Positions 1 to 44,527 of a DNA stretch of 44,527 nucleotides are shown here, piece after piece; position 1 is the first letter of the stretch; each line of letters starts with the position of its first letter. The notes under the pieces are model-generated. The model was given only the letters and a program-made list of their open reading frames with translations, was not told the origin of the DNA and made no database searches. The position numbers were made by a program, and so were the translations under genes. The stretch spans positions 1 to 44,527 of the forward strand of contig JAJRYZ010000222.1 in assembly GCA_024275515.1 (NCBI GenBank). Direction: 5' to 3'. This DNA is from Spirochaetota bacterium (lineage in GTDB: Bacteria > Spirochaetota > Spirochaetia > ARS1246).

Positions 1-1
1 C

Positions 2-280
2 GAACAGATACTCCTCGCCATGCGAAACGCCGGGTATGTCCGTAGCCGTAAGGGTCCGAAGGGTTGGTATGAGCTCGCGAAGCCGCCCGAATCAATCAGT
101 GTTGCCGAGATAATTCGGCTGATGGACGGCGCACTCGCTCCGGTCGAGTCGGTTAGCAAGTACTACTACGAGGCGACGCCGCTCGAACAAAGTCCCCGGT
201 TGATCGGGCTGCTACGCTCAATTCGCGATCACGTTGCCGACATACTCGAGTCGACGAGCTTCGCCGATCTGGCCGAGTAG
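2..280 (+). CDS. Rrf2-family transcriptional regulator, 3' end only
   Basis: The reading frame is already open at base 2, so the gene begins upstream of the window; the ATG at 20 in the ORF track is internal. The visible 92 residues match the second half of Rrf2/IscR regulators: the end of the winged helix (GYVRSRKGPKGWYELAKPPE, the wing with its conserved KG..Y.LA..P pattern) followed by the linker helix SVAEIIRLMDGALAPVE and a C-terminal dimerisation helix. IscR-type members carry three cysteines just after this point to hold an Fe-S cluster; none is visible here, so this is probably a cluster-less Rrf2 protein (CymR/RsrR-like role unknown). The missing N-terminal part would contain the recognition helix. 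Family call is secure; the signal it senses cannot be read. Confidence 0.85.
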   Translation, partial: EQILLAMRNAGYVRSRKGPKGWYELAKPPESISVAEIIRLMDGALAPVESVSKYYYEATPLEQSPRLIGLLRSIRDHVADILESTSFADLAE

Positions 281-302
281 GCGTCCGCCTGCGCATCGTG
301 AG

Positions 303-336
303 CGATTCTCGATATGGCAGACCGTATCGAGAATCG
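303..336. repeat. Palindromic repeat, copy 1 of the dispersed family
   Basis: A 15-bp stem (303-317 with 322-336, one G-T-type mismatch, loop CAGA) starts 22 bases after the rrf2 stop. The half-site GCGATTCTCGATATGG resembles the half-sites of the other copies (GCGATTCCGAATCCGGC, AGCAATTCGAAATCTG). No T-tract follows, so a classic rho-independent terminator is not supported, although it could stabilise the 3' end. Weakest family member because the inner part of the stem differs. Confidence 0.5.
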
Positions 337-491
337 GCCGCCGCGCAAATAAGACGTTCTCGCGGCGATTCGCCGATCCCGACCGGCAATATCGCGAAGA
401 ATGCCGAAGTGAACGAGGGTTTCAGTCTCACAACGAAAGTTTTTGTCGCATCGCGCAGCCGGAGTTGTCGTCGGCGTCGGCAAGGAAGATG

Positions 492-520
492 TTGAAAAAT
501 GGTTTCTGCGGTATTATATT
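492..520 (+). promoter_or_regulatory. Sigma-70-type promoter for the 557-940 gene
   Basis: TTGAAA (492-497), a 17-base spacer and TATATT (515-520) lie in the most AT-rich stretch between the rrf2 end and the next gene. Predicted start of transcription is near 527, leaving about 30 bases of leader. The rest of the 281-556 gap holds only the palindrome at 303-336 and no credible gene. Confidence 0.6.
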
Positions 521-556
521 CTATTTATCCCATAGACATTAGCGGTCAAGAAGTAT

Positions 557-940
557 ATGAAGAGCCTCGGATACCGTATCTTTGGCGCGCCCCGGAACAA
601 CGACGACTATATCGCCTTCTCGCGGAAACACGCGCCGGAAGTGGTTGCCGTCACACCGGTCACGAGAGAGATCGTTCGCGAAACCTGTACGGTGACGGTT
701 TATTCCGCCGTGTTCGTCTGGAACATTGACGGCGACCGCAGGGTCGTCGAGGAGGTTTTCGGATGGTCGCGCCCCGATTACGACGAAGAACAGCTAGGAA
801 AGAGACGCGATGAGGCGGAAATGCGGTTCGCCGGTCGGCTGCGCGGTCTGCGCGAAAATGGAATCCGGGTAAATGCGCCCGGCTCGCTCTTCGCGTCGTC
901 TTCCGACGCGAAAGTGCACGGCGCCGCCGTCCCGGTATAA
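557..940 (+). CDS. Hypothetical protein, 127 aa
   Basis: I do not recognise this protein. It begins at an ATG preceded by AAGAAG at fair Shine-Dalgarno distance and by a good promoter at 492-520. No signal peptide or membrane segment is visible. The N-terminal half has alternating hydrophobic residues (CTVTVYSAVFVWNIDGDRR, suggesting two beta strands and a turn), and the middle is charged and helical (DEEQLGKRRDEAEMRFAGRLRGL). It stands alone on its transcript: a palindrome and the clpS leader follow. It may be lineage-restricted. Coding status is supported by the promoter, by codon-like composition and by the absence of a better frame, not by homology. Confidence 0.6.
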   Translation: MKSLGYRIFGAPRNNDDYIAFSRKHAPEVVAVTPVTREIVRETCTVTVYSAVFVWNIDGDRRVVEEVFGWSRPDYDEEQLGKRRDEAEMRFAGRLRGLRENGIRVNAPGSLFASSSDAKVHGAAVPV

Positions 941-951
941 ACCAAACCGGG

Positions 952-990
952 CAATTCTCGATTTGAAAAATCGAATCGGGAAATTGCTCC
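952..990. repeat. Palindromic repeat, copy 2 (degenerate)
   Basis: GCAATTCTCGATTT is answered by AAATCGAATCGGGAAATTGC, giving a stem with one side six bases longer. It lies 12 bases after the 557-940 stop and before clpS. The GGGCAATTC edge is shared with copy 5 at 19594. Confidence 0.5.
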
Positions 991-1004
991 TGCCGGATTG
1001 ACAT

Positions 1005-1484
1005 TTGCCTCCCGGCGAGCTTCTTCGTACCATGTCCGTAGCTATGAAATCGGCGACATTGGGCGGCACTTCGAAATCCGGCTTGCCGGATTCCGAAGTG
1101 CTCGTACTCTTTCAGAAATTCACCATATGGTCGCTCGATGCATCGGCCGCTTCGACTCCCGCCTCCGGTGATGAGGACATCGTTCGCTACGACTCCGACG
1201 TCCGAGAAAAAGTCGAAGAAGAGCTCAAAGAGCCCGACATGTGGGACGTGGTCCTTCATAACGACGACTACACGACCAAGGCGTTCGTCGTCGAAGTGCT
1301 CAGGACGGTGTTCCACAAGTCGGGTATCGAGGCCACGAAGCTGATGCTTCAGGTTCACAGGCACGGTCGCGGCGTGGTCGGCACCTACACTTACGATATC
1401 GCACACACCAAAGTCACCCGCGTCCACGACATGGCGAAGAAACGTGAGTTCCCGCTCCGCTGTTCGGTCGAAAAGAGTACTTAG
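1005..1484 (+). CDS. clpS: ATP-dependent Clp protease adaptor ClpS
   Basis: ClpS binds the N-domain of ClpA-type unfoldases and delivers N-degron substrates. The core is clear: MWDVVLHNDDYTTKAFVVEV (the HNDDYT loop that lines the N-degron pocket), the helix with LMLQVHRHGRGVVGTY, and the end DIAHTKVTRVHDMAKKREFPLRCSVE, matching the family to its C-terminus. About 20 residues before the core (SDVREKVEEELKEP) match the usual flexible delivery arm. The start is uncertain: the ORF opens at a TTG, with ATGs at 1032 and 1044 and a GTG at 1098, and none has a clear Shine-Dalgarno. The repeat at 1066-1101 lies inside this N-terminal stretch, so the true start may be at or after 1098. The stop TAG forms the edge of the inverted-repeat element at 1482-1586. 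Confidence 0.9.
   Translation: MPPGELLRTMSVAMKSATLGGTSKSGLPDSEVLVLFQKFTIWSLDASAASTPASGDEDIVRYDSDVREKVEEELKEPDMWDVVLHNDDYTTKAFVVEVLRTVFHKSGIEATKLMLQVHRHGRGVVGTYTYDIAHTKVTRVHDMAKKREFPLRCSVEKST
1066..1101. repeat. Palindromic repeat, copy 3 (clpS 5' region)
   Basis: Two 17-base arms, GCACTTCGAAATCCGGC (1066-1082) and its complement with one change (1085-1101), flank a TT loop. The bases just before it (CGGCGACATTGGGCGGCA) nearly match those beside copy 4 read on the minus strand (CGGTGACTTTGGGCGGCA), so the repeat unit is larger than the hairpin. Read through in frame it would encode SKSGLPDSE within the annotated clpS ORF. Confidence 0.8.
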
Positions 1485-1586
1485 TGACCCGAATCCTGTG
1501 GAAAACCCCACCGGTAGCGTGGTCCCGTGGTCGAGAGGGCCACCTGCAGCGGCAAAAGTCGTGAATCCACAGGATTCGGAACACTA
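1482..1586. mobile_element. 105-bp element with 21-bp terminal inverted repeats (MITE-like)
   Basis: The ends 1482-1502 and 1566-1586 are inverted repeats matching at 19 of 21 positions (core CCGAATCCTGTGGA, ends TAGTG). The interior has a weaker nested hairpin (GTGGTCCC with GGGCCAC). The clpS stop TAG is the first three bases of the left arm. No ORF is inside. It could also act as a 3'-end RNA hairpin for clpS, but there is no T-tract. Confidence 0.55.
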
Positions 1587-1625
1587 GAAAAAGAGCAACT
1601 GACCGGCGGCGCCGGTCGCGACGGT

Positions 1626-1654
1626 TTGTCCCGACGGTTCTGCGGCGATACTAT
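1626..1654 (+). promoter_or_regulatory. Candidate sigma-70 promoter for the kinase-galU pair
   Basis: TTGTCC (1626-1631), 17-base spacer, TACTAT (1649-1654), followed by the Shine-Dalgarno AAGAGGAA at 1663-1670. Moderate match; placed directly after the 105-bp element. Confidence 0.45.
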
Positions 1655-1680
1655 TCTCTTTTAAGAGGAAATTGGCAGTC

Positions 1681-2781
1681 ATGATCATTTCTACCTACGC
1701 CTATCCACGCGCGGCGCTTATCGGCAACCCGTCCGACGGTTACCACGGGAAAACGATCGCGTTCCTGTTCGACGATTATCGGGTGGAGGTGACGCTCTAC
1801 GAATCGCCCGAGCTCGAGATTCTCGCCGCCGAACGCGATCATTCGCGCTTCGCCTCGCTCCGCGATCTGGTCAACGACGTCGGAAGTTTCGGCTATTACG
1901 GCGGCATCCGGCTGATCAAAGCCACGCTCAAAAAGTTCTATGAATACTGCGCCCATCGCGGGATCGAGCTCGACGAACGCAACTTCACTATTCGGTATCA
2001 TACGACGATCCCCATACGACTCGGCATGGCCGGCTCGAGCGCGATTATCGCCGCCACGACGAAAGCGCTGTTCCGATTCTTCGGTGTTTCCATGCCGAAA
2101 GAGCTGCTGCCCGAGTTCCTGCTCTCGGTCGAGACCGACGAGCTCGCGATATCGGCGGGTCTGCAGGACCGCGTGGCGCAGGCGTACGGAGGCTTGGTGT
2201 TTATGGACTTCGCCCGTGAGCATTTCGACCGACAAGGCTACGGCGTCTACGAGAAGCTCGATCCGCGACTGCTGCAGAACGTCTACGTCGCCTATCGAAC
2301 CACGCTCGCGGAGGGGAGCGAGGTGCTCCATAACGACATGCGCGGCCGATACGACGCCGGAGATCCCGATATTCACCACGCCGTCGACCGATGGGCCGAT
2401 TTGACCGTCGAGTATCGAAGAGTTTTGGACGAGGCCGCCGCTGAGCACGGCGTCCTCGAAAACAGCCGGAGCGACGGCCGCAGAGTCGAGGCGTACGGCG
2501 CTACGCTCCACGCGCGCTTGAGTCCGCTTATCAACGAAAACTACGACCTTCGCCGCGCCCATCTCCCGGTGAGCGACGCGAACCACGAAATGGTTCTTGC
2601 CGCGCGGAGAATCGGGGCAAGCGCCAAGTTTACCGGGTCCGGCGGCGCCGTCGTCGGCACTTATGCCGACTCTCGGATGCTGCAGGCGCTTCGCGCCGAT
2701 CTCGGAGCGCGCGGGATCCAGGTGATCGTTCCGAGCATCGTCGACGACGGGTTCGGCGAACTCGACGAGTTCGGCGGGTAG
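1681..2781 (+). CDS. Glucuronokinase-like GHMP kinase
   Basis: A GHMP-superfamily sugar kinase of 366 residues. The N-terminus YPRAALIGNPSDGYHGKTIA and the ATP loop PIRLGMAGSSAI are GHMP motif 1 and 2; AKFTGSGGAVVG is motif 3. The segments AGLQDRVAQAYGGLVFMDF and NENYDLRRA closely follow the plant glucuronokinase pattern as I remember it, so phosphorylation of D-glucuronate to glucuronate-1-phosphate is the best guess; other GHMP sugar-1-kinases remain possible. The galU-type gene starts six bases after its stop, giving the next step (transfer to UTP). The ATG at 1681 is preferred over TTG 1672, because AAGAGGAA overlaps too closely with the TTG. Cytoplasmic. Confidence 0.78.
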   Translation: MIISTYAYPRAALIGNPSDGYHGKTIAFLFDDYRVEVTLYESPELEILAAERDHSRFASLRDLVNDVGSFGYYGGIRLIKATLKKFYEYCAHRGIELDERNFTIRYHTTIPIRLGMAGSSAIIAATTKALFRFFGVSMPKELLPEFLLSVETDELAISAGLQDRVAQAYGGLVFMDFAREHFDRQGYGVYEKLDPRLLQNVYVAYRTTLAEGSEVLHNDMRGRYDAGDPDIHHAVDRWADLTVEYRRVLDEAAAEHGVLENSRSDGRRVEAYGATLHARLSPLINENYDLRRAHLPVSDANHEMVLAARRIGASAKFTGSGGAVVGTYADSRMLQALRADLGARGIQVIVPSIVDDGFGELDEFGG

Positions 2782-2787
2782 CGCTTC

Positions 2788-3663
2788 ATGGGCGAACAGT
2801 CGGTACGGAAGGCGGTCGTCCCCGCCGCCGGGCTCGGGACCAGGTTTCTTCCGGTCGCCAAAGCGGTGCCCAAAGAGCTGCTTCCGATTCTGGGGCGTCC
2901 CGTCGTCGATTTCGTCGTCGCCGAAGCGATCGAGGCCGGCTGCACCGACGTCTGCATCGTCCTCGGTCCCGGAAAGGAGGCGATTCGGCGCTACTTCGAC
3001 GTTGCGCCCGAGCTCGAAGCAAGGCTCCGGGCGGCCGGAAGAACGAGCGAGCTCGAAGCAACCCGGCGTCCCGGGCGCGGGGCGTCGATCCGTTACGCCT
3101 ATCAATCCGAACCTCTCGGGCTCGGGCACGCCCTTGTCTGCGCAAAGGACTTCGTCGGTTCCGATCCGTTTTTGTTTCTCCTCGGCGACACGATTCTCCG
3201 TCCCGCTTTCGCGCCGTCGCTCGTAGCCGCCTTTTCGGAGTTGCGTACGTCGCTCGTAGCCGCCGAGCGCGTCGATCGGGATCGCGTTTCACGCTACGGA
3301 ATCTGCAGCCCGGATGAATCTTCCCGCACGGGCCGCCGCCCGTTCCGCCTCGCAGGGCTCGTCGAAAAACCTCATCCGGCCGAGGCGCCTTCCGATTACG
3401 CAATCGCGGCGCGCTATCTCTTTACCGATAGGATTTGGCGGCATCTCGATGAGGTATCGGTCGGAAAGGGCGGCGAGATCCAGCTGACCGACGCGATGGA
3501 CATGCTCGCCCGCGACTCGAGTGCCTCGGGCGGAATCTATGCGTATCCTATCGGCGGAAAGCGCTACGATCTGGGCAACCCGATCGATTTTCTCGCAGCC
3601 GAGATCGAGTTCGCGCACGCCGGACTTACGGCGGAGGAGCTTCGAAGGACGGGGCTCGCCTGA
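2788..3663 (+). CDS. galU: UTP--glucose-1-phosphate uridylyltransferase family protein
   Basis: Makes UDP-sugar from UTP and a sugar-1-phosphate. The first residues VRKAVVPAAGLGTRFLPVAK contain the nucleotide-binding G-x-G-T-R-x-x-P-x-x-K signature; KELLPILGRPVVDFVV, SEPLGLGHALVCA, FLFLLGDTI (metal Asp), LAGLVEKP and GGEIQLTDAM follow in the order of bacterial GalU, and the length (291 aa) is normal. Downstream of the glucuronokinase-like gene by six bases, so the pair is almost certainly co-transcribed. The pairing hints that the natural substrate may include glucuronate-1-phosphate as well as glucose-1-phosphate; this is inference, since sequence does not show substrate choice. Confidence 0.9.
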   Translation: MGEQSVRKAVVPAAGLGTRFLPVAKAVPKELLPILGRPVVDFVVAEAIEAGCTDVCIVLGPGKEAIRRYFDVAPELEARLRAAGRTSELEATRRPGRGASIRYAYQSEPLGLGHALVCAKDFVGSDPFLFLLGDTILRPAFAPSLVAAFSELRTSLVAAERVDRDRVSRYGICSPDESSRTGRRPFRLAGLVEKPHPAEAPSDYAIAARYLFTDRIWRHLDEVSVGKGGEIQLTDAMDMLARDSSASGGIYAYPIGGKRYDLGNPIDFLAAEIEFAHAGLTAEELRRTGLA

Positions 3664-3740
3664 ACGCCGATCTCGGCGCTCGGGACCTCGCTTCGCCGTC
3701 AAGAATCCGCCGGATCTGGACGGATCGGGACGACGGTAGT

Positions 3741-4901
3741 ATGTTTGGTGCAGCGATGCGCCCGCTCCTTGACCACCTCGAAGCCCTTCCTTATCCCACC
3801 TTGCTTTATTCGACCTCTTCCCTTGACATCTACTTCGGCAAGCCCGAATCGTCGACTCTCTACGTGTATACCGAAGGAGATCTGATAGAGTTGGTAAAGG
3901 TGTTCAGCAACCTGGAATATCCCGGGACGAGCTTCGCGGACGCGATGCTCACCGCCGAGGAAGGCACGGTGATGTTCAAAACCGTCGAGGACATCGCCAA
4001 GCCGCCTCAGCTTCCGTTCGCCCCGTCGAACCTCTACTACGCTCCGAAGGGAAAAAAATACGTCGACCCTTACGGAGTCTATCCGGAGGTAAGGAACAGA
4101 CGGCTCGTCTTTGCCGAAAGCGACTCGTCGGACGGAATGATCGTTCGCGACTGGCGCATGTTCGCCGACACCGCGGTCTTGCTTTCTCGTTACGATTTCG
4201 ACGTCGACGAGGTGAGCGAGGAACTCGTCGACACCGCCGCCCACGCCGACCTCGAAAGAGTGTTGCAGCCCGACGGTCCGGAGTCTCAGAGGCGTCTTCT
4301 CGTCGAGCTTTTCGAGAGTCGCAATCCCAAGGCGGGCTTGAGGTTTCTGCGCCGGGTCGGGTATATCGACGTTCACTGGAACGATCTTTCGGCCATGTAC
4401 AACGTTTCGCACACGAAGGATCATCATCCGGAAGGAAACGTCTGGGAACACACGCTTGAAACATTCCGTTATCGAAAAGACACGAACCTGGCGCTGTCGC
4501 TCGGGCTCCTGTTCCACGACGCGGGAAAACCGTACGCGTTACCCAACGAAGGTCGCCTGTTCGATCGGCACTCGCAAATCGGCGCGCAGATCGCGTCGCG
4601 GTTTCTCAGGCGCCTCGGGTTTTCCGAACGACTTGTCGGAAACGTGCTTTTTCTCGTGCGCGAACATATGCTGCCGGGGTTTCTCCATCGACTGCCCACC
4701 TATCGTACCGAGCGGGTGATGGGATCGGAGTTGTTTCCGCTTCTTCTCGAGCTTTATCGGTGCGACCTCTCTTCGACCTACCGCGGCCCGAGCGGGTATT
4801 ACCGGGCCTGCAAAGTGTATCGGTCGTACTTGAAAAATGTGCGGAATCCGTTTAGAACATCCGACGGTAAGAAAATTCTCCGCCGATATGTAGAGCGATA
4901 A
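3741..4901 (+). CDS. HD-domain protein related to CCA-adding/poly(A) polymerase family
   Basis: The C-terminal half contains an HD metal-dependent phosphohydrolase core: DHHPEGNVWEHTLETFR, LLFHDAGKP (the HD pair), DRHSQIGAQIASRFLRRLGF and VLFLVREHM. This arrangement is typical of the HD module fused to bacterial tRNA nucleotidyltransferases. The first 180 residues would occupy the nucleotidyltransferase position, but I see no convincing G-S-x-DxD catalytic motif, so a degenerate or different head domain is likely. A second start, ATG 3756, fits the short promoter-to-start spacing seen elsewhere (TAGTAT at 3737-3742). Probably follows galU in one unit after a 77-base gap. HD hydrolase identity is firm; a role in tRNA processing is speculative. 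Confidence 0.75.
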   Translation: MFGAAMRPLLDHLEALPYPTLLYSTSSLDIYFGKPESSTLYVYTEGDLIELVKVFSNLEYPGTSFADAMLTAEEGTVMFKTVEDIAKPPQLPFAPSNLYYAPKGKKYVDPYGVYPEVRNRRLVFAESDSSDGMIVRDWRMFADTAVLLSRYDFDVDEVSEELVDTAAHADLERVLQPDGPESQRRLLVELFESRNPKAGLRFLRRVGYIDVHWNDLSAMYNVSHTKDHHPEGNVWEHTLETFRYRKDTNLALSLGLLFHDAGKPYALPNEGRLFDRHSQIGAQIASRFLRRLGFSERLVGNVLFLVREHMLPGFLHRLPTYRTERVMGSELFPLLLELYRCDLSSTYRGPSGYYRACKVYRSYLKNVRNPFRTSDGKKILRRYVER

Positions 4902-4942
4902 TAGCGGCGCGGACAGAAGAAGGACGAACGGGACACGGTATC

Positions 4943-5863
4943 GTGCCTTACATCCGAACACAAGCGATCAAGCGCGCCTCCTACATCGCGATCGGTGGAA
5001 ACACTTTGCTGGCGTTTCTCAAGGTAGTCGTGGGGCTTATCGCGGGGAGCCTCGCGGTCGTCAGCGACGGCATCGACACCAGCACCGATATTATCACCTC
5101 GATCATCACGCTCCTCGCGGCTCAGCTCATGAGCAAACCTCCCGACAAGGAACACCCGTACGGTCACCGAAGGATCGAAGTTCTCGCGACCAAGCTCGTC
5201 TCGTTCGTCATCTTCTTCGTCGGCGCCCAGCTCGCGCTCTCCACGCTGCGATCGCTCATCGCCGCCGAGCAGCCCGAAGTTCCCGCTCCCGCGGCAATCT
5301 ACGTCACCGTAGCGTCGATCGCGGGCAAAGTTTTTCTGGCATATATTCTTTTCCGCTTCGGCAGGCGACACGAAAGTCCGATGATCATCGCGAACGCCAG
5401 AAACATGGTGAGCGATATCTACATATCCGCAACCGTTCTTACCGGGCTCGTCTTTACAGACCTTTTCGATCTCGCCGTCATCGATACGGTGCTCGCGCTC
5501 GCGGTAAGCGTGTGGGTCATGAAAACGGCGATAGGTGTCTTTCTCGACTCGAGTATCGAGGTTATGGAGGGAGTTCGTGATCACTCGGTGTACGAGCGAA
5601 TCTTTCAGGCGGTCGCCTCGGTTGCCGGCGCGTCAAACGCTCACCGGACGCGAATTCGGCAGATCAGCAACCTCTACGTCGTCGATATGGACGTTGAAGT
5701 GGACCCTTCGATTACGGTGGAAGAGGGGCACAGAATCGCCATGACCGTCGAACAGACGATCCGCGACCAGGTACGGAACATCTACGACATCATTGTTCAC
5801 ATCGAGCCTCACGGGAACGACGAATCTGACGAGAGATACGGACGGTCCGAGGCGGAGGGGTAA
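4943..5863 (+). CDS. Cation diffusion facilitator family metal exporter
   Basis: An inner-membrane proton-coupled exporter of divalent metals. Six membrane helices fill the first 200 residues, followed by the cytoplasmic ferredoxin-like domain (RQISNLYVVDMDVEVDP, then VRNIYDIIVHIEPHG). HPYGHRRIEVLA after helix 2 is the family signature. The transport site differs from zinc CDFs: helix 2 reads SDGIDTSTDI, giving D-x3-D instead of H-x3-D, and helix 5 reads NARNMVSD, giving N-x3-D. In known subfamilies such sites go with Mn or Fe transport, so zinc is less likely. Starts at GTG 4943, with 41 bases after the HD gene. It is convergent with thrC. Confidence 0.9.
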   Translation: MPYIRTQAIKRASYIAIGGNTLLAFLKVVVGLIAGSLAVVSDGIDTSTDIITSIITLLAAQLMSKPPDKEHPYGHRRIEVLATKLVSFVIFFVGAQLALSTLRSLIAAEQPEVPAPAAIYVTVASIAGKVFLAYILFRFGRRHESPMIIANARNMVSDIYISATVLTGLVFTDLFDLAVIDTVLALAVSVWVMKTAIGVFLDSSIEVMEGVRDHSVYERIFQAVASVAGASNAHRTRIRQISNLYVVDMDVEVDPSITVEEGHRIAMTVEQTIRDQVRNIYDIIVHIEPHGNDESDERYGRSEAEG

Positions 5864-5889
5864 ACGTCACGTGGCGCCCGCGCGCGCTC

Positions 5890-7278
5890 CTACCCCCACC
5901 GATCGAGCAAAAACTCGCGGAGCGCCGCCGTTCGTGCGTCGATTCTCGTAGCCGATTTCGATCGCTTCATCGCTTCGGCGAGGCGTCCGGGAAGCTCGGG
6001 TCGCTCTCCGACCGCCTCTTCGATCACTTCTCCGAACTTGGCCGGATGCGCCGTCGCGAGGCACACCACCCGGCGCGCGTCCGACCGACCGCTCCCGCCG
6101 GCCTCCGATCGTCGTTTTTCCTGTTCAGGACGACGCCGCTCCGGATGCTCGCCTCCCCCGGCCGCCGATCCGCGCTTCCGTTCAAGAAACCGCCGGGCGG
6201 CGCGCACTCCCACCGCGGTGTGCGGGCAGATGAATCGTCGCGTGGTCTCCCAGGTGAAGCGAATCTCCTCCATCGTTTCTTCGTCGCCGACGACGGCGCC
6301 CGAAATCGTCCGCGCCATCCGGTCGTGGTCGCCCGAGAATATCGCGAGCAGGCGCTCGAAGTTGCTCGGGTTTCCCACGTCCATCGCGTTGGAGTAGGTG
6401 CGCAGCGATGAGCGCGGAGCGAAGACCGCCGATTCGAGATACTTCGGGACGACGTCGTTTATGTTCGTCGCGGCGATAAAACCCGCGCACTCCATGCCCC
6501 ACCGCCGGGCCATTACTCCCGCGGTCAGGTTGCCGAAGTTACCGCTTGGAACGCAGAAGGTGACAGGACCGCCGGCGGCGACGCCGGCATAGACGTAGTA
6601 GAACGCCTGTGGAAGCAGTCGACCGATGTTGATCGAGTTCGCCGAAGTGAGCGGTAACCGCCTTCGAAGCTCCGGGTCGAGGAACGCCTCTTTGGCCATT
6701 CGCTGGCAGTCGTCGAACGCGCCGTCGACCTCGAGCGCGTGGACGTTGTCGCCCACCGTGGTCAGCTGTTGTTCCTGCAACGGGCTGACTCGCCCGGACG
6801 GATAGAGGATGACCACCTCGATCGCGTCACGTCGATGAAACGCCTGCGCCACCGCGCTTCCCGTGTCCCCCGACGTTGCGGTAAGGATGATCGTTCGTCG
6901 TCCCGACCTGGCGAGAAAGCGCTCCATCGCCGAGGCGAGAAATGACGCGCCGAAATCCTTGAAGGCGCACGAGGGACCGTGAAAGAGCTCGAGAAGATCG
7001 ATCTCGCCGTCGAGACGAGCAAGCGCCGGAGCGAAGCGATAGGCGGCTTCGCATACCTCGCGAGCGCCGCCGGCGCCGAGTTCGTCGCCGAGGAGTGCGG
7101 CGGTAAGCTCCGAGGCCACCGATACGAACGACGTTTCCGGCCTGAATCGCGAGATGATCGCGCTCAAGTCCGGCGGGGAATCGATCTTGTAGAGCCCGCC
7201 GTCGGGAGCGAGCCCCGAGAGAATTGCTTCTTCGAAAGACGCCGATATCGATTCGTCTCTCGTGCTTGTAAGACGCAT
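5890..7278 (-). CDS. thrC: Threonine synthase
   Basis: PLP enzyme converting O-phosphohomoserine to threonine. It has the N-terminal lobe (LAPDGGLY, ELFHGPSCAFKDFGA with the PLP lysine at about 107), the catalytic TATSGDTGSAVAQAF loop and PSGNFGNLTAG phosphate-binding turn, and the C-terminal TAHPAKF. 462 residues. An insertion of about 35 residues rich in Arg, Glu and Gly (roughly 368-402, RGSAAGGGEHPERRRPEQEK) sits before that C-terminal motif and is not part of the usual fold; it looks like a surface low-complexity loop. Starts two bases after the lysC stop, so the two are translated from one mRNA. Confidence 0.95.
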   Translation of the reverse strand: MRLTSTRDESISASFEEAILSGLAPDGGLYKIDSPPDLSAIISRFRPETSFVSVASELTAALLGDELGAGGAREVCEAAYRFAPALARLDGEIDLLELFHGPSCAFKDFGASFLASAMERFLARSGRRTIILTATSGDTGSAVAQAFHRRDAIEVVILYPSGRVSPLQEQQLTTVGDNVHALEVDGAFDDCQRMAKEAFLDPELRRRLPLTSANSINIGRLLPQAFYYVYAGVAAGGPVTFCVPSGNFGNLTAGVMARRWGMECAGFIAATNINDVVPKYLESAVFAPRSSLRTYSNAMDVGNPSNFERLLAIFSGDHDRMARTISGAVVGDEETMEEIRFTWETTRRFICPHTAVGVRAARRFLERKRGSAAGGGEHPERRRPEQEKRRSEAGGSGRSDARRVVCLATAHPAKFGEVIEEAVGERPELPGRLAEAMKRSKSATRIDARTAALREFLLDRWG

Positions 7279-7280
7279 GA

Positions 7281-8660
7281 CTATTCCAGAAACGCCCGGT
7301 GAACGGTCCTGAGCGCGCGTTCGCGGTCGGTTCGACGAATGACGAACGAAATGTTTCGCTCCGACGACCCTTGCGCGATCGCAAGTACGTTGACGCCCTC
7401 GGCGCCGAGCGAGCTGAACAGCCTTCCCGACATTCCCGGTTTTCCCCGCATGTTCTCTCCGATGACCGCGATGATCTCGAGGTCCGGAATCATATCGATG
7501 TTTTGAATCGTGTTGGTTTCGATCTCCCGGGTGAGTTGTGTCTTCAACGCCTCCACCGCCCTTCCGGCTTCGGCGCTTCTGCATACCACGCAGATGCTGT
7601 GCTCCGACGACGCCTGAGAGATCATGATGATGTTGATCTCCGCCCTTGCCAGCGCCTGAAAGACGCTCGACGCGACGCCGGGTAGCCCCAGCATTCCGCC
7701 TCCTTCGACGTTGATCAACGACACATCTTCTATCGACGCGATCCCGGTGATCATCCTTGTGTGCGGAGCGACCGTCGCGGCGATTCGTGTTCCCGGCGCG
7801 GCTGGATTCAAGGTGTTGCGGATCACGATCGGTATGTTCCGTCCGACCGCCGGTATCATCGTCGACGGATGCAACACTTCCGCTCCGAAGTACGACATTT
7901 CCATCGCCTCTTCGTAGCTTATCTCGGGGATAACGAACGCCGCCGGTACCGTTCTCGGGTCCGCGCTCAGGACGCCGTCCACGTCGGTCCATATCTCGAT
8001 TCTGTCGGCGTCGAGAGCGGCGCCGATGATCGATGCGGTATAGTCCGACCCGTTCCTCCCGAGCGTCGTCGTCGCTCCGTCGGGCGAGCCCGCGATAAAA
8101 CCGGGGATCACCGGTACCGAATCGTCACGACCGATCCGCGCACGGATTCGCGTGTAGCTTTGCTCGAGATCGACCGTCGCGTTCCCGAACCGCGTGTCGG
8201 TTACGATCATTTCGCGCGGATCATAATAAGTCGCTTCGGTTCCACGACGCGCGAGCGCCCGCGCGATAAGCGTGCAGCTCATCCGTTCGCCGAAGCTCAT
8301 TACCAGATCCATGCTTCGCCGAGAACATTCCTTGATCAGCTGAATCCCCTGCAGAACATTTGAAAGCGCTTCGATCAGCCCGGTAAGCTCGGCGGTGTAG
8401 GCATCGGCTTCCGCGGAGTCGAGAAGCATCTGCGCCGTGCGCTCGTGCCGCGCTCGCATTCCGCCGACCGACCGTTTCCACTGGACCGAACCCGTTTCGG
8501 CGTGCTCGGCGTACGCGATCAAATCGTCGGTAACGCCCTTCATCGCCGAGCACACCACTACCAGCCGTTCGTCCTGCGCGGCTTCCCCGACGACACCGCA
8601 TACGGCTTCGATCCGTTCGGCGTCACGCACCGAGCTCCCGCCGAACTTCATGACTTTCAC
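7281..8660 (-). CDS. lysC: Aspartate kinase with two ACT domains
   Basis: First committed step of the aspartate pathway (ATP + aspartate to aspartyl-4-phosphate). VKVMKFGGSSVRDAERI is the N-terminal substrate and ATP signature; SFGERMSCTLIA, LGRNGSDYTASI and WTDVDGVLSADPR follow. Two ACT domains near the end (ASIEDVSLINVEGGGM, EIIAVIGENMRGKPG) suggest allosteric control by threonine or lysine. The ORF track extends to 8954, but the GTG at 8660 is chosen: GGAGA lies seven bases upstream, and the extra N-terminus would be encoded by a palindromic repeat and a transposon-like element. 459 residues, normal for monofunctional enzymes. It leads thrC. Confidence 0.95.
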   Translation of the reverse strand: MKVMKFGGSSVRDAERIEAVCGVVGEAAQDERLVVVCSAMKGVTDDLIAYAEHAETGSVQWKRSVGGMRARHERTAQMLLDSAEADAYTAELTGLIEALSNVLQGIQLIKECSRRSMDLVMSFGERMSCTLIARALARRGTEATYYDPREMIVTDTRFGNATVDLEQSYTRIRARIGRDDSVPVIPGFIAGSPDGATTTLGRNGSDYTASIIGAALDADRIEIWTDVDGVLSADPRTVPAAFVIPEISYEEAMEMSYFGAEVLHPSTMIPAVGRNIPIVIRNTLNPAAPGTRIAATVAPHTRMITGIASIEDVSLINVEGGGMLGLPGVASSVFQALARAEINIIMISQASSEHSICVVCRSAEAGRAVEALKTQLTREIETNTIQNIDMIPDLEIIAVIGENMRGKPGMSGRLFSSLGAEGVNVLAIAQGSSERNISFVIRRTDRERALRTVHRAFLE

Positions 8661-8748
8661 CGACTGTTCTCCATACGTGTGCAGAGTTATACCGAATTTC
8701 GCCGCGACGCACAAACCCGCCGCCCGCGCGTCCGCCGTTTCGCTGCAG

Positions 8749-8786
8749 GGCAGTTCGAAATCCGGCTTGCCGGATTTCGAACTGCC
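8749..8786. repeat. Palindromic repeat, copy 4 (lysC leader)
   Basis: Perfect 18-base arms, GGCAGTTCGAAATCCGGC (8749-8766) and 8769-8786, around a TT loop. It would form a very stable hairpin in the lysC 5' leader, about 90 bases before the GTG start. Extended similarity to copy 3 on its flank shows common descent rather than two unrelated hairpins. Confidence 0.9.
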
Positions 8787-8858
8787 GCCCAAAGTCACCG
8801 AAAGTACACCGTTTTCGTGGATGTAGCCGAATCTGAAGCGTTTGAGTAAGATATGCTC

Positions 8859-9007
8859 AGTGTCCGGAAGCTTGCTAGCTGATGAGGAGCCAAAACACGG
8901 TGCAGTCGACATTTGGATAGAGTGTTGTTTGAAAGGCATCGACGCAGGCGGCAAGTTAAGATTCTGCGGTGTTTTAGCGGTTATTGGCTAGCAAGCTTCC
9001 GGCCACT
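8859..9007. mobile_element. 149-bp element with 21-bp terminal inverted repeats (MITE-like)
   Basis: The ends 8859-8879 and 8987-9007 are inverted repeats identical at 20 of 21 positions (AGTG, then CCGGAAGCTTGCTAGC). Inside, CCAAAACACGGTGCAG and CTGCGGTGTTTTAG form an imperfect second stem. There is no convincing internal gene. It fills much of the lysC leader and carries the -35 box of the neighbouring lipoprotein gene. No target duplication is obvious. The first element at 1482 also has ends starting AGTG followed within one or two bases by CCG, so both may be mobilised by related transposases. An alternative is a large operator with two arms. Confidence 0.6.
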
Positions 9008-9012
9008 ATAGG
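8984..9012 (+). promoter_or_regulatory. Candidate promoter for the long lipoprotein, within the inverted-repeat arm
   Basis: TTGGCT (8984-8989), 17 bases, TATAGG (9007-9012). The spacer is almost exactly the right arm of the 149-bp element, so either the element brought the promoter or the arm is an operator. Confidence 0.45.
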
Positions 9013-9024
9013 TAGGAAAACCAC

Positions 9025-11580
9025 GTGGCCAGAGCGCCGATTCCAATCGTAGCGCTCCTCTTTCTCATCTCGCTCGTATCGTGCCTCAGTAACGACCGCG
9101 CGGACCGGCCGCTCGCGCAGGCCGATCCGCCTTCCGAAGTTCCGGTTTCACCGACCGCAGCACTGCCTGCCGATGTCGCCGCCGAAAAGGTGTCCGTCGG
9201 CGGAGAGGCGCAGGCCGAAGCGACCGCCGAGACCGAGGCCGAAGACCTGCAAGCGGGCGCCGCGTCACGAACGGCCGTGCGCTCGGCGGCAGGCTCGACT
9301 TCCACCGAAAGCGAAGCGGGAAACGAGGCGAAAGCGGCGGTCGAGACTCCGGCCGCCGCCGCTTTCGCTTCACCCGGCAACGTCGTTTCCTCATCCGACG
9401 GACTCTCGGACATCGACGTTACCGACGCCCTGCCGCCCGCCGTCGCCCGCGAGACCACCGCCACCGCCGGGGCGACCGAGCCCACCCAGCCCACCGCCAC
9501 CCCCGAGTCCGACCATACCGCCACAGCGACCAGGCCCACCGCCACCACCGAGTCCGACCACACCGCCGCAGCGACCACGCCGGCCGCGACCGCCGGGGCG
9601 GCCAGGCCCACCGCGACCGCCGGGGCGACCGAGCCCACCCAGCCCACCGCCACCCCCGAGTCCGACCACACCGCCACAGCGGCCATGCCCGCCGCCACAC
9701 CCGAGAGCGACCACACCGCCGTGCCCGAGTCCGCCGACACCGCCGCAGCGACCACGCCCGTCGAATCCGCCGGGAGCGCCGTTCGGCCGCCTGAGCCGGA
9801 CGACGCATCCGAATCGCCCCGCGAGCCGGAGGAGGAAGACGCTCGCGCAAGAACCGCGGCGACCGGGCCCGTCGATCCCGGCGGGATAGCCGAGCCCGGC
9901 GAGGTCACCGCCGCGGCTGCCGCCGCGGCGTCGAGGGAACCCGCCTCTCCGCCAAGCTCCCGCGGGCCGGCTTCATCCGATGCCTCCGGTGTCGAGTTAC
10001 GTCTTTCTGAAACGACGCCGGGAACGGAGGCGGCCGCCGGCTCGAAGTCCGCGCGGACGGATGAGCAAACGGTGTACGATGCATCGGAACTCGCTCCGAC
10101 GCCGAACGGCGATTCTCCCGACGGCGAAGAGAGCCGCGAAGCGGCGTCCGGCGAGGAAACGGCCGACGCGCCGGTAGACGAGTCGGCGACCGGCGCGAAG
10201 GCGAACGAAGAGGTAAGCACCGCGGCGGGAAGTGACGCGGTGCCGGAACCTGACGGATGGGCGCACGGGGACAGCGGCGGAGAGGCGAGCGGCGAAACGG
10301 GCGGAAAAGCGGACGAAACGGCGGACAAACCGGCCGGCGAGGAGACCGGTGAACCGTCGCGTCTCGCCGCGGCGACGGAGACGCAGACGGAGTCGGCAAA
10401 AAAAACGTCCGAGAGTTCGACCACCGAGCCCGCGCCGGCGGAGCCGACGGGGTCGACGGCCGAGCCGGGTCCGGCAGAGTCGACGGCCGAAAGGGCCGCG
10501 GCGGAACCTGCGCCGGAGCCGGCGGGCGGAAGGCCCGAACCTCTTTCGGTCGTCGAGATCGCGCGACGTCTCCGGCAAATGATGCCGGCCGGGATTTCGT
10601 TGATAGGACAGGGAAACGCGCCGCTTGCGATCTACCACGATTTCGACTCCGACGGATACGATGAGGTGTTTGTCCCGGCGGTCGAACGCGCGACCGACTC
10701 CGGTTTGATCGACGCCCGCGAGATAACCAATCAGACGCGACTCTACTCGCCGGAGACCGACGTGTTCGTCTTCCGTCTCTACGCTTTTTTCCAGCGCTGT
10801 GCCGATCTCGTCCTCTGGAGCGACGAACTGCTCGGCGCCTATCGGGTTCTCGAATCGTTCGAACTTGTCCGCATCGTCGCGGGGCGTCCCGACCCGGTGG
10901 CGGTGGTCGTAACCTTTATGACGTTGCAGGGCAGTGCGAGCGAGTGGGTCGTCTTTTCCGAATCGGCCATTTCTCGTCTTTCGCTTCGCAAGCGGATCGG
11001 CAGCCGGCCCGCCGTAGGCGACATAGACGGCGACGGAGTCATCGATATCGTGCTTTCGAACGAAAGCTTCGAGCCGGGAATCGGCTACGAAACCTACCTA
11101 TCGTGGCTCAAATGGACCGGAACAAGCTTCGAGCTGCACGACTCGGCAAATGTGGTCCGGTCGCTGCGGGAGTTTCTCGATGACGCGATCGAGGAGATCG
11201 AGCAGGGCCGTCTCGCTTCGTTTCTGCTCCGCGTCGGGTCCGATCCGGAGGACACGCCTACCGACGCGTCCGACACCGCGCTTCGCGACGAGGTATTCGG
11301 CGCCGTGTTTCATTTGGCCCCGTCACCCGCACATTTCACAAACCGCCCTCTTCCCCCCGACGCTCGAATCACGCGGATCGTCTATTCGCAGATCTTCGAA
11401 AACCCCTTTACCGGTATCGATTCGGACGGACGGTCCGTTTCGCGCGACGACTTTTTTCCGTTAACCGTCCGCGTCGAGACCGACGCGGGATCGGTCCATC
11501 TCTACACGGCGCGGGTGTTCATGGCGTCGAACCCGTTCCGTTCTCGTCGGTTTTTCTTCGGCCGGTACGGTCGGAGATGA
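9025..11580 (+). CDS. Lipoprotein with giant low-complexity region and FG-GAP-like C-terminal domain
   Basis: 851 residues starting at GTG. Residues 1-20 form a lipoprotein signal (hydrophobic core ending LVSC, Cys 20). Residues 25-505 are low complexity, rich in Ala, Thr, Glu, Pro and Gly; they include a 51-residue unit repeated once and again in part (TEPTQPTATPESDHTATA at 151 and 202). Such a stretch would span or extend from the periplasm. From about 507 a folded domain begins, with two calcium-type loops (DFDSDGYDE at 539, DIDGDGVID at 666) as in FG-GAP/VCBS propeller repeats. Function unknown; a surface or periplasmic spacer with a propeller-like head fits. The 3' end overlaps the convergent djlA-like gene by 62 bases. 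Confidence 0.8.
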   Translation: MARAPIPIVALLFLISLVSCLSNDRADRPLAQADPPSEVPVSPTAALPADVAAEKVSVGGEAQAEATAETEAEDLQAGAASRTAVRSAAGSTSTESEAGNEAKAAVETPAAAAFASPGNVVSSSDGLSDIDVTDALPPAVARETTATAGATEPTQPTATPESDHTATATRPTATTESDHTAAATTPAATAGAARPTATAGATEPTQPTATPESDHTATAAMPAATPESDHTAVPESADTAAATTPVESAGSAVRPPEPDDASESPREPEEEDARARTAATGPVDPGGIAEPGEVTAAAAAAASREPASPPSSRGPASSDASGVELRLSETTPGTEAAAGSKSARTDEQTVYDASELAPTPNGDSPDGEESREAASGEETADAPVDESATGAKANEEVSTAAGSDAVPEPDGWAHGDSGGEASGETGGKADETADKPAGEETGEPSRLAAATETQTESAKKTSESSTTEPAPAEPTGSTAEPGPAESTAERAAAEPAPEPAGGRPEPLSVVEIARRLRQMMPAGISLIGQGNAPLAIYHDFDSDGYDEVFVPAVERATDSGLIDAREITNQTRLYSPETDVFVFRLYAFFQRCADLVLWSDELLGAYRVLESFELVRIVAGRPDPVAVVVTFMTLQGSASEWVVFSESAISRLSLRKRIGSRPAVGDIDGDGVIDIVLSNESFEPGIGYETYLSWLKWTGTSFELHDSANVVRSLREFLDDAIEEIEQGRLASFLLRVGSDPEDTPTDASDTALRDEVFGAVFHLAPSPAHFTNRPLPPDARITRIVYSQIFENPFTGIDSDGRSVSRDDFFPLTVRVETDAGSVHLYTARVFMASNPFRSRRFFFGRYGRR
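9463..9690 (+). repeat. 153-bp tandem coding repeat (one full plus a partial unit)
   Basis: The sequence from 9463 recurs from 9616 with very few changes (for example GCGACCGAGCCCACCCAGCC in both). The period of 153 bases is 51 codons, so gain or loss of a unit keeps the frame. Likely length-variable between strains. Confidence 0.75.
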
Positions 11581-12379
11581 TTTGCCGGTAGGCGTTCTGG
11601 ATCCGGATAAACGCCTCTTCGGTCTGTCGACGGCGCTCTTCGTCGAGCTCGCCACCGGAGTCCGGATGAAACTGCGTCGCGAGCCGACGATAGACTCGTT
11701 TGATTTCGTCGATTTGCGCCGATCGCCGCACTCCCAGAATTCGGTACGCCTCATCGTCGGTAGGAACACCGGCTTCGCGCATCACGTTGAACCGTTCGGG
11801 CGAGACGCCGAGCGCGACCGATATGCTCCGAATAAGCTCATCCTGTGCCCGGTCGATCCTCTCCGATTCTCCCGCAGCCACGCGGTAGAGCAGCAGCACG
11901 ACCGCCTCGCGTTCTTCTTCACCGTTCGTTACCGCGACTAACTTTCCGCAAATCGAAGCCACCGCCGGAGCTCCGACCTGGAATAGTCGGGCGACGAAGT
12001 GGTCCACCGCCTGACGCTCGGGAGGCGACAGCTCGAAGGCGCAGGCGATTCTTTCCTTGAGCAACTCGCGCTCGAATCGACGGACCGAACCGTGCGTTCG
12101 CTTCATGAGCACCGCTCCCGTAAGAGCGGTGACCGACGCAAGCCATACCGAACGGTCGTCTATTCCCGTGCGGTCGCTCGTGCGGAAAAACCGATCGATT
12201 CTCTTCCAGCCCGACATTCTTGCCCGAAGCTCATCGACAAGATATCCGATAAGCCCTCCGAGGATGAGCCCGAACACGCCGAGCCCCGCAACGAGCCCGA
12301 CGACGCAGCCGGTAATCAATCCGGCGTGCCGGCGGAAGAGAGGGAAGGCGAGGGGGATGAGCTTGGGCAGGTTACGCAT
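11519..12379 (-). CDS. DjlA-like membrane co-chaperone (TerB-like plus J domain)
   Basis: 286 residues. A Gly-rich membrane segment (about 20-48, ending GLILGGLIGYLVDELRA) resembles the single anchor of DjlA. Residues 95-200 are helical with spacing like a TerB domain (KERIACAFELSPPERQAV, then SERIDRAQDELIRSISVALG). Residues 209-275 are a J domain with the HPD motif that stimulates DnaK (DEAYRILGV, RRLATQFHPDSGG). The start ATG overlaps the previous stop (ATGCGTAA), so translation is coupled to the LptF/G-like gene, suggesting a chaperone function for that membrane complex. The last 62 bases overlap the plus-strand lipoprotein gene. Confidence 0.8.
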   Translation of the reverse strand: MRNLPKLIPLAFPLFRRHAGLITGCVVGLVAGLGVFGLILGGLIGYLVDELRARMSGWKRIDRFFRTSDRTGIDDRSVWLASVTALTGAVLMKRTHGSVRRFERELLKERIACAFELSPPERQAVDHFVARLFQVGAPAVASICGKLVAVTNGEEEREAVVLLLYRVAAGESERIDRAQDELIRSISVALGVSPERFNVMREAGVPTDDEAYRILGVRRSAQIDEIKRVYRRLATQFHPDSGGELDEERRRQTEEAFIRIQNAYRQIISDRTGRRKTDENGTGSTP

Positions 12380-14225
12380 GTGTCGAACGAGATTCGGCGC
12401 TCGCCATGTAGAGTATCGCGAGGACCACAACGACGAGTTGCGACGCGATTACGAGGAGCAACGACAGATCGAATCCGACGCTCAGCGCGAACCACGAAGT
12501 GAGAATCCGGACCGCGTAGGAGTAGATTTCGACGAGACCGTACACGACTACCGGAAGCGCCGGAAGCAGGAGGAGGCCGAACGGCGTGGGTCTTCCTCTG
12601 CGCGGGCGTAGCCGCATCGCGAGCCCGGCCGCAAGAAGCGAAAGCACGAAGTACGAAAAAGGCGCCGTTATTCGTTCGAGAGCTTCGGCGCGCGCGGCGG
12701 TCGGGTCGTAGCCGTACCGGGGAAACAGCTCGATCATTTCGAGCAGCTCAAAAAAACCGGCCTTGACGATCATGTCGCTTTCCACCCGAAGCCGAACGAG
12801 GTCCTCGGCCCGGGCGCTAAGCGTCAAGACCGCGCCCGGCCCGCCCGACGCGTCGGTTTTATGGGAGGTGTCGGCGGCGTTGGAGGTGTCGGCGGCGTTG
12901 GAGGCGCCCGAGACGTCGCGGGCGTCGGAGGCGACGGATCCGCCCGGGTTCGACCGGGTTTCCGGCCCTCCGGCCACATACACAGGGCCCGTCGATATCG
13001 AGGCGTCTCTGCGGTCGATGCCGTGGAGAATGAGCACATTGCCGATCAACTGCGCAAGAGGCGCCCGGTAGTGATACCGCAGCCGACCGTCGGGACCCAC
13101 GGCGATTACTTCCACCCGCTCGACGAACGTGTCGGCGCCGAAAACCACAAGCTTTCCGAGCGTCACGAGCTCGAACCCGTCGGTCCCGTCGACGGAATTG
13201 AGAAAAGCGATATCACGGTTCCCCGGCATGGGAAGGATCTGAGAGGCTTCGTCGATAAAAAACGACATTTCCGCGACCTTCGTGGTGGCTTCGTCGAAAT
13301 ACCGGCGCGCTTCCACGTCCTCCGGATAGCGTTCGGTGAGCCGTTCGAAGATGTAGTAGCCTTCGACCACGCGCTTCGGGTCGGACGAACTGAGCGCTTC
13401 GATTCCCCGCCTTTTCATCGCGTAGAGCTCCGCCTGGTCACGCTCTGAGTCGGTGATTTCGAGCTCTTCGATCTTCCGCGACGCGAGCGCCGAGAGTCGG
13501 TCCGCTCGTCGCCACTCCTCGCCCAGCTGCGCCGCCGACTCCTTCGCGAGCCGCGCATAATAGTACGCGGAAAACGCGTCCTCGCGCTCGAGATAGCTTT
13601 CCGCGAGCGCGATAAGTTGCGCCGGCGACTGCACCGGCGGCCGGCCCCGTAGTGTCGGCTCCTCCTCCGCCGGCCCGCCGTTGCGGACCTCGTCGGCAAG
13701 GCGGGTGGTGACCGATCCGAAAAGCGCCGCGGCCGCCGCGTTGCCCGGGTCGACCGTCCGGTAGTATTCGAGAAGCGCGCGGCTTTCGCGATATCGACCC
13801 GCCTCGAAGGCCTGCCGGGCCCGATCGAAAAAGGCGCGGGCGACCATTGTCCGATAGCGATCGTCGTCGACGCTCCGCCGGGCTTGCGGTTCGACGCCCT
13901 CGACCAGGACCGCGTAGAGCAACGTCAAAACAAGAAAGACGATCAACGTCGCGCTCACCGAGCGGGTAAAGCTCTCCTGCACGCCGCGATCGGGCGAAAA
14001 AGAGTAGGTCAACAGAATGGCGGTGCAGTGCACCGTGAGGATGACCGACATGAATCCGACGAGCGCCTGGTTCATTGTCCACGACGCGCGAAAGACCGGC
14101 AGAAAGTACTTGACCGGGAAGGTAAAAGCGCCAAAGAAAAACAGCGACAGATAGACGACGGCATAGGAACCGACCACGACGAAAAGCATCCGGCGTTGAA
14201 CGACCGCCGTGTCGCCGTTGGTCAT
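12372..14225 (-). CDS. LptF/LptG-like permease with TPR-like insertion
   Basis: 617 residues with three N-terminal membrane helices (about 14-36, 52-75, 91-110) and three C-terminal ones (519-539, 548-572, 583-608), the 3+3 plan of LptF/LptG. Residues 120-320 are helical and TPR-like (ARQAFEAGRYRESRALLEYY; YYIFERLTERYPEDVEARRY), which is not usual in LptFG. Residues 345-410 are beta-rich (VEVIAVGPDGRLRYHYRAP), like the Lpt periplasmic jellyroll. The stretch FFELLEMIELFPRYGYDPTA followed by RITAPFSYFVLSLLAAGLAM matches the conserved coupling helix and TM4 of LptG. Starts at ATG with AGGAG, overlapping the previous stop (ATGA). Identity as an LptFG relative is inferred from topology and motif-level resemblance. 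Confidence 0.6.
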   Translation of the reverse strand: MTNGDTAVVQRRMLFVVVGSYAVVYLSLFFFGAFTFPVKYFLPVFRASWTMNQALVGFMSVILTVHCTAILLTYSFSPDRGVQESFTRSVSATLIVFLVLTLLYAVLVEGVEPQARRSVDDDRYRTMVARAFFDRARQAFEAGRYRESRALLEYYRTVDPGNAAAAALFGSVTTRLADEVRNGGPAEEEPTLRGRPPVQSPAQLIALAESYLEREDAFSAYYYARLAKESAAQLGEEWRRADRLSALASRKIEELEITDSERDQAELYAMKRRGIEALSSSDPKRVVEGYYIFERLTERYPEDVEARRYFDEATTKVAEMSFFIDEASQILPMPGNRDIAFLNSVDGTDGFELVTLGKLVVFGADTFVERVEVIAVGPDGRLRYHYRAPLAQLIGNVLILHGIDRRDASISTGPVYVAGGPETRSNPGGSVASDARDVSGASNAADTSNAADTSHKTDASGGPGAVLTLSARAEDLVRLRVESDMIVKAGFFELLEMIELFPRYGYDPTAARAEALERITAPFSYFVLSLLAAGLAMRLRPRRGRPTPFGLLLLPALPVVVYGLVEIYSYAVRILTSWFALSVGFDLSLLLVIASQLVVVVLAILYMASAESRSTHA

Positions 14226-15214
14226 CGTTTCTCCTCTCTCCGCGTAAACAGCAGATCGAGGGTGACGAAAAAACCGGCGAGAAAAAGAAAAACCAGCGAC
14301 GGAAGCTGTTCGGTCAGACCGCTCTCTCCGACTCCCGAGAACAGCGCCGTCATCAAATCGCCGGCGGACAGGTGGTAGAGGGCAAAAACGGCGCGAATCA
14401 TGAAGAGCGTCAGGATGAAGTTGACCAGTTTCCAACGGCTCAGACGCGAGAAGAGAACGCAGCTCGCCGAAAAGGCGCACACGGCCAACGCGGCGATCGC
14501 AAACTGCCGGTAGGCCGTACGCATCAGACCGGTGAGAAACGCCGTAAACGCAGCTATTTCCGAAAAAAAGCGCCTGAGAAAGCGAGACGGTTCGAACAGC
14601 GGCGTCGCCGTCGGGTTTTCGGGGCGAATGGGTATCGTGTCGGCGCCGGCGGAAACGGCATCGGCGGCCGGATCGTAGAGGCCGTTCGGGTAGTATCGCA
14701 CATCGAGAAGGCCCTCCGGCGACGAGTCGGCGGAGACCGGATCTACCGACCGGCGCTCGAGCCGGACGATCCCGAATAGCGTGCGGGGCGCCGGCGCGAC
14801 GCCGTCGACCGCTTCGCCGCCGCCGGCGTCGTCGACCGACGCGAAGAGAATCGCCCCGGAGTCCAACCGTTCGATTCTCCCTGGTTCAAGCGGGAAAGCG
14901 ATATCGGGCGCCGCGCAGTTCGGGCAGAGTCGGTCGATAAACCCGTAGCCGAAAACAAGGAGCGCCGCCGAGACGACGGAGATGAGCAGAAACGAGACCA
15001 GACCGGCCACGGCGCGTGACGGCATCAAGAAAAAACCGAGAAAAATTGATACGATGACCGCCGGCAACAGCACCGATTCCACCAGATACGGCAGCATCGA
15101 CGGAGGTCGTCCGGTTTCCCCGAGCACGCCGAGGAGGGTGAACGTGAACAGCACGGCACACACGGATGCGAACAGAAGCAGATACTTCGGAACGAGGAGC
15201 GCTGTGTCTCTCAC
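14222..15214 (-). CDS. 3+3-TM membrane protein, partner of the LptF/G-like permease
   Basis: 330 residues starting at GTG with TAGGA upstream. Three membrane helices (about 9-32, 40-64, 68-92), a beta-rich extracytoplasmic region of roughly 140 residues, then three helices (237-256, 262-281, 304-323). A CPNC motif (residues 97-100) sits just outside helix 3 and could form a disulphide. No family is obvious by itself, but the topology equals that of its neighbour and of LptF/LptG; such permeases work as two different subunits encoded side by side. First gene of the operon, divergent from the ECF sigma gene with 50 bases between starts, so control by that sigma factor is possible. Confidence 0.55.
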   Translation of the reverse strand: MRDTALLVPKYLLLFASVCAVLFTFTLLGVLGETGRPPSMLPYLVESVLLPAVIVSIFLGFFLMPSRAVAGLVSFLLISVVSAALLVFGYGFIDRLCPNCAAPDIAFPLEPGRIERLDSGAILFASVDDAGGGEAVDGVAPAPRTLFGIVRLERRSVDPVSADSSPEGLLDVRYYPNGLYDPAADAVSAGADTIPIRPENPTATPLFEPSRFLRRFFSEIAAFTAFLTGLMRTAYRQFAIAALAVCAFSASCVLFSRLSRWKLVNFILTLFMIRAVFALYHLSAGDLMTALFSGVGESGLTEQLPSLVFLFLAGFFVTLDLLFTRREEKR

Positions 15215-15264
15215 GGCGGAATCCTACCACGGATCGGAGGAGGAGTGAATAATCGGGTGGTCCG

Positions 15265-15834
15265 ATGGTAGTAGATCCGGGAACCGATACGATGGAAGCA
15301 CGGCTTATCGTTGCCGCCCAATCCGGGGATGCTGCCGCTTTCGAGCAGCTCGTCAGGCGGTACAGCCGCCGCGTTTTTCGCCTTGCCTATTCGTTTCTGC
15401 ATAACAGCGACGATGCCGCGGACGTCGTCCAGGAGGTGTTTCTCCGGGCGTTCCGCAATCTTGCCCGGTTCGACGTGCAGAGGAGTTTCTACCCGTGGCT
15501 CCACCGAATTACCAGGAACCTGTGCCTCAACCGACGCGAGTTGAAGGCGAACCGTGAAGCGACGCTTCCGACGGAGGATTTGCTTCCGGCCGCGGGGCGC
15601 GATCCGCTTGCGCTCACGCTCGAGCGCGAGGAAATCGAAACGCTCCGTCGCGCGCTTTGCTCCCTCCCGGAGATGCATCGGGAAATTCTGATGCTCAAAC
15701 ATTTCCAGGAGTGCAGCTACGCCGAAATGGCTGAGATTCTCGATATTCCCATCGGAACGGTCATGTCGCGACTCTACAACGCACGACGGAAACTGCGGGA
15801 TCTGCTTACGGAGACGGAGGTCGAACGACGATGA
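15265..15834 (+). CDS. ECF-family RNA polymerase sigma factor
   Basis: 189 residues with region 2 (LVRRYSRRVFRLAYSFLHNS, DDAADVVQEVFLRAFRNLARF, FYPWLHRITRNLCLNRRE) and region 4 (LPEMHREILMLKHFQECSYA, then EMAEILDIPIGTVMSRLYNA, the HTH). This is the RpoE/SigW type that answers envelope stress. The overlapping next gene is its zinc-finger anti-sigma factor (ATGA). ATG 15265 is taken from the ORF track; ATG 15292 (METRL-like MEARLIV) is an equally good start and fits the family better. The divergent LptF/G-like operon is a plausible target. Autoregulation is common in this family but no matching promoter pair was identified here. Confidence 0.93.
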   Translation: MVVDPGTDTMEARLIVAAQSGDAAAFEQLVRRYSRRVFRLAYSFLHNSDDAADVVQEVFLRAFRNLARFDVQRSFYPWLHRITRNLCLNRRELKANREATLPTEDLLPAAGRDPLALTLEREEIETLRRALCSLPEMHREILMLKHFQECSYAEMAEILDIPIGTVMSRLYNARRKLRDLLTETEVERR

Positions 15835-16259
15835 AATGCGATGAAGCCAAGCTCAAAGTGCAGGCGCTCGTCGACAACGAGCTGTCGGAGAATGAAATCG
15901 CCGAGGTCATCTCGCACGTCCAAAGCTGCTATCGGTGCCGGGACGACTATGTCGAACTACTCAAACTTCAGCGTAGAATGCAGGGGTTGCTTTCTCATGA
16001 CCCTGAATGGTTCGAAAAGCTCAACCGAAAAATCGGACGCAGGCTCGCTTCGTCGGTCGGGCAGATGCTGTTCATCGGCTCGTATGTCGCGTTGATCGGG
16101 TACGCCTTCTATTCGCTGTTCGCCGGGCGGGAGATAAGTCTCTTTCTAAAATTCGCCGTCGGGGGTATTCTTGTCGGTGTATTTACGTTGGTCGGCGTGA
16201 CCGTTGCGGACCGCGTGCGAGAGAGCAAAGACGACAGGTACAAAGGAGTCATGAAATGA
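15831..16259 (+). CDS. Zinc-finger (ZAS-type) transmembrane anti-sigma factor
   Basis: 142 residues. The N-terminal anti-sigma domain has the H-x3-C-x2-C signature in SHVQSCYRCRDDYVELLK, with an earlier Cys at position 3 (MKCDEAKLKVQALVDNEL), as in mycothiol- or redox-type ZAS proteins. Two membrane helices follow (about 80-98 and 106-126), ending in a short charged tail. It holds the ECF sigma at the membrane until a signal releases it. Start overlaps the sigma stop (ATGA) and its own stop overlaps the ybjQ start the same way, so the three genes form a tightly coupled operon. Confidence 0.9.
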   Translation: MKCDEAKLKVQALVDNELSENEIAEVISHVQSCYRCRDDYVELLKLQRRMQGLLSHDPEWFEKLNRKIGRRLASSVGQMLFIGSYVALIGYAFYSLFAGREISLFLKFAVGGILVGVFTLVGVTVADRVRESKDDRYKGVMK

Positions 16260-16576
16260 TTCTCTGTTCCACCGACGGTGTGCCCGGAAAGAAAATCACC
16301 AAGGTCATGGGGCTTGTCCGGGGTAACACGATCCGCGCGCGACACTTGGGCAGGGACGTTATGGCCGTGTTTAAGCATATGGCGGGCGGGGAAATCAGCG
16401 ACTACACCAAGATGATGGCCGAGACTCGCGAGCAGGCCATAGACCGGCTCGCCGAAGACGCCGAAGCGCTCGGGGCGAACGCGATCGTCGGCTTGCGGTT
16501 TACCACCACCAGCATGATGCAGGGGGCCGCCGAGTTTCTCGTCTACGGCACCGCGGTAGTGTGCGAGGACGAGTAG
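16256..16576 (+). CDS. YbjQ/UPF0145 family protein
   Basis: 106 residues. Family hallmarks: a beta start with VPGKKITKVMGLVRGNTIRA, a helix rich in acidic residues (TREQAIDRLAEDAEALGANA), then IVGLRFTTTSMMQGAAEFLV. Proteins of this family form homopentamers in crystal structures and are often called heavy-metal-binding, without a proven role. AAAGGAG precedes the start, which overlaps the anti-sigma stop. Its place in a sigma/anti-sigma operon suggests a function in the envelope stress response. Confidence 0.88.
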   Translation: MILCSTDGVPGKKITKVMGLVRGNTIRARHLGRDVMAVFKHMAGGEISDYTKMMAETREQAIDRLAEDAEALGANAIVGLRFTTTSMMQGAAEFLVYGTAVVCEDE

Positions 16577-16859
16577 TCGTTTCGGACCATATCTTCGACA
16601 ACTTATCCACACACTTTCCACATCCTGCCGTACCGCGCATGTACGTTTTTCGGACACATCGATGCTCCGAATTACGATTTTGTATACACCTTCGGAAGTC
16701 CGGGGCGCATAAATCGTTTCCTTGTAATGATTTATGTGTTACTACTTTACACATGTCAACCTGCGTTTGTTTCCCTGCGCCGTCCTCGGACCCGCGGACG
16801 CCCACGGTACCCGTCGGCGCCGGCGTCGGGGCGCGATTTATCCACAGGCAATACACAAC
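16577..16859. other. DnaA-box cluster in AT-rich convergent intergenic region (candidate oriC-like site)
   Basis: Two perfect DnaA boxes TTATCCACA (16603-16611, 16838-16846) and two one-mismatch boxes CTTTCCACA (16614-16622) and CTTTACACA (16745-16753) all point the same way within 245 bases. Between them lies the AT-richer stretch 16705-16760 (TAATGATTTATGTG and around). The flanking genes converge, so promoters are not needed here. dnaA, dnaN and gyrB are not in the window, so the label oriC is tentative; a DnaA-titrating site is the alternative. Confidence 0.45.
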
Positions 16860-17522
16860 CTACTCGATCGTGTACCCGTTCCCGTAGACGCTTTTGATCA
16901 ATTCGGCGCCGAGACCGCGGGCCGCCGTATCGACTCCGGCCCGAAGCGCATGAATCTGCATGTCCACCGCACGTGAACCGCCGCCGTCGCGGCCCCACAT
17001 GGCGAAAAAGAGCAATTCTCTGCTCACCACCTCACCTCTCAGCGCGAGAAGCGCGCCGAGGAGCGCCGACTGTTTCCGGTTGATCCGAACGGTCGTCGTC
17101 CGTTTTGCTCCCGCCCCGTCGAAGCCGAAACGCAGGATGAATCCGTCATGCTCGAGGACGCCCCACGAAAAACGATACGAGTTTCTGCGTCCCACCTTGA
17201 GCGCGCGAAAATGAAGCTCCTCGGGACTCCATGGTTCCTTGATGTAGTCCGCGCAACCGTCGACGAAAGCCCTGCGCAGCGACTCCGGAGGGCCGATGCC
17301 GATAACCGGAAGCCATGTCGCGGGCCGACGGTCGGGGGAGGTGAGCAGGTGGAGGTCGTTCAATCGAAGCGCGTAACAGTCGGTCTCGGCTTCCGGGAGC
17401 GGCGCATCACTGCACCGTACGAGAAACGCGTCGGCCCGCTTCGCGTAGACGGCGAGCCTGCGCACGAGGATCGCCTCCGATGAGAGATTGGACAGAACCA
17501 CGTTTAACCGCAGCGACGCCAT
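16860..17522 (-). CDS. OmpR-type winged-helix protein with degenerate receiver domain
   Basis: 220 residues. The C-terminal 95 residues form an OmpR/PhoB winged helix (INRKQSALLGALLALRGEVV, then ELLFFAMWG, RAVDMQIHALRAGV and LIKSVYGNGYTIE). The N-terminal half has receiver length and ends like one (VDGCADYIKEPWSPEELHFR, matching the K-P loop), but the acidic pocket and phospho-acceptor Asp are absent (near LRLNDLHLL only). It is therefore probably not switched by phosphorylation. No histidine kinase is nearby. It follows pspA by 74 bases on the same strand and may regulate, or belong to, the ybjN-pspA unit. Confidence 0.8.
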   Translation of the reverse strand: MASLRLNVVLSNLSSEAILVRRLAVYAKRADAFLVRCSDAPLPEAETDCYALRLNDLHLLTSPDRRPATWLPVIGIGPPESLRRAFVDGCADYIKEPWSPEELHFRALKVGRRNSYRFSWGVLEHDGFILRFGFDGAGAKRTTTVRINRKQSALLGALLALRGEVVSRELLFFAMWGRDGGGSRAVDMQIHALRAGVDTAARGLGAELIKSVYGNGYTIE

Positions 17523-17596
17523 CTAATATCGAATGATATCGAAGCGGCCGATGCTCCGAGCGACCACATTTCGTATTCCCGACCGCGCAGGAGCTT

Positions 17597-18307
17597 TCAG
17601 GACTTCTTGTCGGAGTTGTCCTCTATCCGGCCTTCCGCCGCCATTTTTTTTCGAAGATCTTCGAGCAGAATATCGGCGCCGGCGTCGCCGGATTCGAGTT
17701 GGGCGAACTGCGACTCGATATCGTCCTTCTTCGACATATCTTCGATCTCGGCCATCGCATCGACTTCCGCCTCGATTTGATCGACCTTGGCCGCCATCCG
17801 GTCGAAAGCGGCGAAAGCGGAGCTGTCGGCCATGTTACCGATAGTGGCTTGGATGCGTTTCTGAGCCTCCGCGCGCTTCGCTCTGGCGATGAGCAGGTTC
17901 TTCTTTCGTTGCGCCTCTTCGATTTTCTGCTGCAATCCGCGGAGCGACTGCTTGAGCTTCTCGACCGACTCGTGCTGCGCCTGCCACTGCTCGCGGTACT
18001 GCCCGGCGAGCCCGCTGTACTCCTGTTTGCGCAGAAGAGCTTCCTTGGCGAGGTCTTCCTTTCCGGCTTTCAACGCCAGGCGCGCCTTACGTTCCCACTC
18101 GTCGGCTTGAGCGCCGTTCTGGTTCATCGCGCGCTCGAGTTTCTTCTCGTCGGCGATGGCCGAAGCGACGCTCTTTTTCGATTCGATGAGTTGTTCGTTC
18201 ATGTCGATGATCAGCTGATTGAGCATCTTTTCGGGATTCTCCGCCTTGCTGATCATATCGTTCAGATTCGACTTGACCACCCGTTTGAATCTGTCAAATA
18301 TTCCCAT
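17597..18307 (-). CDS. pspA: PspA/IM30 (ESCRT-III-like) membrane stress protein
   Basis: 236 residues, almost entirely coiled coil. The amphipathic N-terminal helix MGIFDRFKRVVKSNLNDMIS binds stressed membranes; the following helical hairpin (KMLNQLIIDMNEQLIESKKS, LIARAKRAEAQKRIQATIG) matches PspA through its length. PspA assembles into rods and caps damaged inner membrane. Here it lies 12 bases after the ybjN-like gene and no pspF, pspB or pspC is visible, so regulation must differ from the enterobacterial scheme; the winged-helix gene downstream is the local candidate. Confidence 0.93.
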   Translation of the reverse strand: MGIFDRFKRVVKSNLNDMISKAENPEKMLNQLIIDMNEQLIESKKSVASAIADEKKLERAMNQNGAQADEWERKARLALKAGKEDLAKEALLRKQEYSGLAGQYREQWQAQHESVEKLKQSLRGLQQKIEEAQRKKNLLIARAKRAEAQKRIQATIGNMADSSAFAAFDRMAAKVDQIEAEVDAMAEIEDMSKKDDIESQFAQLESGDAGADILLEDLRKKMAAEGRIEDNSDKKS

Positions 18308-18319
18308 GCCGCTGCTCCT

Positions 18320-18709
18320 CTACTCCGTAGTCCGGTAATCAGAGAGTATGGGGTAATGCTGCGCCAGAGCAAGCCCGATGGCGTCGAGAGACGCCTGGAA
18401 CTCCTCCATGTCCATAGTCTCCGCCTCGAGCGTGTCGACAAGCAACACCTGATCGCCCTCGATCGCGTAGGCGCCGTGGATCAGGTCCGCGGCGTTGAGC
18501 TCAAGTAGCTTTCGATAGAACTCCTCGCGTTTTTTGTCCGGAACGTTCATAACGTTGACCCGGACGACGATCAACGGATCCGCCGTGATAACCGCGACCT
18601 GCTCGAGCCCCTTCTCCTCATCGTTGATAACCCAGCTGTCGTCGTCGATCTGCTCGAAGGTAATGCCGAGATTGATCAGAAAACTCTCGACCCTCGATTG
18701 TGCGTTCAT
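18320..18709 (-). CDS. YbjN/CesT-like small protein
   Basis: 129 residues with the alpha/beta pattern of the YbjN or type III chaperone-like fold: a first helix (SRVESFLINLGITFEQID), strands with DDSWVINDE and PLIVVRVNVMNVP, a helix KREEFYRKLLELNAADLIHG, then a strand and a final long helix DMEEFQASLDAIGLALAQH. AGGGGGG precedes the ATG. It heads the ybjN-pspA operon, an arrangement consistent with a stress-response or chaperone-type role. Function is not proven for the family. Confidence 0.75.
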   Translation of the reverse strand: MNAQSRVESFLINLGITFEQIDDDSWVINDEEKGLEQVAVITADPLIVVRVNVMNVPDKKREEFYRKLLELNAADLIHGAYAIEGDQVLLVDTLEAETMDMEEFQASLDAIGLALAQHYPILSDYRTTE

Positions 18710-18724
18710 GAGACCCCCCTGATG

Positions 18725-18743
18725 GTATGTAGGATCAACATAC
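18725..18743. promoter_or_regulatory. Short inverted repeat upstream of the ybjN-pspA operon
   Basis: GTATGT, seven bases, ACATAC, located 16 bases before the ybjN ATG. Size and placement fit an operator, possibly for the winged-helix protein of the same cluster; this is a guess from position alone. Confidence 0.3.
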
Positions 18744-18831
18744 TACCGAAACAGGGTGAAATCCACCCGCGCGAGGGCTACGCGCAGGCATCAGATTGGG
18801 AAAGGTGGACGTCGAGGCTCGTTTGGACCGA

Positions 18832-18855
18832 CGAGCGGCGCCCGGGCGCCGCTCG
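18832..18855 (-). terminator. 24-base perfect palindrome after the STAS gene
   Basis: CGAGCGGCGCCC followed by its exact complement, beginning nine bases beyond the stop of the STAS gene. It would make a strong GC hairpin at the 3' end of that mRNA. There is no T-tract, so it may act with Rho or as a stability element. Confidence 0.4.
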
Positions 18856-18863
18856 CGCAGGCT

Positions 18864-19415
18864 CTATCCGAGGAAAACCTGCCCGGTATTGTCGATCGCG
18901 AGAATAGTTTTGCACTCCGAACAGCGAAACCGACCCGATTTCGTGGCCTTGAGCTTTTTTGAGCAGATCGGGCACTGGAAAATCTTCGGAAAGACGTCGG
19001 ACGTTCCCGCCTCTCCCTTCTTGCTGAAAAACTCGACCGCCTCGTTCAAGCTGTCTTTGATGTTGAAAAACTGCGAGAAGCCGAGCAGTTGAAAAACTTC
19101 ATAGACCTTGGGTTGAATTTCAAGCAGTACCAGGTCGCCGCCCCGCGGTTTTACCGCCTTCAAGAACGCGGTAAACGACCCTATTCCCGTACTGGAAACA
19201 TAGTTCAGCCCGGCGGCGCTGAATATGAGCCTAATGTATCCGGAGTCGATCGCCCTGGTAACCCGTTTTTGAAAGAAATTCGAATTGTAAGTATCTATAT
19301 AACCGGTTAGATAGAGAACGAGACAGCCCTCTACGGCGTCGACTTTTTGAAGACGGATTTTTAAGCTGTCGTCCTTCTCGTCGTCAAATCCAGGTACGAT
19401 GTCGTTATTGCTCAT
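18864..19415 (-). CDS. STAS-domain protein with C-terminal zinc ribbon
   Basis: 183 residues. Residues 18-125 form a STAS domain as in anti-sigma-factor antagonists (GCLVLYLTGYIDTYNSNFFQ; NYVSSTGIGSFTAFLKAV, where the SS after the strand is the position phosphorylated in SpoIIAA; GGDLVLLEIQPKVYEVFQLLG). About residues 145-175 hold two CxxC pairs, CPICSKKLKATKSGRFRCSEC, a rubredoxin-like zinc ribbon. The combination suggests a phospho-switch protein that also binds another molecule through the ribbon. No kinase/phosphatase partner is adjacent. AGAGGA lies before the ATG and a good promoter is at 19457-19486. Confidence 0.88.
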   Translation of the reverse strand: MSNNDIVPGFDDEKDDSLKIRLQKVDAVEGCLVLYLTGYIDTYNSNFFQKRVTRAIDSGYIRLIFSAAGLNYVSSTGIGSFTAFLKAVKPRGGDLVLLEIQPKVYEVFQLLGFSQFFNIKDSLNEAVEFFSKKGEAGTSDVFPKIFQCPICSKKLKATKSGRFRCSECKTILAIDNTGQVFLG

Positions 19416-19456
19416 GATTCCTCTTCACGGGGCCGGCCACCTCGCAAACTTGCCCC

Positions 19457-19486
19457 AATATAGGACAGCTTCCGTCGAGATGTCAA
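19457..19486 (-). promoter_or_regulatory. Sigma-70-type promoter of the STAS gene
   Basis: On the minus strand TTGACA (19486-19481), an 18-base spacer and TATATT (19462-19457), about 40 bases before the start codon. Best consensus promoter in this part of the window. Confidence 0.65.
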
Positions 19487-19593
19487 ATAGCCACCTGATT
19501 CTAACAGCTAAACTTAGCAAGGTCACTTCGATTTATCAAGGCGTTTATTCGATATCCGACGCCATTTGCGTGTCGACCGCTCCGCTCCCCTTG

Positions 19594-19631
19594 GGCAATT
19601 CCGAATTCGGCCGGCCACATTCGGAATTGCC
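19594..19631. repeat. Palindromic repeat, copy 5
   Basis: Perfect 13-base arms GGCAATTCCGAAT (19594-19606) and 19619-19631 around a 12-base loop. It stands in the 372-base gap between two divergent genes, 52 bases from copy 6. The rest of the gap holds the two promoters and no credible gene. Confidence 0.85.
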
Positions 19632-19683
19632 TCACGCAGTCGGCGTCCGTCGGTCAGAATCACGTACCGCCGGCGCCGTTCCG

Positions 19684-19721
19684 AGCAATTCGAAATCTGG
19701 TGTGTCAGATTTCGAATTGCT
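19684..19721. repeat. Palindromic repeat, copy 6
   Basis: Perfect 16-base arms AGCAATTCGAAATCTG (19684-19699) and 19706-19721, loop GTGTGT. Located just upstream of the promoter at 19740. Confidence 0.9.
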
Positions 19722-19739
19722 GCTCCGTGCCGGCCGTGC

Positions 19740-19769
19740 TTGACCCGGCGATCCGATGCGCCGTAGAGT
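19740..19769 (+). promoter_or_regulatory. Candidate promoter for the 19788 gene
   Basis: TTGACC (19740-19745), 18 bases, TAGAGT (19764-19769). The short leader that follows contains GCACC-GAGA-GGTGC (19771-19784), a hairpin overlapping the Shine-Dalgarno GAGAGG. Confidence 0.5.
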
Positions 19770-19787
19770 AGCACCGAGAGGTGCCCC

Positions 19788-20267
19788 ATGGTCAAGAAAC
19801 TCGCCGCCGCCGCGCTTTTTGCCAGTATCTCTTCGTTGATTGTCGGTCAGTCCATCGAAGATTTTAACGACGTTGTCGATTTTTCCGTATCGATTCGCGA
19901 GCTTTCGCTCGCCGCTGCGGCGGGCGACGTGGAGGCGCTTCCGACAAAACTTGTCGTGATCGACGGGACCGTCGCGTCGCGGCTGGTGGTGGACGCGAAT
20001 CCGGATACCTACATCGGACAGTTGGAGCTCGTGGGGGGCGAGTGGCTCGGTGTCGAAGACGTGGTGACCTACCGGTGTTTTCTGTTGTTGGAAGGGTCGC
20101 GCTTTGCCAACACGATACCCGCGCGGCGAAGTCGGACGAAACACCCCGACGAAATCGAGCTTAACTCGCGCATTCTCGTCGTCGGTCGGCTTCTCGGCCT
20201 TTTCGATATGGAGGACGGGACAACCGTCCCCGTGCTCGAAGTATATCATATCCGTCGGATAGACTAG
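19788..20267 (+). CDS. Exported protein of unknown function, 159 aa
   Basis: The first 20 residues are a signal peptide (MVKKLAAAALFASISSLIVG). The mature part is predicted beta-rich, with strands such as LPTKLVVIDGTVASRLVVD, YIGQLELVGGEWLG and SRILVVGRLLGLF, in the manner of an OB-fold-like or small barrel domain, although I cannot name the family. Start ATG follows GAGAGG. Its stop and the stop of the convergent sigma-54 activator share the bases CTAG, so no spacer exists between the two genes. Likely periplasmic. Confidence 0.7.
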   Translation: MVKKLAAAALFASISSLIVGQSIEDFNDVVDFSVSIRELSLAAAAGDVEALPTKLVVIDGTVASRLVVDANPDTYIGQLELVGGEWLGVEDVVTYRCFLLLEGSRFANTIPARRSRTKHPDEIELNSRILVVGRLLGLFDMEDGTTVPVLEVYHIRRID

Positions 20268-21442
20268 AAACGGGGCGAGTGACCGCCGGCCGGCGTCGTG
20301 ATACGGCCCCTGCCGGGAGGAAGCGTGAGCGCGTCGAGCTGCACCGCGCCGACATCGATGCGCCTTCCGTCGGACAGCACCGCCGCCCGTTGAATCGTGT
20401 TGTACAGCTCTCTTACGTTGCCGGGCCAGCGGTGGTCGACAAGTCGCTCCAAAGCGCGCGACGTGATGGTGTATCCCTCCTTTTCGAGTATCTGCTCGAT
20501 CAGCAGCGGAATATCTTCCCGACGTTCTCTGAGCGGCGGAATGTGAATGCGCAGCGTACTGACGCGGAAGTAGAGATCGACCCGAAACTCGCCGTTTTCC
20601 ACCGCATCGGCGACTCTCCGATTCGTCGCCGACACGATTCTCACGTCGACGTTCCGCGTCCGCCGGTCGCCGATTCGCGAGACCCGACCGTCCTCGAGTA
20701 CGCGAAGCAGCTTGGTCTGCGAGGAGGCGGGCATTTCGGCTATTTCGTCGAGAAAAAGCGTACCACCGTCGGCCTGCTCGAAGGAACCGGGCCGCGTTAC
20801 CGCGTCGGTAAAGGCGCCGCGTTCGCTTCCGAAAAGCTCGCTCTCGATTAGCGAACCGGGGATGGCGCCGCAGTTTCGCGCGAGAAAAGGGCCGTCGCTT
20901 CGCGCCGAGAGGTCGTGCAGCAACCTCGCGACAAGGTCTTTCCCCGTTCCGGTTTCGCCGGTAATCAGCACCGGCAGATCGGTCGCGGCGAACCGACCGA
21001 CGAGATCTCGAATTCGCGCCGCTTCGGACGACTCGCCGACGAAGCGGCGCACCCGCTTGTAGTGCGGCGCCGCTTCCGACGCGAATTGCAGCCGCGCGGC
21101 TTTCCTGATGGCGTCGAGGAGCGTCGAGCGATCGTATGGTTTCTCGATGAAATCGACCGCCCCGGCGAGCATCGCCTGCACCGCCAGACGTATTTCACCG
21201 AACCCCGTGAGCATGATGACCGGAGGGCTGAACGATAGACGAGTAATACGCCGCAGCACTTCTATTCCGTTCGAGTCGGGCAGATCGACGTCGAGGAGTA
21301 CCACGTCCGGTCGTCCGCTCTCGGCCATACACACACCCGCGTTACCGGTCGTCCCGGAAACGAGCGTATACCCCGCAGGAAGCGAGATTCTGAGGAGGCG
21401 ATGAGCGTTCGGATCGTCGTCTATAAAAAGGACCTTAATCAT
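20264..21442 (-). CDS. Sigma-54 activator: receiver plus AAA+ domain, no DNA-binding domain
   Basis: 392 residues. Receiver 1-120 with FIDDD, phospho-acceptor Asp 51 (VVLLDVDLPDSNG) and Lys 101 (FIEKPY). AAA+ domain from about 135 with Walker A GETGTGKD, the sigma-54 contact loop GAFTDA (usual form GAFTGA), Walker B GGTLFLDEIAEMP and the R-finger region FRVDLYFRVSTLRIHIPPLRER; NVRELYN closes it. After it only about 45 residues follow and no Fis-type HTH is seen. It should therefore activate sigma-54 polymerase from solution, as HTH-less activators such as FlgR do. ATG 21442 is chosen because a strong promoter has its -10 nine bases upstream. The sigma-54 promoter at 29104 is a possible target. 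Confidence 0.9.
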   Translation of the reverse strand: MIKVLFIDDDPNAHRLLRISLPAGYTLVSGTTGNAGVCMAESGRPDVVLLDVDLPDSNGIEVLRRITRLSFSPPVIMLTGFGEIRLAVQAMLAGAVDFIEKPYDRSTLLDAIRKAARLQFASEAAPHYKRVRRFVGESSEAARIRDLVGRFAATDLPVLITGETGTGKDLVARLLHDLSARSDGPFLARNCGAIPGSLIESELFGSERGAFTDAVTRPGSFEQADGGTLFLDEIAEMPASSQTKLLRVLEDGRVSRIGDRRTRNVDVRIVSATNRRVADAVENGEFRVDLYFRVSTLRIHIPPLRERREDIPLLIEQILEKEGYTITSRALERLVDHRWPGNVRELYNTIQRAAVLSDGRRIDVGAVQLDALTLPPGRGRITTPAGGHSPRF

Positions 21443-21451
21443 CGATGAGTG

Positions 21452-21480
21452 AGTATAGTACATACTACTTAAAAAGTCAA
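21452..21480 (-). promoter_or_regulatory. Strong promoter of the sigma-54 activator, leaderless geometry
   Basis: Minus strand: TTGACT (21480-21475), 17 bases, TATACT (21457-21452), then nine bases and the ATG. Transcription would begin at or next to the start codon. Confidence 0.7.
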
Positions 21481-21527
21481 ATCACTCGTTTCTGCGCATC
21501 GCGGGAGTGCGAAACACGCGTGAGTCG

Positions 21528-21557
21528 TTGATCGTCGGCGCGCGGCCGTGCTACCAT
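21528..21557 (+). promoter_or_regulatory. Promoter of fxsA-like gene, leaderless geometry
   Basis: TTGATC (21528-21533), 18 bases, TACCAT (21552-21557), nine bases, ATG 21567. Confidence 0.5.
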
Positions 21558-21566
21558 CCGACCGCC

Positions 21567-22016
21567 ATGTTAAGCATGAAAGCGCTTATGCGGTTTCTCG
21601 ACCGGGGGTTCGTTTTTCGTGCCCTTCTGGTGGTAATGCTCTACTCGCTTATACCGTTCGGCGAATGTTTTCTGCTTGTCATGCTGACCAGATACCTCGA
21701 TCGGTATCTTCTCCTGGCCGGTGTCGCCGCCACCGCTCTGGTCGGGATTCTTGTCTCGGCGCGGCCGATTACCCGCGCGCTTGAGACTTTGCACAAAAGC
21801 ATCGACGAGGGTCGCTATCCTGCCGAACCGTTCGCGGTTCTTGCAGGAACGCTCGTCGCGGCGACGTTGTTGGTAACCCCGGGGTTCATTACCGACGCCT
21901 TCGGATTCATTCTTCTCACGCCGTTTCTCAGGCGTTTCCTCGGAAGGCTCATCACCGCGCCGATGCGCCCGAGACTTACCGAGCTTTACGAATACATCAA
22001 ACTCTACGAACGATAG
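21567..22016 (+). CDS. fxsA: FxsA-family membrane protein
   Basis: 149 residues with four membrane helices. The family signature is present in the last two: LVAATLLVTPGFITDAFGFI and LLTPFLRRFLGRL. FxsA is an inner-membrane protein that modulates sensitivity of E. coli to F-plasmid exclusion of phage T7; its cellular role is otherwise unclear. The ORF track starts at GTG 21507, but residues before MLSMKALMRF do not look like protein of this family and overlap the promoter, so ATG 21567 is used. Its 3' end abuts the convergent wecG-like gene. Confidence 0.85.
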   Translation: MLSMKALMRFLDRGFVFRALLVVMLYSLIPFGECFLLVMLTRYLDRYLLLAGVAATALVGILVSARPITRALETLHKSIDEGRYPAEPFAVLAGTLVAATLLVTPGFITDAFGFILLTPFLRRFLGRLITAPMRPRLTELYEYIKLYER

Positions 22017-22889
22017 TCACGAACGTCGATCGGCCCCGTCGCGATGCGCGCCGCGACGACCTTTCCCACGACGCCCCTTCGTCCGCTTCGGGGGGCGCAC
22101 GCCGCGAATCGGATCGCGAAGCCTCATGCCGAGCGCGACCAACAGGATCCAAGCGTAGGGAAATAACCGGTAGATTCGCCACGGACGCGTGAGGAACTCC
22201 GGAAGAAAGTCGAGCCCTCGGCGCCACAATTCGCGCGAGGTGCGTTTGCGCTTACCGGCGAACATTTCGATGCACGGTCCATACCAGAGCGTCACACCGC
22301 GGACGAACTTTTCACGGTGGATGTAGAGCCACTTGTCGCGCCCGGCAAGACCGTTACCGGCGAGGATGAGTGAAGGCGAGGCCTTTCTGATCGCGAGGAT
22401 AACGTTTTCTTCGTCGGCGCGATCGAACTCGCCCGAACATCTGCCGACGACGTGCAGTCCCGGGAAGGAACCGCGTACGTTCGATGTCGCTCTCTGCAGC
22501 GTCTCGGGCCGCGAACCGATGATATAGACGCTACGTTCCTTCTTTTCGAGCGTCGTAAGCAGCTTGACCACGAAATCGAACGGAAGATAACGGGGCAGCC
22601 GGCGTCCGTGGAGAAACCACACGATGTGTTGCAGCGTCTTCGAAGCAGGCACGACGAGCGACGCCGATCTGACGGTCCGCGCGAAAACCGATCTGCCGCG
22701 CGCGCGAACATAGTCCCACAGCCCGAGAAGTACGATCTGTTCGACCGAATCGCTTGAAAGCAGCGATTCGATCCTCTCCTCGAACGCTTCGTCCTCGAGC
22801 ACGTCGATCGGGACCGACAGGACATTCAACCGTTCTTTTCGCTCGGTTCCGGACTTTTCGGCCACCCGTTCGTCTCCTGATTCATTCAC
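22017..22889 (-). CDS. Divergent WecG/TagA/CpsF-type glycosyltransferase
   Basis: 290 residues. GT26 features: strand and helix pattern of the Rossmann-like core, PFDFVVKLLTTLEKKERSVYI then IIGSRPETLQRA (the vyllGg.pe motif), FPGLHVVGRCSGEFDRADEE (yP.l.ivG...Gyf) and a C-terminal TRPWRIYRLFPYAW membrane-binding region. Key catalytic parts are altered: the ADG at the start of the sugar site is PASK, and the PRQE motif is GRDKW. So it may have a different substrate or be non-catalytic. It starts at GTG 22889, overlapping the rsmE stop (GTGA), not at the longer ORF start. Probable role: cell-surface glycan synthesis at the inner membrane. Confidence 0.75.
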   Translation of the reverse strand: MNESGDERVAEKSGTERKERLNVLSVPIDVLEDEAFEERIESLLSSDSVEQIVLLGLWDYVRARGRSVFARTVRSASLVVPASKTLQHIVWFLHGRRLPRYLPFDFVVKLLTTLEKKERSVYIIGSRPETLQRATSNVRGSFPGLHVVGRCSGEFDRADEENVILAIRKASPSLILAGNGLAGRDKWLYIHREKFVRGVTLWYGPCIEMFAGKRKRTSRELWRRGLDFLPEFLTRPWRIYRLFPYAWILLVALGMRLRDPIRGVRPPKRTKGRRGKGRRGAHRDGADRRS

Positions 22890-23665
22890 GGTTTTATCGC
22901 TCGTTCGATCGCTCGCTGCGTCACCTGATGCGTCACCTGAACCGCCGCAATCGCGTAGAGCGCCGCGGTTTCGCTTCGCAGGACGCGCGCGCCGAGAAAC
23001 GCCGGCGTAAAACCGTGCGCAACCAGATGTTCGATCTCCTCGTCCGCAAACCCACCTTCGGGACCGACGCAGACGGCGACCTCTTCGAACGTTCCGGACA
23101 GAGTATCGAGGAAACCGAAGGCGTCCAAGCCGTTCTGATGAAAAACAAGCGCCGGCCCCCGCGCGGACCACAAGAGCGGAACCTCATCGATGTCGATAGG
23201 CGTCGAGAGCGTCGGAGCGAAGCGATTTCCGCTCTGCTGGATCGCTTCGCGAACGATTCGGCGCCATCTGTCGAGTCTGTGAGCGACACGATCGTCCGGA
23301 ACATCGGCGACGCTGAACCGGGTGCGCATCGGGACGATCGCCTCGACTCCACACTCGGTCGCCTGCCGTATGATCCGCTCGAGCTTTCTTCCCTTGACCA
23401 AAGCCTGATAGAGAGTAATGCGCGGTCCGGATGCCTCGGCGTCCGCATCGCCGTCACATTCTCCGGCGTAGCGGATGTCGAGCGAGCACGAATCGCGCGA
23501 GATGGAGTTGATCGTACAGGTCGCCGTCGCCCCGGCGGCGTCGCAGGCGGAAAACGAGTCGCCCGGCCGCAGTCTGAGCACACGCGACAGATAGTGATGT
23601 TCGTCCCCGGTCAGCACGTATTCGGTGATCCCGTCGAGCCGAACCGGAAGTACAAGGCGGCGCAT
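22886..23665 (-). CDS. rsmE: 16S rRNA m3U1498 methyltransferase
   Basis: 259 residues, RsmE family of SPOUT methyltransferases that methylate U1498 of 16S rRNA. N-terminal PUA-like domain (EYVLTGDEHHYLSRVLRLRPGD), then the knotted domain with LVKGRKLERIIRQATECGVE, the SAM-binding VCVGPEGGFADEEIEHL and FLGARVLRSETAALYAI. GGAA lies before the ATG. It overlaps the wecG-like start and follows the ctp gene by 68 bases. Confidence 0.95.
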   Translation of the reverse strand: MRRLVLPVRLDGITEYVLTGDEHHYLSRVLRLRPGDSFSACDAAGATATCTINSISRDSCSLDIRYAGECDGDADAEASGPRITLYQALVKGRKLERIIRQATECGVEAIVPMRTRFSVADVPDDRVAHRLDRWRRIVREAIQQSGNRFAPTLSTPIDIDEVPLLWSARGPALVFHQNGLDAFGFLDTLSGTFEEVAVCVGPEGGFADEEIEHLVAHGFTPAFLGARVLRSETAALYAIAAVQVTHQVTQRAIERAIKP

Positions 23666-23733
23666 TCTTTATTCCGCACGGGAAACGCCCGGTGACGGCG
23701 CCGACCGTGCTCCGGCGCCCACGAAGAAACGCG

Positions 23734-25146
23734 TCACTGTGTTTCCGCCGACAGACTCTGCCGCAGCACCTGCACCGCCTCCCGGAGCACGAGGTCGTAG
23801 TCGACGTCCACTACCGGGGGATCGTTGTTGGTTCGATTAACCTCGTTTCGAATCATTTTTCGTACCAACCTGTCCTCGAGCGTAATGCCGTCGGTCGCGA
23901 GGTCTCGAATAAACCCGGCAATCTGCTCTTCGGTTGGATGCGGGTTCTCTTCGACGAACGTCTTGATACGCCTTTCCTCGGTCAACTTGCGCAGCTCGGC
24001 CTGATCCTCTTCGCTCAGCTCGGGTTCGCTGATCGTCCGATCGGGTTCGATCCCCACTTCGTCGATATTCCGGCCCGACGGTGTGTGGTATCGGGCGGTC
24101 GTCAGCTTGAAACCGTAGTTGCCGAGGTCCCTGACCTGTTGGACCGAGGCCTTCCCGTAGGTGTTCTCGCCGATAAGGATCGCACGGCCGTTGTCGCGAA
24201 GCGCTCCGGCGAGGATCTCCGAGGCCGACGCGGAACCTTTGTTGATGAGGACGATCATCGGAATATAGGTCGGGACCAGAACGCCTTCCTCGGCCGTGTA
24301 GACTTCGTTCTCCCTGCGAACGCGTGAACGGGTCGTGACGATTACTTGGTCGGAGAGGAAAAGATCGGCGGTGTCGATGACCGAGCGGAGCAGTCCTCCG
24401 GGATTGTTGCGAACGTCGATGATCAGCGCTTTGTAGCGCGCGAGCTCCAGATCCAACAACGCGTCTTCCACGCGATTGTCGGTGAACGGCGTGAAGTTCG
24501 TGATTCGGATGTAGCCGATGTCGTCGTCGATCATCGTCGACTTGACCGTCGGAACTTCGATCACGTCGCGCACGATCTCCACGTCGAAAACGGTCGATTT
24601 TCCGCGGAGCAACGTGACCGTAACGCTGCTTCCCGGCGTTCCGCGCAACCGCCGTACGACTTCGTCGATGGTAAGCGGTTCGGTCGACTCTCCCTCGATT
24701 GCGGTAATATAGTCGCCGGCCGAGACACCGGCGCGATAGGCCGGGGTGCCTTCGATCGGTGTGACGACTTCCACGTACGAAGGCTCGGCGTCCGGGTCGT
24801 CGGCGTCCACCGTCGGTTTTGAAATAATCAGCCCGACGCCCCCGAAGTTGCCCGTGGTCGTATCGGTGAGATTCGAAAAGTCGACCTCGTCGAGATAGTA
24901 GGAGTAGGGGTCGTCGAGCGTAGCGAACATTCCTTTGAGGGCGCCTTCGAACAGGACTTTCGGGTCGATCTCCTCGACGAAGTTGTTTTCGATGTAGCGA
25001 AACACTTCCTTAAAAGTCTCCACGTACTCTTCGGATTCCTGATTCTTGGATTGGGCGAGCACCGCGGGAGCAAAGGCCATCGCGAAAACGAGTACGAGCA
25101 GGCCGATTCCCGTCCCGATCCAGATGTATCGGTCGTTACGTTTCAT
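23734..25146 (-). CDS. ctpA: S41-family C-terminal processing peptidase (CtpA)
   Basis: 470 residues. N-terminal signal or anchor helix (WIGTGIGLLVLVFAMAFAPA), a PDZ domain (YVEVVTPIEGTPAYRAGVSA, GDYITAIEGES) and the S41 protease core: LIIDVRNNPGGLL, then the catalytic Ser in INKGSASASEILAGAL and Lys in GENTYGKASVQ. Processes or degrades exported proteins at their C-termini in the periplasm. The ATG 25146 has GAGG upstream and gives a normal exported N-terminus. First gene of the ctpA-rsmE-wecG-like operon. Confidence 0.95.
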   Translation of the reverse strand: MKRNDRYIWIGTGIGLLVLVFAMAFAPAVLAQSKNQESEEYVETFKEVFRYIENNFVEEIDPKVLFEGALKGMFATLDDPYSYYLDEVDFSNLTDTTTGNFGGVGLIISKPTVDADDPDAEPSYVEVVTPIEGTPAYRAGVSAGDYITAIEGESTEPLTIDEVVRRLRGTPGSSVTVTLLRGKSTVFDVEIVRDVIEVPTVKSTMIDDDIGYIRITNFTPFTDNRVEDALLDLELARYKALIIDVRNNPGGLLRSVIDTADLFLSDQVIVTTRSRVRRENEVYTAEEGVLVPTYIPMIVLINKGSASASEILAGALRDNGRAILIGENTYGKASVQQVRDLGNYGFKLTTARYHTPSGRNIDEVGIEPDRTISEPELSEEDQAELRKLTEERRIKTFVEENPHPTEEQIAGFIRDLATDGITLEDRLVRKMIRNEVNRTNNDPPVVDVDYDLVLREAVQVLRQSLSAETQ

Positions 25147-25217
25147 GGGTACCTCAGCCCCAAGGTAATCACACATGTCCCGGTTTTCCAAGCGCCGGCG
25201 CCGTCTCCGGATCATTC

Positions 25218-25247
25218 TTGACCCGAGTCGCTATCGCCCCGTACACT
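25218..25247 (+). promoter_or_regulatory. Promoter with leaderless geometry for the 25257 gene
   Basis: TTGACC (25218-25223), 18 bases, TACACT (25242-25247), nine bases, ATG 25257. Confidence 0.55.
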
Positions 25248-25256
25248 CATGTTCGC

Positions 25257-25763
25257 ATGAAGCCGAAGCCAATGCTGCTCTACGCGGGTTGCGGATGGCA
25301 GATCGTGAGATTCCTTGCGCTGACGACACTGCTCATACTCATTATTTTTCCCGAGTCGGGCCCGGCGATCATCCTTCTGACCGTCTGGCCGGCGGTGTCG
25401 CAACTCGTCCTTGCCGCGGCGTTCCTGTTTCTCGCGCTCGATTCCGTCCGCTACGGAGCCTATCGGAATTTGCTGCTGCTCGGAAAAACGATCGACGCCG
25501 TCGTCGGCGTTTTCCTGCTTCTCTACCAAACCGTGGCCCTGTTTCTCGGCGGCATCCGGCCCTTGTTCGCCGTATTGGGCGATCTTGAGTTTCCGGCCGG
25601 CGCCGCGTTGCAGCCCGCGGCGCTGCTCTACTATTCACTGGCGGCGGTCGTGCTTCTCGATCTGCTCTTCCTGCTTCTTTTGATTTCGCTGTCGCCCACG
25701 CCCGAACCGATCTCTTCCGGCAGTCTGCCCGAAATGTCCGAAGTGCGATTGGAGGAGGAGTAG
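25257..25763 (+). CDS. Small membrane protein of unknown function
   Basis: 168 residues with four hydrophobic helices (starting IVRFLALTTLLILIIFP and SQLVLAAAFLFLALDSV), then an acidic C-terminal tail ending SEVRLEEE. Short connecting loops, and no catalytic motif was seen. The TTG start in the ORF track lies in the promoter and is not used. The fapA-like gene follows after 28 bases, so the two may work together at the inner membrane. I do not recognise the family. Confidence 0.7.
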   Translation: MKPKPMLLYAGCGWQIVRFLALTTLLILIIFPESGPAIILLTVWPAVSQLVLAAAFLFLALDSVRYGAYRNLLLLGKTIDAVVGVFLLLYQTVALFLGGIRPLFAVLGDLEFPAGAALQPAALLYYSLAAVVLLDLLFLLLLISLSPTPEPISSGSLPEMSEVRLEEE

Positions 25764-25791
25764 ATGCGTCTGCTTCCCGTCGCGAGGTTCC

Positions 25792-28338
25792 ATGTCTGAT
25801 GCCGAAAAACCGACCGTACAGGCGGCCGGCGCGGCCGTTCCGGCCGAAGACGAAATCAAACCGGAGCTCGACCACGGGCGACCCGGCGCCGAACCCGCCG
25901 AGCCGGCCGAGCCGGCCGTTGAAGCCGATGCGGCCGACGGCGTCGGCGGCGCCGCGGACGGCGGCCCGGGCGAACCGGCCGAGGACGGCGCCACCGACGC
26001 GGCGGGCGAGACGGCCGGCGCGGAGTCCGACGGCGAAGCGGCCCGGGAGACGAAGGCGCCGCCCGGCGAAGTAACGGCGCCCGACGGTTCCTGGCGTGTT
26101 ACCGCGTCGCGCGACCTGGGCACCGCCTATCTGGACTTACGGCTTCCGGAGGTCGGCGAGCCGGATTCCGGGGTCGCGCCGCCTTCGGCGCGCGAGATTC
26201 TCGACGCGGCCGTTTCGCTCGGCGTCTGCGAAGCGGTGCTTTTCCCGGAAGAGACGCTCGACAGGGCGCTTAAGAACACCTACGCCTCGCGCATCCCGCT
26301 GAAGCGGTACGCGATTACCGAAGACCGCGACGCAACCTTCGAGATTACCGTGTCCGCGGACAAGCTCACCGCCGAGTTGACGATCGTCAAGGGCGGGGGG
26401 CGGGGCGCGCCGCTCGATCTGAAGGCCCTCGGCGCGGCGATAAGGTCGAGCGGTTTGAAGGGCATGGATCTCGAACGGATCAAACGCGACATTCTCTCCT
26501 TCTACCGAAGCAACGAAACACGGCTCGATCGATACGTTCTGTGCACCGGAACCGCGCCGGTTCCGGGGAAGCCGCGCGAAGTCACCTGGGACGTCGAGTT
26601 TCTCCCGGAAGAACGCGTCGCAGAGCTCAAAACACGCGCCGCCGAAGCGACCGCGGAGGCGTTCGACTCGATCGAATCGATCGCCGAGAAACCGGTCTCC
26701 GATGTCGAAGAGATGGCGGAGGTAACCGCCGATTCGATCATCGCTTCTCTTTCGCCGCAGGACCCCGGCCGTCCCGGAGTCGACGTCTACGGCAAAGCGA
26801 TCGCCGCGAAAGCGGGCGAGCTTCCGCCCTTGCGACTTCTGGAGAACGTTCGAATGACGCAAGAAGCGATCGTCGCCGAACGCGACGGGCTTCTCGACCG
26901 CTGGCGGCTCGACGAGGGTGACGGATACGCCGTCCGCGTGCGCCCGCACCGCGACGCCTCCGTCCGCGTAAACGTATCCAACGACGCGATGCTCGCCTCG
27001 GTGCGGCTCTCCGAAGGCGAAGGGACGGGACTGCGGCTGACAGGCGAGCTCGTTCGGCAGACGTTGATCGACGCGGACGTGATCAAAGGTATCGACATGG
27101 AGGCGATCGACGCGGCGATTCGCGCGGCGGCCGACCGAGGGCTGGACGACGAGGTGGTCGTCGCCCGAGGGCAGCCGCCGGTCGTACCGGGAGAGGGGCG
27201 GATCAAGTTTCACATACCGCTTGCCGGTGGGAAGGGCGTTACCATTCGTAGGGACGGGACGGCGGACTTCAAGAACCAGGATCGAATCACCACCGTCGAA
27301 GAGGGAGTGTTGATCGCGGAGATCGTCACCGACGAGACGCAGCTTCAGGATGGATGGGACGTACGGAGCACCGTTCTTCCCGCGCGGGCGGAAGGAAATC
27401 TCGAGGTGGAGATCGGTGAAAACATCCGCCGGGAAGAGGGTCCGAACGGACTGACCAAGCTCCACGCTCAAAAGAGGGGAGAGCTCGTCTACGACGGACG
27501 AAAGCTGTCGGTGTGCGAAATTCACACCATCGCCGGCGACGTCGGCCCCTCGACCGGAAACGTCAAGTTTCCCGGCTCGGTCAATATCGCCGGATCGGTC
27601 TTGAGCGGTTTCTTCGTTATGTCGAAAGGGACGGTCAAGATCGCCGGCGGCATCGACGCCGCGCTTGTAAGCGCCGATGAGTCGATCCATCTTCAGCAGG
27701 GAGTAAAAGGCGGCGGGAAAGCTCTCCTGCGCGCGAGGAACGAGATTACCGCCGCGTTCGCCGAAAACGCGACGCTAATGTCGATCGGTGACACGACGAT
27801 TCAGAACACCTGTCTCCAGTGCAACATCAAATGCAACGGAAAGTTGTCGCTGGTGACCGACAAGGGGAGACTCGTGGGGGGGAAGACCCGTGCACGAAAC
27901 GGGGTTTCGGCCGCGCAGATCGGTTCCGCAAGCGGCGTTCCCACGTACATTTCGTTCGGACAGGACTATCTGATCGGCGACAAGATCGAGCTCGAGGAGA
28001 AGGAGATAGAGAAACTCAAATCCGAGCTCATGCGCCTCGACGGTCGAATACACGCCGCCGAGCGCGACGGCGATGAGGGGGCTCTCGTCAAAGGACGTGC
28101 GCGTAAGATTCAGATCATGAAGCTCTTGGAGAAGCGCGGCGAGCGGCTCTTTTGGCTTCGAGAACGATTCGAACAGCACTTTCCGTCGAATGTCGAGGTT
28201 CGCGGAACGATCTACCCGGGCGTCGTCCTGGAGAGCCACGATCGTATTCTCGAAATAACGGTTGAAAAGAAGAACGTCAGGTTCACTTTTAACCAGGACT
28301 CGGGGCGTATCGTGGAAACCGGACGCGAGGAGAAGTAG
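25792..28338 (+). CDS. FapA/DUF342-family protein
   Basis: 848 residues. Residues 1-100 are low complexity (AEPAEPAEPAVEADAADG), no signal peptide. Then the FapA N-terminal region and the DUF342 core with right-handed beta-helix repeats, seen around TIAGDVGPSTGNVKFPGSVN and IAGSVLSGFFVMSKGTVKIA. A coiled-coil segment (IELEEKEIEKLKSELMRLD) and a bactofilin-like end follow. FapA-type proteins are widespread in spirochaetes and affect polar organisation or flagellar assembly in other bacteria; the function here is inferred only. GAGG lies before the ATG. An unusual feature is the acidic and Ala/Pro-rich leader. Cytoplasmic, probably oligomeric. Confidence 0.85.
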   Translation: MSDAEKPTVQAAGAAVPAEDEIKPELDHGRPGAEPAEPAEPAVEADAADGVGGAADGGPGEPAEDGATDAAGETAGAESDGEAARETKAPPGEVTAPDGSWRVTASRDLGTAYLDLRLPEVGEPDSGVAPPSAREILDAAVSLGVCEAVLFPEETLDRALKNTYASRIPLKRYAITEDRDATFEITVSADKLTAELTIVKGGGRGAPLDLKALGAAIRSSGLKGMDLERIKRDILSFYRSNETRLDRYVLCTGTAPVPGKPREVTWDVEFLPEERVAELKTRAAEATAEAFDSIESIAEKPVSDVEEMAEVTADSIIASLSPQDPGRPGVDVYGKAIAAKAGELPPLRLLENVRMTQEAIVAERDGLLDRWRLDEGDGYAVRVRPHRDASVRVNVSNDAMLASVRLSEGEGTGLRLTGELVRQTLIDADVIKGIDMEAIDAAIRAAADRGLDDEVVVARGQPPVVPGEGRIKFHIPLAGGKGVTIRRDGTADFKNQDRITTVEEGVLIAEIVTDETQLQDGWDVRSTVLPARAEGNLEVEIGENIRREEGPNGLTKLHAQKRGELVYDGRKLSVCEIHTIAGDVGPSTGNVKFPGSVNIAGSVLSGFFVMSKGTVKIAGGIDAALVSADESIHLQQGVKGGGKALLRARNEITAAFAENATLMSIGDTTIQNTCLQCNIKCNGKLSLVTDKGRLVGGKTRARNGVSAAQIGSASGVPTYISFGQDYLIGDKIELEEKEIEKLKSELMRLDGRIHAAERDGDEGALVKGRARKIQIMKLLEKRGERLFWLRERFEQHFPSNVEVRGTIYPGVVLESHDRILEITVEKKNVRFTFNQDSGRIVETGREEK

Positions 28339-28343
28339 TCCGA

Positions 28344-28991
28344 GTGCAGCCCGAAATGGAGACGATCGTCATACTCGGCACCGCCGCGGTCACGGTTCTC
28401 TGGTCGGTTCGAAGTTACTTCTTCGTAAGCGAACGACTGGCCCTTCGAGAAGAATCGCCGCTGCGGCTGGTGTCGATTATCGCTCCGAGCGCCTATTTTC
28501 TCGTGCTGCTTTTCGCCGGCTGGCAGCGGGTGGCCCCGGTACGACTCGATCTCATCGGGCTGGTCGTGCTCGACGCGATAACGCTTCTCGGGTTTGTCGT
28601 TTCGTTTATTACCGGCGCGGTCAAAAGGCCCAAGGTCCCGGGTATTGTTCTGTTGGTCTCTTACAACGTCGTTTCGATCGCTATCGTTGTGACGGTGACG
28701 GTGGCGCGAAACGACGCGGTGCTTCTCATACGGCTGACCGCGCTGTTGCGTCGCTTCAACGAGATCGGGCCGCTTTCGTTCGCGTGGGTCGGGCTCGATT
28801 CGAACAAGGAACAGCAGGACCTGGTGTCGCTTCTCAACCGTGTTCTGGTCGCCGCGTTCTCATACGTGCCGATCGCGACGCTGAGGTTTTTTACGGGTAT
28901 TCGACATCGCCGCCGCCTCGATCGGCAGATCGAACGGATCGTCGGACGACTGTCAATGATAGAGCGGCGGCTCGATCGTAGTGATTTATGA
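28344..28991 (+). CDS. Membrane protein of unknown function
   Basis: 215 residues, five or so membrane helices in the first two thirds (TIVILGTAAVTVLWSVRSYF; SIIAPSAYFLVLLFAGW; LIGLVVLDAITLLGFVVSF; IVLLVSYNVVSIAIVVTVTV), then an amphipathic, arginine-rich helix RRLDRQIERIVGRLSMIERR as a coiled-coil-like tail. GTG 28344 is six bases after the fapA stop; ATG 28356 is an alternative start. Co-transcription with fapA is likely. I cannot assign a family. Confidence 0.65.
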   Translation: MQPEMETIVILGTAAVTVLWSVRSYFFVSERLALREESPLRLVSIIAPSAYFLVLLFAGWQRVAPVRLDLIGLVVLDAITLLGFVVSFITGAVKRPKVPGIVLLVSYNVVSIAIVVTVTVARNDAVLLIRLTALLRRFNEIGPLSFAWVGLDSNKEQQDLVSLLNRVLVAAFSYVPIATLRFFTGIRHRRRLDRQIERIVGRLSMIERRLDRSDL

Positions 28992-29103
28992 ACGGCATCG
29001 TATGAATTTCCATACTTTGAGCGCATCGCTGCATAACATCTTATGTGTAATTCTGTAAATGCTTATGAATTAGCGGGTTATGCGGCGCCGAGAATGGGCG
29101 ATC

Positions 29104-29120
29104 TTGGCACGATGATTGCA
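29104..29120 (+). promoter_or_regulatory. Sigma-54 (-24/-12) promoter
   Basis: TTGGCACGATGATTGCA matches the consensus TTGGCACG-N4-TTGCW at every specified base, with the required ten bases between the GG and GC doublets. Expected start of transcription is about 29131, three bases before the ATG of the next gene. The 28992-29103 stretch upstream is AT-rich and could hold activator or IHF-type sites; none was resolved. Confidence 0.75.
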
Positions 29121-29133
29121 TCTCTTCGCCGAT

Positions 29134-29775
29134 ATGGGAAGGCTGTTTTCATCGATCGCCCGTGTCGGCGGTATTTCCTCAGTCGCGCTGCCGCGGGAGC
29201 TCGAGACCGAACTCTATAGGAAAAGCATACACCTTCTCATCGCCGTCGTGCCGTTTCTCGCCTCGATTCATCTTGACGCGACTTTGACGCTTCTCGCGCT
29301 GGGAACGATAGCCTACACCTATGCCGAAACTCTTCGTCTGGCCGGAACGAAGGTTTACGTCATATCCCGCGTAACGGTGGTCGCCTCGCGCCCACGCGAC
29401 GTCGGTCGTTTCGTTCTCGGTCCGGTAACGCTCGGCGTCGGCGCCATGCTCGCGCTTCTTCTCTACCCGGAACCTGCCGCCTCGATAGCGATCTTCGCGC
29501 TCGCCTTCGGCGACGGTTTTTCGAGTCTCGTCGGAAAGCTCGTCGGTCGCACGCGCATTCCGTTTACCGGCGGAAAGACCATAGCCGGAAGCGCCGCCTG
29601 TTTCGTGTCGGTCTTCGTCGCGTCCTATGCCGTGCTGGAGCACGCCCCGGCGGCATGCGTCATTGCTTTGGGGGCGACGGCGCTCGAAGCTTTTCCCACG
29701 CAGGACCTCGACAACGTTCTTCTGCCGGTCGGCACCGGGCTCATCGCGTCGGCGGCGATCGGATACTTCCTCTGA
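29134..29775 (+). CDS. Dolichol/phytol kinase-like (CTP-dependent) membrane protein
   Basis: 213 residues with six or seven membrane helices. ETELYRKSIHLLIAVVPF resembles the N-terminus of the SEC59/VTE5 type polyprenol or phytol kinases; FALAFGDGFSSLVGKLVGR (Asp of GDG, lysine, arginine) and PFTGGKTIAGSAACF form the CTP-binding part shared with CDP-DAG synthases, and DLDNVLLP is the last metal motif. It probably phosphorylates a lipid alcohol using CTP. Substrate unknown. ATG 29134 is used; the ORF-track TTG at 29116 is inside the sigma-54 promoter. A sigma-54 gene for lipid metabolism is notable. Convergent with the 7-TM gene. Confidence 0.75.
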   Translation: MGRLFSSIARVGGISSVALPRELETELYRKSIHLLIAVVPFLASIHLDATLTLLALGTIAYTYAETLRLAGTKVYVISRVTVVASRPRDVGRFVLGPVTLGVGAMLALLLYPEPAASIAIFALAFGDGFSSLVGKLVGRTRIPFTGGKTIAGSAACFVSVFVASYAVLEHAPAACVIALGATALEAFPTQDLDNVLLPVGTGLIASAAIGYFL

Positions 29776-29781
29776 AGCTCT

Positions 29782-29804
29782 CCGCGTCCATCTATCCGAC
29801 GCGG
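29782..29804. terminator. Stem-loop between convergent genes
   Basis: CCGCGTC, nine-base loop, GACGCGG, starting seven bases after the kinase-like stop. No T-tract on either side; weak terminator candidate serving both genes. Confidence 0.3.
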
Positions 29805-29840
29805 TCTACCGCACGCACCGCAACAGCCCGATGGTGAGTC

Positions 29841-30632
29841 CTACGCCCAGAGGTGGACTTCGTGAATTCGCTCGCCGAATAGCGCGGCGCCGGCGACCAG
29901 CAGCACGAAAGCGACGATAATGCTCAGCCCGTCGGTCCGATAATAGAGGATTTCCCGTCCGGCCATGACCATCAGCACTCCCAGCCCGACGAGAAGGTAG
30001 TCCTTGCTCTGCGTCCGGTAGGCCGCGAGAAGAAAGCTTACGAGAGCGAAGCCGTAGAGCACGTAGGTAATGATCGAAAGCTCGTGTTCATATCCGGTCG
30101 TCATAACGAAGTGCGGTTGACGCGTCGTAATATCGACCGGAAGACCGACCGACAGCGCAAAAGCGAGCAGCAGTCCGGAAGTAAGCACAAGCTCCAGCCG
30201 CTCGTGCGACGTGCTCACCGAGAAAACCCCGCACGCGAACAGACTCAACGTACCGAGAGACTTCCCGAAGTATATGGCGCGGGTGACGAGTGTTCCGAAA
30301 TAGGGCGGAATCATCACGACGTCGAAGAGGATATGAAGCATCTTGAGCGAGTCGAACGACATCGATATGACGAAGAGAATAAAAAAGAACACCTCCGCCG
30401 AGGCGGTTCTCCGGAACGAGAAGTAGAGCACGAGGACCGTTGCGATTGAGAAGATCAGCTCGGAGAGAATCGACAGCGCGAGCGGTGCTATCGATTCCTG
30501 GCTGTCGAAACTCAACGCCCGTACCGGAGCGGACCGAAAAAGCAGTGCGAGCGCGACGAAAAACACGCCGCCGCATACGGCAATGATGCCCGCGCCGGAG
30601 AGAATGATCCGGTTTCGGACAGCTATCGTCAT
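29841..30632 (-). CDS. Seven-TM membrane protein, unknown function
   Basis: 263 residues with seven or eight hydrophobic helices and a topology like that of sensor-type 7TMR or lysoplasmalogenase-like modules, without a cytoplasmic output domain. Helices include IILSGAGIIAVCGGVFFVAL, ILSELIFSIATVLVLYFSF and IIVAFVLLVAGAALFGERI. Charged loops contain SFDSLKMLHILFDVVMIP and TSHERLELVL. ATG 30632 is used; the TTG at 30644 is less likely. Stands alone, divergent from the DUF2259 gene with 56 bases between starts. Not recognised; may be spirochaete-specific. Confidence 0.7.
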   Translation of the reverse strand: MTIAVRNRIILSGAGIIAVCGGVFFVALALLFRSAPVRALSFDSQESIAPLALSILSELIFSIATVLVLYFSFRRTASAEVFFFILFVISMSFDSLKMLHILFDVVMIPPYFGTLVTRAIYFGKSLGTLSLFACGVFSVSTSHERLELVLTSGLLLAFALSVGLPVDITTRQPHFVMTTGYEHELSIITYVLYGFALVSFLLAAYRTQSKDYLLVGLGVLMVMAGREILYYRTDGLSIIVAFVLLVAGAALFGERIHEVHLWA

Positions 30633-30688
30633 ATACCGTCTCAAGATATCATAGAAATGATCGATACTTGAATAGAGGAGCGAAAAAC

Positions 30689-31375
30689 GTGAAACGGATC
30701 GTCATAATGTGTTTGGTCTTCCTCGTATCGTTCGCGCTTTACGCCGGAGACATCGCGAGCTTCGCTAATCTCGGCTTTTCCGACGATTCCCGCTACTTTA
30801 TGTTCGGCGTCTACGGAATCGCAGACGACGGCGCCGGTCAGTACGCCGAGCTCTATCTCGTCGACGTTCCGGGAAATCGGTTCGCGTCGGGAGGATCGAA
30901 CAAGGCGGTCTACGACGAGCCCGCGATGCCGGGACAGGACGGTTTCGGTGCGTTGATAACGCTCTACCGCGATTCGATCGATCGAACAAAGCGATACCGG
31001 ATCAACCACCTGCGAAGCGGTCGTCTGTTGTACGTCCTTGTCGACGGCGACACGCCTAAGCCGGTCCTCACGTTTCGCGATTTCGAAACCGGCAGGAATT
31101 ACCGCGTCGAGCTGCTTCAATCGACCTTCGGCGCCGGGGAGTCGGTGAGCGCTTCGTTCCACATCAATCTGACCGTCACCGCCTCCGACGGGGCCGAGAC
31201 GTACCACACCGTCGGAATCCCGGACTACCGACGAGCCGGGGTCCGGTCCTACCGCATCCGCTGGATCCTCAGCTCGCCCGACGATAAATCTCTCGTCTTC
31301 GTCGTTGAAAGAGAGCAATACGCCGATGTCGGTGTAAACGTTCGGTACATGGTCGAGACCGTCCAACTCCACTGA
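30689..31375 (+). CDS. DUF2259 secreted protein
   Basis: 228 residues. Signal peptide VKRIVIMCLVFLVSFALYAG cut before DIASFANLGFSDDSRYFMFG, the characteristic opening of the DUF2259 family as known from treponemes. The rest is beta-rich with short strands (AELYLVDVPGNRF, LLYVLVDGD). GTG 30689 is chosen because GAGGAG stands eight bases upstream; the ORF-track TTG lies before this ribosome site. Periplasmic or surface exposed. Function unknown. No neighbour on the same strand before proS; the 31376-31509 stretch between them shows nothing recognisable. Confidence 0.85.
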   Translation: MKRIVIMCLVFLVSFALYAGDIASFANLGFSDDSRYFMFGVYGIADDGAGQYAELYLVDVPGNRFASGGSNKAVYDEPAMPGQDGFGALITLYRDSIDRTKRYRINHLRSGRLLYVLVDGDTPKPVLTFRDFETGRNYRVELLQSTFGAGESVSASFHINLTVTASDGAETYHTVGIPDYRRAGVRSYRIRWILSSPDDKSLVFVVEREQYADVGVNVRYMVETVQLH

Positions 31376-31509
31376 CCCCCGTCCGCCTCACAGTATCGAT
31401 TCTCGCCGTTCGCGTATCGAACGAGTCGCCGTCGACCGCACGCGGCCTCTTGTCGGGCAAAGTTGCGGCGATTCGATCAGGACCGACGTCTTACGGAGCT
31501 AATTTCTTC

Positions 31510-31539
31510 TTGACACTATAATTACTCTCCACCTACAAT
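31510..31539 (+). promoter_or_regulatory. Sigma-70 promoter of proS
   Basis: Perfect -35 TTGACA (31510-31515), 18 bases, TACAAT (31534-31539). Leader of about 15 bases with GAGG (31554-31557). Confidence 0.75.
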
Positions 31540-31562
31540 GTCGCGCGCATAATGAGGTGACA

Positions 31563-32990
31563 ATGGCCGAAAAAATCACTCCCCGGGACGTCGACTACTC
31601 GCAGTGGTACGTCGATATCGTGCTCCGCGCCCAGCTTGCCGACTACTCGCCGGTAAAGGGATGTATGGTTATCCGGCCGCGGGGGTACGCCGTCTGGGAG
31701 AGAATGCGCACCGTTCTTGACGCTATGTTCAAGGAAACCGGCCACCAAAACGCCTATTTTCCTCTTTTGATTCCCGAGAGCTTTATTCGCCGCGAAGCCG
31801 AGCACGTTGAAGGCTTTTCACCCGAGCTCGCCGTGGTGACCCACGCCGGCGGGGAAGACCTCGAAGAGCCCCTGGTGATTCGACCGACGTCGGAAACGAT
31901 CATCTGGAGCATGTATAAAAAGTGGATCCAGTCGTACCGCGATCTTCCGATTCTCATCAATCAGTGGGCCAACGTGCTGCGATGGGAGAAACGGACGCGA
32001 CTCTTTCTGCGCACCACCGAGTTTCTCTGGCAGGAGGGGCATACCGCGCACGAGACCGCGGAGGAAGCCCGCGACGAAACGCTGACGATTCTCGAAATCT
32101 ATCGAAAGTTCGCCGAGGAGTACCTCGCGATGCCGGTGCTGTCGGGTAAGAAAAGCGAACAAGAGAAGTTCGCCGGGGCGGTCGACACCTACGCTATCGA
32201 AGCGATGATGCAGGACAAGCGGGCGTTGCAGGCCGGGACGTCGCACTTTCTGGGTCAGAACTTCGCCAAGGCGTTCGACGTAACGTACCAGAACCGGGAC
32301 GGACGTCTCGATCTCGTGTGGGCCTCTTCCTGGGGGGTGTCGACGCGACTCATCGGAGCGATCATCATGACGCACTCCGACGACCGCGGGTTGGTTCTGC
32401 CTCCGAAGATAGCGCCGACGGCGGCGGTGATCGTGCCGATTTTCAAAAACGATACCCGTTCGAAGGTTCTGGACTATGCCGAGAAGGTCCGTCGTTCACT
32501 TTCGGAGGTGGACGCGGTAATGGACACCGACGAGCAAAACTCCCCGGGATGGCGATTCGCCGAGTGGGAAATGCGCGGCGTGCCGGTACGCGTCGAGATC
32601 GGCCCCCGCGACGTAGAGGCGGAACAGGTCGTTCTGGTGCGACGAGATACGGGGGAGAAGCTTACCGTGCCGGCCGGGGCGGCGCCGGGAAAGGTCGCCG
32701 AGCTGCTCGAAGAGATCCAACGGGCGCTATTCGACAGAGCGCGCGATTTTCGCGACGAGAATACCGTCCGGCTCGACGACTACGCGGCCTTCCGCGAGTT
32801 CTTCGCCGATGCCGGCGGCTTCGGAGTTTCGCCATGGTGTGGCGGCGAGGAATGTGAGAACACGATCAAAGACGACACCAAAGCGACCATTCGGGTGCTT
32901 GAGAACGACGCGCCGCGCGGAGAGGCGGGTAGCTGCGTCGTGTGCGGCAAGCCGGGAACCTATCGCGCCGTTTTCGCACGCGCGTACTGA
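31563..32990 (+). CDS. proS: Prolyl-tRNA synthetase, archaeal/eukaryal type
   Basis: 475 residues, class IIa. The N-terminus [20 protein letters not shown] and [16 protein letters not shown], motif 2 [20 protein letters not shown] and motif 3 [19 protein letters not shown] belong to the type-3 (ProS3) form that lacks the editing insertion between motifs 2 and 3. The C-terminal extension with [14 protein letters not shown] and CVVCGKPG is the zinc-binding tail of this form. Bacterial-type ProRS is about 570 residues, so this gene came by ancient transfer, as in several spirochaetes. ATG 31563 follows GAGG by five bases; GTG 31557 is part of the ribosome site. Confidence 0.96.
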
Positions 32991-33021
32991 ACCTTCGGCG
33001 CCCGCCGGCGCCTGCCGGTTC

Positions 33022-33098
33022 GGCGTGCGACGGGCGGCGGGCGGTGAACGGCGTGCGACGGGCGACGGGCGGTGAACGGCGGGCGGTGAACGGCGGGC
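33022..33098 (+). repeat. 28-bp tandem repeat after proS
   Basis: GGCGTGCGACGGGCGGCGGG... of 28 bases (33022-33049) is repeated with one change (33050-33077), then continues as 14-base half-units GGCGGGCGGTGAAC. The unit itself consists of two related 14-mers. Noncoding, GC about 80 percent. It accounts for most of the 32991-33154 gap. Confidence 0.7.
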
Positions 33099-33154
33099 GA
33101 TGGATCCGGCCCCGCTGATCGATTCGGTAGCTCGTGATATACTCTTCGTGGCGC

Positions 33155-33898
33155 ATGAGTCGAATAACCGTCATTTGCATCGTCGTTCTCATCTTTGCGG
33201 CCGGGGTTGCAGGCGCGCTTGAAAGTGTCGACGCGTACAGCGGTCTGTTGTGGATCGGCAATCCCACCTTCGCTCCCGCATCATCCGACGGCGCGCCCAC
33301 CGGTGCGCCGAGCCCCATTCTAAACACGTATTCGATCGCTTTTCCTTTCAGGATGGGACGCCTTTTTCGTTTCGCGCCCGAGCTGGGGCTCTTCGGTACG
33401 CAGTACGGATTGATACCGGGGTTCTCGAAAACGGTTCCCGTCGAGCGCGAGTACGCCGACGCGATCTGGTTTCTCGGCGCGCTTGTGGACCTCGACGTCT
33501 GGCTGAATATCCCACTCAGTGCCGGAGTCGATCTCGGGTTTCAGCTTGGCGCGACCTTTCTCGGCAGGATTCCCGTCGTCGGGTGGGGCGACGGATGGAA
33601 CCGGCTCGGCGAGATGGCGGGGTACCTGTACGGACAGGCGCGCTATCTGTACCCCTCGGCCGGCATGACTTTCGACTGGCGTCCCGAGCGATACGATCGG
33701 CTCGTGGTGGTTCTCAAGGCGACGACCTATCTGCCGATATTCCACGCGTGGGACGAAGAGGAGTCGACTTTCGTCGACCAGTTGATGGTAAGCGTCTCTA
33801 TCGGCCTGCGCGTGTTGAGACCGCCGCCGGCGGAACGTTCGGCGGCCGACGCTCCGGCCCCGGACTCGACCGGAGCAGCCGCATCGACCGACGGCTGA
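33155..33898 (+). CDS. Exported beta-barrel-like protein
   Basis: 247 residues. Signal peptide MSRITVICIVVLIFAAGVAG-A. The mature sequence alternates in the way of outer-membrane strands (TYSIAFPFRMGRLFRFAPEL; VDLGFQLGATFLGRIPVVGW; DRLVVVLKATTYLPIF; QLMVSVSIGLRVLR) and ends in a short Pro/Ala-rich tail, so the usual terminal aromatic of barrels is not at the C-terminus. No family recognised. ATG 33155 has an extended -10 TGATATACT 11 bases upstream (33135-33143), again close to leaderless. Probably an outer-membrane or periplasmic protein. Confidence 0.65.
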   Translation: MSRITVICIVVLIFAAGVAGALESVDAYSGLLWIGNPTFAPASSDGAPTGAPSPILNTYSIAFPFRMGRLFRFAPELGLFGTQYGLIPGFSKTVPVEREYADAIWFLGALVDLDVWLNIPLSAGVDLGFQLGATFLGRIPVVGWGDGWNRLGEMAGYLYGQARYLYPSAGMTFDWRPERYDRLVVVLKATTYLPIFHAWDEEESTFVDQLMVSVSIGLRVLRPPPAERSAADAPAPDSTGAAASTDG

Positions 33899-33902
33899 CG
33901 GG

Positions 33903-35129
33903 TCACACGTAGTCGCGCGTGTCGATTTTTTTGTGCACACCCTCGTGGCGCGCGATGAGCATCGTCGAAAGCGAGGCGGTCAGAACGTCGAGAGATACCG
34001 CGAAACTCATCATGATCGGGACGAGCGGTTTGAGGATGAGATACCCTTCCTCATAGCCGCCGGTGAAACCTTTCGAAAGCAGCGAAAGCGCCACGAACAC
34101 TCCGATTCCGGGAAACGGGCCGACCGCCGTCGAAGCGAGAAACGCGAACAGCATGATCCATATCGCCTGAGCGACGGTGATTCCGAGACTCGAGTACGAC
34201 GAGACGATCAACACGAAAGAAGCGCCGGTGACCATCGCGGTTCCCGCTTTCCCGAAAAGCGTGAACAGGGGAAACGTGACTGCGCCGATTCTGCGCGGCG
34301 TCCCGTAGTTCTCGCTGCCGTGGCGGATCATCGCGGCGAGACCGAAATATGCGTCGCCGGTCACCGCCGCCGCGAGCAGATTGCCGAGACCGGCGTAGAT
34401 CCATACGAAAGGATTCTTCCGTCCGCCGAGAAAGTAGAGCAGCACCGGATAGATGACGAAGAGAATCACAACGGTATCGATAAAAAAGATCAGGACAAGC
34501 TCGCGGTAGAGAGACAGCTCGGGAGTCGTAAGGCAGCGCAGCGTAAACGCCGCCGCAAGCGGAATGAACCCGATTCCGATGATCTCGAGAACGAAGGCGT
34601 TGATATTGTAGAACAACCTGGACAAGGACTCGAAGAGCTGTATGGCCGGCCGAGCCGCCGGCCGATCAAAGTTCAGGTTCAATCCGATTACGAGGGCGAG
34701 CATGAAAACGGGAAGCAGATAGTTGCCCGTGTCGTTAAACACCTGGAACAGATTGCGCGGAAACACCGCGAGCAGCGCCTCGCGCAGCGTCGGCGTGGAG
34801 TAGACGATCTCTTCTTCTATGACGATCGGAATGCGGCCGGGGCGAAGGAGAATCGTCGAGAGCGTTCCGATGACGGCGAGCAGAGCGCCGGCGCCGATGA
34901 GATAGAGAAGCGCCCGGCCGAGAACCGCAAGCACTCGCTTCTCCCTGCGAAGCTCGTATGCGCCGACCGCCGCCGAGAAAAGGACCAGGGGAAAGACGAC
35001 ATAGCGCCCGATGTTGAGAACGATTTCGGAGACTGCATCGAAGGCGTCGAGCGCGCGGTCTCCTTCGACCAGAAACGCGACGACGACGCCGATGATGATT
35101 CCCAGCAGGAACTTCACCCAGATCTTCAT
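33903..35129 (-). CDS. Dicarboxylate/amino acid:cation symporter (DAACS family)
   Basis: 408 residues, first helices WVKFLLGIIIGVVVAFLV and LNIGRYVVFPLVLFSAAVGA. The family's serine-rich loop in HP1 is replaced by a weaker form; conserved parts include FALLxIGL-type LPVFMLALVIGLNLNFD, FPLFTLFGKAGTAMVTGASF (in place of TINMDG region) and the end AVSLDVLTASLSTM. Probably takes up acidic amino acids or dicarboxylates using Na+ or H+. The changes in the substrate loop mean the substrate is uncertain. The ORF track extends to 35447; ATG 35129 begins a normal first helix. Its leader includes an inverted repeat CCTACCGGTT that lies partly in the SDR-like gene remnant upstream. Confidence 0.85.
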   Translation of the reverse strand: MKIWVKFLLGIIIGVVVAFLVEGDRALDAFDAVSEIVLNIGRYVVFPLVLFSAAVGAYELRREKRVLAVLGRALLYLIGAGALLAVIGTLSTILLRPGRIPIVIEEEIVYSTPTLREALLAVFPRNLFQVFNDTGNYLLPVFMLALVIGLNLNFDRPAARPAIQLFESLSRLFYNINAFVLEIIGIGFIPLAAAFTLRCLTTPELSLYRELVLIFFIDTVVILFVIYPVLLYFLGGRKNPFVWIYAGLGNLLAAAVTGDAYFGLAAMIRHGSENYGTPRRIGAVTFPLFTLFGKAGTAMVTGASFVLIVSSYSSLGITVAQAIWIMLFAFLASTAVGPFPGIGVFVALSLLSKGFTGGYEEGYLILKPLVPIMMSFAVSLDVLTASLSTMLIARHEGVHKKIDTRDYV

Positions 35130-35199
35130 TCCGGACAGCCTACCGGTTTCCCCGGAGCGCGGCAAGAACGCTCGGGCGCCACACGCTTCGGGGTGTTGC

Positions 35200-35901
35200 C
35201 TATCGACCGCGAAAACCCAGCCGCCCGAGGGGTCCCCCACCGAACCGGTAGGTCTTCCCTTCTTCGTGCCGCTCGAGAGTCGAATAGATGAATGAGCTGA
35301 ATCCTTCCGGGTCGGCTTTGTACGATTCGAACGAATTGACGACGATCGGTTAGTTCCGGTAGACCGCCGACAACGATCCGGCGAGCGCGGAGAGAGCCGC
35401 CTGCATCGCCGAGGCGATCGAGGAGACCGGCCGCTCCTTCGGCGCATACCTGACGATTGATACGATTCGCGGCCTCTGACGCGCCGGCGCGCCGAGAAGC
35501 TCTTTGAGGAGAAGCGCCGGTCCTTTTATTCCCGAATCGATTTCGGCTTCGATCGCCGCCGGCGAACACGCGTGCAGCGGTTCCGTGCCTCCGTACTCCT
35601 CCTGTACGATAAGCGCCGAATCGATCCGCTCGAACTCGTTCAACGCCGTCAGTACCAGGTTGCGGCTCGAGATAAACGAGCGGGGATTCCAGGAGATTCT
35701 CAGTCGGCGCGCAGCGCCCTCTTCCTCCGGATGGTCGACGGGGGAAGAGGCCGTCGAGCGCGGCGAAGCGGCCGACCGATCCGCGGCGGCTTTCTCCGGG
35801 ACGCAGGCGCCGGCAATCACGGCGTAACCGGCGAGTACGAACCGCTCGAGCAGAGCGCAACCGAGACGACCGTCGGCCGGAGCGATAAGCACGTTGCTCA
35901 T
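35200..35901 (-). pseudogene. SDR-like protein gene interrupted by an in-frame stop
   Basis: The ORF from ATG 35901 runs 183 codons (MSNVLIAPADGRLGCALLER, the Rossmann start; LVLTALNEFERIDSALIVQE; SSIASAMQAALSALAGSLSA) to TAA at 35352-35350. The same frame continues for 49 more codons to TAG at 35200 with protein-like sequence (IVVNSFESYKADPEGFSSFI, then EEGKTYRFGGGPLGRLGF). Therefore the gene was longer and either decayed by one substitution, has a sequencing error, or is read through. The Tyr-x3-Lys catalytic pair of classical SDRs is not seen, and the glycine motif is weakened (PADGRLG), so it may have been a non-catalytic member already. Divergent from nadE, 63 bases apart. Confidence 0.6.
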
Positions 35902-35964
35902 CAGGGCATACTACGAACCGCGACCGCGGTGGTCAACCGATACGAAATCGGCTATCGTTGGGCG

Positions 35965-37605
35965 ATGAGAATCGGGATTGGTCAGATCAATACGACGATC
36001 GGCGATTTTTCGGGAAACCGGCGTCGGATTCTCGATCTATGCGGTCGCGCCGTTGCCGACCGGGTCGATCTGGTGGTATTCCCCGAGATGAGTCTCTGCG
36101 GGTACCCGCCGAACGATCTTCTCGACCACGACGCCTTCGCCCGCGAAAGCCTTAAATCGCTTCGGCGGTTGCAGCGCGAGGCGCCGCGCGGGGTCGCGAT
36201 CGCGGTGGGATACGTCGACCGAAACCGGTCGGCCTCCGGCAAGCCGCTGCTCAACTCGGTGGCGGTCGTCCGCGACGGCGCGATCATTCACTCGCAGTCC
36301 AAGACGCTGCTTCCCACCTATGACGTATTCGACGAGGCGCGCTATTTCGAGCCGGCGTCGACGCGGACCGTGTTCGAACTCGGCGGCCGTAGAATAGGAA
36401 TCGCGGTGTGCGAGGACATCTGGTGGGAGACCGAATCCGCCCCCGGCACGCGCTATCCGCTCGATCCGGTGGGCGATCTGCTCGATGCCGGCGCCGAGCT
36501 GATTCTCGCCCCGTCGGCTTCACCCTACTTCGAGGGCAAGGTCGCGATTCGGGCGCGGCTGCTGTCGCGGATCGGCCGCTCGTCGGGCGCTCCGGTGGTA
36601 TACGTCAACATGGTCGGCGGCAACGACAGCCTTATCTTCGACGGGCAGTCGCTGGTCACCGACGCCGAGGGCAATCTGGTATATCGGGCCGCAGGATTCG
36701 AGGAGGCGTACGACGTTTTCGATACCGAGGCGCCGGCGCCGCTCGTTTCGATCGAAGTCGACCGGTACGAGGAGATTCGAAAGGCGCTGGTGCTGGGGAC
36801 TCGCGACTATCTGGCGAAGACGGGATTTTCATCGGTACATCTCGGCCTCTCCGGGGGCATCGACAGCGCGCTCGTCGCGACCCTCGCCGCCGAAGCTTTG
36901 GGGTCCGACAACGTGACGGCGTTCGGACTGCCTTCGCGCTACTCGTCGGAAGGCAGCGTAGCCGATGCGAAGCGGCTGTGTGAGAGTCTGGGAATTCGCT
37001 TTCGGCTGATGCCGATCGAGACGCCGTTCGCCGCCGTCCTCGAGACGCTCGCTCCACATTTCGACGGCGCCGAACCCGACATTACCGAAGAGAACTTGCA
37101 GGCGCGGATCCGGGGAATGTTGTTGATGGCGTATTCGAATAAGACCGGTTCGCTGGTTCTGGCCACGGGAAATAAATCCGAGCTCGCCGTCGGGTACTGC
37201 ACGCTGTACGGCGATATGTGCGGGAGCCTTGCGGTGATCGGCGACCTGTTCAAGACCGACGTTTACGGGTTGTGCCGTCACATCAACGGCGACCGCGAGA
37301 TTATCCCCGAGTCGATTCTGACCAAACCACCTTCCGCGGAGCTCCGCCCCGATCAGAAGGATGCCGACTCGCTCCCTCCCTACGAGGTGCTCGACGAGGT
37401 GCTCGAACGATATCTTCTCGCCAACCGCACCGGCGCGGAGATCGAAGCCGAAGGGTTCGATGCGACTTTGGTGCGTCGGGTGCTGACGCTGGTCGGGCGC
37501 GCCGAGTATAAGCGTCGACAGGCGCCTCCCGTGCTCAAGGTATCGCCGCGGGCATTCGGTACCGGACGACGGATGCCGATCGCCCGGCGAATCTACGAAG
37601 CGTGA
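35965..37605 (+). CDS. nadE: Glutamine-dependent NAD+ synthetase
   Basis: 546 residues, two domains. Residues 1-260 are a nitrilase-type glutaminase with the Glu of VVFPEMSLCGYPP, Lys of SQSKTLLPTYDVF and nucleophile Cys of IGIAVCEDIWW; it supplies ammonia. Residues 275-546 are the synthetase with the ATP loop LGLSGGIDSALVATLAAEAL, ATGNKSELAVGYCTLYGD and FKTDVYGLC. Converts deamido-NAD+ to NAD+. The ORF track begins at 35572, but the first 131 codons overlap the divergent gene and are not part of the family; ATG 35965 (MRIGIGQINTTIGDFSGN) is the natural start. Confidence 0.97.
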   Translation: MRIGIGQINTTIGDFSGNRRRILDLCGRAVADRVDLVVFPEMSLCGYPPNDLLDHDAFARESLKSLRRLQREAPRGVAIAVGYVDRNRSASGKPLLNSVAVVRDGAIIHSQSKTLLPTYDVFDEARYFEPASTRTVFELGGRRIGIAVCEDIWWETESAPGTRYPLDPVGDLLDAGAELILAPSASPYFEGKVAIRARLLSRIGRSSGAPVVYVNMVGGNDSLIFDGQSLVTDAEGNLVYRAAGFEEAYDVFDTEAPAPLVSIEVDRYEEIRKALVLGTRDYLAKTGFSSVHLGLSGGIDSALVATLAAEALGSDNVTAFGLPSRYSSEGSVADAKRLCESLGIRFRLMPIETPFAAVLETLAPHFDGAEPDITEENLQARIRGMLLMAYSNKTGSLVLATGNKSELAVGYCTLYGDMCGSLAVIGDLFKTDVYGLCRHINGDREIIPESILTKPPSAELRPDQKDADSLPPYEVLDEVLERYLLANRTGAEIEAEGFDATLVRRVLTLVGRAEYKRRQAPPVLKVSPRAFGTGRRMPIARRIYEA

Positions 37606-37613
37606 GACGCCGA

Positions 37614-37652
37614 GCGATTCCGAATCCGGCTCGCCGCATCATTCGGAATCGC
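37614..37652. repeat. Palindromic repeat, copy 7
   Basis: Perfect 12-base arms GCGATTCCGAAT (37614-37625) and 37641-37652, inner bases partly pairing. It begins nine bases after the nadE stop. A 13-base direct repeat GCGTGAGACGCCG (37600-37612 and 37677-37689) flanks it. Confidence 0.8.
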
Positions 37653-37692
37653 TTCGAAGCGCACCGTGCGGTTGCGGCGTGAGACGCCGGCG

Positions 37693-37724
37693 TGCTATTA
37701 TTGAATGAACGTTCATTCAATAAT
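37693..37724 (+). promoter_or_regulatory. Extended -10 promoter with perfect 28-bp TetR operator
   Basis: TGCTATTAT (37693-37701) is an extended -10. The palindrome ATTATTGAATGAAC (37697-37710) and its exact complement (37711-37724) overlap it and the expected start of transcription. The TGAATGAACGTTCATTCA core is a typical TetR-family operator. Binding by the adjacent regulator would block the whole efflux operon, including itself. Confidence 0.8.
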
Positions 37725-37737
37725 GAAGGATACGTCA

Positions 37738-38334
37738 ATGGCTCGACGACCCGACGGTGCGAAACGCGCGAAAATCATCGAAGCGGCGAGGACGACCTTC
37801 GGCGAGAACGGGTACCGACGCACCACGGTTAAGCAGATTGCCGCCGCCGCGGGCATCGCTCCCGGCACGCTCTATACCTACTTCGCAAACAAAGAGGATC
37901 TTTTCTCCGAAGCCGTCGGGGAAATCTGGCGTCGCTTTATTACCGGGATGCAGAGCATTTCGGTCGGCCGGGGCGCCTTCCTGGAAAAGCTCGTTGCGTT
38001 TATAGATTTCGGTTTCGACCTGATCGAAGAGATTCACCCGCTCCTGCGGGGTATGTTCTCCGAGGCGAATCGGAGAGAGCTCCTGATCGAGCGGGTGGAG
38101 GAGGTGTGCGAGTTTATCGGCGGGTTCTTCGACGACTCTCTCAGTAAGGGCGTTCTGTTTGGGTCGACGAGCAACGAAGAGCTTCGTCGTTTCAACCTTC
38201 GGATGATCGTTTCGGGAATCCTCTTCCGCGCCGCCCTGGCGCCTCCGAACGCGTTGCGCGCCGAGTTCGAATCGATAAGACGCGGGCTTGTCCTCGGGAT
38301 TAACGAACGTATGTCGGTCCGCGGGCGGTCGTAA
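37738..38334 (+). CDS. TetR-family repressor of the RND efflux operon
   Basis: 198 residues. The N-terminal HTH is typical: KIIEAARTTFGENGYRRTTV, then KQIAAAAGIAPGTLYTYFAN and KEDLFSEAV. The C-terminal ligand-binding half is helical and specific to this protein. Start ATG 37738 with AAGGA seven bases upstream; the ORF-track ATG at 37705 lies inside the operator. It precedes the adaptor gene by nine bases, so it is the first gene of an autoregulated operon. Likely senses a toxic or membrane-active compound exported by the pump. Confidence 0.93.
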   Translation: MARRPDGAKRAKIIEAARTTFGENGYRRTTVKQIAAAAGIAPGTLYTYFANKEDLFSEAVGEIWRRFITGMQSISVGRGAFLEKLVAFIDFGFDLIEEIHPLLRGMFSEANRRELLIERVEEVCEFIGGFFDDSLSKGVLFGSTSNEELRRFNLRMIVSGILFRAALAPPNALRAEFESIRRGLVLGINERMSVRGRS

Positions 38335-38343
38335 GGAAAGCGA

Positions 38344-39615
38344 GTGAAACGCAGGGTACTGATCGTTCCTTTGCTCGTTGCGTTCGTGCTTCTGGTCGTT
38401 GCGGGGGTGATCAGGCGACTCGATTCTCCCGAGGCCGTCGAGGAGCGCGTCGAAGGCGTCGTCGTGGTGATCGGTGCGGTCGAGCGAAGAAACATCGAAG
38501 AGATTCTCCGGTATCCGGGGACCTTAACGCCGCGGCAAACGGTAACCGTCGTTCCAAAAGTCGCCGGCCGGGTCGAGACTATTCATGTTTCCGAAGGCGA
38601 GCGCGTCGCGCCGGGTCGGTTGCTCATCTCGCTCGATTCGCAATCGATCGAGCTTCAGGCCGATCAGGCGTACTCCGCGTGGCAGGCGGCGCTCGCCCAG
38701 TACCGGAAAGCCGAACGGGGGGTCCGCGAGGGCGAGCTTGAAAACGCGAGGGCGAGCTACGCACAGGCGCGCGACGACCTCGAAGCGGCGCGGCGCGACC
38801 TCGAGCGTTCGAAGCGGCTCTACGAGGCGGGAACGATCGCCCGGGCGAAGTACGAGGAGGCCGAAGCGGCGTTTCGTTCGGCGAGCACCGCCGTGGAAAA
38901 CGCGAAGCGCTCTCTTGAAATGATGGAAGAGGGCGCGACGAGCGAAGAACTCGATTCGGCGAAGGCGAACGCCGAAGCGCTCAAGGCGCGGTACGATCTG
39001 GCAGAGCTGCAGATCGCCGAAACCCGGATTACCGCGTCCTCGTACGGAACGGTCGCGAGTATCATGGTCGACGCGGGGAACATGGTCGCGCAGGGGACGC
39101 CGCTCATCGCGATCGTCGGCGAGGACCCGATCTACGCGCAGGTGGCGATCCCCGAAAAGTACTACGGCCGGTTCGTCGACGCGAAGCGAAGGATCGCGGC
39201 AAGGGTCTACCCGACGGCGTACGGGACGGAGCGGCCCTACGCCGGCTTCGTCGAGCGCGTCTCGCCGTTGATCGATCCGCAGAGCAGGACATTTACCGTC
39301 GAGATCGCGCTCCCGAACCCGTCGGGTCGGCTCAAGCCCGGGATGTACGTCAATACCGATATCATCATCGACATACGCGAGAACGCGCTCGTCGTGCCCG
39401 AATCGGCCGTCGTGCGACGAGACGACCGCGACGTGTTGTTCGCCGTACGGGAGGGCGCCTCGGCGCACGCAACCATGATCGAGATCGATCCGGGGCTTCG
39501 AAGCGGAGGGTATGTGGAGATTCGGTCCGGACTTGTCGGGGACGAACCGATTATCGTCGAAGGAAACGCCTTCCTCGAAGACGGGCAACCGGTAAGAGTC
39601 GTTACCGTCGAATGA
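38344..39615 (+). CDS. RND efflux periplasmic adaptor (membrane fusion protein)
   Basis: 423 residues. A signal anchor (LIVPLLVAFVLLVVAGVI) is followed by the biotinyl-lipoyl half ILRYPGTLTPRQTVTVVPKV AGRVETIHVSEGE, a long coiled-coil hairpin (about 105-225, RASYAQARDDLEAARRDLER), the second lipoyl half, and beta-barrel and membrane-proximal domains (VERVSPLIDPQSRTFTVEIA; NALVVPESAVVRRD). Links the inner-membrane pump to a TolC-type channel. Starts at GTG with AAGGAAA upstream. The pump gene follows after 13 bases. Confidence 0.95.
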   Translation: MKRRVLIVPLLVAFVLLVVAGVIRRLDSPEAVEERVEGVVVVIGAVERRNIEEILRYPGTLTPRQTVTVVPKVAGRVETIHVSEGERVAPGRLLISLDSQSIELQADQAYSAWQAALAQYRKAERGVREGELENARASYAQARDDLEAARRDLERSKRLYEAGTIARAKYEEAEAAFRSASTAVENAKRSLEMMEEGATSEELDSAKANAEALKARYDLAELQIAETRITASSYGTVASIMVDAGNMVAQGTPLIAIVGEDPIYAQVAIPEKYYGRFVDAKRRIAARVYPTAYGTERPYAGFVERVSPLIDPQSRTFTVEIALPNPSGRLKPGMYVNTDIIIDIRENALVVPESAVVRRDDRDVLFAVREGASAHATMIEIDPGLRSGGYVEIRSGLVGDEPIIVEGNAFLEDGQPVRVVTVE

Positions 39616-39628
39616 AAACCGCGGAAGG

Positions 39629-42600
39629 ATGAAGATAACCAATCTTTCGATCCGTCATCCTATTACGACTCTTATGGCTTTTGCGGGTCTTTTCCTCCTG
39701 GGCGTGGTCTCGCTGAGCCGTCTGGCGCTCGATCTGTTTCCCGACGTGTCGATGCCGACGCTCGCGGTTTTTACCGCCTATCCGGGCGTCGGGCCGTACG
39801 AAGTCGAGTCGGGTGTGACCAAGCCGATCGAAGAGGCTCTGACCTCGGTCAACGGGATCGAACGGATATCATCGACTTCGGCCGAAGGCGTTTCGATGAT
39901 CGTCGCGAACTTTGCCTGGTCGAAAGATATGGACGCCGCGGTGGCGGACGTCCGCGAGGCGATAAACGCGATCGAGGACTCGCTTCCCGAGGGCGCCGAG
40001 CGTTCGGGGATCTACAAGTTCAATCCTCAACTTCTGCCGTCCTTGGTATTCAACGTCTACACCGAGACTAAAGGCATCGACGTCCGCCATCTGGCCGAGA
40101 AAAAAATCGTTCCGGCGCTTGAAAAAGTCGAAGGCGTCGGCCGCGCGGACGTTTTCGGCGGATCGATCAAGGCGGTCATGTGTCGGCTCGATCTTGACGA
40201 GATAGGCAAACGCGAGATTCCGATATCGCAGGTCCTGCGGGCGTTTCAGGGGGAGAACATCGATCTTCCCGGCGGAGCGATCACCGCAGGCGATCGATAC
40301 TTGATCGTCCGGACGATGGGAGAGTTCGATTCGATCGAGGACGTCGGCTATGTTCTCCTCGGATATCGCAACTCGGTTCCGGTTCTGCTGCGCGACGTCG
40401 CGCGGATCACTCTCGACACGGCTCGGCAGGAGGAGTTTGTCCGCGCCGGAGGGGCCGACGGCATTACCATCGCGATCCGACGGCAACCCGGGCACAACAC
40501 GGTCGTGGTCAACGACGCGGTCAAAGAGGTCCTCGAAGCGATAAGACCGACGCTCCCCGAATCGATACGCGTCGAGATTACCACCGATCAGTCGGTCTCG
40601 ATTATCCGTTCGATCGGTGGCGTGGCGAATTCCGCCTGGCAAGGCGGGTTGCTCGCGGTATTCGTCCTGCTCTTCTTTCTCCGCAACGTTCGCTCGACGC
40701 TCATCATCGCGACCGTGATTCCTGTATCGGTAGTGGCCACATTCTCGCTGATGGATTTCGGCGGACTGACGATGAATATGGTCTCCTTGATGGGAATCAC
40801 CCTCGGGGTAGGGATGTTCGTCGACAACTCGATCGTTGTTCTCGAATCGAGCTATCGTAAACAACTCGCCGGGCTCTCGCCCGCCGAGGCGGCGCGGGAG
40901 GGAACCGCCGAGGTGGGAAAGCCGATTATCGCGTCGACCTTGACGACGGTGGCGGTGTTCATTCCGATGCTTTTCGTCCAGGGCATCGCCGGGCTCATCT
41001 TCGACGATCTTTCGCTGACCGTCGCCTTCGCGCTACTCGTTTCGCTCGCCGTCGCGCTGACGCTGATTCCGCTGCTTTCCGCGAAGCTGCTCAAGCTCGA
41101 AGGAGTCCGGATCGCCCTTCCCGCTTCCGTCGACGAGGGGCATCGTGAGCTCTCGCTTGCCGACATCGATGTTCGGACGGGGAACCGGTTCCTCGACCGG
41201 ATCTCGTCGGGAATCCGCGCGTTGCTTTCGCGTATGGACGACGCCTACGAGGTGATCGTCGGCCGGGCCCTTGACCACGCGGTGCTCGTCGTGGTGAGCG
41301 CGGTGGCGTTGCTCGGGCTTAGCCTCGCTTCGATTCTGCTTCTCGGAATGGAGTTTTTGCCCGAGTCCGACGAGGGGCGATTCGAGATTTATGTCGAGAC
41401 GAGAGTCGGCAATTCCTACGAGGCGACCACGCGAAAAGTCGCCGAAATGGAGCGAATAGTCGCCGAGATCGCCGGAAGCGATCTCGTGTCGATCACCTCC
41501 GAGATCGGGCGAGGGGGAAACGCCATCGAAGCGGGGGCGGTCGGGAGCAATCTTGCCGCCGTCGGCGTCAATCTGACCGACAAGGACGATCGCGACCGTT
41601 CGGTCTGGCGAATCCTCAACGAGCTTGATCGGGCCTTTTCCGAGCGGCTCGTCGACGTGAAGTACCGGATGAGCGTCCAGAGCGTCGCGTCTCTCGCCGT
41701 CTCGGCGAGCGGCGCCGGCGAGCCGATTGTGGTAGAGCTGCGGAGCAACGACCTCGACAAACTTTACGCCTACGCGCGGCGGATCGAGTCGATCATGAGT
41801 CGCGTCGACGGGATACGAAACATCAGAGTTTCGCATACCGTTGGGAAGCCGGAGCTTCAGTTTCGAATCAAACGCAGGGAGGCGCTCTCTCTCGGGATAA
41901 GCCCGTTCGAAATAGCGACGACGGTCCGCGCCGCGTATATGGGAACGACGGTAACCAGATACGCCGCGTTCGACGAAAGCTACGACGTGGTGGTGACGCT
42001 TCGAGAGGAGGACCGGACTCCCGAACGTTTTGCGTCCCTGTTCTTTATCAACCCCGCCGGCGTGCGGATCCCGCTCGAGAACCTGGTGGAGATAGTGGAA
42101 GGCGCCGGTCCGGTGGCGATACGAAGACTCGATCGAACCCGGGTCATTTCGGTGACCGCCGCGCTGACGGGCGACCGAGCGCTCAACCGCGTCATGGCCG
42201 ATCTTCGCGCGAAGGTCGAAGCCGACGGCCCCGCGCCGGTCGGAATCGAACGGACGTACACCGGCGCGAGCGAGGAAATGGCCGCCGGCTACGGAAGCCT
42301 TCTGCTTGCGCTGTTGTTCGCCGTGGCGTTGGTGTACATGGTCATGGCGTCTCAGTTCGAGTCGCTGCTGCATCCGTTCATCGTCATGTTCTCGGTTCCC
42401 TTCGCGATCATAGGGCTCGTCGCGGCGCTTCTGATCACCAACACCACTTTCAGCTTGCTCGCTTTCGTGGGGGGGATTCTCCTGGTCGGAATCGTCGTAA
42501 ACAACGGGATCGTCCTTATCGACTATATGAATATGCTCCGTTCGCGGGGCGTTCCGGTCCGAAGGGCGATCATTCAGGGCGGAAAGACGCGGCTCAAGCC

Positions 42601-42808
42601 GATCCTAATGACTACGCTTACGACGATTCTTGCGTTGTTACCCATGTCTCTCGGTTTGGGGACCGGTTCGGAGATTCGGGCGCCGATGGGTCGGGCGGTG
42701 GTCGGAGGGCTTGCGACCTCGACGATGGTTACCCTCGTGCTTATTCCCGTCATCTATTGGATCGTCGAGACCAAGATAAAGAAACCTCAAGGAGGGATGC
42801 GAACATGA
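39629..42808 (+). CDS. RND efflux pump permease, HAE1/AcrB family
   Basis: 1059 residues with the 12-helix, two-porter plan: MKITNLSIRHPITTLMAFAG start, LDLFPDVSMPTLAVFTAYPG, GVGMFVDNSIVVLESSYRK in TM4, and IVVNNGIVLIDYMNMLRSRG in TM10. In AcrB the TM4 proton relay is D-D; here it is D-N (VDNS), as in SwrC-type pumps. Exports hydrophobic or amphipathic compounds using proton flow. GGAAGG precedes the ATG. Its stop overlaps the start of the lipoprotein gene (ATGA). Confidence 0.96.
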   Translation: MKITNLSIRHPITTLMAFAGLFLLGVVSLSRLALDLFPDVSMPTLAVFTAYPGVGPYEVESGVTKPIEEALTSVNGIERISSTSAEGVSMIVANFAWSKDMDAAVADVREAINAIEDSLPEGAERSGIYKFNPQLLPSLVFNVYTETKGIDVRHLAEKKIVPALEKVEGVGRADVFGGSIKAVMCRLDLDEIGKREIPISQVLRAFQGENIDLPGGAITAGDRYLIVRTMGEFDSIEDVGYVLLGYRNSVPVLLRDVARITLDTARQEEFVRAGGADGITIAIRRQPGHNTVVVNDAVKEVLEAIRPTLPESIRVEITTDQSVSIIRSIGGVANSAWQGGLLAVFVLLFFLRNVRSTLIIATVIPVSVVATFSLMDFGGLTMNMVSLMGITLGVGMFVDNSIVVLESSYRKQLAGLSPAEAAREGTAEVGKPIIASTLTTVAVFIPMLFVQGIAGLIFDDLSLTVAFALLVSLAVALTLIPLLSAKLLKLEGVRIALPASVDEGHRELSLADIDVRTGNRFLDRISSGIRALLSRMDDAYEVIVGRALDHAVLVVVSAVALLGLSLASILLLGMEFLPESDEGRFEIYVETRVGNSYEATTRKVAEMERIVAEIAGSDLVSITSEIGRGGNAIEAGAVGSNLAAVGVNLTDKDDRDRSVWRILNELDRAFSERLVDVKYRMSVQSVASLAVSASGAGEPIVVELRSNDLDKLYAYARRIESIMSRVDGIRNIRVSHTVGKPELQFRIKRREALSLGISPFEIATTVRAAYMGTTVTRYAAFDESYDVVVTLREEDRTPERFASLFFINPAGVRIPLENLVEIVEGAGPVAIRRLDRTRVISVTAALTGDRALNRVMADLRAKVEADGPAPVGIERTYTGASEEMAAGYGSLLLALLFAVALVYMVMASQFESLLHPFIVMFSVPFAIIGLVAALLITNTTFSLLAFVGGILLVGIVVNNGIVLIDYMNMLRSRGVPVRRAIIQGGKTRLKPILMTTLTTILALLPMSLGLGTGSEIRAPMGRAVVGGLATSTMVTLVLIPVIYWIVETKIKKPQGGMRT

Positions 42809-43962
42809 CACGACCGATCGGCAGACTCGGCCTCGCCGGTGCGCTGCTTGCGACGGTCATGATCGTCGTTTCATGCGGAAGGTACTTCAGCGCCGAAATC
42901 GCCGGCTACGTCAAGGACTCCGACTCCGGCGCGGGGATCGACGGCGCGATAATCCGCATCTATCTCAACGAGCCCGACTCGGCCGACGCGGCGGGGTTTA
43001 TCGTCGAGACCGCCTCGGTTACGAGCGCGGGGAATCCGGGGTACTTCAACCACGAGATCATCTGGCAGAATCTCTTCCCCGCTTTCGGAGCCGAAGGCGA
43101 TACGAACTCGGTGTGGCTCGGCATTACTCACGAAGACTATCTTCAAGCGGCGGTTCAGGTTCGCGGGATTCTGTCGGGGACGGTCAACTTTATTCCCGAC
43201 GTCTTGCTCGACCGGGCGGAGTTCTCGACGCCGCTCGTGCGCGGAGGGGTGATAGGCCCGTCGGGCGACGGGCTAAACGGCGTGCGGGTCGTGCTCGACA
43301 TCGCTTCTACCGACGAGACCGAGGATTACGTCACGGTAACGACCACCGTCGGCGGAGACGACGGGACGTACGAGTTCAGCGACGTTTCCTGGCGCGACGA
43401 CCAAGCGGCGGGCGGCGGGTCGGACACCGAAGACGCGACGGTGCTCGTCGACGACGACGAGTACGGTTCGACCCAGGAACTCTCGATCGTCTTGAGCTCC
43501 GGCCGGGAAAAGGAGATAACCGAGTATCTCGTCGTGAGCAGGAGCGACCCGACGAGCTTCGCGACGACGCTTACCGGAAGGTGCCTCAACCGCTACGGCA
43601 GCGCGCCGGACCTTCAGGAGGTGCCGGCGCAGGGAATCGAGGTGACGTGCGCCTATGTCGACGACGACGGTCCGCACACGCTTTACGATCAGACCGACCC
43701 CGACGGGAGCTACTCGTTTTTCATCCGGTGGACCGACGCCGATTACGGCGATTTTCTCGACGGAAGCGCGGACTCGACGATCCCCGCCGGGGAGGACGGG
43801 CTGATCGTCGAAATCACCTTCGCAGCTCCGTTCGCCGCGCTTTCGTTCGTCGGAGCGTCGCCGGGATCCTACGAGCTTCCGGCGGGATCGACGACCGACG
43901 ACAGGCAGGTCAAATCGTGGCTCGATCCCAACTACGCGCCCGACGCGGTGAACGTAAACTAG
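42805..43962 (+). CDS. Lipoprotein encoded within the RND operon
   Basis: 385 residues. Lipobox IVVSC with Cys 24. The body contains several beta-sandwich-like modules with the look of carboxypeptidase-regulatory or SD-repeat domains (AEIAGYVKDSDSGAGIDGAI; GGVIGPSGDGLNGVRVVLDI; ATTLTGRCLNRYGSAPDLQE), each opening with a G-x-V/C-x-D/N strand. Aspartate content is high. AAGGAGG lies before the ATG, which overlaps the pump stop. Such a protein is not a standard part of RND systems and could be a surface-located accessory or a separate adhesin-like product. Family not recognised beyond fold type. Confidence 0.8.
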   Translation: MTRPIGRLGLAGALLATVMIVVSCGRYFSAEIAGYVKDSDSGAGIDGAIIRIYLNEPDSADAAGFIVETASVTSAGNPGYFNHEIIWQNLFPAFGAEGDTNSVWLGITHEDYLQAAVQVRGILSGTVNFIPDVLLDRAEFSTPLVRGGVIGPSGDGLNGVRVVLDIASTDETEDYVTVTTTVGGDDGTYEFSDVSWRDDQAAGGGSDTEDATVLVDDDEYGSTQELSIVLSSGREKEITEYLVVSRSDPTSFATTLTGRCLNRYGSAPDLQEVPAQGIEVTCAYVDDDGPHTLYDQTDPDGSYSFFIRWTDADYGDFLDGSADSTIPAGEDGLIVEITFAAPFAALSFVGASPGSYELPAGSTTDDRQVKSWLDPNYAPDAVNVN

Positions 43963-44379
43963 GTGAGCGGGGTGAGGCGACGGTGTGCGGCGGCCCTCCT
44001 CGCTCTTGCCGCCTCGATGATGGTCCTCCCCCGGGCGACCGTTGCAGACGATTCTGCGGGGAGCGAAGCGAACACGGCCGAAGATGACGCGGTCGAGCTG
44101 ACCCTCGACGAGGCGGTGCGGCTCGCCGCCGAGCGTTCGAACGAAGTGCGAATAGGCGGGCTCAGGCTGGAGAAGGCCGCGTCGGAGCTCGCCGCCGCCA
44201 GGGCGCGTCGCGGCCCGACCGTGACCGTACAGAGCTCGGGGTCGGCGCTTTCCAATCCTCCCGAAGGTATCAACATCGCCAAAGGGGCCTTCGGCTACGC
44301 CCCGACCTACCAGTCCGCCGCGCCGGTCGCCGTCCCCGACCAGGAGTACGTTCTCGTGGCCGACGCGGAGCATACCTAG
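43963..44379 (+). pseudogene. TolC-family outer-membrane channel, truncated after 138 codons
   Basis: The start is a GTG directly after the lipoprotein stop, with a signal peptide (CAAALLALAASMMVLPRATVA). ELTLDEAVRLAAERSNEVRI GGLRLEKAASELAAARARRG is the first helix pair of an outer-membrane efflux protein, where LTLDEAV..A is the classic opening. Family members run 400-500 residues; this ORF ends at VLVADAEHT. The stop TAG lies at the edge of a sequence that looks like an insertion-sequence end (see 44379-44527), so the gene is probably interrupted and its remainder lies past the window. Without it the pump needs another channel. Confidence 0.75.
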
Positions 44380-44527
44380 AGCCTGTCCCAAAACCGGCGA
44401 TTTCGGACCGGCACAAGTTTGGCGTTGAGATCGGCCGACGGAATCGTCCGGCGTCGGGTCGATTCAACCGAGGCGTCGGCGCTTTTTCTCCGTTGAGCCT
44501 GGTTTTCCATAAGCCATTACATACACC
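44379..44527. mobile_element. Probable insertion-sequence end, continuing past the window
   Basis: From 44379 the sequence GAGCCTGTCCCAAAACC appears exactly where the tolC-like frame breaks. Ends of this kind (GNG-CTGTCCCAAAA) are common as terminal inverted repeats of IS5- or IS1182-like elements, as I recall them. The remaining 148 bases have no ORF of the tolC type and less protein-like composition. The transposase and the second end would be beyond base 44527. CTAG just before may be part of a target duplication. Confidence 0.4.

Follow-up and report, generated by a model that had tools for sequence, protein, structure and literature searches.

The window, by which we mean the whole stretch of 44,527 nucleotides analyzed here, carries on its minus strand three overlapping genes, two for membrane proteins and one for a DjlA-like protein:

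14222-15214, minus strand: LptF-like short protein with 3+3 transmembrane (TM) segments, 330 aa, GTG start (translation, AlphaFold, Foldseek, hhalign)
12372-14225, minus strand: TPR-LptG-like protein with 3+3 TM segments, 617 aa (PF03739, AlphaFold, Foldseek)
11519-12379, minus strand: DjlA-like protein, 286 aa, with an N-terminal TM segment, TerB and a J domain with intact HPD (domain matches)

Both junctions reported in a preliminary description of this DNA can be read in the sequence: an ATGA overlap at 14222-14225 joins the 330-aa and 617-aa genes, and a ATGCGTAA overlap at 12372-12379 joins the 617-aa gene and the TerB/J gene. The same description had proposed two adjacent proteins with 3+3 membrane helices around an extracytoplasmic domain, with which translations and AlphaFold models agree. 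The loci of 41 relatives from many families were fetched (counts out of 42 add the window locus). Nearly all have a membrane ORF immediately upstream of the TPR protein in the same direction; this partner is recognized by a family HMM in 40 of the 41, and the ORFs mostly overlap by 4-8 bases. Because the partner recurs directly upstream in so many relatives, the layout is not due to chance. The J/TerB gene follows the pair in 23 of 42 loci, window included, and is an optional member of the operon. On the opposite strand, downstream of the pair, lies an 851-aa ORF (9025-11580, plus strand) with about 480 residues of Ala/Glu/Thr/Pro-rich low complexity followed by an FG-GAP-like region; its relatives occupy the same position and orientation in many loci.

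The two membrane proteins can be divided into the following parts:

13872-14225, minus strand: TM1-3 half of the long protein; no coupling helix in its TM2-TM3 loop, residues 76-84 (model, family conservation)
13236-13868, minus strand: TPR insertion of the long protein, residues ~120-330, predicted periplasmic (profile, model, loop charges)
12786-13226, minus strand: beta-domain of the long protein, residues ~334-480, with a disordered segment at 425-463 (AlphaFold model)
12378-12701, minus strand: TM4-6 of the long protein after an LptG-like E-x3-R-x3-PF motif; basic cytosolic TM4-TM5 loop (PF03739, model, hhalign, charges)
14624-14881, minus strand: beta-domain of the short protein, residues 112-197, between TM3 and TM4 (strands in AlphaFold model)

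Judged by PF03739, profile-profile comparison, AlphaFold models and PDB matches, both membrane proteins are distant relatives of LptF/LptG. The 617-aa protein matches PF03739 with an E-value of 1.7e-6 and 27.8 bits for a cut-off of 27.9 (28.9 bits in a six-frame search), over a segment (residues 490-566) that corresponds to the pre-TM4 motif and TM4/5. A match at E < 0.01 is found for 25 of 42 members of its family, and for the short partners 2 of 40 match at E < 0.1. The equivalog scores are far under cut-off (LptF TIGR04407: 22.1 versus 230 bits; LptG TIGR04408: 17.6 versus 240 bits). With hhalign, 174 columns of the C-terminal half of the long protein can be aligned to canonical spirochaete LptG (E 3e-8); the TM1-3 half alone has no match in the PDB search and reaches only E 0.1 against LptG. 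The short protein aligns with both LptG (4.4e-6) and LptF (2.9e-5). Its profile also matches a 414-aa frame of another genome (G110:C17:92994-93635; E 6.3e-9), directly upstream of canonical LptG at 91530-92579; by its position this frame is canonical LptF.

The AlphaFold models, behind which stand alignments of only about 40 sequences, have a pLDDT of 87.2 for the long and 87.8 for the short protein. In both models a beta-domain is predicted between TM3 and TM4, and the short protein has the order TM1-3, beta-domain, TM4-6. Foldseek searches of the PDB place LptG on top for the long protein (E 3e-6) and LptG/LptF for the short one (E 4.7e-5), with modest TM-scores of about 0.2-0.54 for the LptG matches of both. 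Sequence, profile and structure searches, run independently, thus return LptF/LptG first or as sole match, and the kinship proposed earlier is borne out by both hhalign and Foldseek. The LptFG-type fold of the pair is considered secure; its function we infer.

In the long protein, TM3 is followed by TPR repeats and these by the beta-domain. The repeats are backed by the AlphaFold model and by matches of the family profile to solved TPRs, in support of the unusual insertion of about 200 residues noticed before. The mean net charge is about +3 for the TM4-5 loop of the LptG-like protein and +1.5 to +2 for the loops of its LptF-like partner. On the basis of loop charge, TM2-3 and TM4-5 loops are assigned to the cytosol, so that the TPR and beta-domains are predicted to be periplasmic. 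In the short protein, the conserved cytosolic TM4-TM5 loop contains the family motif R-x-T-R-W-P-L-x-N. The overlapping gene had been correctly called DjlA-like: the 286-aa protein shares the TM-TerB-J order and the HPD with DjlA (TerB 26.0 bits, cut-off 24.4; DnaJ 52 bits, cut-off 27.8). It differs in that its score for the DjlA equivalog NF006948 (55.9 bits) is under the 162-bit cut-off and in that its gene is optional. Its J domain is predicted to be cytosolic. A partnership of TPR and J domain within one compartment was therefore rejected on predicted topology. Since the membrane separates the predicted locations of the two domains, and only about half of the loci have the J gene (see above), a direct link is unsupported, and the earlier pairing of the TPR domain with its own J-domain co-chaperone is not upheld.

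In LptFG, the coupling helices are found at TM2-TM3, where LptF E84 and LptG E88 touch LptB (PMC5548808, PMC10094684). In canonical spirochaete LptF and LptG, the coupling Glu and Gly of TM2-TM3 are 100% conserved, while in the two new families the best column of the same stretch reaches 71% (TPR-LptG-like) and 55% (LptF-like). The alignments of both new families contain no conserved acidic residue or Glu in this stretch, which is modeled as a short helix-less loop (residues 76-84 in the long and 62-67 in the short protein). By alignment and model, the TM2-TM3 coupling helix is lost in both members, and the pair seems to be without contact to an ATPase motor. Of the LptG-like coupling helix and TM4 described before, TM4 therefore stands and the coupling helix does not; the conserved segment before TM4 was most likely mistaken for the latter. 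In the loci examined, no gene next to the pair was recognized as an ATPase. In the genome of the window, a single LptB-like gene stands out (G000:C328:11751-12468), in fragments; lower-ranked matches score at most 164 bits where the cut-off is 240 bits, as is usual for general ABC ATPases. A dedicated LptB was rejected for this genome. A probable frameshift at a G-run in the region of the signature motif (L124 1900-1930) interrupts the sole strong LptB-like gene and is probably a sequencing or assembly error.

The genome also keeps canonical LptF/LptG behind pnp and dut, and the idea that the pair substitutes for canonical LptFG was therefore rejected. PF03739 is found in 142 of 148 genomes of the class, a count that may include the second pair. 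LpxC was found in none of the 118 class genomes searched. With LpxC absent, neither the canonical nor the second pair is expected to carry LPS, and the presence of canonical LptFG without detectable LpxC makes a non-LPS cargo plausible for the LptFG fold in this class. The non-LPS cargo suggested earlier agrees with this: LPS is ruled out if the absence of LpxC (118 of 118) equals the absence of lipid A. The Lpt model of B. burgdorferi gives only BB0807/BB0808 as LptF/LptG (PMC10353723), and in T. pallidum the canonical proteins are TP0883/TP0884 (PMC8407342); the Lpt-system passages of these two papers do not contain the second pair. The published models give each spirochaete a single Lpt permease pair; as far as these passages go, a second LptFG-like pair is undescribed. 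A small complete genome of 1.1 Mb (G076) shows neither gene of the pair and keeps canonical LptFG; it belongs to family f24, which includes pair-bearing genomes.

A search with the 617-aa protein recovers the TPR-LptG-like protein in 241 of 395 class genomes (96 of 133 genera), and a profile search finds it at full length in other classes of the phylum as well. The profile tally (297 of 393) includes weak, perhaps TPR-only matches and is not a prevalence figure. In the Borrelia-like genomes (family f19), the TPR protein has 597-600 aa and is preceded by a 5-TM protein of 313-314 aa; the two adjoin a CarD gene, an RsmE-type methyltransferase and a CtpA-type protease. This 5-TM protein has a weak match to the short family that covers the beta-domain (E 4.5e-4), and none to LptG, so its membership is mainly by position. 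CarD of B. burgdorferi is LtpA, BB0355 (PMC6037790). By gene order, the Borrelia pair should then be BB_0354/BB_0353, which are called hypothetical proteins in the one paper found naming both (PMC6711536).

The surroundings of the pair are composed of the following genes:

15265-15834, plus strand: ECF sigma factor, divergent (domain matches)
15831-16259, plus strand: zf-HC2 anti-sigma factor (domain match)
16256-16576, plus strand: YbjQ (PF01906), third gene of the ECF operon (locus annotation)
16860-17522, minus strand: winged-helix regulator (Trans_reg_C), co-directional with the pair and upstream of it (20 loci have relatives)
17597-18307, minus strand: PspA/IM30, likewise upstream of the pair and co-directional with it (21 loci have relatives)
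18864-19415, minus strand: STAS + zinc-ribbon protein (relatives in 24 of the other loci)

The divergent ECF sigma gene reported earlier is present and followed by its zf-HC2 anti-sigma gene. The ECF-antisigma-YbjQ operon lies divergently upstream of the pair in 11 loci and is absent from most; in the window it is placed between the winged-helix gene and the pair. YbjQ is the constant third gene in nearly all loci with this operon beside the pair. A sigma-54 activator with a receiver domain (20264-21463, minus strand) lies upstream of the STAS and PspA genes of the window and recalls the control of psp operons by PspF.

Two observations on PspA are new in this analysis. The pspA gene lies upstream of the pair in the same direction in 21 of 42 loci, and among the PspA-bearing genomes of the class, PspC is present in 9 of 53 with the pair versus 19 of 25 without it (Fisher p 7e-7), an anticorrelation that is confounded by ancestry and has p 0.012 at family level. 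The genome of the window has PspA, and PspC was not detected in it. Over 118 genomes, the co-occurrence of pair and PspA is not above expectation (p 0.84), and a strict co-occurrence was rejected on this basis. Moreover, the pair is present without PspA in the Borrelia-like genomes and in most f24 genomes, so PspA cannot be its sole partner. These pspA/STAS/winged-helix surroundings, the canonical LptF/LptG elsewhere in the genome and the class-wide and Borrelia-like conservation extend the preliminary description, in which they did not appear.

Compared with known systems, the pair resembles LptF/LptG (YjgP/YjgQ, PF03739; the permease of the LptB2FG LPS extractor) in its adjacent genes, its 3+3 TM segments with a beta-domain between TM3 and TM4, its pre-TM4 E-x3-[RK]-x3-PF-like motif and the top PDB matches of both proteins. 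It differs by the absence of a TM2-TM3 coupling helix, by the TPR insertion in the LptG-like partner and by being additional to a canonical pair. With the canonical spirochaete proteins (BB0807/BB0808; TP0883/TP0884, as named in the passages cited above) it shares fold and genomes, with LPS expected as substrate for neither; the coupling-helix motif, however, is kept there and missing here. PspA-PspB-PspC offers a second, partial parallel: PspA is linked to membrane-protein genes in an envelope-stress neighborhood in 21 of 42 loci and is absent from many pair-bearing genomes, the linked genes are LptFG-like here, and PspC is undetected in the genome itself. A survey of PSP systems describes classic pspABC in some spirochaetes and does not mention LptF (PMC11237479).

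The reading that we tentatively favor, although we give it somewhat less than an even chance, is that this diverged LptF/LptG-type pair is an envelope-stress module for lipid handling or anchoring that is not driven by LptB via the usual contact. The short and long proteins would form a heterodimer like LptF and LptG, which LptB would not power through TM2-TM3. The periplasmic TPR and beta-domains may sense or hold a lipid, a lipoprotein or an outer-membrane precursor, and the basic cytosolic loops might be a membrane docking site, in many species for PspA and the TerB/J-DnaK machinery. The pair could then take the place held elsewhere by PspC, or pass lipids passively to periplasmic carriers. 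A bolder version, which we regard as unlikely in its entirety, is that an LptFG scaffold has been turned into an ATPase-independent stress device, a TPR-armed lipid receptor for PspA and DnaK that ranges from free-living spirochaetes to Borrelia (BB_0353/BB_0354) and replaces PspBC in many of them.

The absence of the coupling helix from both subunits also weighs against the idea of a true ABC exporter, which would borrow an ATPase, either the genome's single LptB or one encoded elsewhere, via a different cytosolic contact, for instance the R-x-T-R-W-P-L-x-N loop, to move a non-LPS lipid or lipoprotein. The LptF/LptG fold of both proteins, the LptB fragments on G000:C328, the conservation of the TM4-TM5 motif in the short partner and the plausibility of a non-LPS cargo for this fold would all fit such an exporter. 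Yet the loci examined showed no recognizable ATPase gene next to the pair, and the other ATPase matches of the genome fall short of the cut-off, so we deem it unlikely, if deserving of attention. Similarly doubtful, and slightly more so, is a purely structural anchor or sensor, in which the LptFG-type part holds a TPR arm for binding precursors of the outer membrane or of lipoproteins and signals to the ECF/anti-sigma pair or PspA, moving no lipid. The size of the TPR insertion, the 11 loci with a divergent ECF operon and the 21 with pspA upstream speak for it; however, both subunits retain the beta-domains typical of lipid-carrying Lpt proteins, and most loci are without the ECF operon. That these are unrelated 6-TM proteins resembling LptFG in topology only is already disfavored and appears very improbable: the low identity, the modest TM-scores and an N-terminal half that is unconvincing by itself are compatible with it, but not the convergence of the independent searches on LptF/LptG.

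As a second conserved pair, these proteins are concrete candidates for a step in lipid or lipoprotein handling while LPS-less spirochaetes build their outer membrane. Should the pair truly lack an ATPase, it would demonstrate that an LptFG fold can work uncoupled from an ABC motor. The link of the pair to PspA makes the idea testable in culturable species. A variation on the arrangement occurs in the AT-rich f53 genomes (possibly Brachyspira), in which a 144-aa TPR protein replaces the LptF-like gene before the TPR-LptG-like gene; the latter stands ahead of an rRNA adenine dimethylase gene (L119 4501-6659).
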